64,000 nucleotides of DNA, from positions 124,001 through 188,000 of the forward strand of contig NZ_CP132910.1 in the NCBI RefSeq assembly GCF_030846775.1, read 5' to 3'. The position numbers and the translations under genes were made by a program. The first letter of the stretch is position 1, and each line of letters opens with the position of its first letter. A model generated the notes under the pieces. The model saw only the letters and a list, made by a program, of their open reading frames with translations, made no database searches and was not told the DNA's origin. Positions 1 through 64,000 of the stretch are shown piece after piece. The DNA is from Geothrix sp. 21YS21S-2. Its GTDB lineage: Bacteria; Acidobacteriota; Holophagae; Holophagales; Holophagaceae.

Positions 1-28
1 TAACGGAACTCCGGAGAAAACCTTCACC

Positions 29-1612
29 ATGCGAAACCCAAGATCCTTCCTCCCCGCCATCGGCGCCCTCGTGGCGCTTTCCCCCGCCTGGGGCCAGGTG
101 ACCATCGCCCTGGCCACCCAGAAGGGCGTCCCCGTGGGCCCGAACGCGCCGAACCAGGTGCTCTCCAGGCTCACCTGCGGCTTCACGGCGGCCCATGCCG
201 ACGGCAGGCCCCGCGCCTGGCACTGGACCCTGGATGAGCCCGACGGGGGCCGCTTCGTCAGCGGCCAGGGCCGGGCCCGCATGGCCTACCAGGCGCCCTT
301 CGTCCTGGCGCCCCGGGTGGTCCATGTGCGGGTCACGGACCCCGCCCGGGGGGAAAGCGCCGTCTACACCCTGAGGGTCCTGCCGCGCGAAGGGGTTCCG
401 CACAAGGTCCAGACGGGGCTGAACACCCTGGCCCAGCCCCAGGTGTTCGGACCCGTCGTGGATGTTCCCACGGTCACGGGGGTGGCGGGGCAGTTGCAGG
501 GTTCCCTGCTGGAAAAGTCCTATCTGGGGAGCCTCATGAAGATCGAGATGGTGGGCGACCCGGATCCCGCCTTGAGGGAACTCCATGGGAAAAGCCTGGC
601 CGTCACGGCGGACCGCCTCTGCCGGATCGATGGGCCCGGGTCCCTCACCCCCATCCGCTTCCGGGGGCAGCTGGCCTCGGGGCTGCCCTCCATGGAGGCC
701 GATGGGTTCCAGGCGTTCCGGTGCGTGGATGTGAGCGTCCGGCCAGCGGGGAGCCCCATCGGCGGCCGGAGGCGGATGGTGGCGGTCCTTACCCGGGTCC
801 ATGGAATGGAGGAGGAGACCTATATCTGCGGCCTGGACCCGGACGGGACCGTCTGGCCCATCGCCGGCAGCTCCCAGCCCCTGTTCAGCGGCCCCAGCCT
901 GCCGCCCGAAGGGCCTGGACCGTCCATGCAGTTCTCGCATCTTGCGCGAACGGTCCTGGATTCGGCGGGGAACATCCTGGTCCTGGAGCCCCAGCGGATC
1001 CGGAGAATCGACCCGGAGGGGCGGGTGACCCTGCTCGCCGGTGGAGGGGACGGGGTCGTGGCGGCCCAGGATGGCGCCGGGACCAGCGCCCGCTTCGGCT
1101 GGATCGCCGGCTCCGCCCTGGACGCCGCCTCGGGCGACCTCTACGTGAGCGACATCAATGCGATCCGCCGGGTCCGGCCGGATGGCGCCGTGACCACCGT
1201 CCTGGGCTCCCTGGACGGCAGCCGGTTCGTGACGGCGCCCCCGGCGCCCACCCGGATCGCCGAGGGCGTCCCTTGCCTCGACAACCCGCAGGGGCTCGCC
1301 TTCCAGGCGGGGATCCTCTACATTTGCCAACCTTCGGGGGATCAGATCCTGGCCTTCAACCTCGCGGACCGGACCCTCCACAGGCTCCACCAGGGGAATC
1401 CCCTGGAATACAACCGCCCGGGTCCCCTGCATGCGTTCGCCCGGCAGAAGGCCCTCAGGGATTGCGCGAACCTCCGGAGACCCTGGCAGATCGCCGTGAT
1501 GGACCGCCGGGTGCTGGTGGCGGCCGATGCGGGCCTCGCCGGGTACCTGATCGTCCAGTTCGACCTGCCCCACGGGGTGTACGGCGAGGCGGAGCGGGAG
1601 CGCAAGGAATAG
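29..1612 (+). CDS. Secreted NHL-repeat beta-propeller protein
   Basis: The 527-residue product begins with a signal peptide (charged MRNPR, hydrophobic core, probable cleavage after SPAWG), so it is exported. Residues about 50-120 look like an Ig-like cadherin-type domain (HWTLDEPDGG, VHVRVTDPARGE). From about 250 onward come NHL-type repeats such as IRRIDPEGRVTLLAGG and IRRVRPDGAVTTVLG, each followed by a segment on the use of a start-up or reference value. NHL propellers in secreted bacterial proteins usually bind proteins or sugars; no catalytic motif is visible. ATG at 29 is the first start in frame, with a CGGAG purine stretch about 12 bases upstream. It converges on the ferredoxin-MBL gene with an 18-base gap. 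Function unknown beyond the fold. Confidence 0.75.
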   Translation: MRNPRSFLPAIGALVALSPAWGQVTIALATQKGVPVGPNAPNQVLSRLTCGFTAAHADGRPRAWHWTLDEPDGGRFVSGQGRARMAYQAPFVLAPRVVHVRVTDPARGESAVYTLRVLPREGVPHKVQTGLNTLAQPQVFGPVVDVPTVTGVAGQLQGSLLEKSYLGSLMKIEMVGDPDPALRELHGKSLAVTADRLCRIDGPGSLTPIRFRGQLASGLPSMEADGFQAFRCVDVSVRPAGSPIGGRRRMVAVLTRVHGMEEETYICGLDPDGTVWPIAGSSQPLFSGPSLPPEGPGPSMQFSHLARTVLDSAGNILVLEPQRIRRIDPEGRVTLLAGGGDGVVAAQDGAGTSARFGWIAGSALDAASGDLYVSDINAIRRVRPDGAVTTVLGSLDGSRFVTAPPAPTRIAEGVPCLDNPQGLAFQAGILYICQPSGDQILAFNLADRTLHRLHQGNPLEYNRPGPLHAFARQKALRDCANLRRPWQIAVMDRRVLVAADAGLAGYLIVQFDLPHGVYGEAERERKE

Positions 1613-1630
1613 CCGGACATGTCCAGGTGA

Positions 1631-2494
1631 TCAGAGCCTCTTCAGGTGGCTGATGGCCGTCTCCAGGTCCCGGCGCATGGCTTCCGGGTCTTCCGCCCGG
1701 TAGCTCTGCCCGTGCCCTGGCAGCACCCACCGGAACCGGAAGTCCAGCAGGCGCTCCAGGCTCTTCAGCTGCCGGGGCCAGCTGTGCCAGCAGAAGGACT
1801 TCGATGCCGACAGCCTGCCCCGGCGGGGGTTCCACCACAGGTGGTCGCCGGTGAAGAGGAAGGTCTCCCGGTAGAGGAGGCAGACGCTCCCGGCGGTGTG
1901 GCCGGGGGTGGGGATGAGGAGCAGGTCGGGGGCCAGGGCCACGGGGTCCTCGCCCTCCACGGGCCACTCCAGGGGAGTCGCCAGGTCGGCGCGGTGCATG
2001 ACCCGCCGGCAGCCCAGGCGCTCATGGATGAGCGCATGGTCGGCCACGTCGTCCTTGTGGGAGAGGACCATCAGGTCCACCCCGCCCAGGGCCTCCAGGC
2101 GCGCCAGGAGGGCGGGGACGGCCCGGGGGGAGTCCATGAGCACGTTCCCGGCTTCCCGGCGGATGAACCAGCTCCAGGCGCCGAAGCTCTTCTCGGAGGT
2201 GAAGCCGCAGAAGGACACCTCGTCCTCCACGGGGTCGGGGAAGCCCGCCATGGCCTGGGCCATGCCCTCCTTCTCCGACGTGCCGATGGAGGCGGTGGGG
2301 CAGGCCAGGAGGGCCATCAGGGCCCGGTGGCGCTCCGCGGGGTCCCCGGGCTGGCGGTGCACGACGCTGTGCTCCCCCGCGTCCCGGAAGACCGACGGCA
2401 GGAAGGTGTAGCAGGTACCGCAGTCGATGCAGGAACTGTCCACGAACATCGCGCCGGCGGCGTTTTCCTGGAATGCCTTGTTCCGCTGGGCCAT
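1631..2494 (-). CDS. Ferredoxin-MBL fold metallohydrolase fusion
   Basis: The 287-residue protein has an N-terminal ferredoxin-like domain (residues 14-75) with Cys22, Cys25, Cys28 and Cys65 spaced CxxCxxC...CP, enough for one iron-sulfur cluster. The metallo-beta-lactamase fold follows. Its metal motifs are SHKDDVADH (145-153, the variant lacking the second His of HxHxDH), PGHT with His199, TGDH with Asp216, and PGHG with His261. The pairing suggests a redox-linked hydrolase or a flavodiiron-related oxidoreductase; the substrate is unknown. The start is ATG at 2494, with GGGAGG four bases upstream. No signal peptide is seen, so it is cytoplasmic. It stands alone, 70 bases downstream of glyS on the same strand. 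Confidence 0.8.
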   Translation of the reverse strand: MAQRNKAFQENAAGAMFVDSSCIDCGTCYTFLPSVFRDAGEHSVVHRQPGDPAERHRALMALLACPTASIGTSEKEGMAQAMAGFPDPVEDEVSFCGFTSEKSFGAWSWFIRREAGNVLMDSPRAVPALLARLEALGGVDLMVLSHKDDVADHALIHERLGCRRVMHRADLATPLEWPVEGEDPVALAPDLLLIPTPGHTAGSVCLLYRETFLFTGDHLWWNPRRGRLSASKSFCWHSWPRQLKSLERLLDFRFRWVLPGHGQSYRAEDPEAMRRDLETAISHLKRL

Positions 2495-2564
2495 GGAGCC
2501 TCCCCCGGGGAGCCAGGATACTCCACTCCGGCCGGAGGACGGCTCTGGGGACGTGCGGAAGGGG

Positions 2565-4612
2565 CTACTGCCAGAGGCTGAAGTCCGCCACGCGCAGGAA
2601 GGCCCTGCGCAGACGGTGCAGCAGCGCGAGGCGCGCGGCCCGGAGGGCGGGATCCTCGCACTTCACCATCACGGCGTTGAAGAAGGCCTCCAGGGGCTCC
2701 GCCAGGCCGGCCAGGGCGGCCAGGAGGGACGCGTGGTCCGGATCGCCTTCCAGGCCCGGCAGGGTGGCCGCGAGGACCTTCTCCTCGGGCTCCTGGAGCC
2801 GTGCGGGGTCCAGGTCCCCGGGGGTCTCGTCCTTGAGGATGTTGGCGATGCGCTTGGCGCTCTGGCCCAGGCTGAGGAAGCGGGGGTCGTCGCCGAAGGC
2901 CGCGAGGGCCTCGCAGCGGGCCTTGAGGTCCACCAGGTCGGTCCAGCCCGCGGCCAGCGCCGCGCGGCGCACGGGGCCGGCGTAGCCGGCCTGCTCCAGC
3001 TGGTAGGCGACGCGGTCCCGGAAGAAGCTCTCCAGGGCCTCGAGGGTCTCCTGCCTGGGCCGGGTGGCCTTGGCGCCCACCTCGTCCAGGGCGAGGGCCG
3101 CGGCGCGAACCGGGTTGAGGTTCCAGCCCTTCTCGAAGAGGATGCGCACGATGCCCTGGCCCGCGCGGCGCAGGGCCAGCGGGTCCTTGGAGCCGGTGGG
3201 GATGATGCCGATGGAGAAGCACCCGGCCACCGTGTCCAGCTTGTCGGCCAGGGCCAGCACGCCGCCCAGGTCGGAGGCGGGGATGGGGGCGTCGGCGGAG
3301 ATGGGCTGGTAGTGCTCCTTCACGGCCTGCCACACCTTGGGGTGGGCATTCTCGCGCTTGAGGTACTCGCCGCCCATGATGCCCTGCAGCTCGGGGAACT
3401 CCCCGACCATGAGGGTCACCAGGTCGCACTTGCAGCTCTCGGCCACGAGCCGGCCGTCGGTGCCGTCCAGGCCCAGGGCGCTGGCGATGGCCGAGCTGAG
3501 CGCCGCGATGCGCTGGGTCTTGTCGAAGTAGCTGCCCAGCTCCCGCTGGAAGGTGAGGTGCTTGAGCCGCTCCATGCGGTCGCGCAGCGGCGCCTTGCGG
3601 TCCTCGGAGAAGAAGAACCGGGCGTCGTAGAGCCGGGCCCGGAGCACCCACTCGTTGCCGCTCTTGATGAAGCCGTCGGGATCGTCGGGGCGGTTGGCGG
3701 CGGTGAGGAAGCAGGGCAGCAGCGCGCCCGAGGCGTCCTCCACGCAGAAGGCCTTCTGGTGCTCCTTGAGGGAGACGACCAGCACCTCCTTGGGCAGGTC
3801 CAGGAAGTCCACCGGGAACGAGCCCGCCACGATGCGCGGGTACTCCACGATCTCCGCCAGGGTGGACAGCAGCTCCTCGTCGGCCACCACGCGGCCCCCG
3901 GCCGCGAGGGCCAGCTCGTCGATCTGCCTGGCCATGCGGTCGCGGCGCTCCTGGAAGCCCACCACGACGCCGGCCTCCTCGAGGACGGCCTCGTAGGCCT
4001 TGGGCCAGCCCACGGTCACCTTGCCCGGGTGGTCCATGTGGAAGAGCCGGTGGCCCCAGGTGGAGAATCCGGACTTGACGCCGTCCAGCTCGAAGTGGAC
4101 CACGTCCTGCCCGTAGAGGGCGACGACGCTGCGGATGGGCCGCACGAACTCGAACTCCGAGGAGCCCCAGCGCATGGCCCGGGGCACGTGGAGGCCCGCG
4201 ACGAGGCGGGGCAGGACCTCGGCGAGCAGGTCCATGGTGGGCCGGCCCCGCTTGACCAGGGTGACGACCGCCACGGGCTCCTTCTTGCCCGCGGGCTGCT
4301 CGAACTTCACCTCGCCGAAGTCCACGCCCCACTTCTCGGCGAACTTCAGGCCGGTCTGGGAGGGCCGGCCCTCGGCGTCCACGCACATGCGCTGGGGCGG
4401 GCCCACCTGCACCTCGCTCTGGTCGGGCTGCAGCTCGGGCAGCTCGAGCACGCGCCAGGCCAGCTTGCGGGGCGAATAGAAGCGCTCCACGGGCAGTTCG
4501 ACCTTCAGGTTCTCCTTGATCCAGGCCTGGAGCCCGTCGGCGAACTCGGTGGAGAGGGGGGAGAGGAAGCGCGCGGGGATCTCCTCGCAGTGGATTTCCA
4601 GAAGGAGCTCTC

Positions 4613-4616
<4 letters not shown>
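2565..4616 (-). CDS. glyS: Glycine--tRNA ligase, beta subunit
   Basis: The beta subunit of the bacterial alpha2beta2 glycyl-tRNA synthetase, which charges tRNA-Gly in the cytoplasm. The 683-residue length matches the family (about 690). Recognisable features are the N-terminal [18 protein letters not shown], the middle region [17 protein letters not shown] and [10 protein letters not shown], and a C-terminal anticodon-binding-like region ending [10 protein letters not shown]. The start ATG at 4616 overlaps the glyQ stop by four bases (ATGA), so the subunits are translationally coupled as is usual for this enzyme. No oddities in reading frame or composition. Confidence 0.97.
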
Positions 4617-5503
<887 letters not shown>

Positions 5504-5524
5504 GGGAATCCGCAGAAAACCTGG

Positions 5525-5553
5525 ATTTTACCCTGGATCCGGCGATCCGTCAG
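5525..5553 (-). promoter_or_regulatory. Candidate sigma-70 promoter for glyQS
   Basis: Reading the minus strand, CTGACG (5553-5548) and TAAAAT (5530-5525) are separated by 17 bases and end 22 bases before the glyQ ATG. The -10 is one base off consensus and the -35 two off. Position and spacing fit a housekeeping promoter; judged by eye only. Confidence 0.45.
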
Positions 5554-5596
5554 GGGCGAATGTCCCCCGGGCCCGGGGAGGTTGTGCCCAAGGTCC

Positions 5597-5624
5597 TTGC
5601 TTCCTGGGAAGGCCTAAGTAGAAT
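5597..5624 (+). promoter_or_regulatory. Candidate sigma-70 promoter for arcC
   Basis: TTGCTT (5597-5602), a 16-base spacer and TAGAAT (5619-5624) end 17 bases before the carbamate kinase ATG at 5641, implying a very short leader. It forms a divergent promoter pair with the glyQS promoter. Judged by eye only. Confidence 0.45.
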
Positions 5625-5640
5625 CAACGTTTTCATTGGG

Positions 5641-6594
5641 ATGACCATGACCCGCAAAATCGCTCTCATCGCCATCGGCGGCAACGCGCTCCTGCAGGAG
5701 AAGCAGCTCGGAGTCCAGGAGGAGCAGCTGGAGAACGCGAGGCAGACCGCGGAGATGTTCGGCAACGTCATCAAGGCCGGCTACGCCCTCTGCGTGGTGC
5801 ACGGCAACGGTCCCCAGGTGGGCAACATCCTCATCCAGCAGGAGGAGGCCGCCAACCGCATCCCCCCCTACACCCTCGACATCTGCGACGCCATGACGCA
5901 GGGCTCCATGGGCTACATGATCGAGCGCATGCTCATCAACCGCCTGGGCTTCCTGAACCTCCAGGTGCCCGTGACCACCATCCTCACCGAGGTGGTGGTG
6001 GACAAGGACGACCCCGGGTTCCAGAACCCCACCAAGCCCGTGGGCCCCTTCTACCGCGAGCACCGCGCCAAGGAGCTGCAGGCCCAGAAGCGCTGGCACA
6101 TGAAGGAGGACTCCGGACGCGGGTGGCGCAAGGTGGTCCCCAGCCCCAAGCCCGTGGAGATCGTCCAGCTGGAGGCCGTCAAGCTCCTGCTGGAGGCCGG
6201 CCACTGCGTCATCGCCGGGGGTGGGGGCGGCATCCCGGTCATCCGCGACGCCTCGGGGTACCTGGTGGGCGTGGAGGCCGTCATCGACAAGGACCGCCTC
6301 TCCTCCCTGCTGGCCGAAAAGCTCAAGGCCGACACCTACGTCATCCTCACCGGCGTGCCCAAGGTCGCCCTGGACTTCGGCAAGCCCACGCAGCGCTGGG
6401 TGGACCGGCTCACGGCCACCGAGGCCGCCAAGCACCTGGCGGATGGCCAGTTCCCCGCCGGCTCCATGGGACCCAAGATCGAATCCGCCCTGGCCTTCCT
6501 GGCCTCCGGCGGCCACGAGGTGCTGATCACCAGCCCCGAGGCCCTGGAGCGGGAGGACTACGCCAAGGTCGGCACCCGCATCGTGAGGGACTAG
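5641..6594 (+). CDS. arcC: Carbamate kinase
   Basis: Catalyses the reversible transfer of phosphate between carbamoyl phosphate and ADP, giving ATP and carbamate; it usually ends fermentative arginine or agmatine breakdown. The amino acid kinase fold is clear: ALIAIGGNAL at the N-terminus, VVHGNGPQVGNI, CVIAGGGGGIPV, the substrate-loop region AVIDKDRLSSLLAEKL and GSMGPKIESAL near the end. ATG 5641 gives 317 residues, the usual length; ATG 5647 (MTRKIAL) is an equally possible start. The frame stays open upstream to 5560, but that lies over the promoter. No arginine deiminase or transcarbamylase gene is nearby, so its metabolic partner is not shown by context. The M13 peptidase starts four bases downstream. 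Confidence 0.95.
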   Translation: MTMTRKIALIAIGGNALLQEKQLGVQEEQLENARQTAEMFGNVIKAGYALCVVHGNGPQVGNILIQQEEAANRIPPYTLDICDAMTQGSMGYMIERMLINRLGFLNLQVPVTTILTEVVVDKDDPGFQNPTKPVGPFYREHRAKELQAQKRWHMKEDSGRGWRKVVPSPKPVEIVQLEAVKLLLEAGHCVIAGGGGGIPVIRDASGYLVGVEAVIDKDRLSSLLAEKLKADTYVILTGVPKVALDFGKPTQRWVDRLTATEAAKHLADGQFPAGSMGPKIESALAFLASGGHEVLITSPEALEREDYAKVGTRIVRD

Positions 6595-6598
6595 GACC

Positions 6599-8617
6599 GT
6601 GCGTCTCCCGGTCCTCGCCGCGCTTCCGGCCCTCGTGGCCTACGCCGGGCCCCAGGGCCTGGATCTCCAGGGCATGGACCGCACGAAGGTCCCGGGCGAC
6701 GACTTCTTCGCCTTCGCCAACGGCGCCTGGCTGCGCGCCGCCGCCATCCCTCCCGACCGCAGCTCCACCGGCGTCGGGACCCAGCTGGCCGAGCTCACGG
6801 CCCTGCGCACCGCGGCCATCGTCAAGGCGGCAGTCAAGGCCCGGCCCGGCACCGAGGCCCGCAAGATCGGCGACTTCTACGCCAGCTTCATGGACGAGGC
6901 CGCCATCGAGGCGCTGGGCGCGAGGCCCCTCCAGCCCGCCCTGGCCCGCATCCGGGCCGTGGACGGCCCCCGGGCCCTGGCCGGGGCCCTGGGGCGCACC
7001 CTGCGCGCCGACGTGGACGTCCTCAACAACTCCGACTACGCCACCCCGAACCTGCTGGGCCTGTGGGTGGCCCAGGACCTGGACGATCCCGCCCGCTATT
7101 CGCCCTTCCTCCTCCAGGGGGGCCTGGGCCTTCCGGACCGGGAGTACTACCTGTCGGACTCGGAGGTCATGAAGGGGACCCGGTCCCACTACCTGGCCCA
7201 CATCGAGACGATGCTGAGGCTGGCCGGGATCGAGGACGCCGCCGCCAGGGCCGCGCGCATCCTGGCCCTGGAGGGGCGCATCGCCCGGATCCACGTGGAC
7301 AACCTCGACACCGCCGACGTCCAGAAGGGGAACAACCACTGGAAACGGGAGGACTTCGGCACCCGGGCCCCGGGGCTGGACTGGGAGGCCTTCTTCCGGG
7401 CCGCGGGGCTGGAAGGGCGAAGGACGTTCGTGGTGTGGCAGCCCTCGGCCCTCATCGGGCTGTCGGCGCTCGTCGCGGCCGAGCCGCTCGATGTCTGGAA
7501 GGACTGGCTGGCCTTCCACGCCATCGAGAAGGCCGCCCCCAATCTGTCCCGGGCCTTCGTGGAGGCGTCCTTCGCCTTCCACGGCCGGGTGCTCCAGGGC
7601 ACGCCGGAGCTGCGCGAACGGTGGAAGCGCGGGGTGGACGCCACCAACGCGGCCCTGGGCGAGGCCGTGGGCAAGCTCTACGTCAGGCGCCACTTCCCCG
7701 CCGCCGAGAAGGCCCGGGCGCAGGCCATGGTCAAGAACATCCTGGCCGCCTTCGCGCGCCGCATCGACGCCCTGGAGTGGATGGCCCCCGGGACCAAGGC
7801 CAAGGCCAAGGCCAAGCTCGCCGTGCTGAAGGTGGGGGTGGGCTACCCGGACCGCTGGGCGGACTACGCCGGCCTCAAGGTCGTGCCCGGCGACGCCTTC
7901 GGCAACGCCGAGCGCGCCGACCTGTTCGAGTACCGCCGGAACCTCGCCAAGCTCGGCAGGCCCGTGGACCGCGGCGAGTGGGTCATGACCCCCCAGACCG
8001 TCAACGCCGTGAACCTGCCGGCCATGAACGCCCTGAACTTCCCCGCCGCCATCCTCCAGCCGCCCTTCTTCGACCCGGCACGGGCCGAGGCCCTGGACTA
8101 CGGCGCCACCGGCGCCACCATCGGCCACGAGATCAGCCACAGCTTCGACGACACCGGCGCCCTCTTCGACGCCCGGGGGCGCCTGAGCAACTGGTGGACC
8201 CCCGAGGACTTCGCCCACTTCAAGGCTTCCGGGGCGCAGCTGGTCAGGCAGTACGACGCCTACCGCCCCCTTCCCGACCTCGCCGTCAACGGCGCCCTGA
8301 CCCTCAGCGAGAACATCGCCGACGTGGCCGGCCTCGCGGCCTCGTTCGACGCCTACCACCTGTCCCTGGGCGGCAGGCCCGACCCGGTGCGCCAGGGCTT
8401 CACCGGCGACCAGCAGTTCTTCCTGAGCTTCGCCCAGTCCTGGCGGGAGAAGCGGCGCGAGCCGGCCCTGCGCCAGCAGGTCCTCACGGACGGCCACGCG
8501 CCGGACGAGTACCGGGCCGATGCGGTGCGCAACCTGGATGACTGGTACCGGGCCTTCGGGGTGAAGGCGGGGCAGAAGCTCTACCTGGAGCCCAAGGACC
8601 GGGTCAGGATCTGGTAG
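6599..8617 (+). CDS. M13 family zinc metallopeptidase (neprilysin/PepO-like)
   Basis: A 672-residue peptidase with the full M13 layout: a short signal peptide, the N-terminal GDDFFAFANGAWL typical of PepO proteins, a long helical cap, then the catalytic domain. The zinc motif is GHEISHSFDD (HExxH) and the third ligand is in ENIADVAGL; the C-terminus FGVKAGQKLY...RVRIW is also typical. It should act in the periplasm or at the surface on oligopeptides. The start is GTG at 6599, four bases after the arcC stop, so the two may be co-transcribed. The 3' end overlaps the convergent membrane-protein gene by 14 bases. Confidence 0.93.
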   Translation: MRLPVLAALPALVAYAGPQGLDLQGMDRTKVPGDDFFAFANGAWLRAAAIPPDRSSTGVGTQLAELTALRTAAIVKAAVKARPGTEARKIGDFYASFMDEAAIEALGARPLQPALARIRAVDGPRALAGALGRTLRADVDVLNNSDYATPNLLGLWVAQDLDDPARYSPFLLQGGLGLPDREYYLSDSEVMKGTRSHYLAHIETMLRLAGIEDAAARAARILALEGRIARIHVDNLDTADVQKGNNHWKREDFGTRAPGLDWEAFFRAAGLEGRRTFVVWQPSALIGLSALVAAEPLDVWKDWLAFHAIEKAAPNLSRAFVEASFAFHGRVLQGTPELRERWKRGVDATNAALGEAVGKLYVRRHFPAAEKARAQAMVKNILAAFARRIDALEWMAPGTKAKAKAKLAVLKVGVGYPDRWADYAGLKVVPGDAFGNAERADLFEYRRNLAKLGRPVDRGEWVMTPQTVNAVNLPAMNALNFPAAILQPPFFDPARAEALDYGATGATIGHEISHSFDDTGALFDARGRLSNWWTPEDFAHFKASGAQLVRQYDAYRPLPDLAVNGALTLSENIADVAGLAASFDAYHLSLGGRPDPVRQGFTGDQQFFLSFAQSWREKRREPALRQQVLTDGHAPDEYRADAVRNLDDWYRAFGVKAGQKLYLEPKDRVRIW

Positions 8618-9032
8618 CGAACAGGTCCCTCACCGTCATCCGGCTCAGCACGATGAACGTGAACGCGCCCAGGATCGTGCCGTAGGGGATGCCCAGGCAG
8701 CAAAGGCCGGCCACCACCTGGCAGAAGGTGCGGGCCTTCCTCCGGTCCAGGTTCCTGGCCACGTAGAACTTGAGGACCGCCAGCGCCGCCGAGAGAAGGA
8801 AGAACGCGAATCCGAAGCAGCCCATGATCCACCCCACGACGGCGGGGGGCGGCGGGCCGCCGTGGCCGGTCTGGGGCAGGTGGGAGAGCACGGTGGAGAG
8901 GAGGACCCCGATGGCCACGTAGAGCAGGCCGAAGAGGGAGATGAACGCGCTGATCCCGGCCGAGATCCGCCAGCCCAGGGCCAGCAGGCGCAGGTGCTCG
9001 GCGTCGATGATGCCCTGGCGGTCCTCGTCCAT
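8604..9032 (-). CDS. Small integral membrane protein of unknown function
   Basis: A 142-residue protein with an N-terminal charged helix (MDEDRQGIIDAEHLRLL) and three strongly hydrophobic segments at about 22-50, 68-95 and 105-132. It belongs to a widespread type of short four-helix-like inner-membrane protein ending in VLSR-x-V; no function is known to me. The start ATG at 9032 is fixed by AGGAGG six bases upstream. That ribosome-binding site abuts the insertion element: removing the element would place this gene 10 bases after the stop of the gene at 10909-11376, so it was the last gene of that operon. Confidence 0.7.
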   Translation of the reverse strand: MDEDRQGIIDAEHLRLLALGWRISAGISAFISLFGLLYVAIGVLLSTVLSHLPQTGHGGPPPPAVVGWIMGCFGFAFFLLSAALAVLKFYVARNLDRRKARTFCQVVAGLCCLGIPYGTILGAFTFIVLSRMTVRDLFATRS

Positions 9033-9045
9033 GCACAGCCTCCTA

Positions 9046-9075
9046 GTGTAGGCCGCCAGAAATACCTGTAACGCC
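9046..9075 (+). repeat. Left terminal inverted repeat of the IS630-like element
   Basis: It begins GTGTAGGCCGCCAGAA directly after the flanking TA and matches the reverse complement of 10880-10909 at 25 of 30 positions. Read outward on the minus strand it contains GTTACA, 16 bases, then TACACT, a possible outward promoter toward the gene at 8604-9032. Confidence 0.85.
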
Positions 9076-9103
9076 AATACAGCTCGTCGCATCCAAGCGG
9101 CAG

Positions 9104-10210
9104 GTGAGAACTTTGGCGCAAGTGGGGCGAGTTGATCTAACTGTGGAGCAATTCAGACGCCTTGAGGAAATGGCGCGGAGCCGGACCTTGCCTGCGCGCA
9201 GCGTCCTGCGGGCCAAGATTGTTCTTCATCGAGCTTCTGGCGAGTCCTTTCGTGACATCGGCCAGGCTTTGGGCTGTGATCATCGGACTGCTTGGCAATG
9301 CCTCAAGCGATGGGAGGAAGCGGGCTTCGATGGCCTCGAGAGGGAACGCCCAGGTCGAGGCCGGAAGTCTTGGGTGATTGCTTTGAAGGGGCAAGAGGTG
9401 CTCCATAAGACGACGCAGGAACAGCCCGTCAATGCCACGCACTGGAGCCGGGCCTCCATGGCGCAGGCCACCGGGGTGAGCGAGAGCACGGTGGGACGCA
9501 TTTGGCGTCAGAATGGCCTCAAGCCGCACCGCACCGTTGGTTTCAAGTTAAGCAACGATCCTCATTTCGAAGAGAAGTTGGTGGACATCGTGGCCCTGTA
9601 TCTGGACCCTCCGGAGCATGTCATCGTGCTGAGCGTAGATGAGAAGAGCCAGATTCAGGCCCTGGACCGGACTCAGCCTGGCCTACCGATGAAGAAGGGT
9701 CGCTGCGGCACCATGACGCACGACTACAAGCGCAATGGAACGACCACCCTCTTTGCGGCCATGAACACGCTGGATGGTACGGTGATCTCGGCCACGATGC
9801 CACGTCATCGCCATGAGGAGTGGCTGAAGTTCCTCAAGCGGCTTGAGCGGGGTACGTCGAAGCGACTCGCTCTGCACATCATTTGCGACAACTACGCCAC
9901 CCACAAACATCCGGCGGTCAAAAGCTGGTTGAAAGGCCATTCGAGGGTCCACGTTCACTTCACCCCCACCAGTTCATCGTGGTTGAACATGGTGGAGCGA
10001 TTTTTCCGGGACATCACGGAGAACCGCATCCGAAGGGGTATTTTCAGATCCGTCCCGGAACTCGAAGCAGCGATCCACACCTATATCGCGAGACACAATG
10101 CCGCTCCGAAACCATTTGTTTGGACCGCGTCCCCGAACGATATCCTCGCCAAGGTGACACGAGCACGGCAGGCCCTCGCGGCCATTCGGACGGCCTCTGC
10201 CAAGGGTTGA
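9104..10210 (+). CDS. IS630 family transposase
   Basis: A 368-residue transposase. The N-terminal region (about 10-150) has helix-turn-helix domains (LRAKIVLHRASGESFRDIG; ATGVSESTVGRIWRQNGL) that bind the inverted repeats. The DDE catalytic domain follows, with the first Asp in VLSVDEKSQIQALDR, the second in IICDNYATHKH and the Glu in WLNMVERFFRDI. The SSSWLNMVE and TTLFAAM motifs are hallmarks of this family. The start is taken as GTG 9104, 28 bases inside the left repeat; the purine stretch upstream is weak. The frame is intact, so the enzyme is probably functional. Base composition is visibly less GC-rich than the neighbours, consistent with transfer. Confidence 0.95.
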   Translation: MRTLAQVGRVDLTVEQFRRLEEMARSRTLPARSVLRAKIVLHRASGESFRDIGQALGCDHRTAWQCLKRWEEAGFDGLERERPGRGRKSWVIALKGQEVLHKTTQEQPVNATHWSRASMAQATGVSESTVGRIWRQNGLKPHRTVGFKLSNDPHFEEKLVDIVALYLDPPEHVIVLSVDEKSQIQALDRTQPGLPMKKGRCGTMTHDYKRNGTTTLFAAMNTLDGTVISATMPRHRHEEWLKFLKRLERGTSKRLALHIICDNYATHKHPAVKSWLKGHSRVHVHFTPTSSSWLNMVERFFRDITENRIRRGIFRSVPELEAAIHTYIARHNAAPKPFVWTASPNDILAKVTRARQALAAIRTASAKG

Positions 10211-10230
10211 CGGCGAACCTGCCTTTTTCT

Positions 10231-10370
10231 TTTCCTCGGTATCCTCGGCCTCCTCGGCGCCTCGGCGATGGCTTTCTCAAGTATCAGTCGGCGCAAAGAT
10301 TACATGCGCCGAAGCACCCGTCGAAAAGCCCATCGCCGAGGCGCCGAGGAGGCCGAGGATACCGAGGAAA
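10231..10370. repeat. 40-bp perfect inverted repeat with nested hairpin
   Basis: Positions 10231-10270 are the exact reverse complement of 10331-10370 (40 of 40). The arms are built from repeated CCTCGG/CGAGG steps. The 60-base loop holds a second perfect stem, TCGGCGCA (10288-10295) with TGCGCCGA (10305-10312). It lies between the transposase stop and the GxxExxY gene. It could act as a strong transcription barrier, as the boundary of an inserted passenger module, or as a structured RNA. Confidence 0.9.
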
Positions 10371-10430
10371 GAATTCTGGCCTGAACGTCCCGGCGTGATT
10401 GAGCGCACTCCTGACCCGAAGGAGGAAGTC

Positions 10431-10850
10431 ATGGGTCGGCATTGGGGCGAAGATTGGGGCGACAACTATCCCCATCGAGATATCACCGAAGCCATCATCC
10501 TCGCTGCCATCAGGGTGCAGATAGTTCTGGGGCCTGGACTCCTGGAAAATGCCTACAAGGCTTGCCTCGCCCATGAACTCAGGTTGGCCGGACACGAGGC
10601 CCTACGCGAGGTTCACCTCGACATCACCTACAAGGAATTGTGCGTCGAGAATGCCTACATCATGGATATCGTGGTGGACCACAAGGTGGTCGTCGAGGCG
10701 AAGGCCATTGCGAAGTTTTCGGATGCCGACTTCGCCCAACTGAATAGTTGCCTCCACTTTGCAAATTTCGAAGTGGGCCTGCTGATCAATTTTCATAACT
10801 GGCCCCTCAAGGACGGGGGCACCAAGCGACTCGTCAACACCAAGCCCTGA
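10431..10850 (+). CDS. GxxExxY protein (PD-(D/E)XK-like)
   Basis: A 139-residue protein with the family signature GPGLLENAY (GxxExxY) near residue 30. A nuclease-like core follows: MDIVVDHKVVVEAKAI has the spaced Asp and ExK residues of PD-(D/E)XK enzymes, and the end INFHNWPLKDG is typical. The family is widespread and its biological role is unsettled; nuclease activity is inferred from the fold. ATG 10431 is chosen because GGAGGA lies just upstream at 10421; a GTG at 10395 is also in frame but has no such site. It sits inside the terminal repeats of an IS630-like element, downstream of a 40-bp palindrome, so it looks like a passenger gene. Confidence 0.85.
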   Translation: MGRHWGEDWGDNYPHRDITEAIILAAIRVQIVLGPGLLENAYKACLAHELRLAGHEALREVHLDITYKELCVENAYIMDIVVDHKVVVEAKAIAKFSDADFAQLNSCLHFANFEVGLLINFHNWPLKDGGTKRLVNTKP

Positions 10851-10879
10851 ACTGGACCCGAGGCGAAGGGGGGGGACAA

Positions 10880-10909
10880 GGTGTTACCTGTTCTTCTGGC
10901 GGCCTACAC
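10880..10909 (-). repeat. Right terminal inverted repeat of the IS630-like element
   Basis: The reverse complement begins GTGTAGGCCGCCAGAA, identical to the left end over 16 bases and 25/30 overall. It is followed by the flanking TA at 10910-10911, which with base 10909 also forms the TAG stop codon of the gene read from the other side. Confidence 0.85.
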
Positions 10910-11376
10910 TAGCCGCGCTCCCAACGGGTGCGCGTGAGCCATACCGTCAGCTCCTTGCCGTTCTCGTCCACGCCCTGGTAGCGCATCTTCACCGGGCCGT
11001 CCTTGTCCCTGCTGGTGACCTTCACGCCGGCGGCCTCGCCCTTGGTGAGGAGCTGGTAGAGGCCTTCGGGGCTGCCCAGCCTGGGAAGGAAGGGCAGGCT
11101 GAGCCCGGCCAGGGAGGGGGCCCTCTGGTCCACCTCCCGGCGGGGGATCTGCAGGTGGAAGCCGTCCTTGGGGTTGCCCTCGAGGAGGAGGAGGCGCTCG
11201 CCCAGGCCCTGCAGCTCGACGATGGTCCTGCCGGTGGCGGGGTCCAGGAGGACGTTGAGGGTGCCCTTGCCCTGGCCGTCGGGGCTGGCATAGCCCCAGG
11301 CGTACTGGGCCTTCACGGGGGGGGCCTGGGCGCAGAGGGGGAGGGCGAGGCAGGCCGCGGCGACGAGACCCCTCAT
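10909..11376 (-). CDS. Secreted protein of unknown function
   Basis: A 155-residue product with a cleavable signal peptide (MRGLVAAACLALPLCAQA). The mature part is a small beta-rich domain (YAWGYASPDGQGKGTLNVLLDP, IVELQGLGERLLLLEG) without motifs I recognise; periplasmic or outer-membrane-associated. The start ATG 11376 overlaps the TPR gene stop (ATGA), so the pair is translationally coupled; longer in-frame starts would overlap the TPR gene heavily. The stop codon is completed by the end of the insertion element. In the uninterrupted operon the same TAG would form from the ribosome-binding site of the next gene. Confidence 0.7.
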   Translation of the reverse strand: MRGLVAAACLALPLCAQAPPVKAQYAWGYASPDGQGKGTLNVLLDPATGRTIVELQGLGERLLLLEGNPKDGFHLQIPRREVDQRAPSLAGLSLPFLPRLGSPEGLYQLLTKGEAAGVKVTSRDKDGPVKMRYQGVDENGKELTVWLTRTRWERG

Positions 11377-13286
11377 AGCGGATCCGGTCCGTCGTCGTCC
11401 GCGCCGGCGTCGTCCGGCTCGGGGACGGGCCCGGCCTCCGCCAGGGCCGCGCTGCGGTTGCGGGCCACCCGCGTCCGCAGATCGAGCACCTGCTTTTCCA
11501 GGCCCTTGCGGTCGGGGAAGACGAAGGCCAGCGCCCGCTCCCACTCGTCCAGGGCTTCCTGGAGGCGGTCCAGCTTCAGGAGGGCCTCGCCCAGATGCTT
11601 GTGGATCTCGGGGCTGTAGGGGCTGATGGCCGAGGCCTTGCGCAGCGCCTCCTCGGCCTCCTTGAACCTGCCCTGCTTGTAGAGGGCCCAGCCCCAGCTG
11701 TCCATGGTGGAGCTGTTGCCGGGTTCCTTCTCCAGGGCCGCCTGGATGAGGCGCGCGGCTTCGGTGAGGTCGCCGCCCTTCTCCAGGAGGAGGTAGCCGA
11801 GGTTGTTCTGGAGGGTGGGGTTGGCGGGATCCAGCCGCTGGCCCTCGCGCAGCACGGTCATGGCCTGGTCATCCTGGCCGAGGCTCTCGAGGGCGTTGGC
11901 TTCCAGCAGGAGAAGGTCGACGTTGCGCACGGGACCCGTCCTGCGGGCGGCGCGCACCGCGGCCAGGCACTTGTCCCAGGCGTTGAACTCGGACCAGAGC
12001 ACCGCCATGGCCTCCTGGTCGAGCTGGGTCAGGGCGCCGCGGGACTCGGACTTGAAGATCATCCCCTCCTCGAAGGTCCCGGGGGGGATGCGGGAGGCCT
12101 TCTTGAACAGGTCCTGCTTGGGGAACCGCTGGATGCCCTCCCGCAGGAGGTTCCGGGCCGGCTTCCAGTCGCCGCGCTGGATGAGCGCCTGGGCCTGGAG
12201 GGAGGCCAGCTCCGCGTTGGTGGCGGCCTCCGGCCAGGTCCGGACCACGTCGAGGAGGTCCCTCGCGCGGCCTTCCATGAGCAGGCAGGAGGCGTAGAGC
12301 ACCTTGACCGGCAGCGCCAGGGTGGGATCCTCGGGCTTGGCCTCCTGGATGGAGGGGAGCAGGGCCTTCCACCTCGCCTCGGCCTCCTGGAGCCGGCCCA
12401 CCTTCATGAGGCAGAGGCCGATGTTGAAGGAGATCCGCATGGAGGTGTGGAGGGCCTCGGCCTTCTCCAGGGTGGCCAGGGCCACGTCGAACCGGGAGGT
12501 GCGCAGCTGCACCAGGGCGATGTTCTCCCAGATGGCGGGCTCCTGCGGCACGAACTGGGCCAGGCGCGTGAAGCTCTCCTCGGCGTGGCCCAGGAAGCCC
12601 GCGTCCACCTGGTCCCGGGCCAGCTCCTCGAGCATGCGCAGGTACCGCTGGTCGGGATTGGGACGGGAGCAGAGCGCGAGCACCGCCTCCCGGCGGGCCT
12701 CGTACTGCTTGCGCTTCATGGCGAGCTCCACGGCGCGCTCGTAGGCGTACTCGTAGAGCAGCTTTCCCTTGTAGCTGGGGAAGGGGTGCAGCCGGCCCAC
12801 GGCGAGCCAGGCCTGAAGGGCGCCCTCCTCGTCCTTCTCGTTCTCCTCGATCTCCGCCAGGCGCGTCCACATCTCGGCGTCGTTGGGCAGGAGGGCGGTG
12901 GCCCTCTTGAGGGCGCGGGCGGCCTGGACCTGGGCGCCGGGGCTGCCCTGGCTGAGGTAGTAGCGGAGAAGGGCGAGGTGGGCCGCGGCCTCCCCGCTGC
13001 GGGGGTCCAGCTCGGCGGCCTTGACCGCGGGGGCGACGGCGCCCTCCAGGTCCCCGGATTCGAGAATGGCCTCGGAAAGCCGGAGCTGGGCCTGGGAGCT
13101 CCCGGGCATCAGGGCGATGACCTTGCGGTAGAGCGCGGCCGCGCCCTTGGGGTCGTCGCCGCCGCCCCGGCGCTGCATGGACCGGGCCTGGAGCATGAGC
13201 GCCCTCGGATCGTCCTCGGAGAAGGCGGGAGCGCCGGTCCCGATCAGCGTCATCAGGGCCAGGGCGGGAAGCAGCTTGTTCGTCAC
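11373..13286 (-). CDS. Secreted tetratricopeptide-repeat protein
   Basis: A 637-residue protein with a signal peptide (MTNKLLPALALMTLIGTGAPAF) and many TPR helices throughout. Examples are GAAALYRKVIALMPGSSQAQLRLSEAIL near the start, split TPRs such as PTLQNNLGYLLLEKGGDLTEAARL, and SPEIHKHLGEALLKLDRLQEAL near the end. TPR proteins of this kind scaffold periplasmic or outer-membrane complexes; no enzyme motif is present. It lies between aroB (ATGA overlap at 13283-13286) and the small secreted protein (ATGA overlap at 11373-11376). Confidence 0.85.
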   Translation of the reverse strand: MTNKLLPALALMTLIGTGAPAFSEDDPRALMLQARSMQRRGGGDDPKGAAALYRKVIALMPGSSQAQLRLSEAILESGDLEGAVAPAVKAAELDPRSGEAAAHLALLRYYLSQGSPGAQVQAARALKRATALLPNDAEMWTRLAEIEENEKDEEGALQAWLAVGRLHPFPSYKGKLLYEYAYERAVELAMKRKQYEARREAVLALCSRPNPDQRYLRMLEELARDQVDAGFLGHAEESFTRLAQFVPQEPAIWENIALVQLRTSRFDVALATLEKAEALHTSMRISFNIGLCLMKVGRLQEAEARWKALLPSIQEAKPEDPTLALPVKVLYASCLLMEGRARDLLDVVRTWPEAATNAELASLQAQALIQRGDWKPARNLLREGIQRFPKQDLFKKASRIPPGTFEEGMIFKSESRGALTQLDQEAMAVLWSEFNAWDKCLAAVRAARRTGPVRNVDLLLLEANALESLGQDDQAMTVLREGQRLDPANPTLQNNLGYLLLEKGGDLTEAARLIQAALEKEPGNSSTMDSWGWALYKQGRFKEAEEALRKASAISPYSPEIHKHLGEALLKLDRLQEALDEWERALAFVFPDRKGLEKQVLDLRTRVARNRSAALAEAGPVPEPDDAGADDDGPDPL

Positions 13287-14335
13287 GTGGGCATCTCGGG
13301 GTCGATGAGGAGGGTGGTCATGCGCTCGTGGGGGCCGCGCCAGGCTTCGGGGGGGAGCACCTTCTGTTCCGCCGCGGCGCCGGGACGGGGCAGGATGCAG
13401 TGTATCGCCGATCCGCCGCCGGGCCCCGGGGACGCGCTCTTTTTGTCAACCCGGAGCAAGGGAAGGCAGGCCTCCCAGGGCGGGACGGCGGGCAGGAGGT
13501 GCCTCATGCGGGAGGCTGCGCGCGCCAGGAACGCAGGCGGGAAGGGCCCCAGGCCCTCCTGGTCCGCCAGGGCGCAGGCCGCCAGGGTGCCCAGACCCAC
13601 GGCCTCGCCGTGCAGGAGCCGGTAGCCCGAGGCGGCCTCCAGGGCGTGGCCCAGGGTGTGCCCCAGGTTCAGGAGGCGGCGCTCCCCGGCCTCCCTCGGG
13701 TCGCGGTGGACGATCCAGGCCTTGGCCCGCAGGGCCCGGAGCAGGGATTCCGGGGAGGGCACGCCGGGGGCGAGGAGGTCCTCCGCCCAGGCCAGGTCGC
13801 CCTCCACCAGGGCCATCTTGAAGAGCTCCCAGGCCCCGGATTCAAGCTGGCGCACGGGCAGGGTCTCCAGGAAGGACCGGCAGGCCACGAACCGGGAGGG
13901 GGGATGGAAGGCGCCGGCCAGGTTCTTGCCGGCCTCCAGGTCGCAGGCGGTCTTTCCGCCCAGGCCCGCGTCCACCTGGGCCAGGAGGGTGGTCGGCCAG
14001 GCCTGCCAGGCGATGCCCCGCATGTAGAGGGCCGCCCCCAGGCCCGCCATGTCCGTGAGGACGCCCCCGCCCACCGCCACCACGGTGGACTGCCGGTCCA
14101 GGGGGATGGCGGCCCAGGCCTCCAGCCAGGGGATGAGGGCGGCCAGGCGCTTGCCGGCCTCGGAGACGGGGACCCACAGCGCGCCCGGAGGCTCCGGCAT
14201 GCCGGCCTCGCGCCAGGAGGCGCGCACGGCCTCGTCGCCCACCAGGGTCCAGGCGCCGGAAGGAAGCAGTCCCGGGGCGGGTTTCTCCTCCACGAAGACG
14301 CGGGTGGGGAAGCCGTCCGGCAGGGCGATCTCCAT
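13283..14335 (-). CDS. aroB: 3-dehydroquinate synthase
   Basis: Second step of the shikimate pathway: it converts DAHP to 3-dehydroquinate using NAD and a metal ion. Diagnostic motifs are VAVGGGVLTDMAGLGA (NAD binding), PTTLLAQVDAGLGGKT, the metal-binding Glu in SGAWELFKMALVEG, GHTLGHALE and HGEAVGLG. The 350-residue length is normal. The protein starts immediately after the M28 peptidase stop (TGAATG) and ends overlapping the TPR gene. The shikimate kinase that often accompanies aroB is instead fused to ThiE at 25008-26165. Confidence 0.94.
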   Translation of the reverse strand: MEIALPDGFPTRVFVEEKPAPGLLPSGAWTLVGDEAVRASWREAGMPEPPGALWVPVSEAGKRLAALIPWLEAWAAIPLDRQSTVVAVGGGVLTDMAGLGAALYMRGIAWQAWPTTLLAQVDAGLGGKTACDLEAGKNLAGAFHPPSRFVACRSFLETLPVRQLESGAWELFKMALVEGDLAWAEDLLAPGVPSPESLLRALRAKAWIVHRDPREAGERRLLNLGHTLGHALEAASGYRLLHGEAVGLGTLAACALADQEGLGPFPPAFLARAASRMRHLLPAVPPWEACLPLLRVDKKSASPGPGGGSAIHCILPRPGAAAEQKVLPPEAWRGPHERMTTLLIDPEMPT

Positions 14336-16033
14336 TCAGCGGCCTTTCAGCGAGGCCTCGGCCTGCATTTCCGCGCCCGCGCGCAGCCATTTGACCACGG
14401 CCTTCTGGCCGGGCTTGTACGTCCCGAGGGCCGCCATGTAGTCGTAGATGTTCTTCACGGTCACGTCGCCGAACTTCACGATGATGTCGCCGGCCTTGAG
14501 GCCCACGGCCTCCGACGTGGTGCCGGCCATGGTGCCGCCGATGCGGAAGCCGTCCGGGCATTCCGCGAAGTCCGGGAGGATGCCGAAATACACCGCCAGC
14601 GCGTTGCGCTCGCCGCCCGAAGCCAGTTTGGCGGTCTCGGGGTCGAAGGCGGGCACGGGACCGGCGGCCAGGTCCCCGACGACCTTCTCCACCATCGTCT
14701 CCACCTGGGCCATGGCCGGGTAGTTGATGCGGTCGGAGGTGTCCGTGGGCCGGTGGTAGTCGCCGTGGAGGCCGGTGAAGAAGAAGAACGTGGGGATCTT
14801 CGCGGCGGAGAAGGACATATGGTCCGAGCCGCCCACGGCCACCCCGGTGTCGCCGCCCAGCTTCACGCCCTGGGGGGCGTGGGTCCCGGCCCGGGCGACG
14901 GCGGCCTTGGGCGCGCCCAGGCCCGCGATGTTGAGGGTCGGGTTCACGGGATCCAGGCGCCCCACCATGTCCAGGTTGACCATGAACTTCACGGAAGCCA
15001 GCGGCACCGCGGGGCGCTTGATCCACTCGGCCGAGCCCAGCAGGCCCTCCTCCTCGCCCCCGAAGTGCAGGAAGACGATGGGGCGCGGGGCGGGATGGGC
15101 CTTGAAGTGGCGGGCCAGCTCCATGACCATGGCCGTGCCGGAGGCGTTGTCGTCGGCGCCGGGATGCACCTGGCCGCGGGCGGCGGAGCCCCCCATGCTG
15201 TGGCGCTCGCCGTGGCCGAGGTGGTCCATGTGGGCGCCCACGGCGATGTACTCGTCCTTGAGCGCGGGGTCCGTGCCCGGGAGGCGCACGGTGAGGTTGG
15301 GCACCTGGGCCTCCTCGCGGGCGAGCCTGAGGGTCAGGTCGAAGCGGGCCGCGGGGACCGGGGCCTCCTGGGCCCTTCCGGTCTGGGCGATGCGGGCCTT
15401 GAGGGCGGGCAGGTCCAGCACGCCGGCGAAGGCCGCCATGGGCACGCTCACCACGGGCACGCCGACGGCATTGGGGCCCTCCTCCTTCTGGAGGGGCGCG
15501 GGGGCGTCCCCCTCCTCCGCGATGATGACGAGGACGGCGCCGGCGGCCTGGAGCTTCTGGATGCGCACGGGGAGCGACGTCTCCATGCGCCGGGCCGTCT
15601 TGAACACCGGCAGGTCGGGGACCTTGCGGAAGATCACGGCGCCCTGGCCCTTCAGGCCGCCCAGGTCGTCGTAGTCGCCGGCCTTCATGCCGTAGCCCGC
15701 GAAGCGCAGGGGCAGGTCCTTCAGGGCGCCGTCGCCGGAAAAGCCCACGGCCTCGATGTCCTTGCCCCAGGCCAGGGGCCTGCCGCCCAGGGCCGCCAGG
15801 CTCTCGGCGCGCCGGATCCGCGCCACGAAGGGGAAGCGCTGCACCTCGGGGCTGAGCCCGAGGCTGCGGTAGCTTGCGGCCACGTACTCCGCGGCGGCGT
15901 CCAGGGAGGGGGTGCCGTTGCCGCGCCCGTCCAGGGCCGGGGAGGCCAGGAACGTCAGGTCCCGGCGCATGCGCTCCTCCGGGCTCTGGCCCGCGAGGAC
16001 GAGGGTCAGGCAGGAGAGGAGGATTGGGCGCAT
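14336..16033 (-). CDS. M28 family aminopeptidase with C-terminal PDZ domain
   Basis: A 565-residue secreted zinc peptidase. A signal peptide (MRPILLSCLTLVLAG) is followed by an M28 catalytic core with an inserted PA domain (about 120-230). Metal and catalytic residues appear in GAHMDHLG, PGADDNASGTAM, FGGEEEGLLGS, NLDMVGRL and HRPTDTSDRI. The last ~90 residues form a PDZ-like domain (GTMAGTTSEAVGLKAGDIIVKF) expected to bind peptide termini. It likely releases amino acids from peptides in the periplasm. It is the second gene of a tightly packed operon: its start follows the NYN stop with no gap. Confidence 0.93.
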   Translation of the reverse strand: MRPILLSCLTLVLAGQSPEERMRRDLTFLASPALDGRGNGTPSLDAAAEYVAASYRSLGLSPEVQRFPFVARIRRAESLAALGGRPLAWGKDIEAVGFSGDGALKDLPLRFAGYGMKAGDYDDLGGLKGQGAVIFRKVPDLPVFKTARRMETSLPVRIQKLQAAGAVLVIIAEEGDAPAPLQKEEGPNAVGVPVVSVPMAAFAGVLDLPALKARIAQTGRAQEAPVPAARFDLTLRLAREEAQVPNLTVRLPGTDPALKDEYIAVGAHMDHLGHGERHSMGGSAARGQVHPGADDNASGTAMVMELARHFKAHPAPRPIVFLHFGGEEEGLLGSAEWIKRPAVPLASVKFMVNLDMVGRLDPVNPTLNIAGLGAPKAAVARAGTHAPQGVKLGGDTGVAVGGSDHMSFSAAKIPTFFFFTGLHGDYHRPTDTSDRINYPAMAQVETMVEKVVGDLAAGPVPAFDPETAKLASGGERNALAVYFGILPDFAECPDGFRIGGTMAGTTSEAVGLKAGDIIVKFGDVTVKNIYDYMAALGTYKPGQKAVVKWLRAGAEMQAEASLKGR

Positions 16034-16570
16034 CTAGAGCTTTTCCCGGTATTCGTCCGCGTCGTCGTCGCTGCCGGCTTCCTTGCGGAAGCGGTCCCCC
16101 AGGAGGTCCAGTTCGATGTAGCGGTCGGCCACGTCCATGACCTTGTTGGCCATGGCGGACCTGAACCCGGCCACCTCGACCCGGACGCCGTTCTGGGCCA
16201 GGGCCTGGAGGGGGTAGGCGAAGTCCTCGTCGCCGCTCACCAGGATGATGAGGTCCACCTTGTCGGCGTAGTTCATCATGTCCGTGGTGATCTCCACTTC
16301 CAGGCGCGCCCTGCGGGTGCCGTCGCGCTCGAGCTTCACGGGCTTCTGCACCACCCGGAAGCCGTTGCGGCGCATCCAGTGGAGGAAGCCCCGCTGGCGG
16401 TCCGCGGTCTCGTCCACGCCGGTGTAGAAGAAAGCCCGGAGAAGCTCCCGGTCCCTGCCGACCAGAAGAGCTAGCAGGCGGCTGTAGTCCACCTCAAAGC
16501 CGAGCTGCCGTGCGGAATGGAAGATATTGTTACCATCGATGAAAACGGCACATCGCATCATGGCTGCCAT
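16034..16570 (-). CDS. NYN domain (LabA/DUF88) ribonuclease-like protein
   Basis: A 178-residue PIN-like NYN domain protein. Acidic metal-binding residues are in AVFIDGNNIFHSA at the N-terminus and DLIILVSGDEDFAYP in the middle, with a Gly-rich C-terminal half. NYN proteins are predicted metal-dependent RNases. Three start codons lie close together (16570, 16561, 16558). I take 16570; the core begins at MRCAVFIDGNN whichever is used. It is the first gene of the operon that runs down to 8604, and is divergent from the ABC exporter across a 92-base region containing a palindrome. Confidence 0.85.
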   Translation of the reverse strand: MAAMMRCAVFIDGNNIFHSARQLGFEVDYSRLLALLVGRDRELLRAFFYTGVDETADRQRGFLHWMRRNGFRVVQKPVKLERDGTRRARLEVEITTDMMNYADKVDLIILVSGDEDFAYPLQALAQNGVRVEVAGFRSAMANKVMDVADRYIELDLLGDRFRKEAGSDDDADEYREKL

Positions 16571-16662
16571 CCTGAATTCGGGGCTTTCCCCGGGAATTTG
16601 AATAGATCCGCACATGCGGATCAAACATGATGGCATGACAGCAATCATGAAAGAATGGTTTC
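16571..16662. promoter_or_regulatory. Divergent promoter region with 18-bp interrupted palindrome
   Basis: This gap separates the NYN operon from the ABC exporter. It holds GATCCGCA (16605-16612) and its exact reverse complement TGCGGATC (16615-16622) two bases apart, a good shape for a dimeric regulator site. It also has a CGGGG-CTTT-CCCCG hairpin at 16579-16592. I could not pick convincing -35/-10 boxes. Confidence 0.45.
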
Positions 16663-18456
16663 ATGGCTGATTCTTCCAGTAGTTTTTTCCAGTCCGACCA
16701 GGTCGAGGAGCAACCCGGGCGCAAGGCCCTGCTGGTGCGCCTCGTGGGCTACCTCCGCCCCTACTGGGCGGGCCTCTGCGCCCTCCTGGTGCTCATGGCG
16801 GCGGGGGCGGCGCTGGACGTGCTCCCCTCGGAGTTCACGCTGCGCCTGATCGACCACCACCTGGCCCAGGGGACCCTGCGGGGTTCGGGCCCCCTGGTGG
16901 CCGCCTTCCTGGGCTTCGTCCTGCTGGGCTTCGTGGTGCAGGTGGTGCGCTACGGCCTCCTGGCCTGGGTGGGCCAGATGGCCATGCTGGACCTGCGCAT
17001 GCAGGTGTTCCGCCACCTCATGAAGCGCAGCACCCACTTCTTCCACCGAAACCCCGTGGGCCGGCTCATGACCCGGGTCATCAGCGATGTTCAGAACCTC
17101 AATGAAATGTTCTCGTCGGGCTTCGTGGCCATCGTGGGGGACGCCCTTTCCCTGACGGCCATCGTTCTCTGGATGTTCAGCAAGCACGTGGGGCTGGCCC
17201 TGGTGGCGGTGGGGATCATGCCGCTCCTGCTGCTGTCCACCGAGATCTTCCGCCGCTACGCGTCGGCCGCCTACCGCGAGACGCAGGGCCGCTACGCCGC
17301 CATCCAGGCCTACCTGGCCGAGCAGCTCTCGGGCATGTCGCTCGTGCAGATGAACGCCCAGGAGGCCGCGAGCCGCGCGCTGTTCGGCGACCTGAACCAG
17401 AAGTACCTGGACGCGTTCCTGCGCACGATCTTCGCGTACGCGGTGTTCTTCCCGGTGGTGGAGTTCATCACCAACGGCACCCTGGCCGCGCTGATCCTCT
17501 ATTCCGGCTACAAGCTGAAGGCCGGCACCCTCACCCTGGGGCTGCTGCTGGCCTTCATCCAGCAGTCGGGGCGCTTCTTCCGGCCCATCCGGGAACTGGC
17601 GGAACGCTACAACGTGATGCAGACCGCCCTGGCCTCCAGCGAGCGCATCTTCAAGCTCCTGGACAACCAGGACGAGATCCGCGAAGTGGCCGAGCCCAGG
17701 CAGGTGGCCTTCACGAAGGAGGTGCGCCTGGAGGGCGTCACCTTCGCCTACGAGGCCGGGGGCCGCAAGGTGGTGCGGGACCTCTCGGGCGTCATCCCCA
17801 AGGGCCGGCGCGTGGCGGTGGTGGGCCACACCGGGGCCGGGAAGTCCACGCTCATCAACCTGCTCATGCGGTTCTACGACGTGGACGGGGGCAGCGTCAC
17901 GGTGGACGGCGTGGACGTGCGGGAAGCCGGCCTCAAGCGCCTGCGGGGCCTCTTCGGCCTGGTGCTCCAGGACGTCTTCATCTTCTCGGGGACCCTGGAA
18001 GAGAACATCGTGCTGGGCCGGCCCTTCAACGCCGAGCGCCTGGCCTCGGTGCTCGAGCAGAGCCAGCTGGAGGACCTGGTGGGGCGCCTGCCCATGGGCC
18101 TCCTGACCCAGGTGGGGGAGCGGGGCCAGAAGCTCTCCGCCGGCGAGCGCCAGCTTGTGGCCTTCGCGCGCATGCTCTACCAGGAGCCCGAGATCCTGCT
18201 GCTGGACGAGGCCACCGCCAACATCGACAGCGAGACCGAGCACAAGATCCAGCAGGTCATCGAGCGCGTGAGCCACCGCCTGACCACCTTCACCATCGCC
18301 CACCGCCTCAGCACCATCAAGGACGCCGACGAGATCTGGGTCATGGACCAGGGGCAGCTGGTGGAGCGGGGCAGCCACGACGGCCTCATGGAGCAGGGCG
18401 GCACCTACGCCAAGCTGGTGCGGCTCCAGTTCGAGGGGGAGGCGGCCGCTTCCTGA
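16663..18456 (+). CDS. ABC transporter, fused permease and ATPase (MsbA-type exporter)
   Basis: A 597-residue half-transporter that dimerises. Six transmembrane helices span about 25-320, including the MTRVISDVQNLNEMF coupling region, and an ATPase domain occupies 345-590. All nucleotide motifs are present: GHTGAGKST (about 387-395), VLQDVFIF Q-loop, signature KLSAGERQL (about 491), Walker B ILLLDEATANID and the H-loop IAHRLST. The architecture fits lipid, lipid A or drug export; the exact substrate cannot be assigned. ATG 16663 is used. A GC hairpin follows the stop at 18504. Confidence 0.93.
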   Translation: MADSSSSFFQSDQVEEQPGRKALLVRLVGYLRPYWAGLCALLVLMAAGAALDVLPSEFTLRLIDHHLAQGTLRGSGPLVAAFLGFVLLGFVVQVVRYGLLAWVGQMAMLDLRMQVFRHLMKRSTHFFHRNPVGRLMTRVISDVQNLNEMFSSGFVAIVGDALSLTAIVLWMFSKHVGLALVAVGIMPLLLLSTEIFRRYASAAYRETQGRYAAIQAYLAEQLSGMSLVQMNAQEAASRALFGDLNQKYLDAFLRTIFAYAVFFPVVEFITNGTLAALILYSGYKLKAGTLTLGLLLAFIQQSGRFFRPIRELAERYNVMQTALASSERIFKLLDNQDEIREVAEPRQVAFTKEVRLEGVTFAYEAGGRKVVRDLSGVIPKGRRVAVVGHTGAGKSTLINLLMRFYDVDGGSVTVDGVDVREAGLKRLRGLFGLVLQDVFIFSGTLEENIVLGRPFNAERLASVLEQSQLEDLVGRLPMGLLTQVGERGQKLSAGERQLVAFARMLYQEPEILLLDEATANIDSETEHKIQQVIERVSHRLTTFTIAHRLSTIKDADEIWVMDQGQLVERGSHDGLMEQGGTYAKLVRLQFEGEAAAS

Positions 18457-18503
18457 CGGCCCGCTGCTCCGGATTGAGTGAACGGATCGATCATTGTGAT
18501 GCT

Positions 18504-18519
18504 CCGCTGGTTCCAGCGG
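18504..18519 (+). terminator. GC hairpin after the ABC exporter gene
   Basis: CCGCTG-GTTC-CAGCGG forms a perfect six-base stem with a tetraloop (extendable by one pair), 47 bases after the stop codon. There is no T-tract, so termination is only suggested. The rest of the gap 18457-18708 has an AT-rich patch (TATAAA at 18533) that may be the -10 of the next operon's promoter, but no good -35. Confidence 0.3.
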
Positions 18520-18708
18520 CCGGCTCGATCGCTATAAACATATGTAAATAGATTGCTTAGATCGTGGCCTGGGGATTGCTCCCGTTGGGCAGGCCCTTCC
18601 GATTCGCGCCAGGGCCTTCAAAGGATGGACCTTACCAACCACCGGGACGGCCAACCGGGGCTCCAGCCGGGAGCGCACGGGTGCCGCCCCGTCCCAAGGG
18701 GAACTGCG

Positions 18709-18981
18709 ATGAATCTGAAACTGGCTTTCCTGGTGCCCATGGCCCTGGTGGTCACGGGCTGCATGGTGACCGCCCGGCCTGATGGCGGCCTGTCGGTCGT
18801 CCCGATCCTTCCGACCGTCGTCGAACTGGGTGACGATTCGTACTACGCCCAGGGCGGCTACCATTACTTCTACACGGACGACCGCTGGTACTACTCCGAC
18901 AGGCTGGATGGCGCCCGCCGGGAACTGCCCCGCTCCCACTGGCCGCACGAGACCCGCCGCCGGGGCGGGTACCACCGATGA
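18709..18981 (+). CDS. Small lipoprotein
   Basis: A 90-residue product with a lipoprotein signal peptide (MNLKLAFLVPMALVVTGC, lipobox VTGC). A short Tyr-rich mature region follows (DDSYYAQGGYHYFYTDDRWYY), then a basic His/Arg tail. Tyr-rich Y-H-Y-F motifs are common in small envelope lipoproteins of unknown function. ATG 18709 is supported by AAGGGG eight bases upstream; the frame is also open upstream but with no better start. The stop overlaps the next gene by four bases (ATGA). Confidence 0.7.
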   Translation: MNLKLAFLVPMALVVTGCMVTARPDGGLSVVPILPTVVELGDDSYYAQGGYHYFYTDDRWYYSDRLDGARRELPRSHWPHETRRRGGYHR

Positions 18982-19199
18982 AACCGGCCAGCCTGATCGG
19001 CGTCATCCTGATCGTGGGCGGCGCCTTGGTCTTCATCTACCAGGGTTTCTCCTATACGAGCCGGGAGAAGGTGGTGGATGCCGGGCCCATCCGGATCACG
19101 GCCGACCGGACCCGGACGGTCCCCCTGCAGCCCATCCTGGGCGCGGTGGCGGTGCTGGCGGGCGTCGGCCTGCTGGTGGCCGGGAGTCGCAAGAGCTGA
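18978..19199 (+). CDS. Two-helix membrane protein of unknown function
   Basis: A 73-residue protein with transmembrane helices at about 4-22 and 51-68. They flank a short polar loop containing YTSREKVVDAGPI and a threonine/arginine segment. This small family is common in bacteria and is uncharacterised as far as I know. It is coupled to the lipoprotein by ATGA overlap and followed by a clear terminator, so the two form one short transcript. Confidence 0.75.
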   Translation: MKPASLIGVILIVGGALVFIYQGFSYTSREKVVDAGPIRITADRTRTVPLQPILGAVAVLAGVGLLVAGSRKS

Positions 19200-19215
19200 G
19201 TGAGGCTTGAAACCC

Positions 19216-19244
19216 AAGGGGTGTCCCTGGACACCCCTTTTTTT
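19216..19244 (+). terminator. Rho-independent terminator
   Basis: AAGGGGTGTC pairs with GACACCCCTT around a CCTG loop and runs into seven T residues (19238-19244). It ends the lipoprotein/membrane-protein transcript and lies just before the convergent encapsulin gene. Confidence 0.88.
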
Positions 19245-19265
19245 CTCGGCGAACCTGAACCGGAG

Positions 19266-20075
19266 CTAGCCGTCGACCAGCTCCAGGGCCACGGCCGCGG
19301 CCGGTTCCAGGACCCGGAAGGCGAAGGATTCGGTGAGGTAGAGGTGCACCTCCCGCGCGTCGTGGTTCTTGTAGCCGATGGCCAGGTCCTGGCCCACGGT
19401 CAGTTCGAAGTCCCCGCCCCGGCGGGACAGCAGGGCGCCGCCCTCCAGCGCCGGGCTCCAGTGGATGCCCCCGGTGACCATCGCCTCGACGCGCTGGCGC
19501 AGAGGGTAGGCCTTGGGGCTGCCCACCATCAGGCTCTTGTAGGGCGCCGTGCCGAGCACCAGGGCGAAGGGGCCGCCGATCTCAGCCTCCTGGATGGCCA
19601 GCAGGGCGGTTTCCACGGATTCGGTGAGCCGGTTGGGGTCGGCGTGCAGGGGCACCGGCGGATGGGGGGAGGCTTCCAGCATCCCGAGCATGCACCCTCC
19701 GGGGAAGCCCCGGTAGATGGCCTGCTCCTCGAAGGCCGCGGCCTTGCGGGCGGCTTCGCCCAGGGCCTTCAGGTCGGGGTTCTTCGCGCCGCGCTCCACG
19801 TCGTCCAGTTCCCAGATCCCCAGGGTGAAGGGGACGCGGATCTCCACGAGGGGCAGGACGCGGTGCAGGCCCCAGGCCACCTCGCCCGCGGCCGGGCCGC
19901 TGGCGGTCAGCCGGCCGAGGTTCACGGCCGCGAAGGCCATTCCGAGGGGACCGACGAAGTCCACCACCTTCCGTCCCGACAGGTTGCCCTTCAGGATCCG
20001 GGAACAGTGGAGGTCGATCTCTTCCCAAGCTTTGTCGACGATGGGCGCCATTGCGCGCCTGAACAGATCGGTCAT
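19266..20075 (-). CDS. Family 1 encapsulin shell protein
   Basis: A 269-residue HK97-fold shell protein that self-assembles into a nanocompartment (Thermotoga encapsulin is 264-265 residues). Recognisable family segments are the N-terminal WEEIDLHCSRILKGNLSGRK, VDFVGPLGM, the E-loop region, FALVLGTAPYKSL and the C-terminal DFELTVGQDLAIGYKNHD. The start is ATG 20075 with GGGAGGG upstream; the frame extends to 20120 but would run over that site. It lies 28 bases downstream of its predicted cargo, the encapsulated ferritin, on the same strand. Expected role: iron storage and protection from oxidative stress. Confidence 0.93.
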   Translation of the reverse strand: MTDLFRRAMAPIVDKAWEEIDLHCSRILKGNLSGRKVVDFVGPLGMAFAAVNLGRLTASGPAAGEVAWGLHRVLPLVEIRVPFTLGIWELDDVERGAKNPDLKALGEAARKAAAFEEQAIYRGFPGGCMLGMLEASPHPPVPLHADPNRLTESVETALLAIQEAEIGGPFALVLGTAPYKSLMVGSPKAYPLRQRVEAMVTGGIHWSPALEGGALLSRRGGDFELTVGQDLAIGYKNHDAREVHLYLTESFAFRVLEPAAAVALELVDG

Positions 20076-20103
20076 GGATTTCCCTCCCGGGCTGGACGCC
20101 CAA

Positions 20104-20442
20104 TCACTTCGTGGTTCCAAGTCCCAGCCCGAGCCCCTGGGCCCCGGGTTCCGCCTTCCGGGCGGCCAGGGCCACCAGGTCCCCCGTGGAGAACAGGAAC
20201 TTGCGCATCTGGGGGTCGAATTCGGGCATGGCCCGGCGCAGCCATTCCAGCAGCATCATGGCGTGCTCCATCTCGTCGTCGCGGTTGTGGGCCAGGATGG
20301 CCTTCAGGGACTCGTCCCGGGCCACGTCCACGCGCTGGTGGTAGAAGTCGATGGCTTCGAGCTCCTCCTGCAGGCTGGCCAGGGCCCGGTGGATGTTGTG
20401 CGCTTCGCTGGACAGTCCAGGTTCGATGATTCCGCTGCTCAT
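20104..20442 (-). CDS. Encapsulated ferritin-like protein (EncFtn)
   Basis: A 112-residue two-helix ferritin-like ferroxidase that assembles into a decameric ring and oxidises Fe(II). The metal ligands expected for the family are visible: Glu29 in ELEAIDFYHQR, and Glu57 and His60 in DDEMEHA. The C-terminal tail ends in a Gly/Leu-rich segment (GLGLGLGTTK) that resembles encapsulin targeting peptides of the LTVGSLR/SLGIGSL kind, though it is not a standard match. Start ATG 20442; GGAGG lies 11 bases upstream. It is the first gene of the two-gene nanocompartment operon. Confidence 0.9.
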   Translation of the reverse strand: MSSGIIEPGLSSEAHNIHRALASLQEELEAIDFYHQRVDVARDESLKAILAHNRDDEMEHAMMLLEWLRRAMPEFDPQMRKFLFSTGDLVALAARKAEPGAQGLGLGLGTTK

Positions 20443-20743
20443 GGTGGTCCGTGCCTCCCGAAGACGTGGCAGGGTGGGGGAGCAAAATCCGGGCCATCCG
20501 TTAACGCCTCTGGATGTAGGCCGAAGGGCCCGGGCGGGCGGGGCTTCCAATCAGGGTGATGGATGGCCGCCTTCAAATCGACGGAATCGCCACCGGGCCC
20601 CGTTCGTTCCAATTGAAGGATCAACCCAACCATTCTGATCCCCCTGCCGGAGGGAAATCCTCCATGTTCCAACCCTAAAACAGAAATAATTTGACTTAAA
20701 TTCATGGCCCAATTCGTGCGATGGAGGGGTGGAGACAAACGCT
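20443..20743. other. 300-bp divergent intergenic region (encapsulin operon / kaiC operon)
   Basis: No gene is seen here. It must hold promoters for both directions. An AT-rich patch at about 20675-20705 (AATAATTTGACTTAAATTC) is the likeliest promoter area. GGAGG-GAAAT-CCTCC (20649-20663) is a short inverted repeat that could be an operator. The longest frames here lack convincing coding character. Confidence 0.4.
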
Positions 20744-21175
20744 ATGGTTCGAGATCCCGAGGCGCTGCGTGGGTTGGTCCGCGGAGTCATCGTGGCTCCC
20801 GGCGCCCCTTCCGATTCCGCGAGCGTGGCGTCGGCCTCGGTTCGCGCCTGGACCCGGGTGGTGGCGCAGCTGGCGCCGATCATCGGCCCGCGCGGCGTGG
20901 ATTCCCTCTTCCGGCGCTCCATCCAATTGGCCCAGGGGGAATTCCCATGGCTGGCGGCCGGGCCGGAAGCGCCCGATGGCGCCTTCCCTGCGGAAGCCTT
21001 CGCAGACTGCCTGGCGGCCCGCGATCCGGATGCCGCGGCCGAGGCCAGCGTCGAGCTCCTGGCTGCCTTCGCGGAACTGCTGGAGACCCTGGTGGGGCCG
21101 GGCCTGGCCCGGCGGCTGCTGGATCCCGTCTGGCGCGTCCCGTCCCCACCCGCATCCAAGGAGTCCGCCCCATGA
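20744..21175 (+). CDS. Unrecognised helical protein coupled to kaiC
   Basis: A 143-residue, alanine/leucine-rich, mostly helical protein (AWTRVVAQLAPIIG, VDSLFRRSIQLAQ, ASVELLAAFAELLETLVG) with no signal peptide or known motif. Its stop overlaps the KaiC start (ATGA), so the two are translated together; a role as an input or regulatory partner of the KaiC-like ATPase is inference from that alone. ATG 20744 is chosen; GTG 20729 is also in frame and would add five residues. A GGAG stretch lies nine bases upstream of the ATG. Confidence 0.65.
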   Translation: MVRDPEALRGLVRGVIVAPGAPSDSASVASASVRAWTRVVAQLAPIIGPRGVDSLFRRSIQLAQGEFPWLAAGPEAPDGAFPAEAFADCLAARDPDAAAEASVELLAAFAELLETLVGPGLARRLLDPVWRVPSPPASKESAP

Positions 21176-22659
21176 CCCGAAACGTGACCATCAAGCGCCT
21201 GCCCACCGGCGTGCCTGGACTCGATGCCGTCCTGGGCGGCGGCCTCCCCGAATTCTCCTTCAACCTCATCGTCGGCCAGCCTGGAACCGGAAAGACCACC
21301 CTGGCCCACCAGCTGATGTTCTCCCTAGCCACCGAGGCCCGCCCCGCGCTCTACTTCACGGTCCTGGGGGAGTCCCCGCTCAAGATGCTGCGCTACCAGC
21401 AGCAGTTCGCCTTCTTCGATGCCGCCATGATCAACACGTCGGTACGCTTCGTGAGCCTGGCCGGCGAGCTGGGCACCGGGGACTACCAGAAGGTCCTGGC
21501 GCGCATCATGCAGGAGGTCCTGGACCACGCCCCGGGACTGGTGTTCATGGATTCCGTGCGGTCCCTGATCGGCAGCATCGGCGGATCCCATTCGGACGAA
21601 TTCGCCCACCGGCTCGGGATGCAGCTGAGCAGCTGGCAGATCACGTCCTTCCTCATCGGGGACCCGCCGTCCGAGGGCGGGAACACCTCCACCCTGACCG
21701 TGGCCGACGGCATTTTCGTGCTCTCCCAGAGCGTCCTCCGGAACTCCATCGTCCGCAAGCTCCAGATCCAGAAGATGAGGGGCCAGGCCACCTGCCCGGG
21801 AATCCATTCCTTCCGCATCGCCGAAGCCGGCATCGAGGTCTATCCTTCGGCCGTGATCTCCGCGGACGACGGGTCCCTGCAGGCCGCTGACCCGGGTCCG
21901 CACCTCCGGCGCCGCCTGGCGATGGGCGTTCCGGGCCTCGACGAGATGCTGGGCGGGGGGCTCCCGGCGGGGTACTCCCTGCTGGTGGCGGGGCCTTCGG
22001 GATCCGGGAAGACCATCCTGGCCACCGCCTTCCTGGAAGAGGGGGTCCGCCTCGGCCAGCCGGGGGTGATGGTGGCCTTCGAGCAGACCCCGAGCCAGTC
22101 CTGGACCCGCACCATCGACGACCTGGTCCGGGCCGGGAAGATCGGCCTCATCAACACGCGCCTGCCGGACCTCTCCATCGACGAGATCGTCCAGCGCCTG
22201 GCGGAGGCCATCCGGCGGCTGAAGGCCAGGCGCGTCGTCCTGGACTCCCTGTCCGGCTTCGAGCTGGCGGTGGCGCCGACGTTCCGGGAGGAATTCAAGG
22301 AGTCCCTGTTCCGCATGGTCTCCCAGCTTTCAGGCATGGGGGTGACGGTGCTGATGACCGCGGAACTGGAGGACCGGTTCACCGACCTGCGGTTCAGCTC
22401 CTACGGCTCCGCCTTCCTCACGGACGCGATCATCGTCCAGCGCTACGTCGAGATCGGCAGCCGGCTGCGGCGGGTGATGGCGGTGGTGAAGGTCCGGGGC
22501 AGCGACCACAGCGACCAGCTGCGGCAGTACGAGATCACGGACGGCGGCATCATCATCGGCAAGCGCCTGGCCGAGTTCGAGGGGCTCCTCGGGGGCCAGC
22601 CCGCCCACAGGAAGGCGACCGGCCCCGAGCCGCCGGGGACGGGACCCGAGCCATGGTAG
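21172..22659 (+). CDS. KaiC-like tandem RecA-fold ATPase
   Basis: A 495-residue protein with two KaiC domains. Domain 1 has GVPGLDAVLGGGLPE and Walker A GQPGTGKTT (35-43). Domain 2 has GVPGLDEMLGGGLPAG and Walker A GPSGSGKTI (274-282) and a Walker B-like RRVVLDSLSG. Outside cyanobacteria such proteins are rarely clocks; they act in stress, motility or signalling switches and often sit beside sensor kinases. No kaiA or kaiB is present. AAGGAG precedes the ATG. The gene is followed ten bases later by a GGDEF/kinase fusion whose ribosome-binding site overlaps its stop (TAGGAGG). Confidence 0.9.
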   Translation: MTRNVTIKRLPTGVPGLDAVLGGGLPEFSFNLIVGQPGTGKTTLAHQLMFSLATEARPALYFTVLGESPLKMLRYQQQFAFFDAAMINTSVRFVSLAGELGTGDYQKVLARIMQEVLDHAPGLVFMDSVRSLIGSIGGSHSDEFAHRLGMQLSSWQITSFLIGDPPSEGGNTSTLTVADGIFVLSQSVLRNSIVRKLQIQKMRGQATCPGIHSFRIAEAGIEVYPSAVISADDGSLQAADPGPHLRRRLAMGVPGLDEMLGGGLPAGYSLLVAGPSGSGKTILATAFLEEGVRLGQPGVMVAFEQTPSQSWTRTIDDLVRAGKIGLINTRLPDLSIDEIVQRLAEAIRRLKARRVVLDSLSGFELAVAPTFREEFKESLFRMVSQLSGMGVTVLMTAELEDRFTDLRFSSYGSAFLTDAIIVQRYVEIGSRLRRVMAVVKVRGSDHSDQLRQYEITDGGIIIGKRLAEFEGLLGGQPAHRKATGPEPPGTGPEPW

Positions 22660-22669
22660 GAGGTCCGGA

Positions 22670-24814
22670 ATGGCCATGCTGGAACGGAAAAGAGTCATGA
22701 CAGCCTACGAACGCGGGCCCATGCCCGCGACACGCGTGGACCTCCGGGACGCCAACGAGCGCCTCGTGCTCGCCACGGTCGAGGCCCAGCGCCAGGCCGA
22801 GGCCGCCCAGAGCGAATCCGCCGGGCACGCGTACGCCGCCGAGCATGATTTCCTGACGGGGCTGCCCAACCGCTCCCTGCTCACCGACCGCCTCACCCAG
22901 GCCATCTCGCTGGCCCGGCGCAACGGCAAGAGCTTGGCGCTCATGTACCTCGACATCGACAACTTCAAGCTCATCAACGACACCCTGGGGCACACCCTGG
23001 GCGATCAGGTGCTGCAGTCCGTGGCCCAGCGCCTGCTGGCCTGCCTGCGGGCCTCCGACACCCTCTGCCGCCAGGGGGGCGACGAGTTCGTCGTCCTGCT
23101 GCCGGAGGTGGAGGCCCTCGATGACGCCGCCCTCATCGCCCGGAAGTTCCTGGCCGCGATGGCCCGGCCCCAGATGATCGATGGGCGGCCGGTCCCCGTG
23201 ACCCTGAGCATCGGGATCAGCCGGTATCCCGACGACGGCCAGGATCTCGAGGCCGTCGTCAGGCATGCGGACGCCGCCATGTACCGCGCGAAAGCCCTGG
23301 GGCGCAACAATGTCCAGGTCTTCGCGCCGGACATGGCCCACCCGGACGACCTGCCCGTCCCGGCGGCTCCAAGGGCCCTGAGGGGCCGGCCGGAGGGCTC
23401 CGGGATGGCCCGCACCCGCCACGCCGGCTCCAGGCGCCGGGCCAGTCGCCCCGGAGCTCTGCCCCGGCGCCTGGCCCAGGTGGACCGGCGCCTCGCGTCC
23501 CGGCTCCGGTCCGTGGCGCCGGTGGCCCAGGCCATCGGCACGACCCGCGCCCAGCTGCAGGAGGCGAACGAATGCCTCGTCATCGCGGCCGTCAAGGCCC
23601 AGTCCATGGCCGAGGAGGCCGACCGCGCCACCGCCGAGATCGCCCGCCTGAGCAGGATGGAGCGCCAGCTCCAGGAGGTCCAGAAGCAGGAATCCCTGGG
23701 TGTCCTGGCGGGCGGGGTCGCCCACGACTTCAACAACCTCCTCACCGCGATCCTGGGCAATGCCAGCATGGGCGCCACCGCGGTGGAGGAGCACGGCAAC
23801 GCGGCCCCCTACTTCGCGGTGATCGAGAAGACCGCCCACCGGGCCGCCGACCTCACGCGCCAGCTCCTGGCCTACGTGGGCAAGGGGCACCAGGACCTGG
23901 CCGAGGTGGACCTCGGCGTGGTGGTCAAGGAGATCAGCCTCCTGCTCCAGGCTTCCATCCCGAGTTCGGTCACCCTGGCGTTCGATCTGTCCGAACGCCT
24001 GCCCTTCGTGAAGGGGGACGCCACCCAGATCTTCCAGGTCCTGCTGAACCTCATCACCAACGCCAGCGAATCCTTTGAGGGCGCCCCCGGACACATCGCC
24101 GTCCGGACCCAGTCGGAGGCGCTGCCGGAGGCCCGGGGGGAGTCCCCGGACTGGGTGCTCCCGGCGGCCCCGGGCCGCTTCGCCACCCTGGAGGTGACCG
24201 ATTCGGGCGCGGGCATGGCCCCCGAGGTCCTGGCCCGGATCTTCGAGCCTTTCTTCTCGACCAAGTTCACCGGTCGGGGCCTGGGCCTGGCCGCGGTGAT
24301 CGGGATCATCCGGAGCCACGGCGGGGGGCTCACCGTCCGGAGCCGGCCCGGATGCGGCTCCTCCTTCAAGATCTACCTGCCCGCCATGACCGAGGCGCGG
24401 ACGGCCAAGGACCTGGAGGTCCGGGTCCAGGAGCGGGGCTCCGGCGCCATCCTCATGGTGGACGAGGATCCCGAGGCGCTGCGGGGGGTGCGGACGCTGG
24501 CCGAGGATCTGGGCTTCTCCGTCCTCGAGGCGGGAGGGGGCATGGAGGCCATCGCGCTCTTCCGGCAGCATCACCGGGATCTGGTCCTCGTCCTCATGGG
24601 CTTCGCCATGCCGGCCCTCGGCGGGAAGCGGGCCTTCAGGGCGATGCGCGCCATCGACCGCGAGGTCCCGGTGGTCCTCGGCGGACACTTCGAGGTCCCG
24701 GACCGGACCCTGGCCATCCAGGGGCTGGCCGGCATCCTCCGGCAGCCCTACCGGGCGTCCGAATTCACCAGCATGTTGCACCGGACCCTGGCCAAGGAGG
24801 TCTGGAGCGTCTGA
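22670..24814 (+). CDS. Diguanylate cyclase-histidine kinase fusion with degenerate receiver
   Basis: A 714-residue cytoplasmic protein with no transmembrane segment. Domains in order: helix 25-50; GGDEF 55-220 with intact GGDEF (136-140) and an RxxD inhibitory site at 127-130; a basic linker; a second helix 295-335; HisKA with His352 in VAHDFNNLLT; HATPase to about 572 (NLITNASES, DSGAGM, GRGLGLAAV); receiver 590-710. In the receiver the phospho-acceptor Asp is replaced (LMGFAMP) and the conserved Lys is Gln692 (RQPY), so it probably cannot be phosphorylated in the usual way. It should make c-di-GMP and may phosphorylate an unlinked partner. Co-transcribed with the KaiC-like gene. Confidence 0.9.
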   Translation: MAMLERKRVMTAYERGPMPATRVDLRDANERLVLATVEAQRQAEAAQSESAGHAYAAEHDFLTGLPNRSLLTDRLTQAISLARRNGKSLALMYLDIDNFKLINDTLGHTLGDQVLQSVAQRLLACLRASDTLCRQGGDEFVVLLPEVEALDDAALIARKFLAAMARPQMIDGRPVPVTLSIGISRYPDDGQDLEAVVRHADAAMYRAKALGRNNVQVFAPDMAHPDDLPVPAAPRALRGRPEGSGMARTRHAGSRRRASRPGALPRRLAQVDRRLASRLRSVAPVAQAIGTTRAQLQEANECLVIAAVKAQSMAEEADRATAEIARLSRMERQLQEVQKQESLGVLAGGVAHDFNNLLTAILGNASMGATAVEEHGNAAPYFAVIEKTAHRAADLTRQLLAYVGKGHQDLAEVDLGVVVKEISLLLQASIPSSVTLAFDLSERLPFVKGDATQIFQVLLNLITNASESFEGAPGHIAVRTQSEALPEARGESPDWVLPAAPGRFATLEVTDSGAGMAPEVLARIFEPFFSTKFTGRGLGLAAVIGIIRSHGGGLTVRSRPGCGSSFKIYLPAMTEARTAKDLEVRVQERGSGAILMVDEDPEALRGVRTLAEDLGFSVLEAGGGMEAIALFRQHHRDLVLVLMGFAMPALGGKRAFRAMRAIDREVPVVLGGHFEVPDRTLAIQGLAGILRQPYRASEFTSMLHRTLAKEVWSV

Positions 24815-25002
24815 ACGCCAAGCTCGACGGGATCGAGGCCAGGCTTGCCCACCTGCGTGGTGGGGGAGCACCACGCCGGCCTGCCCATCGAACAGGACCT
24901 GCCGATCGTGCTGGACAGCCGGGAGCACGCCTTCCTGGGGAACACCCTGGGGAGGGAGGCGTCCCGGAGCTTCGACGGCCTGGAGGCATTCGCGGTCTAA
25001 TG
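24815..25002 (+). pseudogene. Possible gene remnant
   Basis: The spacer after the fusion kinase carries protein-like text in two frames: LNAKLDGIEARLAHL in one, then GEHHAGLPIEQDLPIVLDSR continuing to FDGLEAFAV and a stop at 25000-25002 in another. There is no start codon with a ribosome-binding site. This could be the frameshifted end of a lost gene; chance coding in high-GC DNA is an alternative. Confidence 0.25.
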
Positions 25003-25007
25003 GGGGG

Positions 25008-26165
25008 ATGGTCCTCCACCTGCCCCCCCTGTATCCCATCACCGACCCCCGGTCGCCCGTGCCCCTATCCACCCAGGTCCTGAACCTGGGTGAAGCCGGC
25101 TTTCCCCTTGTGCAGTTCCGGGGCAAGCCCCTGGACGCCGCCGCCCAGTGGACGGAACTGCGGGCCGCCCTGGCTGGCGCCGCGGAGCGGGGCGGGTGGC
25201 CGGCCATCTGCGTCAACGACCGCGCCGACCTGGCGGTGCTGGCCGCCGCCGAGGGACTGGCGCCCTGGGGGCTGCACCTGGGACAGACGGACCTGCCGCC
25301 CGCGGAGGCCCTGCGCCTGCCGGGCCTGGGGGCCTGCCACCTCGGCGCCTCCACCCACGGACCCGGGGAGTGGAACGCCCCGGACCCCGCCTTCGACCAC
25401 GCCGGCGTCGGGCCCTTCCGCCCCACGTCCACCAAGGGCGACCACGAGCCCCCCGTGGGGCTCCAGGGCCTCCGGGAAGGCGCCTCCGCCCTGCGGACCC
25501 GCGGGGTGGCCCCGGTGGCCATCGGGGGCCTCACGGGCGCGGACGCCTCCGCCTGCTTCGGCGCCGGGGCGGAGGCGCTGGCCATGGTGGGGGAGATCAG
25601 CCGCAGCGGCAATCCCCGCGAGCTCCTGTGGGCGGCCCAGGCGGCGCGGTGGGCGGCGCGGCCGGTCCTGGAGCGGGGGCGGGGCGTCGTCATCATCGGG
25701 GGCAGCGGGGCGGGGAAGTCCACCCTGGCCCGGGCCCTGGCCAGGCGCCTGGGCCTGCCGGCCCGGGATTCGGACCGGGAGATCGGCGGGTCCATCCCGG
25801 ACCTCTTCCGGGAGCGGGGCGAGGCGGGCTTCCGGCTCCTGGAGGCCGAGAGCGTCGCCCGGTGCCTCGAGCGCCCCTGCGTGGCCGCCCTGGGCGGGGG
25901 CGCCTGGGAGGACCCGGCCACCCGGCGGCGCGTGCGCGAGGCGGGCTTCACGGCCCTGTGGCTGGCGGAGGTGCCGGCCCTGGCGTGGGCCCGGGTGGGG
26001 GGAGACCCCGACCGGCCCCTGGCGGCCGAGCGCGAGGCGTTCCTGGGCCGCTACCGTCGGCGGACCGCCGCCTGGTGGGAGGCTCCCATGGTGTTGCCCC
26101 TGGGGCGGACTCCTGGCGAACTGGCTGACGAGCTTGTAAAAAAAGATGGGTGCACCTATCCGTGA
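25008..26165 (+). CDS. ThiE-AroK fusion: thiamine-phosphate synthase plus shikimate kinase
   Basis: A 385-residue protein joining two unrelated pathways. Residues 1-205 are a ThiE TIM barrel (LVQFRGKPLD, ICVNDRADLAVLAAAEG, LHLGQTDLP, GASTHGPGEW, VGPFRPTSTKGDHEPPVGL, VAIGGL), which joins the thiazole and pyrimidine moieties. Residues 225-385 are a shikimate kinase: Walker A GGSGAGKST (231-239), DSD (254-256), LFRERGEAGFRLLE and ALGGGAW (294-300). It phosphorylates shikimate, two enzymes downstream of AroB after dehydroquinase and shikimate dehydrogenase. ATG 25008 follows a run of six Gs. The frame runs uninterrupted through the join, so this is a real fusion and not two overlapping genes. The barrel has FRGK where most ThiE have LREK, so activity should be tested. 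Confidence 0.88.
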   Translation: MVLHLPPLYPITDPRSPVPLSTQVLNLGEAGFPLVQFRGKPLDAAAQWTELRAALAGAAERGGWPAICVNDRADLAVLAAAEGLAPWGLHLGQTDLPPAEALRLPGLGACHLGASTHGPGEWNAPDPAFDHAGVGPFRPTSTKGDHEPPVGLQGLREGASALRTRGVAPVAIGGLTGADASACFGAGAEALAMVGEISRSGNPRELLWAAQAARWAARPVLERGRGVVIIGGSGAGKSTLARALARRLGLPARDSDREIGGSIPDLFRERGEAGFRLLEAESVARCLERPCVAALGGGAWEDPATRRRVREAGFTALWLAEVPALAWARVGGDPDRPLAAEREAFLGRYRRRTAAWWEAPMVLPLGRTPGELADELVKKDGCTYP

Positions 26166-26290
26166 CAATTTCGCTCCCGCATTGGGGTAACCTTTAAATC
26201 GTCAATTCCTTACTCCCAATTCGCGCCTCCGGCTCCGGGTCTGCCCCGGTTTTCAGGAAATCTGCGACACTACGGCAGCACTAGACTCCC

Positions 26291-27031
26291 ATGGACCTGA
26301 TCCTCTCCGACATCCACTCGAATCTGCACGCGCTGCGGATCGTTTTGCGTTATGCAAAAAAGCGCAGCATCGAACGCTTCGTCCTGCTGGGCGATCTGGT
26401 GGGGTACGGAGCCAACCCCAACGAGACCCTGGACCTCATCCGCCAATTGGAGCCCCGGGTGCTGGTGCGCGGCAACCACGACCGGGCCTGCATCACCCCG
26501 GGGTCCGACAACGCCTTCAGCCTCCCCGCGCGCATGGCGGTGAGCTGGACCCGGGGGCAGCTCTCCGAGGAGAACGCCTGGTTCCTCGAGAACATCCCCA
26601 TGGGGCCGCTGACGCTGGAAGCGGGCTACACCATCGCCCACGGCAGCCCCCTGGACGAGGACGACTACCTGCTGCATCCCCGGGAGGCCCTGGCGGCCTT
26701 CGACGGCTTTCCCGGTCAGGTGTGCTTTTTCGGGCACACCCACCTGCCCGGGGCCTACGAGCTGGATGACCCGGCCCAGCGCCTCACGTTCGTCACCTTC
26801 GAAGCGGGCACCTGGTTCCAGCTGCGGGAGGGCTGCAAGTACCTGATCAATCCCGGGTCCGTGGGCCAGCCCCGGGACCGCGACCCGAGGCTCTCCTTCA
26901 TGACCTACGATCCCCTGCATCGCCGGGTCAAGCTCCACCGCCTGGACTACGACCACGCCGGCGCGTCCCGGGCCATCCTGGCCGCTGGCCTCCACAGCAA
27001 CCTCGCCGAACGCCTGCACCACGGAATCTGA
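26291..27031 (+). CDS. Calcineurin-like metallophosphoesterase
   Basis: A 246-residue cytoplasmic phosphoesterase. Metal-binding motifs are in order: LSDIHSNLHAL, LLGDLVGYGANP, VRGNHDRAC, IAHGSP and FGHTHLPG. The set matches the YfcE/diadenosine-polyphosphatase-like group, and a specific substrate cannot be assigned. The start is ATG 26291, without a clear ribosome-binding site. The gap 26166-26290 (125 bases) is less GC-rich and presumably holds the promoter, but I see no convincing boxes. The PilZ gene follows after nine bases. Confidence 0.88.
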   Translation: MDLILSDIHSNLHALRIVLRYAKKRSIERFVLLGDLVGYGANPNETLDLIRQLEPRVLVRGNHDRACITPGSDNAFSLPARMAVSWTRGQLSEENAWFLENIPMGPLTLEAGYTIAHGSPLDEDDYLLHPREALAAFDGFPGQVCFFGHTHLPGAYELDDPAQRLTFVTFEAGTWFQLREGCKYLINPGSVGQPRDRDPRLSFMTYDPLHRRVKLHRLDYDHAGASRAILAAGLHSNLAERLHHGI

Positions 27032-27040
27032 GGCACCCCC

Positions 27041-27742
27041 ATGAAAGCCCCGCAATCCCTCGATCAGCACCTGGAAGCCATCCTCAAGAAGGCGAAGAAA
27101 TCCGGAACCTCGGCCAGCCTGCGGGCGGAAGGCGCCGTGAAGATGCTCGGGCATCTGCATGTGCGCAGCCTGGAGACGGGCACCTCCATTCAGTTGGAGG
27201 GCCTCAAGCTCAGGGACATCCTGCCCCCCGCGGGCACCGCCGTCACCCTCACCCTCATCCAGGGCGACGAGGTGATCTCCATCCGCACCCGGCTCCTGGA
27301 ACCCATCCTCACCGAGTCCGAGCCCAAGCTCCCCCCCGTGCTCCAGGCCGCGTGGCCCACGGAACCCCTGGAGATCCACCCCCGGCGCGAGGTGCGCGTG
27401 GCCACCCCGGACCTGCCCCCCCTGGAGGCCACCATCCTCTGGCAGGGCCAGCGGCTCGAGGCCAAGCTGCTGAACCTCACGGACATGGGCATGGGTCTCG
27501 GCTTCAAGGACGCGCTCACCTTCGCCTACCACGACCAGCTCGAGGTGGTCACGAACCTCCCCGGCAACGAGGTGCTCACGGTCTCCGGCGACGTGCGCCA
27601 CTCCGAGGCCCTGGAGGGCGACGAGCTGCCGACCCGGGTGGGTCTGGTGCTGGTGGACCTGCCCCCCGAGACCCGCGAGGTCCTGCAGCGGTTCATCCAG
27701 GCCCGGCGGATGGACCGGTCCACCTCCATGAGGGGGCACTGA
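27041..27742 (+). CDS. PilZ domain c-di-GMP effector (YcgR-like)
   Basis: A 233-residue protein. The N-terminal half resembles the YcgR-N flagellar brake fold (GTSIQLEGLKLRDILPPAG). The C-terminal half (about 115-225) is a PilZ domain with the c-di-GMP-binding RRxxR segment (PRREVRVA) and NLTDMGMGL in place of the usual DxSxxG. The substitution leaves binding likely but unproven. Probably co-transcribed with the phosphoesterase. Confidence 0.78.
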   Translation: MKAPQSLDQHLEAILKKAKKSGTSASLRAEGAVKMLGHLHVRSLETGTSIQLEGLKLRDILPPAGTAVTLTLIQGDEVISIRTRLLEPILTESEPKLPPVLQAAWPTEPLEIHPRREVRVATPDLPPLEATILWQGQRLEAKLLNLTDMGMGLGFKDALTFAYHDQLEVVTNLPGNEVLTVSGDVRHSEALEGDELPTRVGLVLVDLPPETREVLQRFIQARRMDRSTSMRGH

Positions 27743-27785
27743 GCCCCTTTCTTGAACCTTTAAATTTATAACTAATAAATTCCGG

Positions 27786-27813
27786 TTGCGAAATTCTATT
27801 TTGAATTTATTTT
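27786..27813 (+). promoter_or_regulatory. Candidate promoter of the first DUF-less lipoprotein gene
   Basis: TTGCGA (27786-27791), 16 bases, TATTTT (27808-27813), 30 bases before the ATG at 27844. It lies in an AT-rich island (27760-27820) unusual for this GC-rich window. Judged by eye. Confidence 0.4.
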
Positions 27814-27843
27814 GAGACGACTTCTCAGAGCCAAGGAGCAAAC

Positions 27844-28596
27844 ATGACGCGATTCCGTCGTGCAGGTATCGTCTGCGCCACCGCCCTCCTGGCGAGCGCC
27901 TTGATGAATTGCGGAGGAAGTTCCAGCTCATCCCCGGCCGCCCCCCCGCCGCCTCCGTCGGTCAGCCTGGCAGGCGTCTGGGCCGCCACGGACACCCGGA
28001 ACACCACCTACCATGTGCTGGTTCTTCCCACGTCCTTCACCTTCCGCAGCCTGGATTCGAACATGCTCCAGGGCTCCGGGAAATTCACCCTGAGCGGGAG
28101 CGCCCTGGGCGGGACCATCACCGTCTTCCCCACCGCGGCCCTCGTCGCCATCGGATACCCGGTCCAGCAGGGCACCATCAGCGGGACCGGCTCGGCCTCG
28201 GCGATCACGGACACCATCACCCTGGCCGCGGGCACGGCCACCACGTCGCTGACGCCGGACACCCCGAACAACGGGACGGTCCAGCTCTCCGCCCTGGCGG
28301 GCACGTATGCGGCCGACGCAGCCAACACCGCCTCCTCCGCCGGCGGCACCCTGACCCTTGCCGCCGATGGCAGCCTGACGGGGTCGGACCCGGCCGGGAC
28401 CCTCACCGGCACGTTCCAGCAGGTGGCCCCGGGCGTGAACGCGTTCAACGTGGCGATCACCTACACCCCCGCGGGCGCAGCGCCCAAGGCCTACGCCGGT
28501 CTGGCGTTCTACCGGCCGGGGACCGGTCCTTCGATCGTGCTCATGACCGACAACGGCACGGGGCAGCTGGCAGGGATCTTCACCAAGGTTCTGTAA
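27844..28596 (+). CDS. Lipoprotein, paralogue of 28734-29507
   Basis: A 250-residue protein with a lipoprotein signal (lipobox SALMNC) followed by a Ser/Pro linker (GGSSSSSPAAPPPPPS). The mature region is beta-rich, low in charge and full of Gly/Thr/Ser, ending in GQLAGIFTKVL. AAGGAG precedes the ATG. The next lipoprotein shares the layout: LAGTY near the middle, a GTLTGT/GSLSGT step, NAFNVAITYTP versus NGFNVAFTYTP, and an ending AGIF/SGIF. Envelope-located; function unknown. Confidence 0.72.
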   Translation: MTRFRRAGIVCATALLASALMNCGGSSSSSPAAPPPPPSVSLAGVWAATDTRNTTYHVLVLPTSFTFRSLDSNMLQGSGKFTLSGSALGGTITVFPTAALVAIGYPVQQGTISGTGSASAITDTITLAAGTATTSLTPDTPNNGTVQLSALAGTYAADAANTASSAGGTLTLAADGSLTGSDPAGTLTGTFQQVAPGVNAFNVAITYTPAGAAPKAYAGLAFYRPGTGPSIVLMTDNGTGQLAGIFTKVL

Positions 28597-28669
28597 TATT
28601 TAATAATCATCAAACCTGCGTCCGTTTGCTCTTTTTGCCCGCTCAAAAGGGGTTAAAAAATAATGTGCC

Positions 28670-28697
28670 TTGCATTGCGGAAATAAATTAATAATTT
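28670..28697 (+). promoter_or_regulatory. Candidate promoter of the second lipoprotein gene
   Basis: TTGCAT (28670-28675), 16 bases, TAATTT (28692-28697), with the ATG at 28734. It lies within an AT-rich gap (28597-28733). The same 16-base spacing and AT-rich setting occur at the upstream paralogue. Judged by eye. Confidence 0.4.
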
Positions 28698-28733
28698 ATT
28701 ATTGGTCTTGCCTGCAACCCATGGAGGACGGCA

Positions 28734-29507
28734 ATGACCTTGACTAGATTTCCCCTGGGCGCCCTGTCCCTGGCGCTCGTTAGCCTGATCGGATGCGGCG
28801 GAACGAGGAACCTCCCCGCTCCCACCCTGGGGAACATGGGCGGGATCTATTCCGGTAAGGACGCGGCCGGCAGGCTCCACTACGCCTTGATCAAGGCGGG
28901 CGACGGGACCTTCAGCTGGCTGGCCACCGACCGCAGCCTGGTCTACGGGACGTTCGATCTGAACGGCAGCATGGTGGAGGGCCAGGCCTTTGCTTTCGCG
29001 CCTGGCGCGCCCGACGTCCAGGGGGCCCCCAACCGCTTGACGCTCGGCGGAGGCGCCTCCGCGGGCGCCATCAGCCTCACGGCCACCGACGGCGCCGGCG
29101 CCGCGATGTCGGCCGCCTTCAACCTGGAGCCGGACTCCAACGGGACCACCGCGCTCAAGGACCTGGCGGGCACCTACACCGCCTCCGCGCAGGACGCCTC
29201 CAACGGAACCGGTGCGACGGTCCACATCGGGGAGAACGGCACCCTTTCCGGAGGGGACGCGGCCTTGGGCTCCCTTTCAGGCACGGTGACGCAGCCCGTG
29301 GCCGGGACCAACGGGTTCAACGTGGCGTTCACCTATACGCCCTACGACGCCGCGGACGGGTCCGCCATGACGTTTACCGGGGTGGCCTTCCGTCTCAAGG
29401 GCGCGAGGACCGGCCTCGCCCTGATGACCCAGTCGGGGGTTTCGCAGTTCTCCGGCATCTTCGCGTCGGTGCCTGATCCCACCGCCGCCCGCACCGGGGC
29501 CAGGTAG
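28734..29507 (+). CDS. Lipoprotein, paralogue of 27844-28596
   Basis: A 257-residue protein with a lipoprotein signal (MTLTRFPLGALSLALVSLIGC; lipobox LIGC). The mature part resembles the preceding lipoprotein in the same order: LAGTYTASAQDASN, GSLSGTVTQ, NGFNVAFTYTP and QFSGIF. GGAGG six bases before the ATG fixes the start. The stop TAG directly abuts the convergent mlaD stop (TAGCTA), with no gap. Confidence 0.72.
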   Translation: MTLTRFPLGALSLALVSLIGCGGTRNLPAPTLGNMGGIYSGKDAAGRLHYALIKAGDGTFSWLATDRSLVYGTFDLNGSMVEGQAFAFAPGAPDVQGAPNRLTLGGGASAGAISLTATDGAGAAMSAAFNLEPDSNGTTALKDLAGTYTASAQDASNGTGATVHIGENGTLSGGDAALGSLSGTVTQPVAGTNGFNVAFTYTPYDAADGSAMTFTGVAFRLKGARTGLALMTQSGVSQFSGIFASVPDPTAARTGAR

Positions 29508-30470
29508 CTACTTCTTCCGGTTCTCCTCGGCGCGCCGGGCGGCGTCGTCCCGCTCGGCCTGGGAGGGCTTGCCCCAGACGATGCGGTTGGGCTTGGCCTT
29601 GAGGATCTCCAGGAGCTCCTCGGTGGACCGGAGGTTCCGGTCCAGGGCCTTGAGGGCCGCGTCGGCGCCGGGGCCCGCCGTCTTCAGGAGGGCGCGGGCC
29701 TCCTTGGCGAGTTCGCCGGATTCCCGGAGGGTGACCGCCAGGTGCGCCACGATGGCGTCCAGGTCCCCGGAGCGCTTGTCCAGGAGGCCCTGGACGGTGG
29801 CGAGGCTCTTGTCCAGGTTCACCAGGCTGCGGTCGGCCACGGCCATGGAGGCGTCGCCGTGCCGGGCCAGGGCCTGGCCCTCCAGGGCCAGCCTGCGGAA
29901 CTCCAGGAGGGTCTCGTCCAGGTCGGCCAGCACCTTGGCGATCCTCGGGCTGTCCAGCACGGCCCCGGCGCCCTTGGCCTTGAACGGGCCGCGCAGGTCG
30001 GTGACGGCGCCGTCCAGGTTGGCGATGAGGTGGCTGGCGTCCTCCAGGAGGGTGGCCAGGGACGCGCTGGCGGCGCCGCGCAGGGTGGCGCCGGGCTGGA
30101 GCGCCGCGAGGCGCAGGGGGGGCTCGGGCAGCTGCAGGTCCACGAAGGAGCCGCCCAGGGGCTTGGCCACCACCACGGCGCGGGTGCCCTGCCACAGGAC
30201 GATGTCGGTTCGCAGGCCGAGGGTCGCCAGGAACCGGTACTCCACGCCGTCGCGCTGCAGGCGGATCCCCTTCACCTGGCCCACCCGCAGGCCCTGGAGC
30301 TGGACCTCCGTGCCCTCCGACAGGTCCGAGGCGGTCTCCAGGGCCACCTGGTACGGGGTCTCCTTGGTGAGGATGGCCGTGAGGCTGCGGTGGAAGAGGA
30401 ATCCGGCGAACACCGCCAGGGCCAGGAACACCAGCAGGCCGATCTTGGCGTCGTCCTTTTCGAGCTTCAT
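29508..30470 (-). CDS. mlaD: MlaD family (MCE domain) lipid-transport protein
   Basis: A 320-residue protein with one N-terminal transmembrane helix (about 10-27) and an MCE domain (about 37-115: SDLSEGTEVQLQGLRVGQVKGI is diagnostic). A long helical region follows to the end (LDETLLEFRRLA, LDKSLATVQGLLDKR). MCE proteins bridge inner membrane and periplasm in phospholipid transport. GGGAGG lies upstream of the ATG. It is coupled to the ATPase gene by ATGA overlap. Confidence 0.9.
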   Translation of the reverse strand: MKLEKDDAKIGLLVFLALAVFAGFLFHRSLTAILTKETPYQVALETASDLSEGTEVQLQGLRVGQVKGIRLQRDGVEYRFLATLGLRTDIVLWQGTRAVVVAKPLGGSFVDLQLPEPPLRLAALQPGATLRGAASASLATLLEDASHLIANLDGAVTDLRGPFKAKGAGAVLDSPRIAKVLADLDETLLEFRRLALEGQALARHGDASMAVADRSLVNLDKSLATVQGLLDKRSGDLDAIVAHLAVTLRESGELAKEARALLKTAGPGADAALKALDRNLRSTEELLEILKAKPNRIVWGKPSQAERDDAARRAEENRKK

Positions 30471-31141
30471 GGGGTCCTCCCGGCCGTGAGGCGTCCGTCT
30501 TCGATGCGCAGCTCCGCTCCCAGGTCACCCATCCAGTCGTCCCCCACCAGGACGAGGGTGGTCTCCGGATCCCGGGCCGCCCATTCCAGCATGGCGTGGG
30601 CGGCCCGGCGGCTGCCGGCGTCCAGGCCCCCCGCGGGCCGGTCCACGAGCCAGAGCTTCGAGCCCTTGGCGCCGGCCCGGGCCAGGGCCGCCATCCAGCT
30701 GGCCCGGTCCGCGGGGATGCGCGGCCTCGCGGCGGCGGACCGCTCCAGCCCGGCCCGCTCCAGCCAGCGCATGGCCTCCTCGCGGGCCTCGTCCCGCCCG
30801 GCTTTTCGCGCGAACCGCAAGGGCAGGGCCACGTTGTCCAGGAGGGTCAGGTTCACGGCGAGCCCGCCGTCGGTGGGCACCCAGCCCAGGTCGCCGGAAT
30901 TGATGTAGGGGTGGCTCAAGGCGTCCACGTCGACCTCGGCGCCGTCCAGCAGCACCCGGCCCGCCTGGGGCCGGGCCAGGCCCGAGCAGAGCCTCAGGAG
31001 GGCGGTGGCCCCGGTTCCCAGGCCGCCCTGGAGGTGCCACCGCGCGCCCTTCTCCAGGCGCCAGTCGAGCCCCTCGAACACCATGCGCCCGTCGGGGGAC
31101 GCCAGGGAGACCCCTTCCAGGGCGAGGAGCGGCTCAGGCAT
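30467..31141 (-). CDS. MlaF-like ABC ATPase with degenerate catalytic motifs
   Basis: Position and sequence match the MlaF component of the lipid ABC transporter, but the 224-residue protein lacks the residues needed for ATP hydrolysis. The Walker A is GGLGTGAT with Ala45 where Lys is required. The signature region is PADRASWMAALARA in place of LSGGQ. Walker B is LWLVDRPAGGLD with Arg168 instead of the catalytic Glu. The H-loop His is missing (LVLVGDD). The D-loop GGLD remains. The frame is open, so this looks like a maintained pseudoATPase, not a decayed gene. The start overlaps mlaE by eight bases. Confidence 0.85.
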   Translation of the reverse strand: MPEPLLALEGVSLASPDGRMVFEGLDWRLEKGARWHLQGGLGTGATALLRLCSGLARPQAGRVLLDGAEVDVDALSHPYINSGDLGWVPTDGGLAVNLTLLDNVALPLRFARKAGRDEAREEAMRWLERAGLERSAAARPRIPADRASWMAALARAGAKGSKLWLVDRPAGGLDAGSRRAAHAMLEWAARDPETTLVLVGDDWMGDLGAELRIEDGRLTAGRTP

Positions 31142-31961
31142 AGATCAGCACCGACAGGAAGGCGCCCGCCAGCAGCAGGATCGCCAGGGAGCCCACGGCG
31201 GCCTTCGTGACGGCCTGGGGGATCTCGGTGGTGCTCACCCTCACCCGCAGGCCGAAGGACGTGCACAGCAGCGGGATGGCGGTGCCGAACACGAGGGCCT
31301 TGCACAGGGTCGCCGCCAGCTCCCGGGGGCCCACGGCCCGCACCAGGGCGTCGGCGAAGGCCGAGAACGACAGCGGCAGCCGGAGCCAGGCCACCAGGAA
31401 TCCGCCCATGAGGGCCACCGTGTCGAAGTAGATGATCAGGGCGAAGAGCGAGATGATGCCGCCCAGGAGCCGGGGAACGAGGAGGTACTGCACCGGGTCC
31501 ACCCCGTTGAGGTAGAGGGCGTCGATCTCCCCGCTGAGCTGGCGGGAGGCCATCTCGGTGGCGATGGCCGTGCCGCTGCGGCTGATGACAACGATGCCCA
31601 CCAGAAGCGGCCCCAGCTCGCGGATGACCAGCTGGGCGAGTATCTGGCAGATGTAGTTCTCCATGCCGAAGCCCGAGAGCTGTCCGAAGACCTGCAGCAG
31701 CGTGATCCCGCCGATCAGCAGGGCCGCCAGGGTGCAGAGGGGCAGGGCGTCCAGGGCCGTGAACCGGATCTGGGTGCGGGTCACTTCCAGCACCACGCGC
31801 ACCTGCTCGCCCCGCAGGCGCAGGACCCCCTTCACGCAGGCGATGAAAAGCCAGGCGAGCGAGCCTACCTGGGCGAAGGCCGACCGGATGTTTCCCCCGA
31901 GACCGCGGGCGGCCTCCCCGGGCAGCGCGAGCAGCCTGAACGCGGGACCTTCGGATTCCAT
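31134..31961 (-). CDS. mlaE: MlaE family ABC transporter permease
   Basis: A 275-residue inner-membrane permease with about five to six hydrophobic segments and the MlaE signatures ELGPLLVGIVVISRSGTAIATEM and IDALYLNGVDPVQYLLVPR. It forms the membrane core of the Mla phospholipid transporter with MlaF and MlaD, encoded downstream with overlaps. It is the first gene of the operon and is divergent from the pseudouridine synthase gene across 40 bases. Confidence 0.92.
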   Translation of the reverse strand: MESEGPAFRLLALPGEAARGLGGNIRSAFAQVGSLAWLFIACVKGVLRLRGEQVRVVLEVTRTQIRFTALDALPLCTLAALLIGGITLLQVFGQLSGFGMENYICQILAQLVIRELGPLLVGIVVISRSGTAIATEMASRQLSGEIDALYLNGVDPVQYLLVPRLLGGIISLFALIIYFDTVALMGGFLVAWLRLPLSFSAFADALVRAVGPRELAATLCKALVFGTAIPLLCTSFGLRVRVSTTEIPQAVTKAAVGSLAILLLAGAFLSVLIYA

Positions 31962-32001
31962 GCAATCACCCTACCAAGTCCAGGCACGGTAAGCTAATGG
32001 G

Positions 32002-32874
32002 ATGGCGACACAAAGCTGGAAATTCACGGTAGACCCCGCCGAGGAGGGCATGAGGCTGGACCAGCTGGTCTCGGCCCATACCGGCCTCAGCCGCAGGAAG
32101 GCCCGGGAGGTGCTCCAGCTCGGGGGCGTCCAGGCCCACCGCAAGCGCATCAAGGTGGCCTCCAAGCAGCTGAGGCCCGGGACCGAAGTGGCGGTGTCCC
32201 TGGACGACTCGCTGGGCCAGCCCCTGGACCTGGTCGTCCCCGTTCTATTCGAGGACGACTTCCTCCTGGTGGTGGACAAGCCCGCGGGCATGGCCTCCCA
32301 GGGCACCCAGGCCTCGGACCTGCACGACCTCACCGCCCTCCTGCAGCGGCAGCGCCCCGGGCGGTTCCTGGCCCTCCAGCACCGCCTGGACCAGGGCACC
32401 TCGGGCATCCTGGTCATCGCCAAGGACCCCTCCGCCCACCTGGGCACGCAGTTCCAGGCCCGGACCATCGGGAAGACCTACCTGGCCCGGGTCTCCCGGC
32501 ACCTGGAACCCTGCACGGTGGACCTGCCCATCGGCCGCGTGCGCGGATCCAGGCCGGCGCGCTTCGGCTGCACCGGGGACCTGCTGGATCCGAGGCCTTC
32601 GGTCACGGACTTCCGCCCGGCCACGGCGGAGGAGACCGGGGGCTTCCTCCCCGGCTTCTGGGTGGTGGCCACCCCGCACACCGGGCGCACCCACCAGATA
32701 AGGGTCCACCTCTCCCACCTGGGGGCGCCGGTCTACGGCGACGGCCTCTACTTCGGCGAGAAGTCCGACCACCTGTGGCTCCACGCCTGGAAGCTCTCCA
32801 TCGAGCACCCCATCACCGGCGCGCGCATGGACCTGGTGGCGCCTCCCGGGCGGTTCCTGGGGGACCCTGCGTGA
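32002..32874 (+). CDS. RluA-family pseudouridine synthase
   Basis: A 290-residue RNA-modifying enzyme. An S4 RNA-binding domain (residues 13-65, MRLDQLVSAHTGLSRRKAREVL) precedes the catalytic domain. The catalytic Asp lies in QHRLDQGTSGILVIAK, and GRTHQIRVHLSHLGAPVYGD closes the active site. The rRNA target (RluA, C or D type) cannot be decided. The stop overlaps the GTG start of the next gene (GTGA). Confidence 0.93.
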   Translation: MATQSWKFTVDPAEEGMRLDQLVSAHTGLSRRKAREVLQLGGVQAHRKRIKVASKQLRPGTEVAVSLDDSLGQPLDLVVPVLFEDDFLLVVDKPAGMASQGTQASDLHDLTALLQRQRPGRFLALQHRLDQGTSGILVIAKDPSAHLGTQFQARTIGKTYLARVSRHLEPCTVDLPIGRVRGSRPARFGCTGDLLDPRPSVTDFRPATAEETGGFLPGFWVVATPHTGRTHQIRVHLSHLGAPVYGDGLYFGEKSDHLWLHAWKLSIEHPITGARMDLVAPPGRFLGDPA

Positions 32875-33815
32875 TCCGGACGCCCCTGGTCTTCAACCCG
32901 CTGTCGGGGCACGGCCGGATGGACCCCGCCGCGCTCCTGGCCCGGCTCCCCCGGGAGGTCCGGGACCGCCTGGAACCGGTGCCCCTGGAACTCCCCTTCG
33001 ACTACGAGCCCTGGATCCGCCAGGCCCTGGCCGCGGGGGGGCCGCTCCTCGTGTGGGGCGGCGACGGCACCCTCCACCACGCCGGCGCCGCCCTGTCCGG
33101 GCTGGGCCTGCCGGTGCCCCTGGGCGCGATCCCGGGCGGTTCGGGCAACGGCATCGTCCGGGGCCTGCGCACGCCCCTGGACCCCGCCGGCGCCGTCCTG
33201 AGGCTCCTGGAGGGCCGGGACCTGGCCATGGACCTGGGGCGCCTGGACGGCGCGCCCTTCCTGAACCTCTGCGGCACCGGCTTCGAGGCCGAGGTGGCCC
33301 TGGCCTTCGACCAGGCCCACGGCCGCGGCTTCAGGACCTACGCGCGCAACTGCGTGGCCCTCTGGAAGAACCACAAGGACGTGGGCCTGCGCTGGGAGGC
33401 CGACCTTCCGGCGCAGGAGGCCGCGGGCCGCATGGACAAGCTCAGGGCAGCCTGGAGGGGCCCCGAGCCCGAGCTGCCGGCTTCCGCCTGGAGCCTGTGC
33501 TTCGCCAACCTGCCCCAGTACGGCTCCGGCCTCTGGATCGCGCCCGGCGCGCACCCCGCCGACGGAATGCTCAGCTGGGTCCGGCTCAAGCGCCCCGGCG
33601 TGCTCGATATCCTGGCCGAGGTGCCCCAGGTGTTCCGGGAGGGGGGGCGCACCCCCCTGCGTCAGGAGGGCCGCCTCCTGCGGGCCGTGGTGCGCCTGGA
33701 CCGGCCCTGCCCCTGGCACATGGACGGCGAGCCGGCGCCCGGAAGGGATCGGGCGGAGATCACGGTGGAGAAGGGGGCCTTCCCCATGCGGGTGACGGCG
33801 GATTGTCCGTTCTAG
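32871..33815 (+). CDS. Diacylglycerol kinase family lipid kinase
   Basis: A 314-residue DagK/YegS-type kinase with TPLVFNPLSGHG (residues 4-15), the nucleotide motif VWGGDGTLHHAG and GAIPGGSGNGI. It phosphorylates a lipid such as diacylglycerol or sphingoid base at the inner membrane. GTG 32871, overlapping the upstream stop, gives the correct N-terminus right before the first conserved motif; ATG 32775 in the same frame would run deep into the previous gene. Confidence 0.88.
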   Translation: MIRTPLVFNPLSGHGRMDPAALLARLPREVRDRLEPVPLELPFDYEPWIRQALAAGGPLLVWGGDGTLHHAGAALSGLGLPVPLGAIPGGSGNGIVRGLRTPLDPAGAVLRLLEGRDLAMDLGRLDGAPFLNLCGTGFEAEVALAFDQAHGRGFRTYARNCVALWKNHKDVGLRWEADLPAQEAAGRMDKLRAAWRGPEPELPASAWSLCFANLPQYGSGLWIAPGAHPADGMLSWVRLKRPGVLDILAEVPQVFREGGRTPLRQEGRLLRAVVRLDRPCPWHMDGEPAPGRDRAEITVEKGAFPMRVTADCPF

Positions 33816-33829
33816 ACATCATGAGTTGA

Positions 33830-33875
33830 CCCATCCCACACCAAGCTTAAACCGCGTTGCTTGAGGTGGGACGGG
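33830..33875. terminator. Long imperfect hairpin between convergent genes
   Basis: CCCATCCCAC...CAAGC (33830-33846) pairs with GCTTG...GTGGGACGGG (33859-33875) with a few mismatches. It separates dagK from the convergent toxin gene. No T-tract is present; a bidirectional terminator is the likeliest role. Confidence 0.45.
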
Positions 33876-33877
33876 TC

Positions 33878-34171
33878 CTAGGGATGCGGCGTGATCGCGA
33901 GGATCGTGATCACGTCCTTGCCTGGCCCGTAGTGCCAGAAGATGCGGTAGGCGGCGGGGGTGCGGTTCTCGGCGTAGGCCTCGAAGACCTTCTCCCCGCC
34001 GGGACCCGTGAGAGAGGAATACGCGTGGGTGTTCAATCCCTTGTGGCGAGGGTCCACCTCCAGGATGCCCAGGGCCTTCCTGACGGCCTTGAGACGCTTC
34101 GAAAGCCCTTTGTCCCTTTCCAGATCCGATAAGTTCGAATCGGCTTCAGCCGTGAATCTCAGCCTGGTCAC
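33878..34171 (-). CDS. RelE/ParE-type toxin-like protein
   Basis: A 97-residue basic protein of the size and build of RelE/ParE toxins, which act in the cytoplasm on translation or gyrase. Visible elements are LKAVRKALGILEVDPRH, KGLNTHAYSSL, and YRIFWHYGPGKDVITILAITPHP, like the C-terminal strand pair of the fold (YRI...ITILAI). The start is GTG 34171, overlapping the upstream gene's stop (GTGA), a typical antitoxin-toxin arrangement. Catalytic residues cannot be assigned by eye. Confidence 0.65.
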   Translation of the reverse strand: MTRLRFTAEADSNLSDLERDKGLSKRLKAVRKALGILEVDPRHKGLNTHAYSSLTGPGGEKVFEAYAENRTPAAYRIFWHYGPGKDVITILAITPHP

Positions 34172-34446
34172 TCATCGGGCTCCTGCGCGTGCTTGGCGAA
34201 ACTGCCGCGCTCCACGATGCGTCCTTCCGCGGAATCCTTCAATCCCTTCTGGACGGCCTTCATGGCCTCGGGGTTGTTCCAGAGCCACGCCTCGATGGCC
34301 GGCACCTCGACCTGCGGCTCGAGGATGATTCGGCCCTTGCCGTCCCGGTAGGCCTTGAAACTGCTCGCGCCGGCGGCGAGGCTGCCGAGGGTGATGCGGC
34401 CCTTGCTGTCGGGACGGAGCGACTTCCTGGGTTCAGTGACGGCCAT
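34168..34446 (-). CDS. Antitoxin-like protein (AbrB-type N-terminus)
   Basis: A 92-residue protein. An N-terminal swapped-hairpin-like segment (LRPDSKGRITLGSL, then YRDGKGRIILEPQ) resembles AbrB/MazE DNA-binding domains. The C-terminal helix and acidic tail (NNPEAMKAVQKGLKDSAEG) would bind the toxin. ATG 34446 is chosen because GGAGGG precedes it; upstream frame is non-coding. It is coupled to the toxin by GTGA. Confidence 0.65.
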   Translation of the reverse strand: MAVTEPRKSLRPDSKGRITLGSLAAGASSFKAYRDGKGRIILEPQVEVPAIEAWLWNNPEAMKAVQKGLKDSAEGRIVERGSFAKHAQEPDE

Positions 34447-34518
34447 TGCCACCCTCCGGGAAAAGTATGGGTCAGGTGGGATACCGTCGCAAGTGGGAAT
34501 ACCCACTTTCCCACTTCG

Positions 34519-34977
34519 CTACCAGCCCTCCGTCTGCCGCAGTGCCTCGTACAGCCCCACCGCCGCCGCCTGCGCCAAGTTCAGGCTCCGGTGGAACTCC
34601 CCCCGCATGGGGATCTTCACCAGCCGCTCGGGATGGGCTTCGATGATCTCTGGCGGCAGGCCGACCGTCTCCCGGCCGAACACGAGGCCGTCGCCGTCCT
34701 GCCACCTCACGTCGGTGTGGCGGCGGTCGCCCTTGGTGCTGAAGAACCACAGCCGCATCTCCGGTTCCGCGGCCAGGAAGGCCTCCCAGGAGGCGTGGTG
34801 GGTGGGGTTCAGCCGCTCCCAGTAGTCCAGGCCCGCGCGGCGCAGGTAGTAGTCCGAGGTGTCGAAGCCCAGGGGGTGGACGAGGTGGAGCCGGGTGTCG
34901 GTGGACACGCAGAGGCGGCCGATGCTGCCGGTGTTCTGGGGGATTTCCGGCTGGTGCAGGACGATGTGGAAGGGCAC
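34519..34977 (-). CDS. trmL: tRNA (cytidine(34)-2'-O)-methyltransferase
   Basis: A SPOUT methyltransferase that modifies the wobble base of tRNA-Leu. The 152-residue length matches TrmL (about 157). Conserved parts are VLHQPEIPQNTGSIGRLC, LVHPLGFD, WFFSTKGD, VFGRETVGLP and IPMRGEFHRSLNLAQAAAVGLYE, which form the knotted SAM site. A GTG start at 34977 (VPFHIVLHQPEI) gives the standard N-terminus; AAAGG lies nine bases upstream. Longer frames would extend through the promoter into the divergent HIT gene. Confidence 0.93.
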   Translation of the reverse strand: MPFHIVLHQPEIPQNTGSIGRLCVSTDTRLHLVHPLGFDTSDYYLRRAGLDYWERLNPTHHASWEAFLAAEPEMRLWFFSTKGDRRHTDVRWQDGDGLVFGRETVGLPPEIIEAHPERLVKIPMRGEFHRSLNLAQAAAVGLYEALRQTEGW

Positions 34978-35001
34978 GGGGTCAACCTTTCGATACCTCC
35001 G

Positions 35002-35029
35002 ATCATAATCCGGGCAAAATACAGGGCAA
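35002..35029 (-). promoter_or_regulatory. Candidate sigma-70 promoter for trmL
   Basis: On the minus strand TTGCCC (35029-35024), 16 bases, TATGAT (35007-35002), placing transcription start about 18 bases before the GTG at 34977. Good -10 and fair -35. Confidence 0.5.
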
Positions 35030-35041
35030 CCGGGAGCCACC

Positions 35042-35392
35042 ATGTCCGACCCCAACTGCATCTTCTGCAAGATCGCCGCCAGGCAGATCCCCGCCTCCTT
35101 CGTGCACGAGGACGAGGACGTGCTGGCCTTCCGGGACATCTCGCCCCAGGCGCCGACCCACATCGTGATCATCCCGCGGGTCCACCTCTCCGGCCTCAAC
35201 GACCTCACGCCGGACCTGGCGCCCCTCATGGGGAAGATCGGGCTCGTCGCGAAGAAGCTGGCCGCCGATGAAGGACGCGTGGCCTCGGGGTGGCGCCTGG
35301 TGTCCAACGCCGGCCCCGACGCGGGACAGACGGTGTTCCACCTGCACTTCCACCTCCTCGGCGGCCGGCCCATGGCCGGAAAGATGGTCTAG
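35042..35392 (+). CDS. HIT family (HinT-like) nucleotide hydrolase
   Basis: A 116-residue histidine-triad protein. CIFCKIAARQIPASFVHEDE is the family N-terminus with its CxxC, and the catalytic triad is in TVFHLHFHLLGGR. HinT enzymes hydrolyse nucleoside phosphoramidates and acyl-AMPs. ATG 35042 with GGGAG seven bases upstream. The stop is two bases before nadC, so they are co-transcribed. Confidence 0.94.
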   Translation: MSDPNCIFCKIAARQIPASFVHEDEDVLAFRDISPQAPTHIVIIPRVHLSGLNDLTPDLAPLMGKIGLVAKKLAADEGRVASGWRLVSNAGPDAGQTVFHLHFHLLGGRPMAGKMV

Positions 35393-35394
35393 CC

Positions 35395-36234
35395 ATGTTC
35401 AACCCCCCGCATCCCCTGACCTACGTCGACGCCGTCCGGGCCTTCCTGAGGGAGGACTGGGGCACCCAGGACTGGACCACGGCCTCGGTTCCGGACCGGC
35501 CCATGGAGGCGCGGGTGGTGGCCAAGGAACGGCTGGTCCTGGCGGGGCTGCCGGTGGCCGCGGAGGTCTTCCGGGCCGTGGATCCGGCGCTGAAGATCGT
35601 TCCCGGGGCCCAGGACGGCGACGCGGTGGAGCCCGGGGCCGTCGTGATGCGCATCGAGGGGTCCAGCCGGGCCATCCTCATGGCCGAGCGGGTGATGCTC
35701 AACCTCCTGCAGCGCCTGTCGGGCACGGCGACCCTCACGCGCGCCTTCGTGGACGCCGTGGCCGGCACCGGGGCCCGCATCCTGGACACCCGCAAGACCA
35801 CGCCCGGCCTCAAGCTGCTGGAGAAGTACGCCGTGCGCTGCGGGGGCGGGTTCAACCACCGCCTCACCCTGGGGGACGGCGTCCTGCTCAAGGAGAACCA
35901 CATCGCCGCAGCCGGGGGCATCCGCGGGGCCGTGGAGCAGGCCCGGAGCGCGGCCCCCAACCTCGTGCGCATCGAGGTGGAGGCCGAGACCCTGGAGCAG
36001 CTTGCCGAATGCCTCGCGACGCCCGGCGTGGACGGGGTGCTCCTGGACCACATGACCCTCGCGCAGATGGCCGAGGCCGTGATCCTGCGGGGCGGGAGCC
36101 GGGTCTTCCTGGAGGCCAGCGGGAACCTCGGCCTGGACCGGGCCCGGGCCGTGGCGGAGACGGGGGTGGACTTCCTGAGCGTGGGCGCCCTCACCCACAG
36201 CGCGCCGTCGGTGGACCTGAGCCTCAGGTTCTAG
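35395..36234 (+). CDS. nadC: Nicotinate-nucleotide pyrophosphorylase
   Basis: De novo NAD synthesis: converts quinolinate and PRPP to nicotinate mononucleotide. The 279 residues contain ILDTRKTTPGLKLLEKYAVRCGGGFNHR, DGVLLKENHI, EVEAETLEQL, DGVLLDHM, LEASGNLG and FLSVGALTHSAPSVDLSLRF, a complete signature set. ATG 35395 sits two bases after the HIT stop; longer starts would overlap it. The stop TAG shares the palindrome CTAG with the convergent cheY stop. Confidence 0.95.
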   Translation: MFNPPHPLTYVDAVRAFLREDWGTQDWTTASVPDRPMEARVVAKERLVLAGLPVAAEVFRAVDPALKIVPGAQDGDAVEPGAVVMRIEGSSRAILMAERVMLNLLQRLSGTATLTRAFVDAVAGTGARILDTRKTTPGLKLLEKYAVRCGGGFNHRLTLGDGVLLKENHIAAAGGIRGAVEQARSAAPNLVRIEVEAETLEQLAECLATPGVDGVLLDHMTLAQMAEAVILRGGSRVFLEASGNLGLDRARAVAETGVDFLSVGALTHSAPSVDLSLRF

Positions 36235-36608
36235 AACTCGTCCTCGCCCAGGGTGGCCGCGATCTTCGTCACCAGGTCGTCGTGCGTGAAGGGCTTGGTC
36301 ACGTAGTTCGCGGCCCCCGCCTGCACCGCCTGGATGATGCGCGTGCGGTCGGAATCCGTGGTGACCATCATGACGGGGAGGTGCTTGAGGGACTCGTCGG
36401 CCTTGATGGTCTGCAGGCAGGTTATCCCGTCCATCTCCGGCATGTTGATGTCCATGATGACCAGGGCGATGTCGGCGTGGTCCCGGGCCAGGAGCTCCAG
36501 GGCCTCCACCCCGTTGGCGGCCTCGGCGAAGTCGTAGCCCAGCATGCCCACGACCCGGCCGATGATCCTTCTCATGGTCGTGGAATCGTCCACCGACAGG
36601 ATCTTCAT
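36231..36608 (-). CDS. cheY: Chemotaxis response regulator CheY (copy 1)
   Basis: A 125-residue single receiver domain. It has the acidic pair in LSVDDST, phospho-acceptor Asp in VIMDINMPEMDG, Thr in MVTTDS and Lys in YVTKPF, so it should be phosphorylated by CheA and act on a motor or pilus output. ATG 36608 overlaps the cheR stop (ATGA). It closely resembles the second cheY at 38626. Confidence 0.93.
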   Translation of the reverse strand: MKILSVDDSTTMRRIIGRVVGMLGYDFAEAANGVEALELLARDHADIALVIMDINMPEMDGITCLQTIKADESLKHLPVMMVTTDSDRTRIIQAVQAGAANYVTKPFTHDDLVTKIAATLGEDEF

Positions 36609-37471
36609 TTCTCGCCTCCAGGAATCGAGGGGTCGCACTGGTAGTAGAGCCCGCCGGCGTGGGTCCTGGGCAGGAGGTGGTCGGCGATGCCCCGGAGGGA
36701 CTCGACCGCGCTGATCAGGAGGTGGCCGGAGGGGGCCAGGAGGCCGGCGATGCCGGCGAAGATTCGCCGCTTGAACTCGTCGGCGAAGTAGATGGTCACG
36801 TAGCGGCAGAAGACCACGTCGAAGGGGCCCAGGGGATCCATGGGATCCTGCAGGTTGAACTTCCGGAAGGTGACCAGGCGCTTGACCTCGTCGTTCACGA
36901 CCCAGGACGCGTCCTCGGCATGGAAGTAGCGGTCCCTCATCTCGGGGGGAAGGCCGCGGCGCATGGCGTTCTCGTCGTAGCGGCCGGACCTTGCGAGGAA
37001 GAGGGCCGAAGGGGAGATGTCCGAGGCCAGGATCTCGAACTGGGCAGGGTTGACGCCGGGGTTGAGGCGGCAGAACTCGAGGATGGCCATCGCGATGGAA
37101 TAGGGCTCCTGGCCCGTGGAGCAAGCCGCGGACCAGATGCGGATCCGGCCCCGGGCCTTCCGGAGGATCTCCTCCGCCAGGGGGGGCAGGAGCCTGTCCC
37201 GCAGGATCGCGAAGGGGTGGCCGTCCCGGAACCAGAGGGTCTCGTTGGTGGTCATCGCGTCGATGACCTCCTCCCGGAGCGCCGGGGAGGGGTCGTGCCT
37301 GGCCAGGCGGTAGAAGGTGCCGAAGTCGGGGCACCCGTGCTTGGCCAGGAGTCCGGTGAGGCGCGCCTCGATGAGGTACGCCTTCTCCTCGCCCAGGCAG
37401 ATGCCGCAGTGCTCCTGGATGTAGTCCCGGAGCAGCCGGAACTCGGCGCTGGTGATTCCATCGGGACTCAT
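36605..37471 (-). CDS. cheR: Chemotaxis protein methyltransferase CheR (copy 1)
   Basis: A 288-residue SAM-dependent enzyme that methylates glutamates of chemoreceptors. The N-terminal helical domain (about 1-75: FRLLRDYIQEHCGICLGEEKAYLIEARL) and catalytic domain (TTNETLWFRDGHPF, IWSAACSTGQEPYSIAM, ILASDISPSAL, DVVFCRYVTIYF) are both complete. It is coupled to cheB upstream and cheY downstream by ATGA overlaps. Confidence 0.94.
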   Translation of the reverse strand: MSPDGITSAEFRLLRDYIQEHCGICLGEEKAYLIEARLTGLLAKHGCPDFGTFYRLARHDPSPALREEVIDAMTTNETLWFRDGHPFAILRDRLLPPLAEEILRKARGRIRIWSAACSTGQEPYSIAMAILEFCRLNPGVNPAQFEILASDISPSALFLARSGRYDENAMRRGLPPEMRDRYFHAEDASWVVNDEVKRLVTFRKFNLQDPMDPLGPFDVVFCRYVTIYFADEFKRRIFAGIAGLLAPSGHLLISAVESLRGIADHLLPRTHAGGLYYQCDPSIPGGEK

Positions 37472-38589
37472 GACGTTCTCCCGGCCCCCACGAGGCTGGA
37501 GATGCGGGAGGCCAGGAGGGGCAGGGGGACGCGCTCGTCGGAGAGCCCCGCCTCGTCCACCACCATGGGCATGCCGTAGACCACGCAGGTCTCCTCGGAC
37601 TGGGTGAGGCAGTGGCAGCCGGCGCGCTTCATGGCGCGCACGCCTTCGCAGCCGTCGCTCCCCATGCCGGTCATGACCACGGCGAGGATGTTGCCGCCGT
37701 AGTGGGCGGCCATGGACCTGAAGAGCACGTCCACGGAGGGCCGGCAGCTGTTCTCCGGGGGGTTCTCGTTCAGGCCGATGATGGCCTGGTCCCCGTCCCT
37801 GGACCGGCGCAGGACCATGTGCTTGCCGCCGGGGGCGATGTAGACCTTGCCGGGGAGCACCGGCTCGCCTTCGACGGCCTCGTGGACGGGGACGCGGGAG
37901 TTCCGGTTCAGGTGCTCGGCCAGGGAGGCCGTGAAGAGCGGGGGCATGTGCTGCACGATGAGCACGGGCACGCGAAGGTTCGCCGGCAGGGCCGGGATCA
38001 GTTCGCCCAGGGCGTTGGGACCCCCGGTGGAGACGCCGATGCCCAGCACGTCGAACCGGGTTGGTCCCGGGGCGTGGCGGCGGGGCGGCGCCGGCGGAGG
38101 CGGTGGCGGCGCCGGAGGGGCGGGGATCCGGGGGTCCTCCCGGGCAGGGATCCCGGAGGCCGCGACGCGCAGGTTGGCGCGGGTCTGGACGTGGCGCACC
38201 AGGGGCCGGAGGATGTCCTTGAGCCCGGCCCGGCTGGCTTCGGCGTCGGCCCCCTCGGGCTTGCTCACGAACTCGAGCGCTCCCAGGGCCAGCGCCTCCA
38301 CGGTGTAGGCGGCCGCGGCGGACGTGGTGCCGCTGATCATGATCACGCTCGTGGCGGGATGGAGCGACCGGATGAGGCGCAGCGTCTCGAGCCCGCTCAT
38401 GTCCGGCATCTCCACGTCCAGGAGCACCAGGTCCGTTTCGCCCTGGTCCAGGCGGTTGAGGGCCAGCCGTCCGCTGGGGCAGGCGGCGACCTCGCAGTCG
38501 AGCTGGAAGGACTCCACGACCTCCGTGAGGATCCGGCGGTAGACCGCCGTATCGTCCACGATGAGGATCCTGAGCTTGGGAGAGGACAT
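37468..38589 (-). CDS. cheB: Chemotaxis methylesterase CheB
   Basis: A 373-residue protein with an N-terminal receiver (ILIVDDTA, LVLLDVEMPDMSG, FVSKPEG) and a C-terminal methylesterase domain. They are joined by a proline-rich linker at about 155-172. The catalytic Ser is in IGVSTGGPNAL, His in VQHMPPLFT and Asp in VVMTGMGSDG. It removes receptor methyl groups set by CheR. Encoded mid-operon, with cheR copy 1 overlapping its stop. Confidence 0.95.
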   Translation of the reverse strand: MSSPKLRILIVDDTAVYRRILTEVVESFQLDCEVAACPSGRLALNRLDQGETDLVLLDVEMPDMSGLETLRLIRSLHPATSVIMISGTTSAAAAYTVEALALGALEFVSKPEGADAEASRAGLKDILRPLVRHVQTRANLRVAASGIPAREDPRIPAPPAPPPPPPAPPRRHAPGPTRFDVLGIGVSTGGPNALGELIPALPANLRVPVLIVQHMPPLFTASLAEHLNRNSRVPVHEAVEGEPVLPGKVYIAPGGKHMVLRRSRDGDQAIIGLNENPPENSCRPSVDVLFRSMAAHYGGNILAVVMTGMGSDGCEGVRAMKRAGCHCLTQSEETCVVYGMPMVVDEAGLSDERVPLPLLASRISSLVGAGRTS

Positions 38590-38625
38590 AGATCTCGATG
38601 GTAGTGGAATCCCCGGAGGGATGGT

Positions 38626-39006
38626 CTAGAAAAGGTCGCCCATGCAGGCGGCCATCTTGGCCGCCAGATCATCGGGCGTGAACGGCTTGACCAGGTAGTT
38701 GGCGGCGCCGCCCTGGATGAATTCCAGGATGCGTCCCCGCTCGGACTCGGTGGTGAGCATCATGACCGGGATGGACTGGAAGCGCGGGTCCTTCTTCATG
38801 GCGGCCAGGGTCTCCCCGCCGTCCATCTCGGGCATGTTCACGTCCAGCACCACCAGGGCGATGTCGGCGTGGTCCCGCTCCAGGACGGCCAGGGCCTCGC
38901 GGCCGTTGGCGGCCTCCACCATCTCCATGCCCAGGGTCGCCACGACGCGGCCCACGATGCGCCGGATGGTGGAGGAATCGTCGACGGAGAGGATCTTGCT
39001 GGGCAT
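38626..39006 (-). CDS. cheY: Chemotaxis response regulator CheY (copy 2)
   Basis: A 126-residue receiver with ILSVDDSST, VVLDVNMPEMDG, MLTTESE and YLVKPF all intact. Nearly the same build as copy 1 (both continue TIRRIVGRVV/TMRRIIGRVV), so they arose by duplication. It starts four bases after the second cheR. Confidence 0.93.
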   Translation of the reverse strand: MPSKILSVDDSSTIRRIVGRVVATLGMEMVEAANGREALAVLERDHADIALVVLDVNMPEMDGGETLAAMKKDPRFQSIPVMMLTTESERGRILEFIQGGAANYLVKPFTPDDLAAKMAACMGDLF

Positions 39007-39010
39007 CGGG

Positions 39011-39859
39011 CTAGCCTTTCCGGCTGCGGTAGTAGGTGCCCGAGCCGTGGTAGATGGGTGCGAAGAGGTCTTCGGAGGTCTGGAGGTTCTCCACGGCGCT
39101 GGTGAAGAAGTAGCCGCCCTGGGCCGTGAGCCTGGAGATGCCCTCGAAGATCTGGCGCTTGAAGGCTTCGGAGAAGTAGATGGTGACGTAGCGGCAGAAG
39201 ACGATGTCGAAGCGCCCCAGGGGATCCAGCGGGTCCTGGAGGTTGAACTTCTTGAGGGTGACCATCTTCTTCACGGCGTCGTCGACCACCCAGACCTGGC
39301 CCTCCTGCCGGAAGTACCGGGCCCGCAGTTCGTCGGGCATGCCCCGGCCCAGGGCCGCCGCGTCGTACCGCCCCGCCCGGGCGAGGAAGAGCGCCGAGGG
39401 GGAGATGTCCGAGGCCAGGATCTCGAACTGGTCCGGCCTCACTCCGGGATTGTTGCGGCAGAACTCCAGGATGGTGATGGCGATGGAATAGGGTTCCTGC
39501 CCGGTGGAACTGGCCGCGGACCAGATGCGGATGCGGAAGCGCAGGCCCGCGACGAGCGGCGCCGCGAGCTCGGGAAGGAGTACGGTCCGGAGGATCTCGA
39601 AGGGGTGGCCGTCCCTGAACCAGAGCGTCTCGTTCGTTGTCATGGCGTCCACGATCCTGTCGCGCATCGCGGTGCCGGTCTCGCTGGCGGCGCGCCGGTA
39701 CAGCTCGCCGTAGTCCATGCACCCCGTCTCCATCAGGAGGCCCGCGAGGCGCGTCTCCACGAGGTAGGCCTTCTCCTCGCCGAGAACGATGCCGCAGTTC
39801 TTCTCGATGTACTCCCGCATGAGCCGGAAGTCGGAGGGCTGGATGGTCTCAGTGCCCAT
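39011..39859 (-). CDS. cheR: Chemotaxis protein methyltransferase CheR (copy 2)
   Basis: A 282-residue CheR with the same two domains as copy 1: MREYIEKNCGIVLGEEKAYLVETRLAGLL is shared in form, as are TTNETLWFRDGHPF, IWSAASSTGQEPYSIA and DIVFCRYVTIYF. It is the first gene of the cheR-cheY-cheB-cheR-cheY operon. The two copies may serve different receptors or be partly redundant. The divergent gap 39860-39986 lacks clear promoter boxes on this strand. Confidence 0.94.
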   Translation of the reverse strand: MGTETIQPSDFRLMREYIEKNCGIVLGEEKAYLVETRLAGLLMETGCMDYGELYRRAASETGTAMRDRIVDAMTTNETLWFRDGHPFEILRTVLLPELAAPLVAGLRFRIRIWSAASSTGQEPYSIAITILEFCRNNPGVRPDQFEILASDISPSALFLARAGRYDAAALGRGMPDELRARYFRQEGQVWVVDDAVKKMVTLKKFNLQDPLDPLGRFDIVFCRYVTIYFSEAFKRQIFEGISRLTAQGGYFFTSAVENLQTSEDLFAPIYHGSGTYYRSRKG

Positions 39860-39986
39860 GCCTGGATCCTCGGAACGCCGGGCAGGGGTGGAGGCTGGTC
39901 ATCATGGGTCCTTCCGCATGGCGAAATACATGGGATTACCTGTTCGGCGGGGGCGGGGGTCTTCTTGAGTATAGTAAGCTGGGAGC

Positions 39987-40601
39987 ATGGCCTATACGTC
40001 CTTTTTCAGGGATACCGATGCCCTGAACGCCATCGGCGAGATCGTCATTCCGGCCGTCGCCCACTGGCGTTCGATCCGGGTCTGGGACGCGGGCTGCGCC
40101 ACCGGGGAGGAGGCCTTCACGCTGGCCATCGTCTTCGCATCGAAGCTGAGGCCCTTTCCCTTCCGCAACCTGGACATCCTCGCCACCGACTACGAGGAGA
40201 GCAGCTTCCCGCAGTTCGGCGAGCAGATCCGGAGCGGCAGGTACAGCCGCAAGGACGTCTTCTGGGTGCCCCAGGAGCACCGGGACGCGTACTTCGAGGC
40301 CACCGCCGACCCCGAGGTGTACCAGGTGGCCACGGAGATCCGCGACCGGGTGCGCTACCTCCAGCACGACCTGCTCACGCTCGAGCCGCCGGAGACCGGG
40401 CAGGGCCTCATCGTCTGCAAGAACGTCATCATGCATTTCCAGCCCGACGACCAGGTGCGTGTGCTCGAGATGTTCCATGAATGTCTTGTGCCTGGGGGCT
40501 ACCTGGCCATGGACGGGGCCCAGGAGCTTCCCCGGGCCCTCGCGGGCCGTTTCATCCAGGTGGAACCTGGCATCCCGCTGTTCCGGAAGCCCGGCGCCTG
40601 A
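39987..40601 (+). CDS. CheR-like methyltransferase lacking the N-terminal domain
   Basis: A 204-residue protein that begins at the CheR catalytic domain (AYTSFFRDTDALNAIGE). It keeps the SAM site DAGCATGEEAFTLA, LDILATDYEES and IVCKNVIMHF, while the helical domain that CheR uses to contact receptors is absent. The truncation is at a domain boundary and the frame is intact, so it may methylate a soluble target. TATAGT occurs eight bases before the ATG, so transcripts may be almost leaderless. The MBL gene follows after two bases. Confidence 0.85.
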   Translation: MAYTSFFRDTDALNAIGEIVIPAVAHWRSIRVWDAGCATGEEAFTLAIVFASKLRPFPFRNLDILATDYEESSFPQFGEQIRSGRYSRKDVFWVPQEHRDAYFEATADPEVYQVATEIRDRVRYLQHDLLTLEPPETGQGLIVCKNVIMHFQPDDQVRVLEMFHECLVPGGYLAMDGAQELPRALAGRFIQVEPGIPLFRKPGA

Positions 40602-40603
40602 CC

Positions 40604-41221
40604 ATGCGCGTCCTTCCCCTCCACCGGCCGGACAACGCCGACTATTCATGCATCTCGTACTGGGTGCTGGGGGAAAGCAACCTACCGGCCGATCGAAACA
40701 CCCTCATCGACACCGGGAGCACCGATCCCGCCAACGTGGAGTATTTCCTGGGGGTGATGGCCAGGCAGCCCAAGGGGGTCGGAAAGCGAGCCGTGGAGCA
40801 GGTCGTGCTCACCCACGGCCATTTCGATCACTCGGGGGGCCTGCGGGGCATCGAGGACCAGTTCGCCCCGGACGTCTACGCCTGGCACCCCGCGGGCCGC
40901 GCCCCGCGCCCCATCCGGGACGGCATGCCCCTGACGGTGGGGGACCAGGCGGCGGTCCTCCTTCACACCCCGGGGCACTCGGAGGATTCCGTGTGCGTGT
41001 TCCTCCCCGCGACCGGAACGCTCTTCTCCGGGGACACCCTCTACCGCATCAGCGACCACCTCGGGTCCTATCCGCAGGCCTACCTGGACTCGCTGGAGCG
41101 CCTCTCCCGCCTGGACGTGCGCGCCGTCTATCCCGGCCACGGGAGCCCCATAACCCGGGACGCGTCGGACTTCATCCGGGCCTGCCTGGCCAACGTGTCG
41201 CACTCGCCGATCCAGGACTGA
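40604..41221 (+). CDS. MBL-fold metallohydrolase (glyoxalase II-like)
   Basis: A 205-residue cytoplasmic hydrolase with the full metal set: LTHGHFDHSGG (HxHxDH), HTPGHSEDSV, LFSGDTLYR and YPGHGSPI. Similar enzymes cleave thioesters such as S-lactoylglutathione or persulfides; the substrate here is unknown. ATG 40604 starts two bases after the CheR-like gene and it ends four bases before the HDAC-like gene, so this is an operon. Confidence 0.9.
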   Translation: MRVLPLHRPDNADYSCISYWVLGESNLPADRNTLIDTGSTDPANVEYFLGVMARQPKGVGKRAVEQVVLTHGHFDHSGGLRGIEDQFAPDVYAWHPAGRAPRPIRDGMPLTVGDQAAVLLHTPGHSEDSVCVFLPATGTLFSGDTLYRISDHLGSYPQAYLDSLERLSRLDVRAVYPGHGSPITRDASDFIRACLANVSHSPIQD

Positions 41222-41225
41222 ACCC

Positions 41226-41984
41226 ATGAGGATCGTCTTCGACGAACGCTTCCGCGCCCCCGGGTACGCCGAGGACAACGCGGCCATGGCCGGGCGCATG
41301 GAGGCCGCCATGAGCGGGATCGCGGGCGTCTGGGAAGTGGTCGCCCCATCGCCGGCGACATGGGAGCAGCTGCGCCTGGGCCACGACGAGGACCATCTCC
41401 GCCGGGTCGCCGAGGACGGCCCCCGCTTCGCCATGGCCAGCCTGGCCGCGGGAGGGGCCATCCTGGCGGCGCGCCTGGCCCACGGCGGCGACCCGGCCTT
41501 CGCCTGCGTCCGCCCTCCGGGACACCACGCCTCGCCGGGCGAAGCCTGGGGCCACTGCACCTTCAGCAACGTGGCCCTGGCCCTGCTGGCCCTGCGGGCC
41601 GAACAGCGCATCGACTCGGCCTTCGTCCTGGACATCGACGCCCACACCGGGGACGGGACCCGCAACACCCTGGCCTCCTGGCCCGGGGCCGCGGTCTTCA
41701 ACCCCTTCGCCGACGATGCCCGGGACTACCTGAAGGTGGTGGAGACCCGCCTGGCCGGCCTCGGACCCACGGGGATCCTCGCGGTGTCGGCCGGCTTCGA
41801 CGCGTATCGCCTGGACGTGGGCCGCAAGCTCGACACGCCCGACTACGCGCGCCTGGGCGAACTGGTGCGGGAGGCCTCCCTGCGCCTGTGCCTCGGCCGG
41901 CGCTTCGCGGTGCTGGAGGGGGGCTACTACCTCCCGCACCTGGGCGCCAACGTGCTGGCCTTCTGCCGGGGGTTCGCCGGATGA
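41226..41984 (+). CDS. Histone deacetylase-family amidohydrolase
   Basis: A 252-residue zinc deacetylase, short for the family (usually 300-350). Active-site parts are present: RPPGHHASPGE (catalytic His pair), DIDAHTGDGT (zinc Asp and His), SAGFDAYRLD (third zinc Asp) and LEGGYYLPHL. Bacterial members act on acetylpolyamines, acetoin-related or other acetyl-lysine substrates. Coupled with a GNAT acetyltransferase gene by ATGA overlap, suggesting opposing acetylation and deacetylation. Confidence 0.88.
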   Translation: MRIVFDERFRAPGYAEDNAAMAGRMEAAMSGIAGVWEVVAPSPATWEQLRLGHDEDHLRRVAEDGPRFAMASLAAGGAILAARLAHGGDPAFACVRPPGHHASPGEAWGHCTFSNVALALLALRAEQRIDSAFVLDIDAHTGDGTRNTLASWPGAAVFNPFADDARDYLKVVETRLAGLGPTGILAVSAGFDAYRLDVGRKLDTPDYARLGELVREASLRLCLGRRFAVLEGGYYLPHLGANVLAFCRGFAG

Positions 41985-42307
41985 ACGCCCTCATCGACGA
42001 AGGCCTGGACCTGATCCAGCGCCCCCGCAGCCCCGACCTGGGGGACTACGACTGGTTCGACGTGGAGCTGGGGGGGACGCCGGTGGGCAAGTCCCGCTGC
42101 CGCATCGAAGCGGACCGCTTCACGGTGTTCTCGATCATGATCTACCCGGAATACGAGGGCCACGGGTACGCCCGGGCCGTCATCTCGCATTTCAAGACCC
42201 GGTACGGCCTGATCGTCGCCGACCGGGTCCGTTACACGGCCCGGGACTTCTGGCTCAAGATGGGGTTCGCGCCCGAAACCATCGACCGTTACACGTGGCG
42301 GAGATGA
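41981..42307 (+). CDS. GNAT-type N-acetyltransferase-like protein
   Basis: A 108-residue protein whose second half resembles the acetyl-CoA-binding core of GNAT enzymes (FSIMIYPEYEGHGYARAVI then YTARDFWLKMGF). It lacks the fuller N-terminal fold and is short. ATG 41981 overlaps the HDAC stop. Placing it beside a deacetylase suggests a shared substrate, by inference. Moderate confidence in the family. Confidence 0.6.
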   Translation: MNALIDEGLDLIQRPRSPDLGDYDWFDVELGGTPVGKSRCRIEADRFTVFSIMIYPEYEGHGYARAVISHFKTRYGLIVADRVRYTARDFWLKMGFAPETIDRYTWRR

Positions 42308-42379
42308 GCATCGTTAAACGAGGTCGCCCGGGTTACCATGGGTGAGTGCGGTCGATCAGGTCGTGCCGATGGGAGTCCC

Positions 42380-43444
42380 ATGCAAATCGGATGCGATCAG
42401 CTTGTCGCGGGCTTCGCCCAGCTCTTCCCCAGGACCCTCGGGGACCTGGGCGTCACCCTGGAGCGGGCCGTGCCGCCGGAGCGCGCCGACGGGGCCAGCC
42501 TCGTGTTCGCCTCCGACGAGGGCATGCTCCTCACGGCCCTGGCCGCCGGGGCCGGCGCCATCGTCCTCCCCCTGAAGCTGGAAGGGCGCATCCCCGAAGG
42601 GGCCCGGGCCGCCTTCCTCTTCACCCGGAACGTCAAGCTCGCCATGGCCCTCGTGCTCCGGCGGCACTTCGACGCGTCCCGCGAGCCCTTCCGCCAGCAG
42701 CCCCCCGTGCATCCCGGCGCCTTCGTCTCGCCGGAGGCGGTGATCGGGAAGGGGGCCGTCATCCGCCCCGGGGCCTACGTGGGCGCCGGCGCGGTCATCG
42801 GGGAGGGGGCGCTCATCGGTCCGGGCTGCGTCATCGAGGAGGGCGCGCGGGTCGGGGCCGATTCCCTGCTGCACGCCATGGTGTTCCTGGGGCGCGGCTG
42901 CGAAGTCGGCGACCGCTGCGAGATCCACCCCAACACCACGGTGGGCAGCGACGGCTACGCCTACGCCCAGGACGACCAGGGGCATCACCACAAGGTCCCC
43001 CAGCTGGGCATCGTGGTGGTGGAGGACGACGTGGAGATCCAGGCCAACTGCGCCATCGACCGCGCCGCCTTCGACGTCACCCGCATCGGCCGGGGCACCA
43101 AGATCGACAACCTCTGCCACATCGCCCACAACTGCCAGATCGGCAAGCACGTCCTGCTCACCGGGGGGTTCTTCGTGGCGGGCTCCAGCACCGTGGGCGA
43201 CCACTGCGTCACGGGCGGCCGGACCACCCTCACGGACCACGTGAACGTCTGCTCCGGCGTGCACCTGGGCGGTCTCAGCGCCGTCACCAAGGACATCACC
43301 GAGCCCGGAGCCTATGGGGGCTACCCCTTGCAGCCCATGAGGAAATTCCTCCGCACCACCAGCTCGCTGCCGCACCTGCCCGAACTGCGGCGGCGTCTGG
43401 CGGAGCTGGAGCGGGCGGCGCTGGCCCAGGGCTCCTTGGCCTGA
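42380..43444 (+). CDS. lpxD: UDP-3-O-acylglucosamine N-acyltransferase
   Basis: Third step of lipid A synthesis: adds the N-linked acyl chain to UDP-3-O-acyl-glucosamine. The 354-residue protein has a uridine-binding domain (1-100) followed by a left-handed hexapeptide beta-helix (many Gx[10 protein letters not shown] steps). The catalytic His region is [13 protein letters not shown], and HIAHNCQIG and [13 protein letters not shown] are typical. ATG 42380 with GGGAG upstream is chosen; the frame is open further upstream. No other lpx genes are adjacent. Confidence 0.93.
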
Positions 43445-43550
43445 TTCCGGACTGGAGGGGTCGGTATTTCGGGACCGGATCTGTGCGGCCTGCGGGGAGG
43501 ACGGATGCTTGCCTGGGAGCCGTTCCTCCCCTTGCCCCTCCAGGTGTCCC

Positions 43551-43886
43551 ATGCCCATCCTCCTGCCGCTCCTGCTCCTCGCAGCGCCACCGCGCACCGA
43601 AGCCGAACTGCGCGAGGTTTTCGTACGGACCTGCGCGGCCTGCCACGGCCGGGACGGCTCAGGGGTCTCTCCGGAGGGCCTCCGGCTGAAGGGGCGCAAC
43701 TTCACCTCGGCCGTGGAAATGGAGGGCGTGACGGATGCGGAGATGACCTCCGTCATCCGGAAGGGCCTGCTTTTCGGCCTGAAGATGCCGTCCTACAAGG
43801 ACCAGTTCACGGAGGAGGAGATCGCGACCCTGGTGCGCATCGTCCGCGGCGCGCGCAAGGGCCGGGACGTGGCGGCCAGGCCGTGA
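43551..43886 (+). CDS. Periplasmic c-type cytochrome
   Basis: A 111-residue class I cytochrome. A signal peptide (MPILLPLLLLAAPP) precedes the single heme motif CAACHGRDGSG. The distal Met is likely in LKMPSYKDQFTEEEI, followed by the C-terminal helix TLVRIVRGARKG. It carries electrons in the periplasm. ATG 43551 is chosen; a TTG further upstream would add 14 residues without a signal-peptide-like feel. First gene of a three-gene module with DUF2231 and DUF5777. Confidence 0.88.
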   Translation: MPILLPLLLLAAPPRTEAELREVFVRTCAACHGRDGSGVSPEGLRLKGRNFTSAVEMEGVTDAEMTSVIRKGLLFGLKMPSYKDQFTEEEIATLVRIVRGARKGRDVAARP

Positions 43887-43896
43887 AGGTGCCCCC

Positions 43897-44361
43897 ATGC
43901 CCCCCTTCAACCACCTGCATCCGCTCATCGTCCATTTCCCCATCGCCCTGCTGATGTTCGCCCCGGCGCTGGTGGTGCTGGGCCTGGCCTGGCCCGCCCA
44001 GCGCAGGGGGATCCACCTGGCGGCGTTGATGGATCTGGCCGCGGGGGTCCTGTCCGGGCTGGCGGCCCTGGTCACCGGCGAGGCGGCCTCCTCCCTGGCC
44101 CAGCGGACCCCTGCGCTGCGACTGGCCCTGGCCGCCCACGAACACTACGCCCAGCTCACGGTTGCGGGCTTCGCCGTGCTCACCGCGGCCTTCGCCCTCC
44201 TCTGGTTCCTGCCCGGAGCCCTTGGCCGGGCGAGGCTGAACTTCCTGCTGGGCCTGTGGCTGGTCCTATGCGCAGCCTGGCTCACGATGCTGATCCAGAC
44301 GGGGCGTCTGGGCGGCCTGATGGTCCACGAGCTGGGCACCCATTCCGAGGAGAGACCATGA
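43897..44361 (+). CDS. DUF2231 membrane protein
   Basis: A 154-residue inner-membrane protein with four hydrophobic helices. The N-terminal HLHPLIVHFPIALLM is diagnostic of DUF2231, whose conserved histidines suggest heme binding. Starts ten bases after the cytochrome c gene and overlaps the next by ATGA. Confidence 0.88.
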   Translation: MPPFNHLHPLIVHFPIALLMFAPALVVLGLAWPAQRRGIHLAALMDLAAGVLSGLAALVTGEAASSLAQRTPALRLALAAHEHYAQLTVAGFAVLTAAFALLWFLPGALGRARLNFLLGLWLVLCAAWLTMLIQTGRLGGLMVHELGTHSEERP

Positions 44362-45134
44362 ACGTCCGCGCATCCGCCCTGTGCCTGCTGGCCACGGCCC
44401 TCCTGGCCCAGGAGTCGGAAATCCCCCTCGGGCTGAACCTGCCCAACGCCGACCGGCTCCGGGACTGGGACCTCGGGATCCGGTTCACCCACCGGTTCCT
44501 GGAGCCCGCCCGGGGCGCGGGGAAGGACCTCTACGGCCTGGACGGCGGCACCTATCCGGGCCTTGGCCTGGACGTCGGGATCCGGGCCGTGCCCGGCCTG
44601 AACGCGCAGCTCTACCGGACCTCCGACAACAAGACCGTCACCCTGGCCCTGCAGGAGCAGCTGCTGGACGGGCCCAGCCTCCGTCTGGCAGCCAGGGTGG
44701 AGCGGTTCGACGAGACCGTGAAGCAGGTCCGGCTGCCCCTGGGCACCATCGGCATCTCCGGGGCCGCCCTCCAGCTCCCGGCGGAATTCCGCCGGGGCCC
44801 CGTGACCCTGCTGGTGGTGCCCACCTGGCTGACGCGCACGTCGTCGTCGGACCGGGCCCTGTTCACGTTCGGCGCGGGCCTGCGGTGGCAGATCGCGCCC
44901 AGCCATCAGGTCCTGGCCGAATACTACCCGCGCCCCTCCCGGCTCGACGCCGCCACGTACTCCGCGGGCGGCAGCCTCGGCTACCGCTTCGGCACTCGCA
45001 AGCACCGGTTCACCCTGCTGGCCACCACCGCCAACGGCACCACCACCCACCAGGTGCTCGGGGGCGACTACGGCGGAGGGCCCAGAGGCGTGAACCGCTG
45101 GGCCCTCGGCTTCAACCTGGTGCGCGTCTTCTAG
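44358..45134 (+). CDS. DUF5777 family outer-membrane beta-barrel protein
   Basis: A 258-residue protein with a signal peptide ([17 protein letters not shown]) and alternating amphipathic strands ([37 protein letters not shown]). It ends in an aromatic outer-membrane signature (NLVRVF). The family is often found with cytochrome c and DUF2231 genes, as here; likely an electron-transfer or small-molecule-related outer-membrane component. The stop shares CTAG with the convergent chemoreceptor stop. Confidence 0.82.
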
Positions 45135-48100
45135 AGCTTGAACCGGGAGACGTTCTGCTGGAGCTTCTCGGCCAGCCTGGCGAGTTCCTTCGAGGCGTTG
45201 TTGGTGTCGCCGGCGCCCCGCGTGGTGTCCTTGGCCGCGGTGCTGACGTGGGCCACGTTGCGGGAGACGTCGTTCATGCCCTTCGAGGCCTCACCGGCGT
45301 TCTTCGCCACATCCCCGGCGCCCTGGGCGAGCTGGTTGATGTTGCGGGAGATGTCGGTGACGCCCTTGACGGCCTCCTGGACGTTGCGGCTGACCTCGTT
45401 GGTGCCGGTGGCGGCCTGCTGGACGTTGCGGGCCACTTCGGCCGCGCCCCGGGCGGCGTAGCCGACGTTCTTGGAGATCTCGTTGGTGGTGGCGGTCTGC
45501 TCCTCCACCGACGCGGCGATGTTGGCCGAGATGGCGTTGATCTCGCCGATGATCTGCACGATGTCGTCGATGGCCTTGACGGCCTGCTGCGTGTTGCCCT
45601 GCATGTCCTCCACCTGGGCGCGGATCTCCTCGGTGGCGCCCGCGGTCTGCTTGGCGAGCTCCTTCACCTCGTTGGCCACCACGGCGAAGCCCTTGCCGGC
45701 CTCGCCGGCGCTGGCGGCCTCGATGGTCGCGTTCAGGGCCAGGAGGTTGGTCTGGGCGGCGATGCCCTTGATCATGTCCACCACCTTGCCGATCTCCTGG
45801 GCGCTGCGTCCGAGCTTGTTCACGGTCTCTGCCGTGTTCGCCGCGCTCTTGGAGGCCTTGCCGGCCACGGTGGCGGCCTGGCCCGAGTTCTTGGAGACCT
45901 CGTTCAGGCTGACGCTCATCTCCTCGATGGCCGTGGCCACCGTGTTCACCGAACCCGTCATCTGCTCCGTGGAGGCCGCGATGGTCTTCATGTTCGAGGA
46001 CATCTGCTCCACGGCCGCGCCCACGGTGCGCAGGTTGGCGGTGACCTGCTCCGAGGCCGAGGCCACGGTGTTCGCGTTGGCGCTCATCTCCTCGACGCCC
46101 GCCGCCATGTTCTTCACGTTGGCGGAGGCCTGCTCCGTCCCCGCGGCGGCGGTATTGGCCTGCATGGTCATCTGCTCAGCGCTGCTGGTCATGGTGGCCG
46201 AGGTGGCGGTGAGCTCGTCGGCGCTGGAGGCCAGGGTGTTGGAGGCGCTGCTGATGTCGGTGAGGGCCTGGGCGAGCTTGGAGGCGCTGTTGTTCACGGC
46301 GTTGCGCAGGTTCTGGAGGTCCCCCTTGTAGTCGGCGGTGATGCGCGCCGTGAGGTCCCCCTGCTCCATGGCGCCCATGACCCGCTGCACTTCGTTGATG
46401 GGGTTGATCACCGCGTCCAGGGTGTCGTTGACGCCCTGCACGATCTTGCGGAAATCGCCCTGGTGGCGGGTGGCGTCGGCGCGGGTGGCCAGCTTGCCTT
46501 CGGTGGCGGCCTTGGCCAGCATGGCGGCGTCGGCCACCATGGAGTTGACCGCGTCCACGCAGGTGTTCAGGTTGTTCTTGATCTCGTTGAAGTCGCCGTT
46601 GTACTTGTCGGTGATCTTGGGCGGGATGTCGCCCTTGGAGATGCGGTCCACGTAGCCCGCCGAGACGTTGAGGGGCACGATGACCGCGTCCAGGGTCTTG
46701 TTGACCCCGTCCACCAGCTGGAACCAGCCGCCCACGAACTTGGTGGCCGTGGCTCGAGTCGCCAGGCGCCCGCCGATGGCGGCCTGCACGAGGCCGTCGG
46801 TCTCGGCGAGGAGGTCCGACATCATGGCCACCATGTTGTTCAGGTTGCCCTTGATGACGTTGTACTGGCCCTTGTACTCCGTGGTGATGACGGGCGGGAT
46901 GACGCCCTTGGAGACCTTGTCCACGTAGTCGGCGGTGACGTTGAGCGGGTTCACGATGTTGGTGATGGTGTCGTTGACGCCCGAGACCAGCTGGTTCCAG
47001 CCGCCCACGAACTTGGAGGCGTCGGCGCGGGTGTCGAGCTGGCCGTCCGCGGCGGCCCGGATGATCTTGTCGGTCTCCTTGAGGAGCTCGGACATCATCG
47101 TGACCATGGCGTTCAGGTTCACCTTGATGACGTTGTACTGGCCCTTGTACTCGGTGGTGATGACCGGCGGGATGATGCCCTTGCTGCACTTCTCCACGTA
47201 GTCGGCGGTGACGTTGAGCGGATTGACGATGTTGGTGATGGTGTCGTTGACGCCCGAGACCAGCTGGTTCCAGCCGCCCACGAACTTGGAGGCGTCGGCG
47301 CGGGTGTCGAGCTGGCCGTCCGCGGCGGCCCGGATGATCTTGTCGGTCTCCTTGAGGAGCTCGGACATCATCGTGACCATGGCGTTCAGGTTCACCTTGA
47401 TGACGTTGTACTGGCCCTTGTACTCGGTGGTGATGACCGGCGGGATGATGCCCTTGCTGCACTTCTCCACGTAGTCGGCGGTGACGTTGAGCGGATTGAC
47501 GATGTTGGTGATGGTGTCGTTGACGCCCGAGACCAGCTGGTTCCAGCCGCCCACGAACTTGGAGGCATCGGCTCGGGTGTCGAGCTGACCGTCCGCGGCG
47601 GCCTTGATGATCTTGTCCGTCTCGGAGAGCAGGTCGCTCATCATGACGACCATCTTGTTCAGGTTGCCCTTGATGACGTTGAAATCGCCGTTGTAGTTGT
47701 CGGTGATCACGGGCGGGATGATGCCCTTGGCGCACTTGTCCACATAATCGGCGGTGACGTTGAGGGGTCCGATGACGGCGTCGAGGGTGTCGTTGACGCC
47801 CTGGACGATCTTGCGGAAGTCGCCCTGGTGCTTGGTGGCGTCGGCGCGGGTGGCGAGCTTGCCGTCCACGGCGGCCTTGCCGAGCATGACCGCGTCGGCG
47901 ACCAGCGCGTTCACGGCGTCCACGCAGGTGTTGAGGTTGTTCTTGATCTCGTTGAAGTCGCCGTTGTACTTGTCGGTGATCTTGGGGGGGATGTCGCCCT
48001 TGGAGATGCGATCCACATAGCCGGCGGAGACGTTGAGGGGGCCGATGACGGCGTCGAGGGTGTCGTTGACGCCCTGCACGATCCGGCGGTAGTCGCCCTG

Positions 48101-49072
48101 GTGGCGCGTGGCGTCGGCTCGGGTGGCCAGCTTGCCCTCGAGCGCGGCCTTGTTGAGCATGGCGGCGTCCTCGACCATGGCGAGCAGGTTCGCGCGCACG
48201 GTCTTGAGGGCCGGGTTGATCTCGTCCTGGGCGTCCGTTGCGGTCCAGTCGCGGGTCAGGTCGCCCTTGGCGATCTCGGCGAGCCCGCCGACCACCCCCT
48301 GGAGGTTGTCGGCGAAGCCGTCCATGGCGCGGGCCAGCTCCCCGATCTCGTCCTTGCGCTCCATCTTCAGGCGCTTGCCGAGGTGCCCCTTGGACATCTC
48401 GTTCATCATGTCCACGCCCAGGGCCATGGGCCGGGTGATGGACCGGGCGATGACGATGCCCAGGAGCACGCCCAGGATGGCGGCGAACACCATCAGGATC
48501 TCCATGGCATGGATGGCCGAAGAGGCCTGCTCGGTGTTGTGGTCGGAGGTCTGCTTGGCGAGATCCATCTTCGTCTTCATGAGCTCTGCCGAAGCCGCGT
48601 TCAGGTCCTGCACGATCTTGTAGTTGCTCTTGTAGAGCATGTCTTCCGCCTGGGCCTTCTTGCCGGCCCGGAGGAGCGCGAAGTAGGTGTTGTTGGATTC
48701 GGTGGAGCTCTTCTTGATCTCGAGGTATTTCTTGAAGGCGACCCTGCCCACCTCGGAGACCAGCGTCTTCTCGTAGGCGTCCTCGGCCTTGGCGGCCTGC
48801 TGCTCGAGTTCCTGGTACCGGGTCTGGAACCGGTCCAGATCACCCGAGAGGTAGGCGTCGCGCATGTTCACGCGCATGCGCTGGTTGGACTGCATGATGT
48901 CGCCCAGGATGCCGACGGGGACGAGCATCTTCTGGTAGAGCATCTCGTCCGAATCATCGGCGTTCTTCAGCTTGATCGCGCCGAAGGTGCCCACCAGGAC
49001 GGTTATGAGGGCCGTGATCAGGAACGAGGCGATGAGCTTGGGGCCCATCTTGATGTTGTCGAGGAATTGCAT
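45131..49072 (-). CDS. Methyl-accepting chemotaxis protein with poly-HAMP array
   Basis: A 1313-residue chemoreceptor. Transmembrane helices at about 13-33 and 190-212 bracket a periplasmic four-helix sensor (34-190); a canonical HAMP ([14 protein letters not shown]) follows. Residues 336-881 are six consecutive 91-residue repeats, each beginning NDT/NKT and containing VxAxYV...SKG.IPP.IT and ending LVSGV/IVQGV. Repeats 3 and 4 are identical in protein. The signalling domain (to the C-terminus) has the hairpin tip [19 protein letters not shown]. It should cluster with CheA/CheW encoded immediately upstream. Poly-HAMP arrays are known in chemoreceptors and fungal Nik1 kinases; six is long. Confidence 0.93.
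46928..47473 (-). repeat. Two near-identical 273-bp tandem units inside the chemoreceptor gene
   Basis: The 273 bases at 46928-47200 and 47201-47473 differ at only two positions, both near the start of the unit. Identity with the next unit (47474 onward) continues for about 90 bases. Adjacent HAMP repeats outside this stretch are much more diverged, so this is a recent in-frame duplication or gene conversion. Confidence 0.92.
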
Positions 49073-49133
49073 GGGGATCTCCTGGCGTGGGTTCGTGCGT
49101 GGCAGTGGAACGGATCCTGGGAGGAGGAGGGTC

Positions 49134-49595
49134 TTAGCCGCTGGAAAGGAGTTCCTGGACGTTGAGCAGCACCAGCAGTCCCGCGTCGGTCTTCAGGACC
49201 CCGGAGAGGAAGCGCTCCTCCGCGTCGGTGAGGTTGGCGGGGGGCGCCTCGGCCAGGGCGGCCTCGGCCTCCACCACGTCGCCGATGGCGTCCACCAGGA
49301 GGCCCATGAGGTCGGAGGTGCCGCCCTGGGAGTGGCCGTTGACCTGGATGGTGTTGGCGGCGTGCTTGAGGATGACGATGTGGCTGGAGTCCCGGATGGG
49401 CGCGGGCTCGTGGCCCAGCCGCACCGACAGGTCGAGGATGGTGACGATCTGGCCCCGCAGGTTGATGAGGCCCCGGATGTGGGTGTCAGCGCGGGGCACG
49501 GCGGTGATGTTGAAGACCCGGATGATCTCCCGGACCCCGAGGATGTCCAGGCCGAACAGGCGCTCTCCGACGCGGAAGGTGGCGAACTGGCTCAT
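49134..49595 (-). CDS. cheW: Chemotaxis coupling protein CheW
   Basis: A 153-residue SH3-like coupling protein linking CheA to the receptor. It has [44 protein letters not shown], and a C-terminal half ending in [14 protein letters not shown]. The start overlaps the cheA stop by ATGA. The chemoreceptor gene starts 61 bases downstream, on the same strand. Confidence 0.94.
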
Positions 49596-52312
49596 GCGGC
49601 GTCACCTCCCATGAGGCCCGCGGCCCGGAGCAGGTTCACCGGGTCCAGGAAGAGGGTCAGGTGGTTCTGGACGACCGCGGAACCCAGGAGGCCCGGGCCC
49701 TCGAACTCGACCTTCTTGAGCTCGACCTCGACGTCCAGCGCGTCCAGGATCTCGGAGATGAGGATGCCCGCCGGGGGCCGGGCCGTGGAGTTCTGGCCGG
49801 GGATCTTGGGGATGACCAGGAAGAGCTCCTCCAGGTCCTTCGCCAGCGGCCGCACCTCCAGGTGCTGGTCCAGGCGCAGGAGGGGCAGGCCCTCTCCGCG
49901 GTATTCGATGTACTCGCGCTCCCCGATGAGCTCGATCTTGCTCCGGAGGATCCGCTCCAGCCGGAGCACGTGGTCCTGGGGCACGGCGAACCGCTCTCCC
50001 CTGGCCCCCTCGAAGAGGATGACGGACCGGCGGCGGGAGGCCTTGAGGGCCGCGTTGCGCTTCTCCTCCTCGGCCCGGCGCAGCTCCTCGGCCTGGAGGT
50101 CGGAGAAGTGGAGCAGGGCGGCGGTGGAGAGGCCGCCGGCGTCCAGGATCATGATCACGCGGCCGTCGCCCAGGATGGTGGCCCCGGAGAAGCACTTGGT
50201 GCCCTGGATGAAGCTGGACAGAGGCTTGACGACGATCTCCTCGATGTCGTAGAGCTCGTCGACGATGACGCCGTACTGGTTCTTGCCCACCCGCAGCACG
50301 ATGATGTTGTGGTCGCTGCGCCAATCGGCCCTGCGGTCACCTTCCCGGGTGAAGGCCTCGGCATCCTCGGCGGACGCTTCTGCGCGGCGGTCGGCGATGG
50401 AGGTGCGGCGGTCCGGGAGCTCCTCGCCGGTCGCCGGATGGGTGAACACCCGCTGGATGCCCAGCACGTCCGCGAGGCGCACCAGGGGCAGGAGCTTGTC
50501 CCGCAGGCGGAGGACGAGGGCGCCCTGCACCTGCTCGATGCGCTGGACCACTTCGGAGGCCTTGACCCACACGAACTCGACGACGTTGACCTGCGGGATG
50601 GCGAAGCGGTGGTCGGCGACCCCCACGATCATGGAAGGGATGATCGCGAGCGTCAGCGGCAGGCGCAACCGGACGGTGGTGCCCATGCCCACCTCCGTCT
50701 CCACCTCCACGTGGCCGCCCAGCTTCTCGACGTTGGTGCGGACCACGTCCATGCCCACGCCCCGGCCGGAGATGTCCGACACGGTCTCGGCCGTGGAGAA
50801 GCCCGGCGCGAAGACCAGGTGGACGATCTCCCGCTCCGTCATCTCGGCGGCCTGGGCCTTGGTGACCAGGCCCTTGGCCAGGGCCTTCTCCAGGACCTTC
50901 TTCGAATCGATGCCCCGGCCGTCGTCGTGGACGGCGATGTTGATCTGGCCGCCCTCGTGGAAGGCGTGGAGGTGGATGGCCCCGGTGGGGTTCTTCTTGG
51001 CCTTCTTGCGCTCCGCCGGGCCCTCGATGGCGTGGTCGGCGCAGTTGCGGATGATATGGGTGAGGGGGTCCACCAGCATCTCGACGATGGACTTGTCCAG
51101 CTCCACCTCGGCGCCCTCGATATGCACCTCGATCTGCTTGCCGAGCTGCCGGCTCATGTCCCGGATGATGCGGGGGAAGCGGCTGAAGACCGTCCCGATG
51201 GGCTGCATGCGCGTCTGCATGATGCCTTCCTGCATCTCGGTGGTCACCTGGTTCACGTTCTGCAGGATCGCGCCCAGGCCGGGGATCTCGCCCTTGTACT
51301 CGGAGATGGCGCGCACCAGCTGGTTGCGGCCCAGCACCAGCTCGCCGGCGAGGTTCATGAGGTTCGTGAGCAGGTCGACGCGGACGCGGAGGGTCTCGTT
51401 GCCGCCTTCCTTGGCCGCGGGCCCCCGGGCCTCGGGCTTGTCCTCGGGGACGGCCTCGGCCTCGGGCTGGGCCTCCTCCACGGGGGGCGGCGGGGGCGGG
51501 GGGGGAGCGGCCTCGGAGGGCTTGGCCGCCTTGGTCTTGGCCTTGAGCATCTCCTTGAGGGCCTTGACCTCCAGCACCTTGACCTGCTCCACGGGGAGCT
51601 TCAGGGCCAGGGCGGCCAGATCCGGTTCCAGGACGCTGGCGAAGAGGAGGGTCACGGGCAGGTCCTGCTCCAGGCAGTGCTCCAGGTCCGCGATGACCTC
51701 GATGTCGATGAAGGCGTCCAGGCAGGTGCCCACCGACATGGCGTTGTTGAGGAACTGCAGGGGGGCCAGGCCCTGGTCCTTGATGTCATGGTGAAGGTAG
51801 GCGATGGCCCGGTAGAGGTTCATGCCCCGGCGCAGGGCGGAGCGGACCCCCTCGGCGTCCAGGTCGAAGTCCCGCTTGGTGCCCTTCTCCCGCCCCTTGA
51901 CCGTCTCGGACAGGTTCACGCCCTGGCCGCTGAGGATGGCCTCCAGGCCGGCGAGCTCCTTGGCGTAGGGAACGCTGTCGCTGGCGTGGATGTCGTCGAG
52001 CATGGCCCGCAGCCGGTCCACGCCCGTGAACAGGCTGTCCATGAGCTCGGGGGTGGGATGGAGCTTGCCGTCCCGCACGAGCATCAGCACGCTCTCCATG
52101 GCGTGGCTGAGGCGCTTGAGGGCCTCGAAGGCGAAGAATCCCGCGCCGCCCTTGAGGCTGTGGATGGCCCGGAAGACCCGGTTGATGACCTCCTGGGAGA
52201 CCTTGGATCCCAGGTCTTCCATGGCCAGGAGGTCGGGCTCGATGGTGCTGAGGTGCTCCCTGCTCTCGGCCACGAAATCGGCGATGATGCTTTCATCAGC
52301 CAGGCTGGCCAT
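49592..52312 (-). CDS. cheA: Chemotaxis histidine kinase CheA with two CheW-like domains
   Basis: A 906-residue kinase. Domains: HPt 1-110 with phospho-His51 in AIHSLKGGAGF; a middle helical region; a linker rich in Pro and Glu (265-300); dimerisation 305-370; ATPase 410-550 (IIRNCADHAIEG, DDGRGID, SGRGVGMDVV); two CheW-like domains at about 555-740 and 762-900, where the classic enzyme has one. ATG 52312 starts right after the STAS gene stop (TAGATG). It should phosphorylate the response regulators and CheB. Confidence 0.95.
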   Translation of the reverse strand: MASLADESIIADFVAESREHLSTIEPDLLAMEDLGSKVSQEVINRVFRAIHSLKGGAGFFAFEALKRLSHAMESVLMLVRDGKLHPTPELMDSLFTGVDRLRAMLDDIHASDSVPYAKELAGLEAILSGQGVNLSETVKGREKGTKRDFDLDAEGVRSALRRGMNLYRAIAYLHHDIKDQGLAPLQFLNNAMSVGTCLDAFIDIEVIADLEHCLEQDLPVTLLFASVLEPDLAALALKLPVEQVKVLEVKALKEMLKAKTKAAKPSEAAPPPPPPPPVEEAQPEAEAVPEDKPEARGPAAKEGGNETLRVRVDLLTNLMNLAGELVLGRNQLVRAISEYKGEIPGLGAILQNVNQVTTEMQEGIMQTRMQPIGTVFSRFPRIIRDMSRQLGKQIEVHIEGAEVELDKSIVEMLVDPLTHIIRNCADHAIEGPAERKKAKKNPTGAIHLHAFHEGGQINIAVHDDGRGIDSKKVLEKALAKGLVTKAQAAEMTEREIVHLVFAPGFSTAETVSDISGRGVGMDVVRTNVEKLGGHVEVETEVGMGTTVRLRLPLTLAIIPSMIVGVADHRFAIPQVNVVEFVWVKASEVVQRIEQVQGALVLRLRDKLLPLVRLADVLGIQRVFTHPATGEELPDRRTSIADRRAEASAEDAEAFTREGDRRADWRSDHNIIVLRVGKNQYGVIVDELYDIEEIVVKPLSSFIQGTKCFSGATILGDGRVIMILDAGGLSTAALLHFSDLQAEELRRAEEEKRNAALKASRRRSVILFEGARGERFAVPQDHVLRLERILRSKIELIGEREYIEYRGEGLPLLRLDQHLEVRPLAKDLEELFLVIPKIPGQNSTARPPAGILISEILDALDVEVELKKVEFEGPGLLGSAVVQNHLTLFLDPVNLLRAAGLMGGDAA

Positions 52313-52627
52313 CTATCTCTCCTTGATGGGGAACAGCTTGGGGAGGCTGAACAGCTTGAACACGCGCATCAGGTCCGCGTTGGCCCCCTCCACCCGGAAA
52401 CCGATCTTCCGCTGCTGGCAGGTCTTGAACAGGCCGAGGATGAGGGTGATGCCCAGGGAGTCCACGACCTCCGACTCGGAAAGGTCCAGGACCGCCTCCG
52501 TGCAGGGGGCCGCCAGCGCCTCCATGGCGGCCTTGCGCCGGGCTTCCACGGTGCTGGCCACCAGGTTCCCGCCGGAGGGGATCCTGAGGGTGCTGGAATC
52601 GGTGGGGCTGGGGTTGTTCGCTGGCAT
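52313..52627 (-). CDS. STAS domain anti-sigma factor antagonist
   Basis: A 104-residue STAS protein (LDLSESEVVDSLGITLILGL, with Ser in the DSLG position phosphorylated in SpoIIAA/RsbV), then VFKLFSLPKLFPI. Such proteins bind an RsbW-type kinase when unphosphorylated. ATG 52627 is set by GGAGG six bases upstream; the earlier ATG 52645 is in frame but less well placed. It is the first gene of the CheA-CheW-receptor transcript. The upstream gene carries the matching phosphatase and kinase folds. Confidence 0.88.
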   Translation of the reverse strand: MPANNPSPTDSSTLRIPSGGNLVASTVEARRKAAMEALAAPCTEAVLDLSESEVVDSLGITLILGLFKTCQQRKIGFRVEGANADLMRVFKLFSLPKLFPIKER

Positions 52628-52706
52628 CTCGATCCTCCGGTTCATGGGGCTGGTTGAAATGGAAAAGGGGGCCCAACCCACGGCATCCCTGAAGGTCCGT
52701 GAAATT

Positions 52707-52808
52707 GCGCCCCCAACTTGCAGGTCCTGGCCCCGCCCGTCAAGACAGTCCGCACCGAATGGGCGGTTGAAATCGAAGTCAGTATCGGACGGTGGCCGGA
52801 CATGTCAA
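52707..52808 (-). promoter_or_regulatory. Promoter and structured leader of the STAS-cheA operon
   Basis: Minus strand: TTGACA (52808-52803, containing the TGA stop of the hybrid gene), 16 bases, GATACT (52786-52781), then a leader of about 147 nt to the ATG at 52627. Positions 52771-52707 match, without gaps, 43 of 65 bases of the leader upstream of the hybrid kinase (56715-56651). Core blocks GTCTTGACGGGC and CCTGCAAGTTG are shared, with a hairpin GCGGG/CCTGC between them. Confidence 0.6.
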
Positions 52809-55800
52809 TCGATAAAAGAGGGTTGGTTCTGGCGGAAATCCATGGTGAGCTCCCCGCCGACCATCGCGACCCGGGTGGCGAAGAACTGGATGAGCGGGAT
52901 CCCGCGCCCCCGCTCCGAGGAGGCGGTGTCCGGGGGCCTATGGGCGGCCAGGTCGAACCCCTGGCCCTCGTCCACGACCGCGATCCGGAAGCCGTCTCCC
53001 GGGAACCGGTGGGCCCAGAGCTGGACGAAGGGGGCGCCTTCGCCGGGGGAGCCGTGGAGGACGGCGTTGGAAAGGGCCTCCCGCACGGCCAGGAGCGTGT
53101 CGTAGCGATCCTGGGCGCCCGGGGCGGCGGTCCAGCCCCGGCTGTCCAGGAAGGCCTCCAGGGCGGCGCAGGCGCCGTCGATGGCCTGGAGGTCGGCGGG
53201 CAGGTCCAGGGTCAGGTGGTCGGGGTCGGGGGGCAGGGGGGGCTGTTCCAGGGCCACCACGAGCAGGTCGTCGCCGAAGTTGCCCCCGGCGTGCGCCCGG
53301 GCCGCCTCGGAAACCAGGTTGATGGCCTGGAAGATGTCGGTGCCCCGCAGGTTCTCCCAGATGGGCCCGGCGAGTTCGAGGAAGGCCTGCTTCTCGGCCG
53401 AGGGGGCGTCGAAGAAGCCGTCGCTGCCCAGGAGCAGCCGGTCCCCGGGGGCGAGGACCACCACCTTCTCCTCCACGATGGGTTCGTCCAGGATGCCCAG
53501 GGGGGCCCCGTTGATGGCGATGGGCCGCGTCGCGCCGCGGGTGGCCCGGTGCCACAGGGCGTGGGGGATGCCGGCGTTCAGGAGGTGGAGGCGCCCGGTG
53601 CCCGGGTTCCAGTGTCCGAACAGGCCGCAGATGGGCACCTCCGAGAAGGGACCGGCCTGGATGGCCCGGTTCAGCTTGAAGGCCAGGGCCCGGAGGTCCA
53701 GGTCGGAGGCGAGGAAGTTGGTGAGCATGCCCAGGTAGGCCGCCACCGCGTAGGAGCTGATGACCGAATGCCCCGCCACGTCGGCGATGGCGAAAAAGAT
53801 CGAGCCGTCCTCCCTGCGGAAGGCCCTGAACACGTCGCCGCCCGCGTCGGTGAGGGGTTCCGAGATGGAGTAGATGGGCATGTCCTTCTCGGGGATGGCC
53901 TCCATGGCGCGCTGGGCCATGCGCACGGCCTGGGCGGTCTCGTGGCTGCGCATGAACTTCACCCGCGTGGCCTGGTCCGCGCAGAGGCGCTCCACGGTCG
54001 AGACGAGCATCGCCGACTCGAAGGGCTTGGTGAGGAATTCGTTCACGTGCAGGTGGAGGGCCTCCTTGACGGATTCGGTGTCGTCGGAGGAGGAGAGCAT
54101 CAGGATGGGGATGGAGGCGTCCAGCTTGCGGACCCTGCCCGAGAGCCGCAGCCCGTCCAGCCTGGGCATGACGATGTCCGTGACGAGGATGGAGTAGCGC
54201 CCGGGGTTCTTCTCCATGGCCTCCCAGGCCTCCTGGCCGTCCCGGGCCTCGTCCACCACGTAGCCGGCCTTCACCAGCCAGCTGCGCAGCAGGCTCCTCG
54301 TGGTCTGGCTGTCCTCGGCGAGAAGGATGACCGAGGCCCCTTCGGGCCGCGGCTCCGCGGCCTGGTCCTGCCGCGAGCGCGCCGCGGGACGCAGGTTCAT
54401 GACCTTCCGGATGGCCTTGGCCATGTCCAGGATGGTCACCGGCTTGAGGAGCACCTGGGCGAAGGGCGTGGACATGCCCTCCAGCGGCATGGGGTCCTGG
54501 AAGGCGCCGGTGATGAGGATGGCGGGCATGTCCGGGCGGATCTTCCGGATCTGCTGGGTGAGTTCCACGCCCGACATGTGGGGCATGGAGAGGTCGGTGA
54601 CCAGGAGGTCGAAGTCCTGGGGGTGGTGGCTGACCTCCTCCAGGGCCTCCTGGCTGTCGGAGCGGGAGGTGACGCGGTAGCCCAGCATCTGCAGGCCCTG
54701 CTTGCCCAGGGCGCTGAGCACCTCCTCGTCGTCCACGAAGAGGATGCGTTCGTGGCCCGTGGGCTCCTCGGGGACCGGTTCGAGGGACGCGGGCGCCTCG
54801 GGGATGCTGCAGGGGAGGACCACCTGGAAGACGCTGCCCTGGCCCGGCTCGCTGCGCACGGAGATGGACCCGCCGTGGGCGTCCACGATGCCGTGGACGA
54901 CGGACAGGCCCAGGCCCTTGCCCTCGGTTCGCTCCTTGGTGGTGAAGAAGGGCTCGAAGATCCGCTCCATGACGGCCGGCTCCATGCCGCAGCCGGAGTC
55001 CTTCACGGTGAGGACGGCCGACGTGCCCGATCGGTCCTCCAGGCTGAACTCCAGGGTGCCGCCGGCGGGGAGCATGGCCTGCAGGGCGTTGATGGACAGG
55101 TTCATGACGATCTGGTGGATCTGGCTGGCGTTGCCCGTGGTCCAGAGGCCGGGCGCGAGGGTCGAGCGCACCTGCACCGTGGCGGGGAACGTGGACCGCA
55201 CGAGGTGGATGGCCTCCTTCACCACCTGGGAGAGGTCGAGGGGCGCGGACTTCTCCTCGCTGTTGCGGCTGAACGCGAGTATCTGCCGGTTGAGCTCGCT
55301 GGCCCTCATCACGGCCTGGTAGATCACCTGGAGCTTGAGGCGGATGGGGCTGTCGGCGGCCAGCTGCCATTCGATGAGCTCGGTGGCGCTGAGGATTGCG
55401 GTGAGCAGGTTGTTGAAGTCGTGGGAGACGCCTCCGGCCACTTCCGCCAGGGCCTTCATCTTCTCCATCTGCCGAAGGCTGCGCTCGGTGTCGGCCTCGC
55501 TGGTCACGTCGTGCACGATGCCCACCCGGGAGGTGGGCGTCCCGGAGGCGTCCCGCACCGGGGCCAGCGTGCATTCCAGGATCTGGGAGCTGCCGTCCGC
55601 GGGCTGCCCGGGGAAGCGCCCCTGCCAGGCGGAGCCCGCGTCCTCCAGGGGGAGGCCCGGCAGGACCCTGGCCACGGGCTGCCCCAGGGTCCCGCCGGGA
55701 GCGGCGCCCAGAATGCGCTCCAGGGCGGGGTTGGCGTAGAGGAGGGTCCCCTGCAGGTCGGCGATGAAGATCCCCTCGGTGATCTGCTCCACGGCCGTGG

Positions 55801-56578
55801 CCAGCCTCTCCTTGGTCGTCTCCAGGGCGAGGGTCGCGGTGACGTCGTTGAACAGCACCGCGAAGTGGCCCGGCTGGGGGCAGAAGGCGATGCCGGCGAA
55901 GGTCCGTCCCCGCAAGCTCCGGTAGTCGTCGACCGCAAGCGGTTGACCGGACAGGGCCACGTTCCCGAATTTCCGGATCCAGGTGCGGGAGAGCCCGGGG
56001 ACGAGTTCCAGGGCCGTGCGCCCGACCACTTCCGAGGCCCTGATGCCCGTGAGCCGCTCGTAGGCCGGGTTCAGCTTGACGAAGCGGAAATCCACGGGCT
56101 GCCCCTGGTCGTCGAAGATCACCTCGTGGAGGCCGTAGGCCTCGTCCATCAGGTCCTCGAGGAGGCCGGTGTCAGCGGCTGGGAGGTCGGGCGAGCCCAG
56201 GCTCCGGCGGGGCGTGTTGGCGAGTTCCCGCTTGACCGCCTGGGGCAGCCTGGCCAGCCGGCCCATGGAGATGAAGTCCCGTGCGCCCAGGCGCAAGGCC
56301 CGGCTCACCAGGTCCTCGTCGCCCGAATTGGCGATGACGATGCAGGGCAGGGCCGGGGCGAGGGCCTGCACGTCCGAAAGCACCTTGGTGTAGGAAAGGC
56401 CCGGCAGGGCGTGCTGGCACAGGATCAGGTCCCAGGTCCCGCGGTCCAGGGCCGCGCGGAGATCCTGGGAGGAGGCGACCCGCTCGCTGGCGAACTCGAG
56501 GCCGGCCTCCCGGAGGGGGCGCAGGACCAGCTGCGCCTGGGCCTCGGAATTCTCGACGAGGAGGATTTTCACGTGCAT
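52805..56578 (-). CDS. Hybrid sensor kinase with SpoIIE phosphatase and RsbW-type kinase domains
   Basis: A 1257-residue cytoplasmic protein. Order: receiver 1-115 with the acceptor Asp missing (DLILCQHALPG); PAS 140-245; PAS 258-362; HisKA with His386 (VSHDFNNLLT); HATPase to about 590 (MNLSINAL, DSGCGM, GKGLGLSVV); receiver 611-728 (Asp662); receiver 749-868 (Asp801); PP2C/SpoIIE phosphatase 895-1110 (DAGGDVF, IADVAGH, GSDGFFD, GDDLLVV); RsbW-like HATPase 1120-1245 (REALSNAVLHG, DEGQGFD, GRGIPLI). It joins a phosphorelay to a partner-switch in one chain. The STAS protein encoded next is its obvious partner. Confidence 0.92.
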   Translation of the reverse strand: MHVKILLVENSEAQAQLVLRPLREAGLEFASERVASSQDLRAALDRGTWDLILCQHALPGLSYTKVLSDVQALAPALPCIVIANSGDEDLVSRALRLGARDFISMGRLARLPQAVKRELANTPRRSLGSPDLPAADTGLLEDLMDEAYGLHEVIFDDQGQPVDFRFVKLNPAYERLTGIRASEVVGRTALELVPGLSRTWIRKFGNVALSGQPLAVDDYRSLRGRTFAGIAFCPQPGHFAVLFNDVTATLALETTKERLATAVEQITEGIFIADLQGTLLYANPALERILGAAPGGTLGQPVARVLPGLPLEDAGSAWQGRFPGQPADGSSQILECTLAPVRDASGTPTSRVGIVHDVTSEADTERSLRQMEKMKALAEVAGGVSHDFNNLLTAILSATELIEWQLAADSPIRLKLQVIYQAVMRASELNRQILAFSRNSEEKSAPLDLSQVVKEAIHLVRSTFPATVQVRSTLAPGLWTTGNASQIHQIVMNLSINALQAMLPAGGTLEFSLEDRSGTSAVLTVKDSGCGMEPAVMERIFEPFFTTKERTEGKGLGLSVVHGIVDAHGGSISVRSEPGQGSVFQVVLPCSIPEAPASLEPVPEEPTGHERILFVDDEEVLSALGKQGLQMLGYRVTSRSDSQEALEEVSHHPQDFDLLVTDLSMPHMSGVELTQQIRKIRPDMPAILITGAFQDPMPLEGMSTPFAQVLLKPVTILDMAKAIRKVMNLRPAARSRQDQAAEPRPEGASVILLAEDSQTTRSLLRSWLVKAGYVVDEARDGQEAWEAMEKNPGRYSILVTDIVMPRLDGLRLSGRVRKLDASIPILMLSSSDDTESVKEALHLHVNEFLTKPFESAMLVSTVERLCADQATRVKFMRSHETAQAVRMAQRAMEAIPEKDMPIYSISEPLTDAGGDVFRAFRREDGSIFFAIADVAGHSVISSYAVAAYLGMLTNFLASDLDLRALAFKLNRAIQAGPFSEVPICGLFGHWNPGTGRLHLLNAGIPHALWHRATRGATRPIAINGAPLGILDEPIVEEKVVVLAPGDRLLLGSDGFFDAPSAEKQAFLELAGPIWENLRGTDIFQAINLVSEAARAHAGGNFGDDLLVVALEQPPLPPDPDHLTLDLPADLQAIDGACAALEAFLDSRGWTAAPGAQDRYDTLLAVREALSNAVLHGSPGEGAPFVQLWAHRFPGDGFRIAVVDEGQGFDLAAHRPPDTASSERGRGIPLIQFFATRVAMVGGELTMDFRQNQPSFID

Positions 56579-56650
56579 GGGGGATCCCGGATCTCAAGGC
56601 GTCAAGAGGAAGCACGACCCGGCAGCCAGAAAAACGGTAGCTCCAGGTGG

Positions 56651-56750
56651 GCGCCTTCAACTTGCAGGACTGGATCCTGCCCGCCAAGACGGGTGTCCCC
56701 AAGGGACGGATTGAACAGGCCAATTATCGGAAGACCGTTCAAATTGTCAA
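56651..56750 (-). promoter_or_regulatory. Promoter and structured leader of the hybrid kinase gene
   Basis: Minus strand: TTGACA (56750-56745), 16 bases, GATAAT (56728-56723), a near-consensus sigma-70 promoter, then a leader of about 138 nt to the ATG at 56578. It contains two hairpins: GTCCC-TTG-GGGAC (56707-56695) and GCAGGA-TCCAG-TCCTGC (56680-56664). The 65-base block 56715-56651 matches that before the STAS gene at 43 positions, ungapped. Confidence 0.62.
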
Positions 56751-56763
56751 GAACCAGATGCCG

Positions 56764-57504
56764 CTAGACCGTTCCCTCGAGCAATGCCGAGAACTTCTTG
56801 CGCAGCTCCCCGAGTTCCTTTGATTTGAAGGCGCTCTTGGTGTGTTCCAGGGTCTCCACGCCCGAGCGGATGGTCTCCTGGTATAGCCCGAGCCTGGGGC
56901 ATTCGCGGATGCCGCACACCCCCTGGCCCGGGTTCGCCTGGAGGGCCAGATCCAGCAACTGCTTGAGTTCGAGGGTCGAGGAGGCTAGGTTCCCGAGCAC
57001 CAGGCCCACCAGGCCGCTGAGGGGCATGACCCCCATGGAGGCGGGGGCCGAGCGGATGTCGGCCTCGATGGCCTTCATCTCGTTGGCCCAGGACTGGAGG
57101 CGGATGGAGGACTCCAGGGCGAGCGCCTGAACCTTCCTCAGGCGCACCCCGGTCTGGATGTGCATCACGAGTTCCTGGGTATCCACCGGCTTGACCAGGT
57201 AGGCCAGGACGGCGTTGCCCATGGCCTCCAGGGCGGTGTCCATGGACGGGTGGCCGGTCATGAGCACCACCGGCAGGCCGGCGTTCAGGGCCGGGATCTG
57301 GCGCATGAGGTCCAGGACCGGGGGGCCCGGCATCTGGATGTCCGACACCAGGACATCGTACCGGCAGGCCTCCAGCCTCTCCCTCGCCTCCGTGGCGCTG
57401 GACGCGCAGTCCACGGTGAACCCATGGAGGGTGAGGAGCTGGGCGATGGTCCGGAGGTACGCTTCCTCGTCGTCGGCAATGAGGAGATGGCCTTTGGTTT
57501 CCAT
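56764..57504 (-). CDS. Response regulator with helical output domain
   Basis: A 246-residue protein. An N-terminal receiver (LLIADDEEAYLR, VLVSDIQMPGPPVLDL, VLMTGHPS, YLVKPVD) is complete. The C-terminal ~120 residues are helical, with a Cys pair (GVCGIRECPRLG) and no known DNA-binding motif, so output is probably by protein contact. ATG 57504. It lies upstream of the hybrid kinase in the same direction; the 185-base spacer carries that gene's own promoter. Confidence 0.85.
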   Translation of the reverse strand: METKGHLLIADDEEAYLRTIAQLLTLHGFTVDCASSATEARERLEACRYDVLVSDIQMPGPPVLDLMRQIPALNAGLPVVLMTGHPSMDTALEAMGNAVLAYLVKPVDTQELVMHIQTGVRLRKVQALALESSIRLQSWANEMKAIEADIRSAPASMGVMPLSGLVGLVLGNLASSTLELKQLLDLALQANPGQGVCGIRECPRLGLYQETIRSGVETLEHTKSAFKSKELGELRKKFSALLEGTV

Positions 57505-57620
57505 GGAGGACCTTGGGAATTCGGGGGATGGGGGGAGTTATGCGGTTATGCAGTTTAACCGCCTCCGGGGGTGTCCGGGGATTCCTTTGCGGGGCCCCGG
57601 CCGCGCTATCATCGCCCTGC

Positions 57621-59906
57621 ATGGATTCCCTGATCCCCACCCGCATCGAGCTCGCCAGGCCCCTCCCCCCGCTCACGTACCTCGCTCCCGCCGGACTCCA
57701 GCCCGGAATGCGGGTGGAAGTGCGCCTGCGCGCGGGCCGGACCCTGGGCGTGGTGCTGGGTCCGGACCCGGCCCCGCCGGCCGTGAAGCTCAAGCCCGTG
57801 GACACGGTCCTGGACCCCTTCCCGCTCCTGCCGCCCCGGCTGTGGGAGCTGCTGGACTTCGCCGGGCGCTACTACGGCTGCGGACTGGCGCACCTGCTGC
57901 CCCTTTGCCTGCCCCACGCGGTGGTGGCCGACTGGGAGACGCCCCTTCCTTCCGGGATCCGGCTCTGCGACCTGCGGGAGGCGGGGGACTGGGCGGGCCT
58001 GGCGGAGGCCGGAGCCGCGTGGCAGGCCGGGACCCTGGACCTGCCCACCCTCTTCCACCGCCGGGGCCTGCGGGGCGCGGGCGTCACGGAGGTGCGGCGC
58101 ACCGCCGCGCCCAACCCGCCCCGGGTGACCCCCTCCCAGGCCAAGGTCCTCCTGGCCCTGGAGGGCGCCGGGGGCGCCATGCTGGAAGCCCCGCTCCTGG
58201 AGGCCTGCGCCGTGGGCCCGGCCGTGGTGGCCAACCTCGTCAAGCAGGGGGTGCTGGAGCGGGTGAAGCGCCTGGACCTCATGAGCCAGCGCCGGGAGGA
58301 GGGCGCGGACCGCACCGTCGTCCTGAACGAGGAGCAGCGGCGGGCCGTGGCCGCCGTGGACCTGGACGCCTTCTCCGGCACCCTCCTCTACGGCATCACG
58401 GGCAGCGGCAAGACCGAGGTCTACCTGGAACTGGCCGGCAAGGTGCTGGCGCGGGGCAGGCGGGTCCTGTGGCTGGTGCCGGAGATCGGGCTGACGCCGC
58501 GGCTCCTGGCGAGGCTGGAGGCCCGTTTCCCGGGGAAGGTGGCCGTGGGCCACGCGGGCCTGAACGCCACCGAAAAGCAGGCCGACGTGCTGCGCCTGCT
58601 CCAGGACGAGGCGCCGCTTTTCGTGGGGGTGCGCAACGCCGTGCTGGCGCCCCTGAAGGACATCGGCCTGGTGATCGTGGACGAGGAGCAGGAGGGCTCG
58701 TACAAGAGCGAGGAGCATCCCCGCATCAACGCCCGGGACCTCGCGGTCAAGCGCGCCCAGCTCGAGGGGTGCCCCGTGGTCCTGGGCAGCGCCACCCCGT
58801 CCCTGGAGAGCTGGCACGCGGCCCAGAACGGCCGGTACAACCTGCTTCGCCTCATGGAGCGGCCCGCGGGGGTGACCCTGCCCACGGTGAAGGTGGTGGA
58901 CCTGCGGGAATGCTACAAGGAGGAGCGCAGGAAGGTGGTGTTCTCGCCCATGCTGCTCAAGGGCATGCGGGAGGCGCTGGCCCTGGGCCAGCAGTGCATG
59001 CTCCTCCTCAACCGCCGGGGCTTCGAGAACTTCTGGATGTGCCGGGCCTGCGGGAAGACCTTCGACTGCCCCCACTGCGCGCTGAGCCTCACCTACCACA
59101 AGGGCGCCTTCCGCCTCCGTTGCCACCTCTGCGGCTATGAAACGGCCCCTCCGGAGGTCTGCATCCACTGCGGGGCCGAGCACCTGCGCGGCGTGGGCGA
59201 GGGCACCGAGCAGATCGAGGACCAGCTGCGGCTCCTGTTCCCGGAGGCCCGCATCCTGCGCCTGGACCGCGACACCACCACCCGGCGGGGCTCCCTGGAG
59301 GCCGGCCTCCTGGCGGCGGAGTCGGGCGAGGTGGACATCCTCGTGGGCACCCAGATGCTGGCCAAGGGCCACACCTTCCCCAAGCTGACCCTGGTGGGCA
59401 TCCTCAATGCGGACCTGGGCCTCAAGATCCCCGACTTCAGGGCCGCCGAGCGCACCTTCCAGCTCCTCACCCAGGTGGCGGGCAGGGCGGGGCGGGCCGA
59501 GCTCAGCGGGCGGGTCCTCCTGCAGACCTACAGCCCCGACCACCCCGCCATCGTCCACGCCGTGGCCCAGAACTTCGAAGCCTTCGCCGCCGAGGAGCTG
59601 CCCTACCGGGAGGCCCTGGGCTATCCCCCCTACGCCGCCATGAGCCTCTACCGCAGCGAGGGCGACAGCCCCCGGGAGGCCCTGGAGCCGCTGCGCAGGC
59701 TGCGGGCGCGCCTGGAGACGGTCCCGGGCCTGCGCATCCTGGGCCCCCTGGAGTCGCCCATCCCCAAGGTGAAGGACCGCTACCGCATGCAGCTCATCCT
59801 CAAGGCGGCGGCCCGGGGCCCCCTGGGGGAGGCCATGCGCGCCGCGCCGCTGGAGCCGGGGGGGCCCGTGACGCTGGACCGGGATCCCCTCAATTTCGGC
59901 GTCTAG
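57621..59906 (+). CDS. priA: Primosomal replication restart helicase
   Basis: A 761-residue PriA, which reloads the replisome at stalled forks. The N-terminal DNA-binding region is followed by a helicase with Walker A GITGSGKTEVY, the DEEQ motif (VIVDEEQEGSYK), GSATPSLES, and helicase C motifs (VGTQMLAKGHTFP, QVAGRAGRAE). A zinc region has eight Cys (CRACGKTFDCPHC ... CHLCG ... CIHCG). ATG 57621 gives the expected N-terminus; longer frames precede it without support. Divergent from the response regulator. Confidence 0.95.
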   Translation: MDSLIPTRIELARPLPPLTYLAPAGLQPGMRVEVRLRAGRTLGVVLGPDPAPPAVKLKPVDTVLDPFPLLPPRLWELLDFAGRYYGCGLAHLLPLCLPHAVVADWETPLPSGIRLCDLREAGDWAGLAEAGAAWQAGTLDLPTLFHRRGLRGAGVTEVRRTAAPNPPRVTPSQAKVLLALEGAGGAMLEAPLLEACAVGPAVVANLVKQGVLERVKRLDLMSQRREEGADRTVVLNEEQRRAVAAVDLDAFSGTLLYGITGSGKTEVYLELAGKVLARGRRVLWLVPEIGLTPRLLARLEARFPGKVAVGHAGLNATEKQADVLRLLQDEAPLFVGVRNAVLAPLKDIGLVIVDEEQEGSYKSEEHPRINARDLAVKRAQLEGCPVVLGSATPSLESWHAAQNGRYNLLRLMERPAGVTLPTVKVVDLRECYKEERRKVVFSPMLLKGMREALALGQQCMLLLNRRGFENFWMCRACGKTFDCPHCALSLTYHKGAFRLRCHLCGYETAPPEVCIHCGAEHLRGVGEGTEQIEDQLRLLFPEARILRLDRDTTTRRGSLEAGLLAAESGEVDILVGTQMLAKGHTFPKLTLVGILNADLGLKIPDFRAAERTFQLLTQVAGRAGRAELSGRVLLQTYSPDHPAIVHAVAQNFEAFAAEELPYREALGYPPYAAMSLYRSEGDSPREALEPLRRLRARLETVPGLRILGPLESPIPKVKDRYRMQLILKAAARGPLGEAMRAAPLEPGGPVTLDRDPLNFGV

Positions 59907-59935
59907 GCTAGAATCTGGGGGTCGAAGGGATTTCC

Positions 59936-60904
59936 ATGCGGCCTGCCCTGATCGCGGTGTTGATGCCGGCGCTTTGTTTTGCCCAGGCCCCGCCCCGGAT
60001 GGTTCTGGACACGCTTCGTCACGATTTCGGGAAGGTGGAAAGGGAGAGCACCAGCCGGTTCCGGTTCAAGGTGACCAATGCGGGTGGCGGCCCGCTTCGG
60101 ATCCTGGGCGTCAAGCCGTCCTGCGGGTGCACGTCCACGGTCGTCGGCAAGGAAATCCTTCTGCCGGGGGAGTCCACGGAACTGGAAGTCGCCTTCATGG
60201 CCGCGGGGCTCCGGGGCGAGGTCACGAAATTTGTCGAGATCCACTCGGATGACCCGGCGAATCCGATCCAGACGCTCACGCTCAAGGCGGAAGTCCGGAT
60301 GGACGTCCTCATCGGTCAGGACATTGTGTTCTTCCAGGACCTGAAGGCGAAGGATCGGCGGAAGGCCGTGGTCAAGCTTGAGTCGGCCACCGGGCAGCCC
60401 ATCCGGATCGACGATGTCCAGCTTTCGCCCGCGCCCTGGCTGGGAGTGGCCACCCGGGAGAGCGGCACCGCGGCATTCCTGGACCTGGTCCTGGTGGCGG
60501 ACCGCCTGCCCTCGGAGAAGTTCTCCGGGACGGATTTCATCGACCTCCACCTGTCCAACCCCCGGGAATCGGTCATCACGGTGCGGGTCAACTGGGACCG
60601 GCGGATGCCGATCCTTGCCTCCCCGGCCCGGGTGGCATTGGCGGGCAAGGCCGGCCTGGAACTGTACGGACGAATGGTGGTGAAGCACCGGCAAGGGAAG
60701 CCCTTCCGCGTGCTCTCTGCCCGCACGACCAGTTCGCTCCTTTCTGTGCCCACCCTGCCAGGGGGGGCTGCCCCCAGCCACGCGATCAAGGTCGTGCTGT
60801 CGGGAGCGGCCTCGCCAGGGACCTATGACGAGAAGGTGATCCTGGGGCTTGATGACCCATCCCAGCGGTTCCTCGAGGTCCGGGTGACCGCGGCCGTGGA
60901 TTGA
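59936..60904 (+). CDS. Secreted DUF1573 domain protein
   Basis: A 322-residue periplasmic protein with a signal peptide (MRPALIAVLMPALCFA). The diagnostic DUF1573 core follows at 30-110 (HDFGKVERESTSRFRFKVTN, VKPSCGCTS, LLPGESTELEVAF), an Ig-like beta fold. The rest is probably two or three more beta domains. Function of the family is unclear. Begins 29 bases after priA. Confidence 0.85.
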   Translation: MRPALIAVLMPALCFAQAPPRMVLDTLRHDFGKVERESTSRFRFKVTNAGGGPLRILGVKPSCGCTSTVVGKEILLPGESTELEVAFMAAGLRGEVTKFVEIHSDDPANPIQTLTLKAEVRMDVLIGQDIVFFQDLKAKDRRKAVVKLESATGQPIRIDDVQLSPAPWLGVATRESGTAAFLDLVLVADRLPSEKFSGTDFIDLHLSNPRESVITVRVNWDRRMPILASPARVALAGKAGLELYGRMVVKHRQGKPFRVLSARTTSSLLSVPTLPGGAAPSHAIKVVLSGAASPGTYDEKVILGLDDPSQRFLEVRVTAAVD

Positions 60905-60911
60905 ACGGCCG

Positions 60912-60945
60912 GCCCCCGCGGCCACCTTGCGGTGGCGGCGGGGGC
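60912..60945. terminator. Strong GC hairpin between convergent genes
   Basis: GCCCCCGC-G-GCCACC pairs with GGTGGC-G-GCGGGGGC around a TTGC loop (14 pairs, one internal mismatch). It lies between the DUF1573 stop and the convergent pilY1 stop. There is no T-tract; a bidirectional or factor-assisted terminator is likely. Confidence 0.55.
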
Positions 60946-60960
60946 GCCGTCAATAGGAGC

Positions 60961-63900
60961 CTAGTGGACGGTTCGCCAGACCCGGGCCTTGGGATACCGG
61001 TCGGTGCTCTTTCCGGTGATGGTCTTGGTGGCCAGGGTGGTTGCGCTGGCACCCGCCCCGGGGTTGTTGACGGCGGTGGTGCCGATCTGGATCACGCCGC
61101 GGGTCCCCAGGGCCGAGAAGTCGGACGCGATGCCGATGGGCTCCCAGACCACGCCGCTGGTGCAGTTCTGGTTGGTGCGGGAGTCGGCCACGATGGGATT
61201 GAGCAGGTCGCACATGATGCTGGTCTGGGTCTTGCCCGAACCGCCCGTGCAGGGATCGGCGGCCGTGGGGACGAAAACCGAGTAGTAGAGGCTGCCTGAG
61301 ACCACGGCGGGGTTGTTGATGCCTTTGGGAATCAAGCCTGGGGGCGTCAGGATGTCGGGGAAATTTGCGAAAAACCCGAATTTGGTGTCCGCCGAGTTGT
61401 TGGGACCCAGGAAATACGTGCTGCTGTAGGGGGTGATCAGGGCATTGTTGGCCTGGTAGGAGGTGTGGCCCGGATAGACGTCCAGGACTGCAGTGGACGC
61501 GGGCGAAATGAGGATCGGGTTGACCACGGTGCCCCAGGCGAGGCTGTCCTGCCGGTCGAAGACCACCGAGATCCGGTGATGGTTGGGCTTCGTGGCGGGG
61601 TTCGCCGTCGATCCGGTGGTCGCCGTTGTGGTGTAGTTGTAGTCGAGGGGGTTGTTCCGGTCGCCGCTTTCGATGGCGATTCCCACCACGGCGGGGATCG
61701 GACTGGTGGAGGACTTGGGGTGGCCCGGGAACGAGCCGACCCGGAAGGGCGCGGGAAGGGTCGTATAGAGCGCTTCACTGTAGAATTTCTGGCTGTCGGT
61801 GTAGCCGTACTGGGTGATCAGGCTGCCGCTGATGTCCTTGGCGACCAGACGGATCCCGGGGTCGGAGGTGGCGGCCCCATCAAAGGTCCAGGCGGAGAGG
61901 TCCGAACTGTCCATGCGGTACTGGTATGTGGGATTGGGCGAGCCGTTCGCCGGAAGCGTGGATGCGGTATCCGTCTTCTGGCAGCCCCACGACCACAGTC
62001 CGCCCCAGTAGTCCAGGAAGTAGGCGCGTTGGGCCATTCCTGAATTGAGAATGAACTCGAAGGGCACGACGCCGCGGGCGATCGGGCCTGGGCGCAGGAT
62101 GCCGCTTTGGCCGTCCGAGGCAGTCCTGCCGCTGAGGTCGACGGCGGCGAGGATCAGGCCGGAATAGGCATCCAGGACAAGGACGGATCGCCCCATGGGC
62201 GTGGGGTTGCCGGATGCGTCCGGGAAATTGGCTTCCACCTCGGGGAGACTGAAGCCGCCGCCGAGGAAGACGGCGTCCCGCACCACGGGGAGGCCCGTGG
62301 AATCCGTCAGGGTTATGCGGCCGATGCCCGGAGTGCAGGTGGAGAAACCCATCTTCCTTATGACTTTCTGAACCGTGTCGATGGAGGGTGCCCCGGGCCG
62401 GGCGAGAATCCGGGCCTGGAGGGCCGGGTTGCCCGTACCGTCCTTCACATCGACCTCATCCGGCACGATGGACCACCTCAGGGTCGGGGTGTAGGGGTTG
62501 TGGATATCCAGGGCGTAATAGCTGCGTCCGCCCTTTCCCAGACCGATGATGACCATGGCGCGTTCGGGACCCGGGGCGGAGGTCACTTCGACCACCCCGT
62601 TCGCGGCGCCGCCGGTGGCTGGAGGAAGGTCGAGGTGGTAGATGGCGGGAGCGCCGTCGACCAGGAAGCGGTGCGGGTTGCTGCTGACCGTCAACTGGTC
62701 CAGATAGCCCAGGAAATCCGTGGGCATGAAGGCCCAGAGCTCGTCGACATCGCCCTTGACGATCTTGGGGGTGGACGTGTCGCCCGTGACGGCGTTCTCC
62801 TGCTTGGTGACTTCCCCGAAGGCGTGGAGCCAGCCCTGGTTGGTGCCCACCAGGATGAGGCGGAAGCGGTTGCCGCCGACGGCCGCGAGGTTGGAGGTCA
62901 GGCCCGAGGAAACATCGCCGAAATTGTATTCCAGGACCGCGGGCGAGGAGTTGATGATGTCGCCCATGATGTTGGGGCGATTGGCCGTGGCTCGTGAAGA
63001 GGAGTCCAGGAGGGTGGTGTCGCCGCCCATGACCCACTGGGTCACCAGCTTCTGGGCCGTGCTGCCCACCCCGTAGGAGGCCAGGCTAGGACTGTCGGCG
63101 GCCCGGCTTATGAAATTCTGAAGGCCTGTGGTCGGGGCCGTGAAGGCGGTGCCGGTATCCGAGAAGGCCGTGAGGCCGGGTTCGGGGGTCGTGGCGTTGC
63201 CGGGAATGCGGGTGTAGAGGTGGCGGTCCTTCCACAGGCGGTTGTTGGCCAGGGCCACGCCCGCCGACCACTGGGCGGTGGAGGAGTCCACGGCCGTGGT
63301 GACCGTGCCGCTCTTGTTCAGGATCTGCAGGTTGTCATTGACCAGCCTGGTTCCGAACATCAGGAGATCCCCGGTCCAGATCGCGCCGCCGTTGAGGGGC
63401 GGCTGGAACTTGCCGATGAACATCTCCCCGCCCAGGGCCGCACCGATGTAAGGGGTGCTGGGACTTGACGAGGTGTTGATGTTCGAGGCGCCGATGGCGG
63501 AAAGGATCGCGTAGTCCAGGCTCGTGCTCAGTTTGTCCGGGTTGGTGGCATCGAAGTAGTAGATGGACCCTGACACGCGGCCACCGTTGCCGGAATTGGC
63601 GGTGGGATCCCACTTGAAGGGGGACAAGGTGCTGGTGTCGGCCCAGGTCGACAGGGTCGGGTCGCCCACGGCCGCGGCGATGAACAGGCTGCGCTTGGGG
63701 CCGCCTGCCGCCAGGGTGCCGCCAAGGCTGACTCCCACGGTCATGGTCGTCACCAGGTGGGGCTTGGTGAACAGCGTGGCATTGCGCTTGTAGAGGGAAA
63801 GGGGAAGCAGGCTGGAAGGGGAAACCGAACCGGAGGGCGTGGACCCCGGGTCGATGGGCGGAAGGTAGTCCGTTCCGGTCACGCCCAGGGACGTGTCGCC

Positions 63901-63999
63901 CAGGTGGGCCGCGATCCCGGCGAAGGTGAACAGGTTCCACCATGATCCATTGCGGTTTACATTGGCCGGGCTCCCAATGACCGAGTGATTGCCGATGAG
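60961..63999 (-). CDS. PilY1-type pilus tip / adhesin protein (partial)
   Basis: The C-terminal 1013 residues of a large secreted protein whose start lies beyond the window; the frame stays open to the edge. Recognisable PilY1/PilC beta-propeller text includes GTNQGWLHAFGEVT, DELWAFMPTDFLGYL, HRFLVDGAPAIYHLD, IIGLGKGGRSYYALDIHNP, and VLDAYSGLILAAVDLSG. PilY1 promotes type IV pilus assembly and adhesion at the cell surface. The C-terminal ends at SKDR...RVWRTVH with a TAG at 60961. Base composition is slightly lower in GC than the neighbours. Confidence 0.88.
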   Translation of the reverse strand, partial: LIGNHSVIGSPANVNRNGSWWNLFTFAGIAAHLGDTSLGVTGTDYLPPIDPGSTPSGSVSPSSLLPLSLYKRNATLFTKPHLVTTMTVGVSLGGTLAAGGPKRSLFIAAAVGDPTLSTWADTSTLSPFKWDPTANSGNGGRVSGSIYYFDATNPDKLSTSLDYAILSAIGASNINTSSSPSTPYIGAALGGEMFIGKFQPPLNGGAIWTGDLLMFGTRLVNDNLQILNKSGTVTTAVDSSTAQWSAGVALANNRLWKDRHLYTRIPGNATTPEPGLTAFSDTGTAFTAPTTGLQNFISRAADSPSLASYGVGSTAQKLVTQWVMGGDTTLLDSSSRATANRPNIMGDIINSSPAVLEYNFGDVSSGLTSNLAAVGGNRFRLILVGTNQGWLHAFGEVTKQENAVTGDTSTPKIVKGDVDELWAFMPTDFLGYLDQLTVSSNPHRFLVDGAPAIYHLDLPPATGGAANGVVEVTSAPGPERAMVIIGLGKGGRSYYALDIHNPYTPTLRWSIVPDEVDVKDGTGNPALQARILARPGAPSIDTVQKVIRKMGFSTCTPGIGRITLTDSTGLPVVRDAVFLGGGFSLPEVEANFPDASGNPTPMGRSVLVLDAYSGLILAAVDLSGRTASDGQSGILRPGPIARGVVPFEFILNSGMAQRAYFLDYWGGLWSWGCQKTDTASTLPANGSPNPTYQYRMDSSDLSAWTFDGAATSDPGIRLVAKDISGSLITQYGYTDSQKFYSEALYTTLPAPFRVGSFPGHPKSSTSPIPAVVGIAIESGDRNNPLDYNYTTTATTGSTANPATKPNHHRISVVFDRQDSLAWGTVVNPILISPASTAVLDVYPGHTSYQANNALITPYSSTYFLGPNNSADTKFGFFANFPDILTPPGLIPKGINNPAVVSGSLYYSVFVPTAADPCTGGSGKTQTSIMCDLLNPIVADSRTNQNCTSGVVWEPIGIASDFSALGTRGVIQIGTTAVNNPGAGASATTLATKTITGKSTDRYPKARVWRTVH

Positions 64000-64000
64000 G

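Follow-up and report, generated by a model that had tools for sequence, protein, structure and literature searches.

The locus lies in the window, the 64,000-nucleotide stretch of the Geothrix sp. 21YS21S-2 chromosome analyzed in this study, and contains a response regulator gene, a hybrid kinase gene and an operon that starts with a gene for a STAS-domain protein and includes cheA. The features, in window coordinates, are as follows.

45131..49072, minus strand: chemoreceptor with 4HB_MCP, seven HAMP_2 and MCPsignal domains (Pfam)
49134..49595, minus strand: CheW (Pfam)
49592..52312, minus strand: CheA (Pfam)
52313..52627, minus strand: STAS-domain protein, first gene of the operon behind the second (STAS-cheA) leader (Pfam)
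52659..52714, minus strand: intrinsic terminator of the STAS leader, whose 5' arm is the P1 3' strand (GGGGGC..GGCCCCCTTTTCC)
52709..52746, minus strand: core element of the STAS leader, the P1-P2 hairpin and proposed antiterminator (covariance model E 2e-15)
52750..52766, minus strand: P0 hairpin of the STAS leader (from the P0 hairpin count against shuffles)
52781..52808, minus strand: promoter of the STAS-cheA leader, TTGACA-N16-GATACT (sequence)
52805..56578, minus strand: hybrid kinase with three REC, PAS, HisKA-HATPase, SpoIIE and HATPase_c_2 domains, downstream of the first (HK) leader (Pfam)
56610..56656, minus strand: terminator-like hairpin of the HK leader, overlapping the P1 3' strand, without a good U-tract
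56653..56690, minus strand: core element of the HK leader, the P1-P2 hairpin and proposed antiterminator (covariance model E 7e-16; alignments)
56695..56707, minus strand: P0 hairpin of the HK leader, GTCCC-TTG-GGGAC (from the P0 hairpin count against shuffles)
56723..56750, minus strand: promoter of the HK leader, TTGACA-N16-GATAAT (sequence; kept in congeners)
56764..57504, minus strand: response regulator with a receiver domain (REC) and a helical C-terminal domain (C-x4-CPR ... LExTKxxFKSKELGxLR), the proposed RNA-binding partner

In the region 52313-56578, the hybrid kinase, with its SpoIIE phosphatase and anti-sigma-type ATPase domains, adjoins the STAS protein that heads the cheA operon, an arrangement suggestive of a partner-switching branch connected with chemotaxis. 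The seven HAMP_2 domains of the chemoreceptor (45131-49072) stand in tandem between the 4HB sensor and the MCP signaling domain.

An earlier note on this DNA had claimed that the two transcripts share promoter geometry, leaders of about 140 nt and a gapless block with 43 identities in 65 bases, and all of these points were confirmed. In the HK leader, exactly 16 nt separate TTGACA (56745-56750) from the downstream GATAAT (56723-56728), and the STAS leader has precisely the same spacing between TTGACA (52803-52808) and GATACT (52781-52786). The leaders are about 138 nt and about 147 nt long, respectively, with the start of the hybrid kinase at 56578 and that of the STAS protein best placed at 52627, where GGAGG lies upstream. 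The stretches 56651-56715 and 52707-52771 agree in 43 of 65 positions without gaps, whereas the best ungapped 65-mer of dinucleotide-shuffled leaders reached 30.1 identities on average and 38 at most, so that 43 was attained in none of 1000 shuffles. The common hairpin that the note had drawn is indeed present in both leaders, but its drawing had to be improved: it is best represented by P1, GTCTT/RRGGC plus a C-G pair, and then P2, GCRGG/CCTGC, with a CGG/AAG internal loop and a bulged G.

In the 5.25-Mb one-contig genome, the pattern CTTGRCGG-N5..25-CTGCAAG occurs only in the two leaders, and a DNA search (BLAST) with the leader returned only the leader itself. The same leaders precede the orthologous genes in congeners, and in relatives the exact pattern detected true copies, three chance matches in coding sequence (L006-L008) and one match in another family (L004), while a more distant copy followed by a textbook terminator was found in another genus (G013). 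A covariance model built from ten leaders, R1, was run on 93 genomes of the class, where it had 40 matches, and revealed three further copies in the own genome, C1:1417261, C1:810163 and C1:54883, which precede genes for a chemoreceptor, a PAS hybrid kinase and a small HTH_3 protein, respectively, and bring the total to five. Beyond Holophagaceae, the element was found in Verrucomicrobia, Planctomycetes, Chloroflexi, KSB1, Zixibacteria and Deltaproteobacteria. The weak covariance matches L088 and L090 were rejected as chance matches in coding sequence. The position of the two window copies, 4 kb apart in one cluster, might have suggested that their likeness comes from a local duplication of the promoter region or from chance, but this reading, to which we give practically no credence, is already refuted by the wider family: besides the result of the shuffles, the genome has three copies that are not linked to this cluster, and other phyla contribute dozens more whose stems covary.

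The core of the family, with the consensus GCCTT-GNCGG-P2-AAGTCG-AAGGC-GCAA, is a single 38-nt irregular hairpin, in which P1 (GCCTT/AAGGC) is followed by G/C and C/G pairs flanking a variable position, and then by the conserved CGG/AAG internal loop, the bulged G and a variable P2; the core gave no evidence of a junction or pseudoknot. Covariation was evaluated with 61 distinct copies, excluding L088 and L090, the doubtful L086, the decayed L087 and three diverged copies recognized by eye (L130, L133 and L137). Double-sided compensatory changes were found in 8 of 12 pairs, and two-sided changes that keep the pair filled 43 cells versus 10.7 in shuffles; the covariation score of the real alignment was matched by none of 500 shuffles, and 94.7% of cells are paired in the true register as compared with at most 46% in slid registers. 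Directly 5' of P1, a less conserved hairpin, P0, exists in 45 of the 61 copies versus 16 (maximum 23) in shuffles, has unconserved loops of mostly 3-4 nt and is seemingly missing in several planctomycete copies. The loop of P2 varies in length and sequence, and no GGA is conserved in it across the 61 copies. A DNA operator for the response regulator, situated downstream of the promoter, would account for the fixed place of the block after the promoter and for the partly palindromic P2, but we consider such a site very improbable because stem changes are compensated with G-U pairs kept, and because the conserved part is asymmetrical and has its 3' arm in common with the terminator described below.

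No Rfam family matched the element at gathering score in the window and 12 loci of other phyla, and a relaxed threshold yielded only chance-level matches, none of them credible. The idea that both transcripts are coordinated by a cis-regulatory RNA or a site for an RNA-binding protein gains support from the additional copies with covarying stems, from the occurrence of the element in signaling and chemotaxis transcripts and from the strong candidate RNA-binding protein discussed below, and the lack of an Rfam match agrees with the earlier statement that no riboswitch class could be named. Copies with covarying stems in relatives, on which the earlier note had staked the RNA reading, were found in large number, and the reading survives. 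The two binding partners it had suggested did not fare as well, since the alignment has no conserved GGA loop for CsrA and no GEMM-type match speaks for a cyclic dinucleotide. Neither the overlap of the hairpin with a terminator nor the connection to the response regulator gene at 56764-57504 had figured in the earlier note.

The 3' strand of P1, AAGGC(GCAA), also serves as the left arm of another hairpin, whose usual form is AAGGCGCAACC...GGTTGCGCCTTTT. To count as a terminator, a hairpin had to begin in the P1 strand, score better than -18 kcal/mol and have four or more U among the next eight nucleotides; 53 of 60 copies had one, versus 5.35 (maximum 10) with shuffled downstream sequence. 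Stabilities were measurable in 59 copies, and in every one of them the terminator surpassed the core, with means of -29.2 and -15.1 kcal/mol, respectively. Because the 3' strand of P1 doubles as the 5' arm of the terminator, the P1-P2 hairpin and the terminator are mutually exclusive. The STAS leader has a proper terminator; in the HK leader, both in the window and in congeners, the hairpin is present and the U-tract is weak. Second core copies at L094:7422-7463, L106:7245-7286 and L097:7086-7127 lack a clear overlapping terminator and sit shortly before a start codon (GAAGGGAGCCCCG..ATG), and translational control is therefore possible in these cases.

Most copies of the element have directly upstream a gene for a response regulator of about 248 amino acids (246 in the window), in which the Asp, Thr and Lys residues of receiver phosphorylation are conserved. 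Its C-terminal region of about 130 residues, ending in LExTKxxFKSKELGxLR, matches no Pfam or NCBIfam family; Response_reg was the sole significant Pfam match of the regulator, with no CAT_RBD. ANTAR (PF03861) is absent from the three families that hmmscan gives for the window regulator up to E 10 and from the 25 commonest families over 40 regulator homologs. In the predicted full-length structure (mean pLDDT 84), the receiver domain is followed by a helix of 44 residues and then by three others. Among the matches listed by Foldseek, the EutV-RNA structure 6ww6 has the highest query TM-score (0.56), which comes mostly from the receiver domain, and the full-length model aligns with EutV over residues 2-170. 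The C-terminal model alone gave no significant structural match and no recognizable RNA-binding fold; its matches in VIA-align were set aside as apparent coincidences of long helices below the caution threshold of the tool, and ANTAR was not among the structures listed. Given the ANTAR-like arrangement and the absence of an ANTAR sequence match, the likeness is therefore one of architecture, without sequence support for membership.

The distributions of the regulator and the element were compared by running the RNA search and a profile search for the C-terminal region of the regulator separately on the same 93 genomes of the class. The regulator and strong RNA matches occurred in the identical 20 genomes, and three extra genomes had RNA matches only, all weak: two are chance matches in coding sequence, and the third, L087:4732-4767 in a genome of the same genus (G004), is a decayed copy whose P2 arms, GGTCAGG/CCTAGAA, pair poorly. 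The regulator was not found in G004, and the copy looks like a relic left after regulator loss. A search of GTDB contigs with the protein only gave 48 loci, in Planctomycetes, Verrucomicrobia, Deltaproteobacteria, Anaerolineae, KSB1, Zixibacteria, Armatimonadota and others, and in many of them a model made from Holophagaceae RNAs only was enough to reveal the element a short distance downstream of the regulator. With the RNA models, most of the 48 loci proved to contain the element, nearly always on the strand of the regulator and mostly 40-500 nt downstream; about ten had no element nearby. The refined model, R2, which was trained on most of the protein-first loci on which it was scored, gave 44 matches at E < 5e-6, with the next match at 0.14. 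Strongly diverged copies downstream of the regulator in L130, L133 and L137 (e.g., AGCTTTTTATGGTGGGACTTTGGGCCCACTGGCAAAAGGCACAGC with a terminator) were missed by both models, and the element family is therefore wider than the counts given here.

In Verrucomicrobia, 4 of 236 genomes were RNA-positive and all 4 have the regulator, which exists in 12 genomes overall, and in the Phycisphaerae class 6 of 198 were RNA-positive, 5 of them with the regulator, which exists in 7 overall. Six RNA-positive genomes that had not been used for training (G228, G376 and G379 of Verrucomicrobia; G387, G397 and G428 of the Phycisphaerae class) all possess the regulator, and the element adjoins it in five; the genes behind these elements encode four chemoreceptors, a CheA and a LuxR-type protein. 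The single exception is G485, in which the element precedes a gene for a small unassigned protein and a search for the regulator did not detect it. Linkage alone would make neighbors co-occur, and unlinked copies are therefore better evidence for action in trans: such copies, namely three in this genome, four of five in G120 and one on another contig in G049, were found only in regulator-bearing genomes.

A small-molecule riboswitch for chemotaxis genes, for example a second-messenger sensor, with the regulator merely a common member of the cluster, would fit the conserved internal loop, the overlap with a terminator and the 5' position of the element. We regard this as improbable, because hardly any genome has the element and lacks the regulator, also where copies are unlinked, and because the core is a single 38-nt hairpin that gave no evidence of a junction or pseudoknot. 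In addition, the regulator is usually located upstream of the element's own promoter and thus is mostly not the controlled gene, which also disfavors a riboswitch.

Across the family, the genes behind the element mostly encode MCP, CheW, CheA, CheY-type proteins and hybrid kinases with PAS, SpoIIE and receiver domains, and they constitute a chemotaxis and signaling regulon. Upstream of 23 of the 61 copies there is a sigma-28-like site, TAAAG/TCAAG-N-CCGAT, versus 1.2 expected, and upstream of 10 a TTGAC-type site, versus 0.13 expected; the former sites, as matches to the consensus only, might be used by sigma-28.

Taken together, the leaders are probably copies of a conserved attenuator RNA that is run, in an antiterminating manner, by the neighboring phosphorylation-controlled RNA-binding response regulator. 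By default, the transcript would end at the intrinsic terminator. When a partner protein holds the P1-P2 hairpin, RNA polymerase would read into the chemotaxis and signaling genes. Co-distribution and gene neighborhood point to the response regulator at 56764-57504 as the partner; its receiver domain would take the phosphate signal, and the helical C-terminal domain would serve as the RNA-binding output. With five copies of the element and one regulator gene in this genome, the product of the single gene would act in trans on several leaders. We infer both the binding of the RNA by the regulator and the read-through on binding. The sign of the effect is unreadable from the sequence, so the regulator might instead favor termination or block translation and thereby turn the genes off, as the second copies located before start codons without a clear terminator might also indicate. 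We think this unlikely, though slightly less so than a riboswitch: the conserved loop, which resembles a recognition site, belongs to the hairpin that competes with the terminator, and in every measurable copy the terminator is by itself the more stable of the two, so that binding of the partner to P1-P2 should cause antitermination.

To our knowledge, essentially all that is known of two-component control at the RNA level concerns ANTAR proteins. The proposed antiterminating regulator resembles EutV, NasR and AmiR of that class in having a receiver domain, a long linker helix and a helical output domain, and the RNA, as in ANTAR systems (PMC3369931), shares sequence with the 5' arm of the terminator, here in 53 of 60 copies. 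One regulator for several leaders, with its gene near a target, is another common trait. ANTAR RNAs, however, have two hairpins with hexanucleotide loops bearing A at position 1 and G at position 4 (PMC3369931), whereas the present element consists of a single irregular hairpin whose internal loop is conserved and does not show the two-hairpin A1/G4 pattern. The regulator also differs, in that the window protein has no ANTAR profile match and its C-terminal domain has no significant structural match. The c-di-GMP/cGAMP riboswitches (GEMM) similarly reside in leaders of motility and chemotaxis genes and have a terminator-type expression platform, but the element has no credible Rfam match and no two-helix aptamer, and is linked to a protein regulator. 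In the BglG/SacY/LicT systems, the RAT RNA hairpin, which has internal loops, is held by the protein, and overlaps and excludes the terminator (see also PMC3369931). A protein-stabilized, terminator-excluding hairpin with an internal loop is likewise proposed here, in conjunction with a two-component receiver instead of PTS domains, no CAT_RBD, and another RNA sequence and loop pattern. The nearest described work is that on ANTAR (PMC3369931); antiterminators held by a protein are known in principle, but the RNA and the regulator each form a new family. A literature search limited to open-licence articles, and therefore a weak negative, found no description of the regulator/element pair.

We hold with good confidence that the regulator represents a second, ANTAR-independent class of RNA-binding response regulators, which has a new C-terminal domain and controls chemotaxis regulons in many phyla via new antiterminator leaders. 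It would be a candidate second solution for two-component control acting on RNA, distributed over many phyla, with an output domain absent from Pfam and NCBIfam and an RNA absent from Rfam. Chemotaxis genes are generally regarded as controlled chiefly through the hierarchy of flagellar promoters; if our proposal is true, receptors, CheA, CheW and CheY would be subject to a signal-dependent decision after transcription start. The two parts are paired, and the proposal is therefore directly testable.

In L106, L094, L097, L112 and L180, the element precedes the regulator gene as well as following it, which suggests autoregulation. Four planctomycete genomes (G129, G130, G135 and G136) each have two tandem regulators of this family, and R2 detected no element in G135 and G136. 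In a cultivated carrier, the Opitutaceae isolate EW11, two copies of the regulator gene lie on one contig. A PAS-domain protein encoded at L178:2668-3159 (G327) has the same LERTKRSFRSKELGELR tail without a receiver domain, and the tail may be a portable output module.
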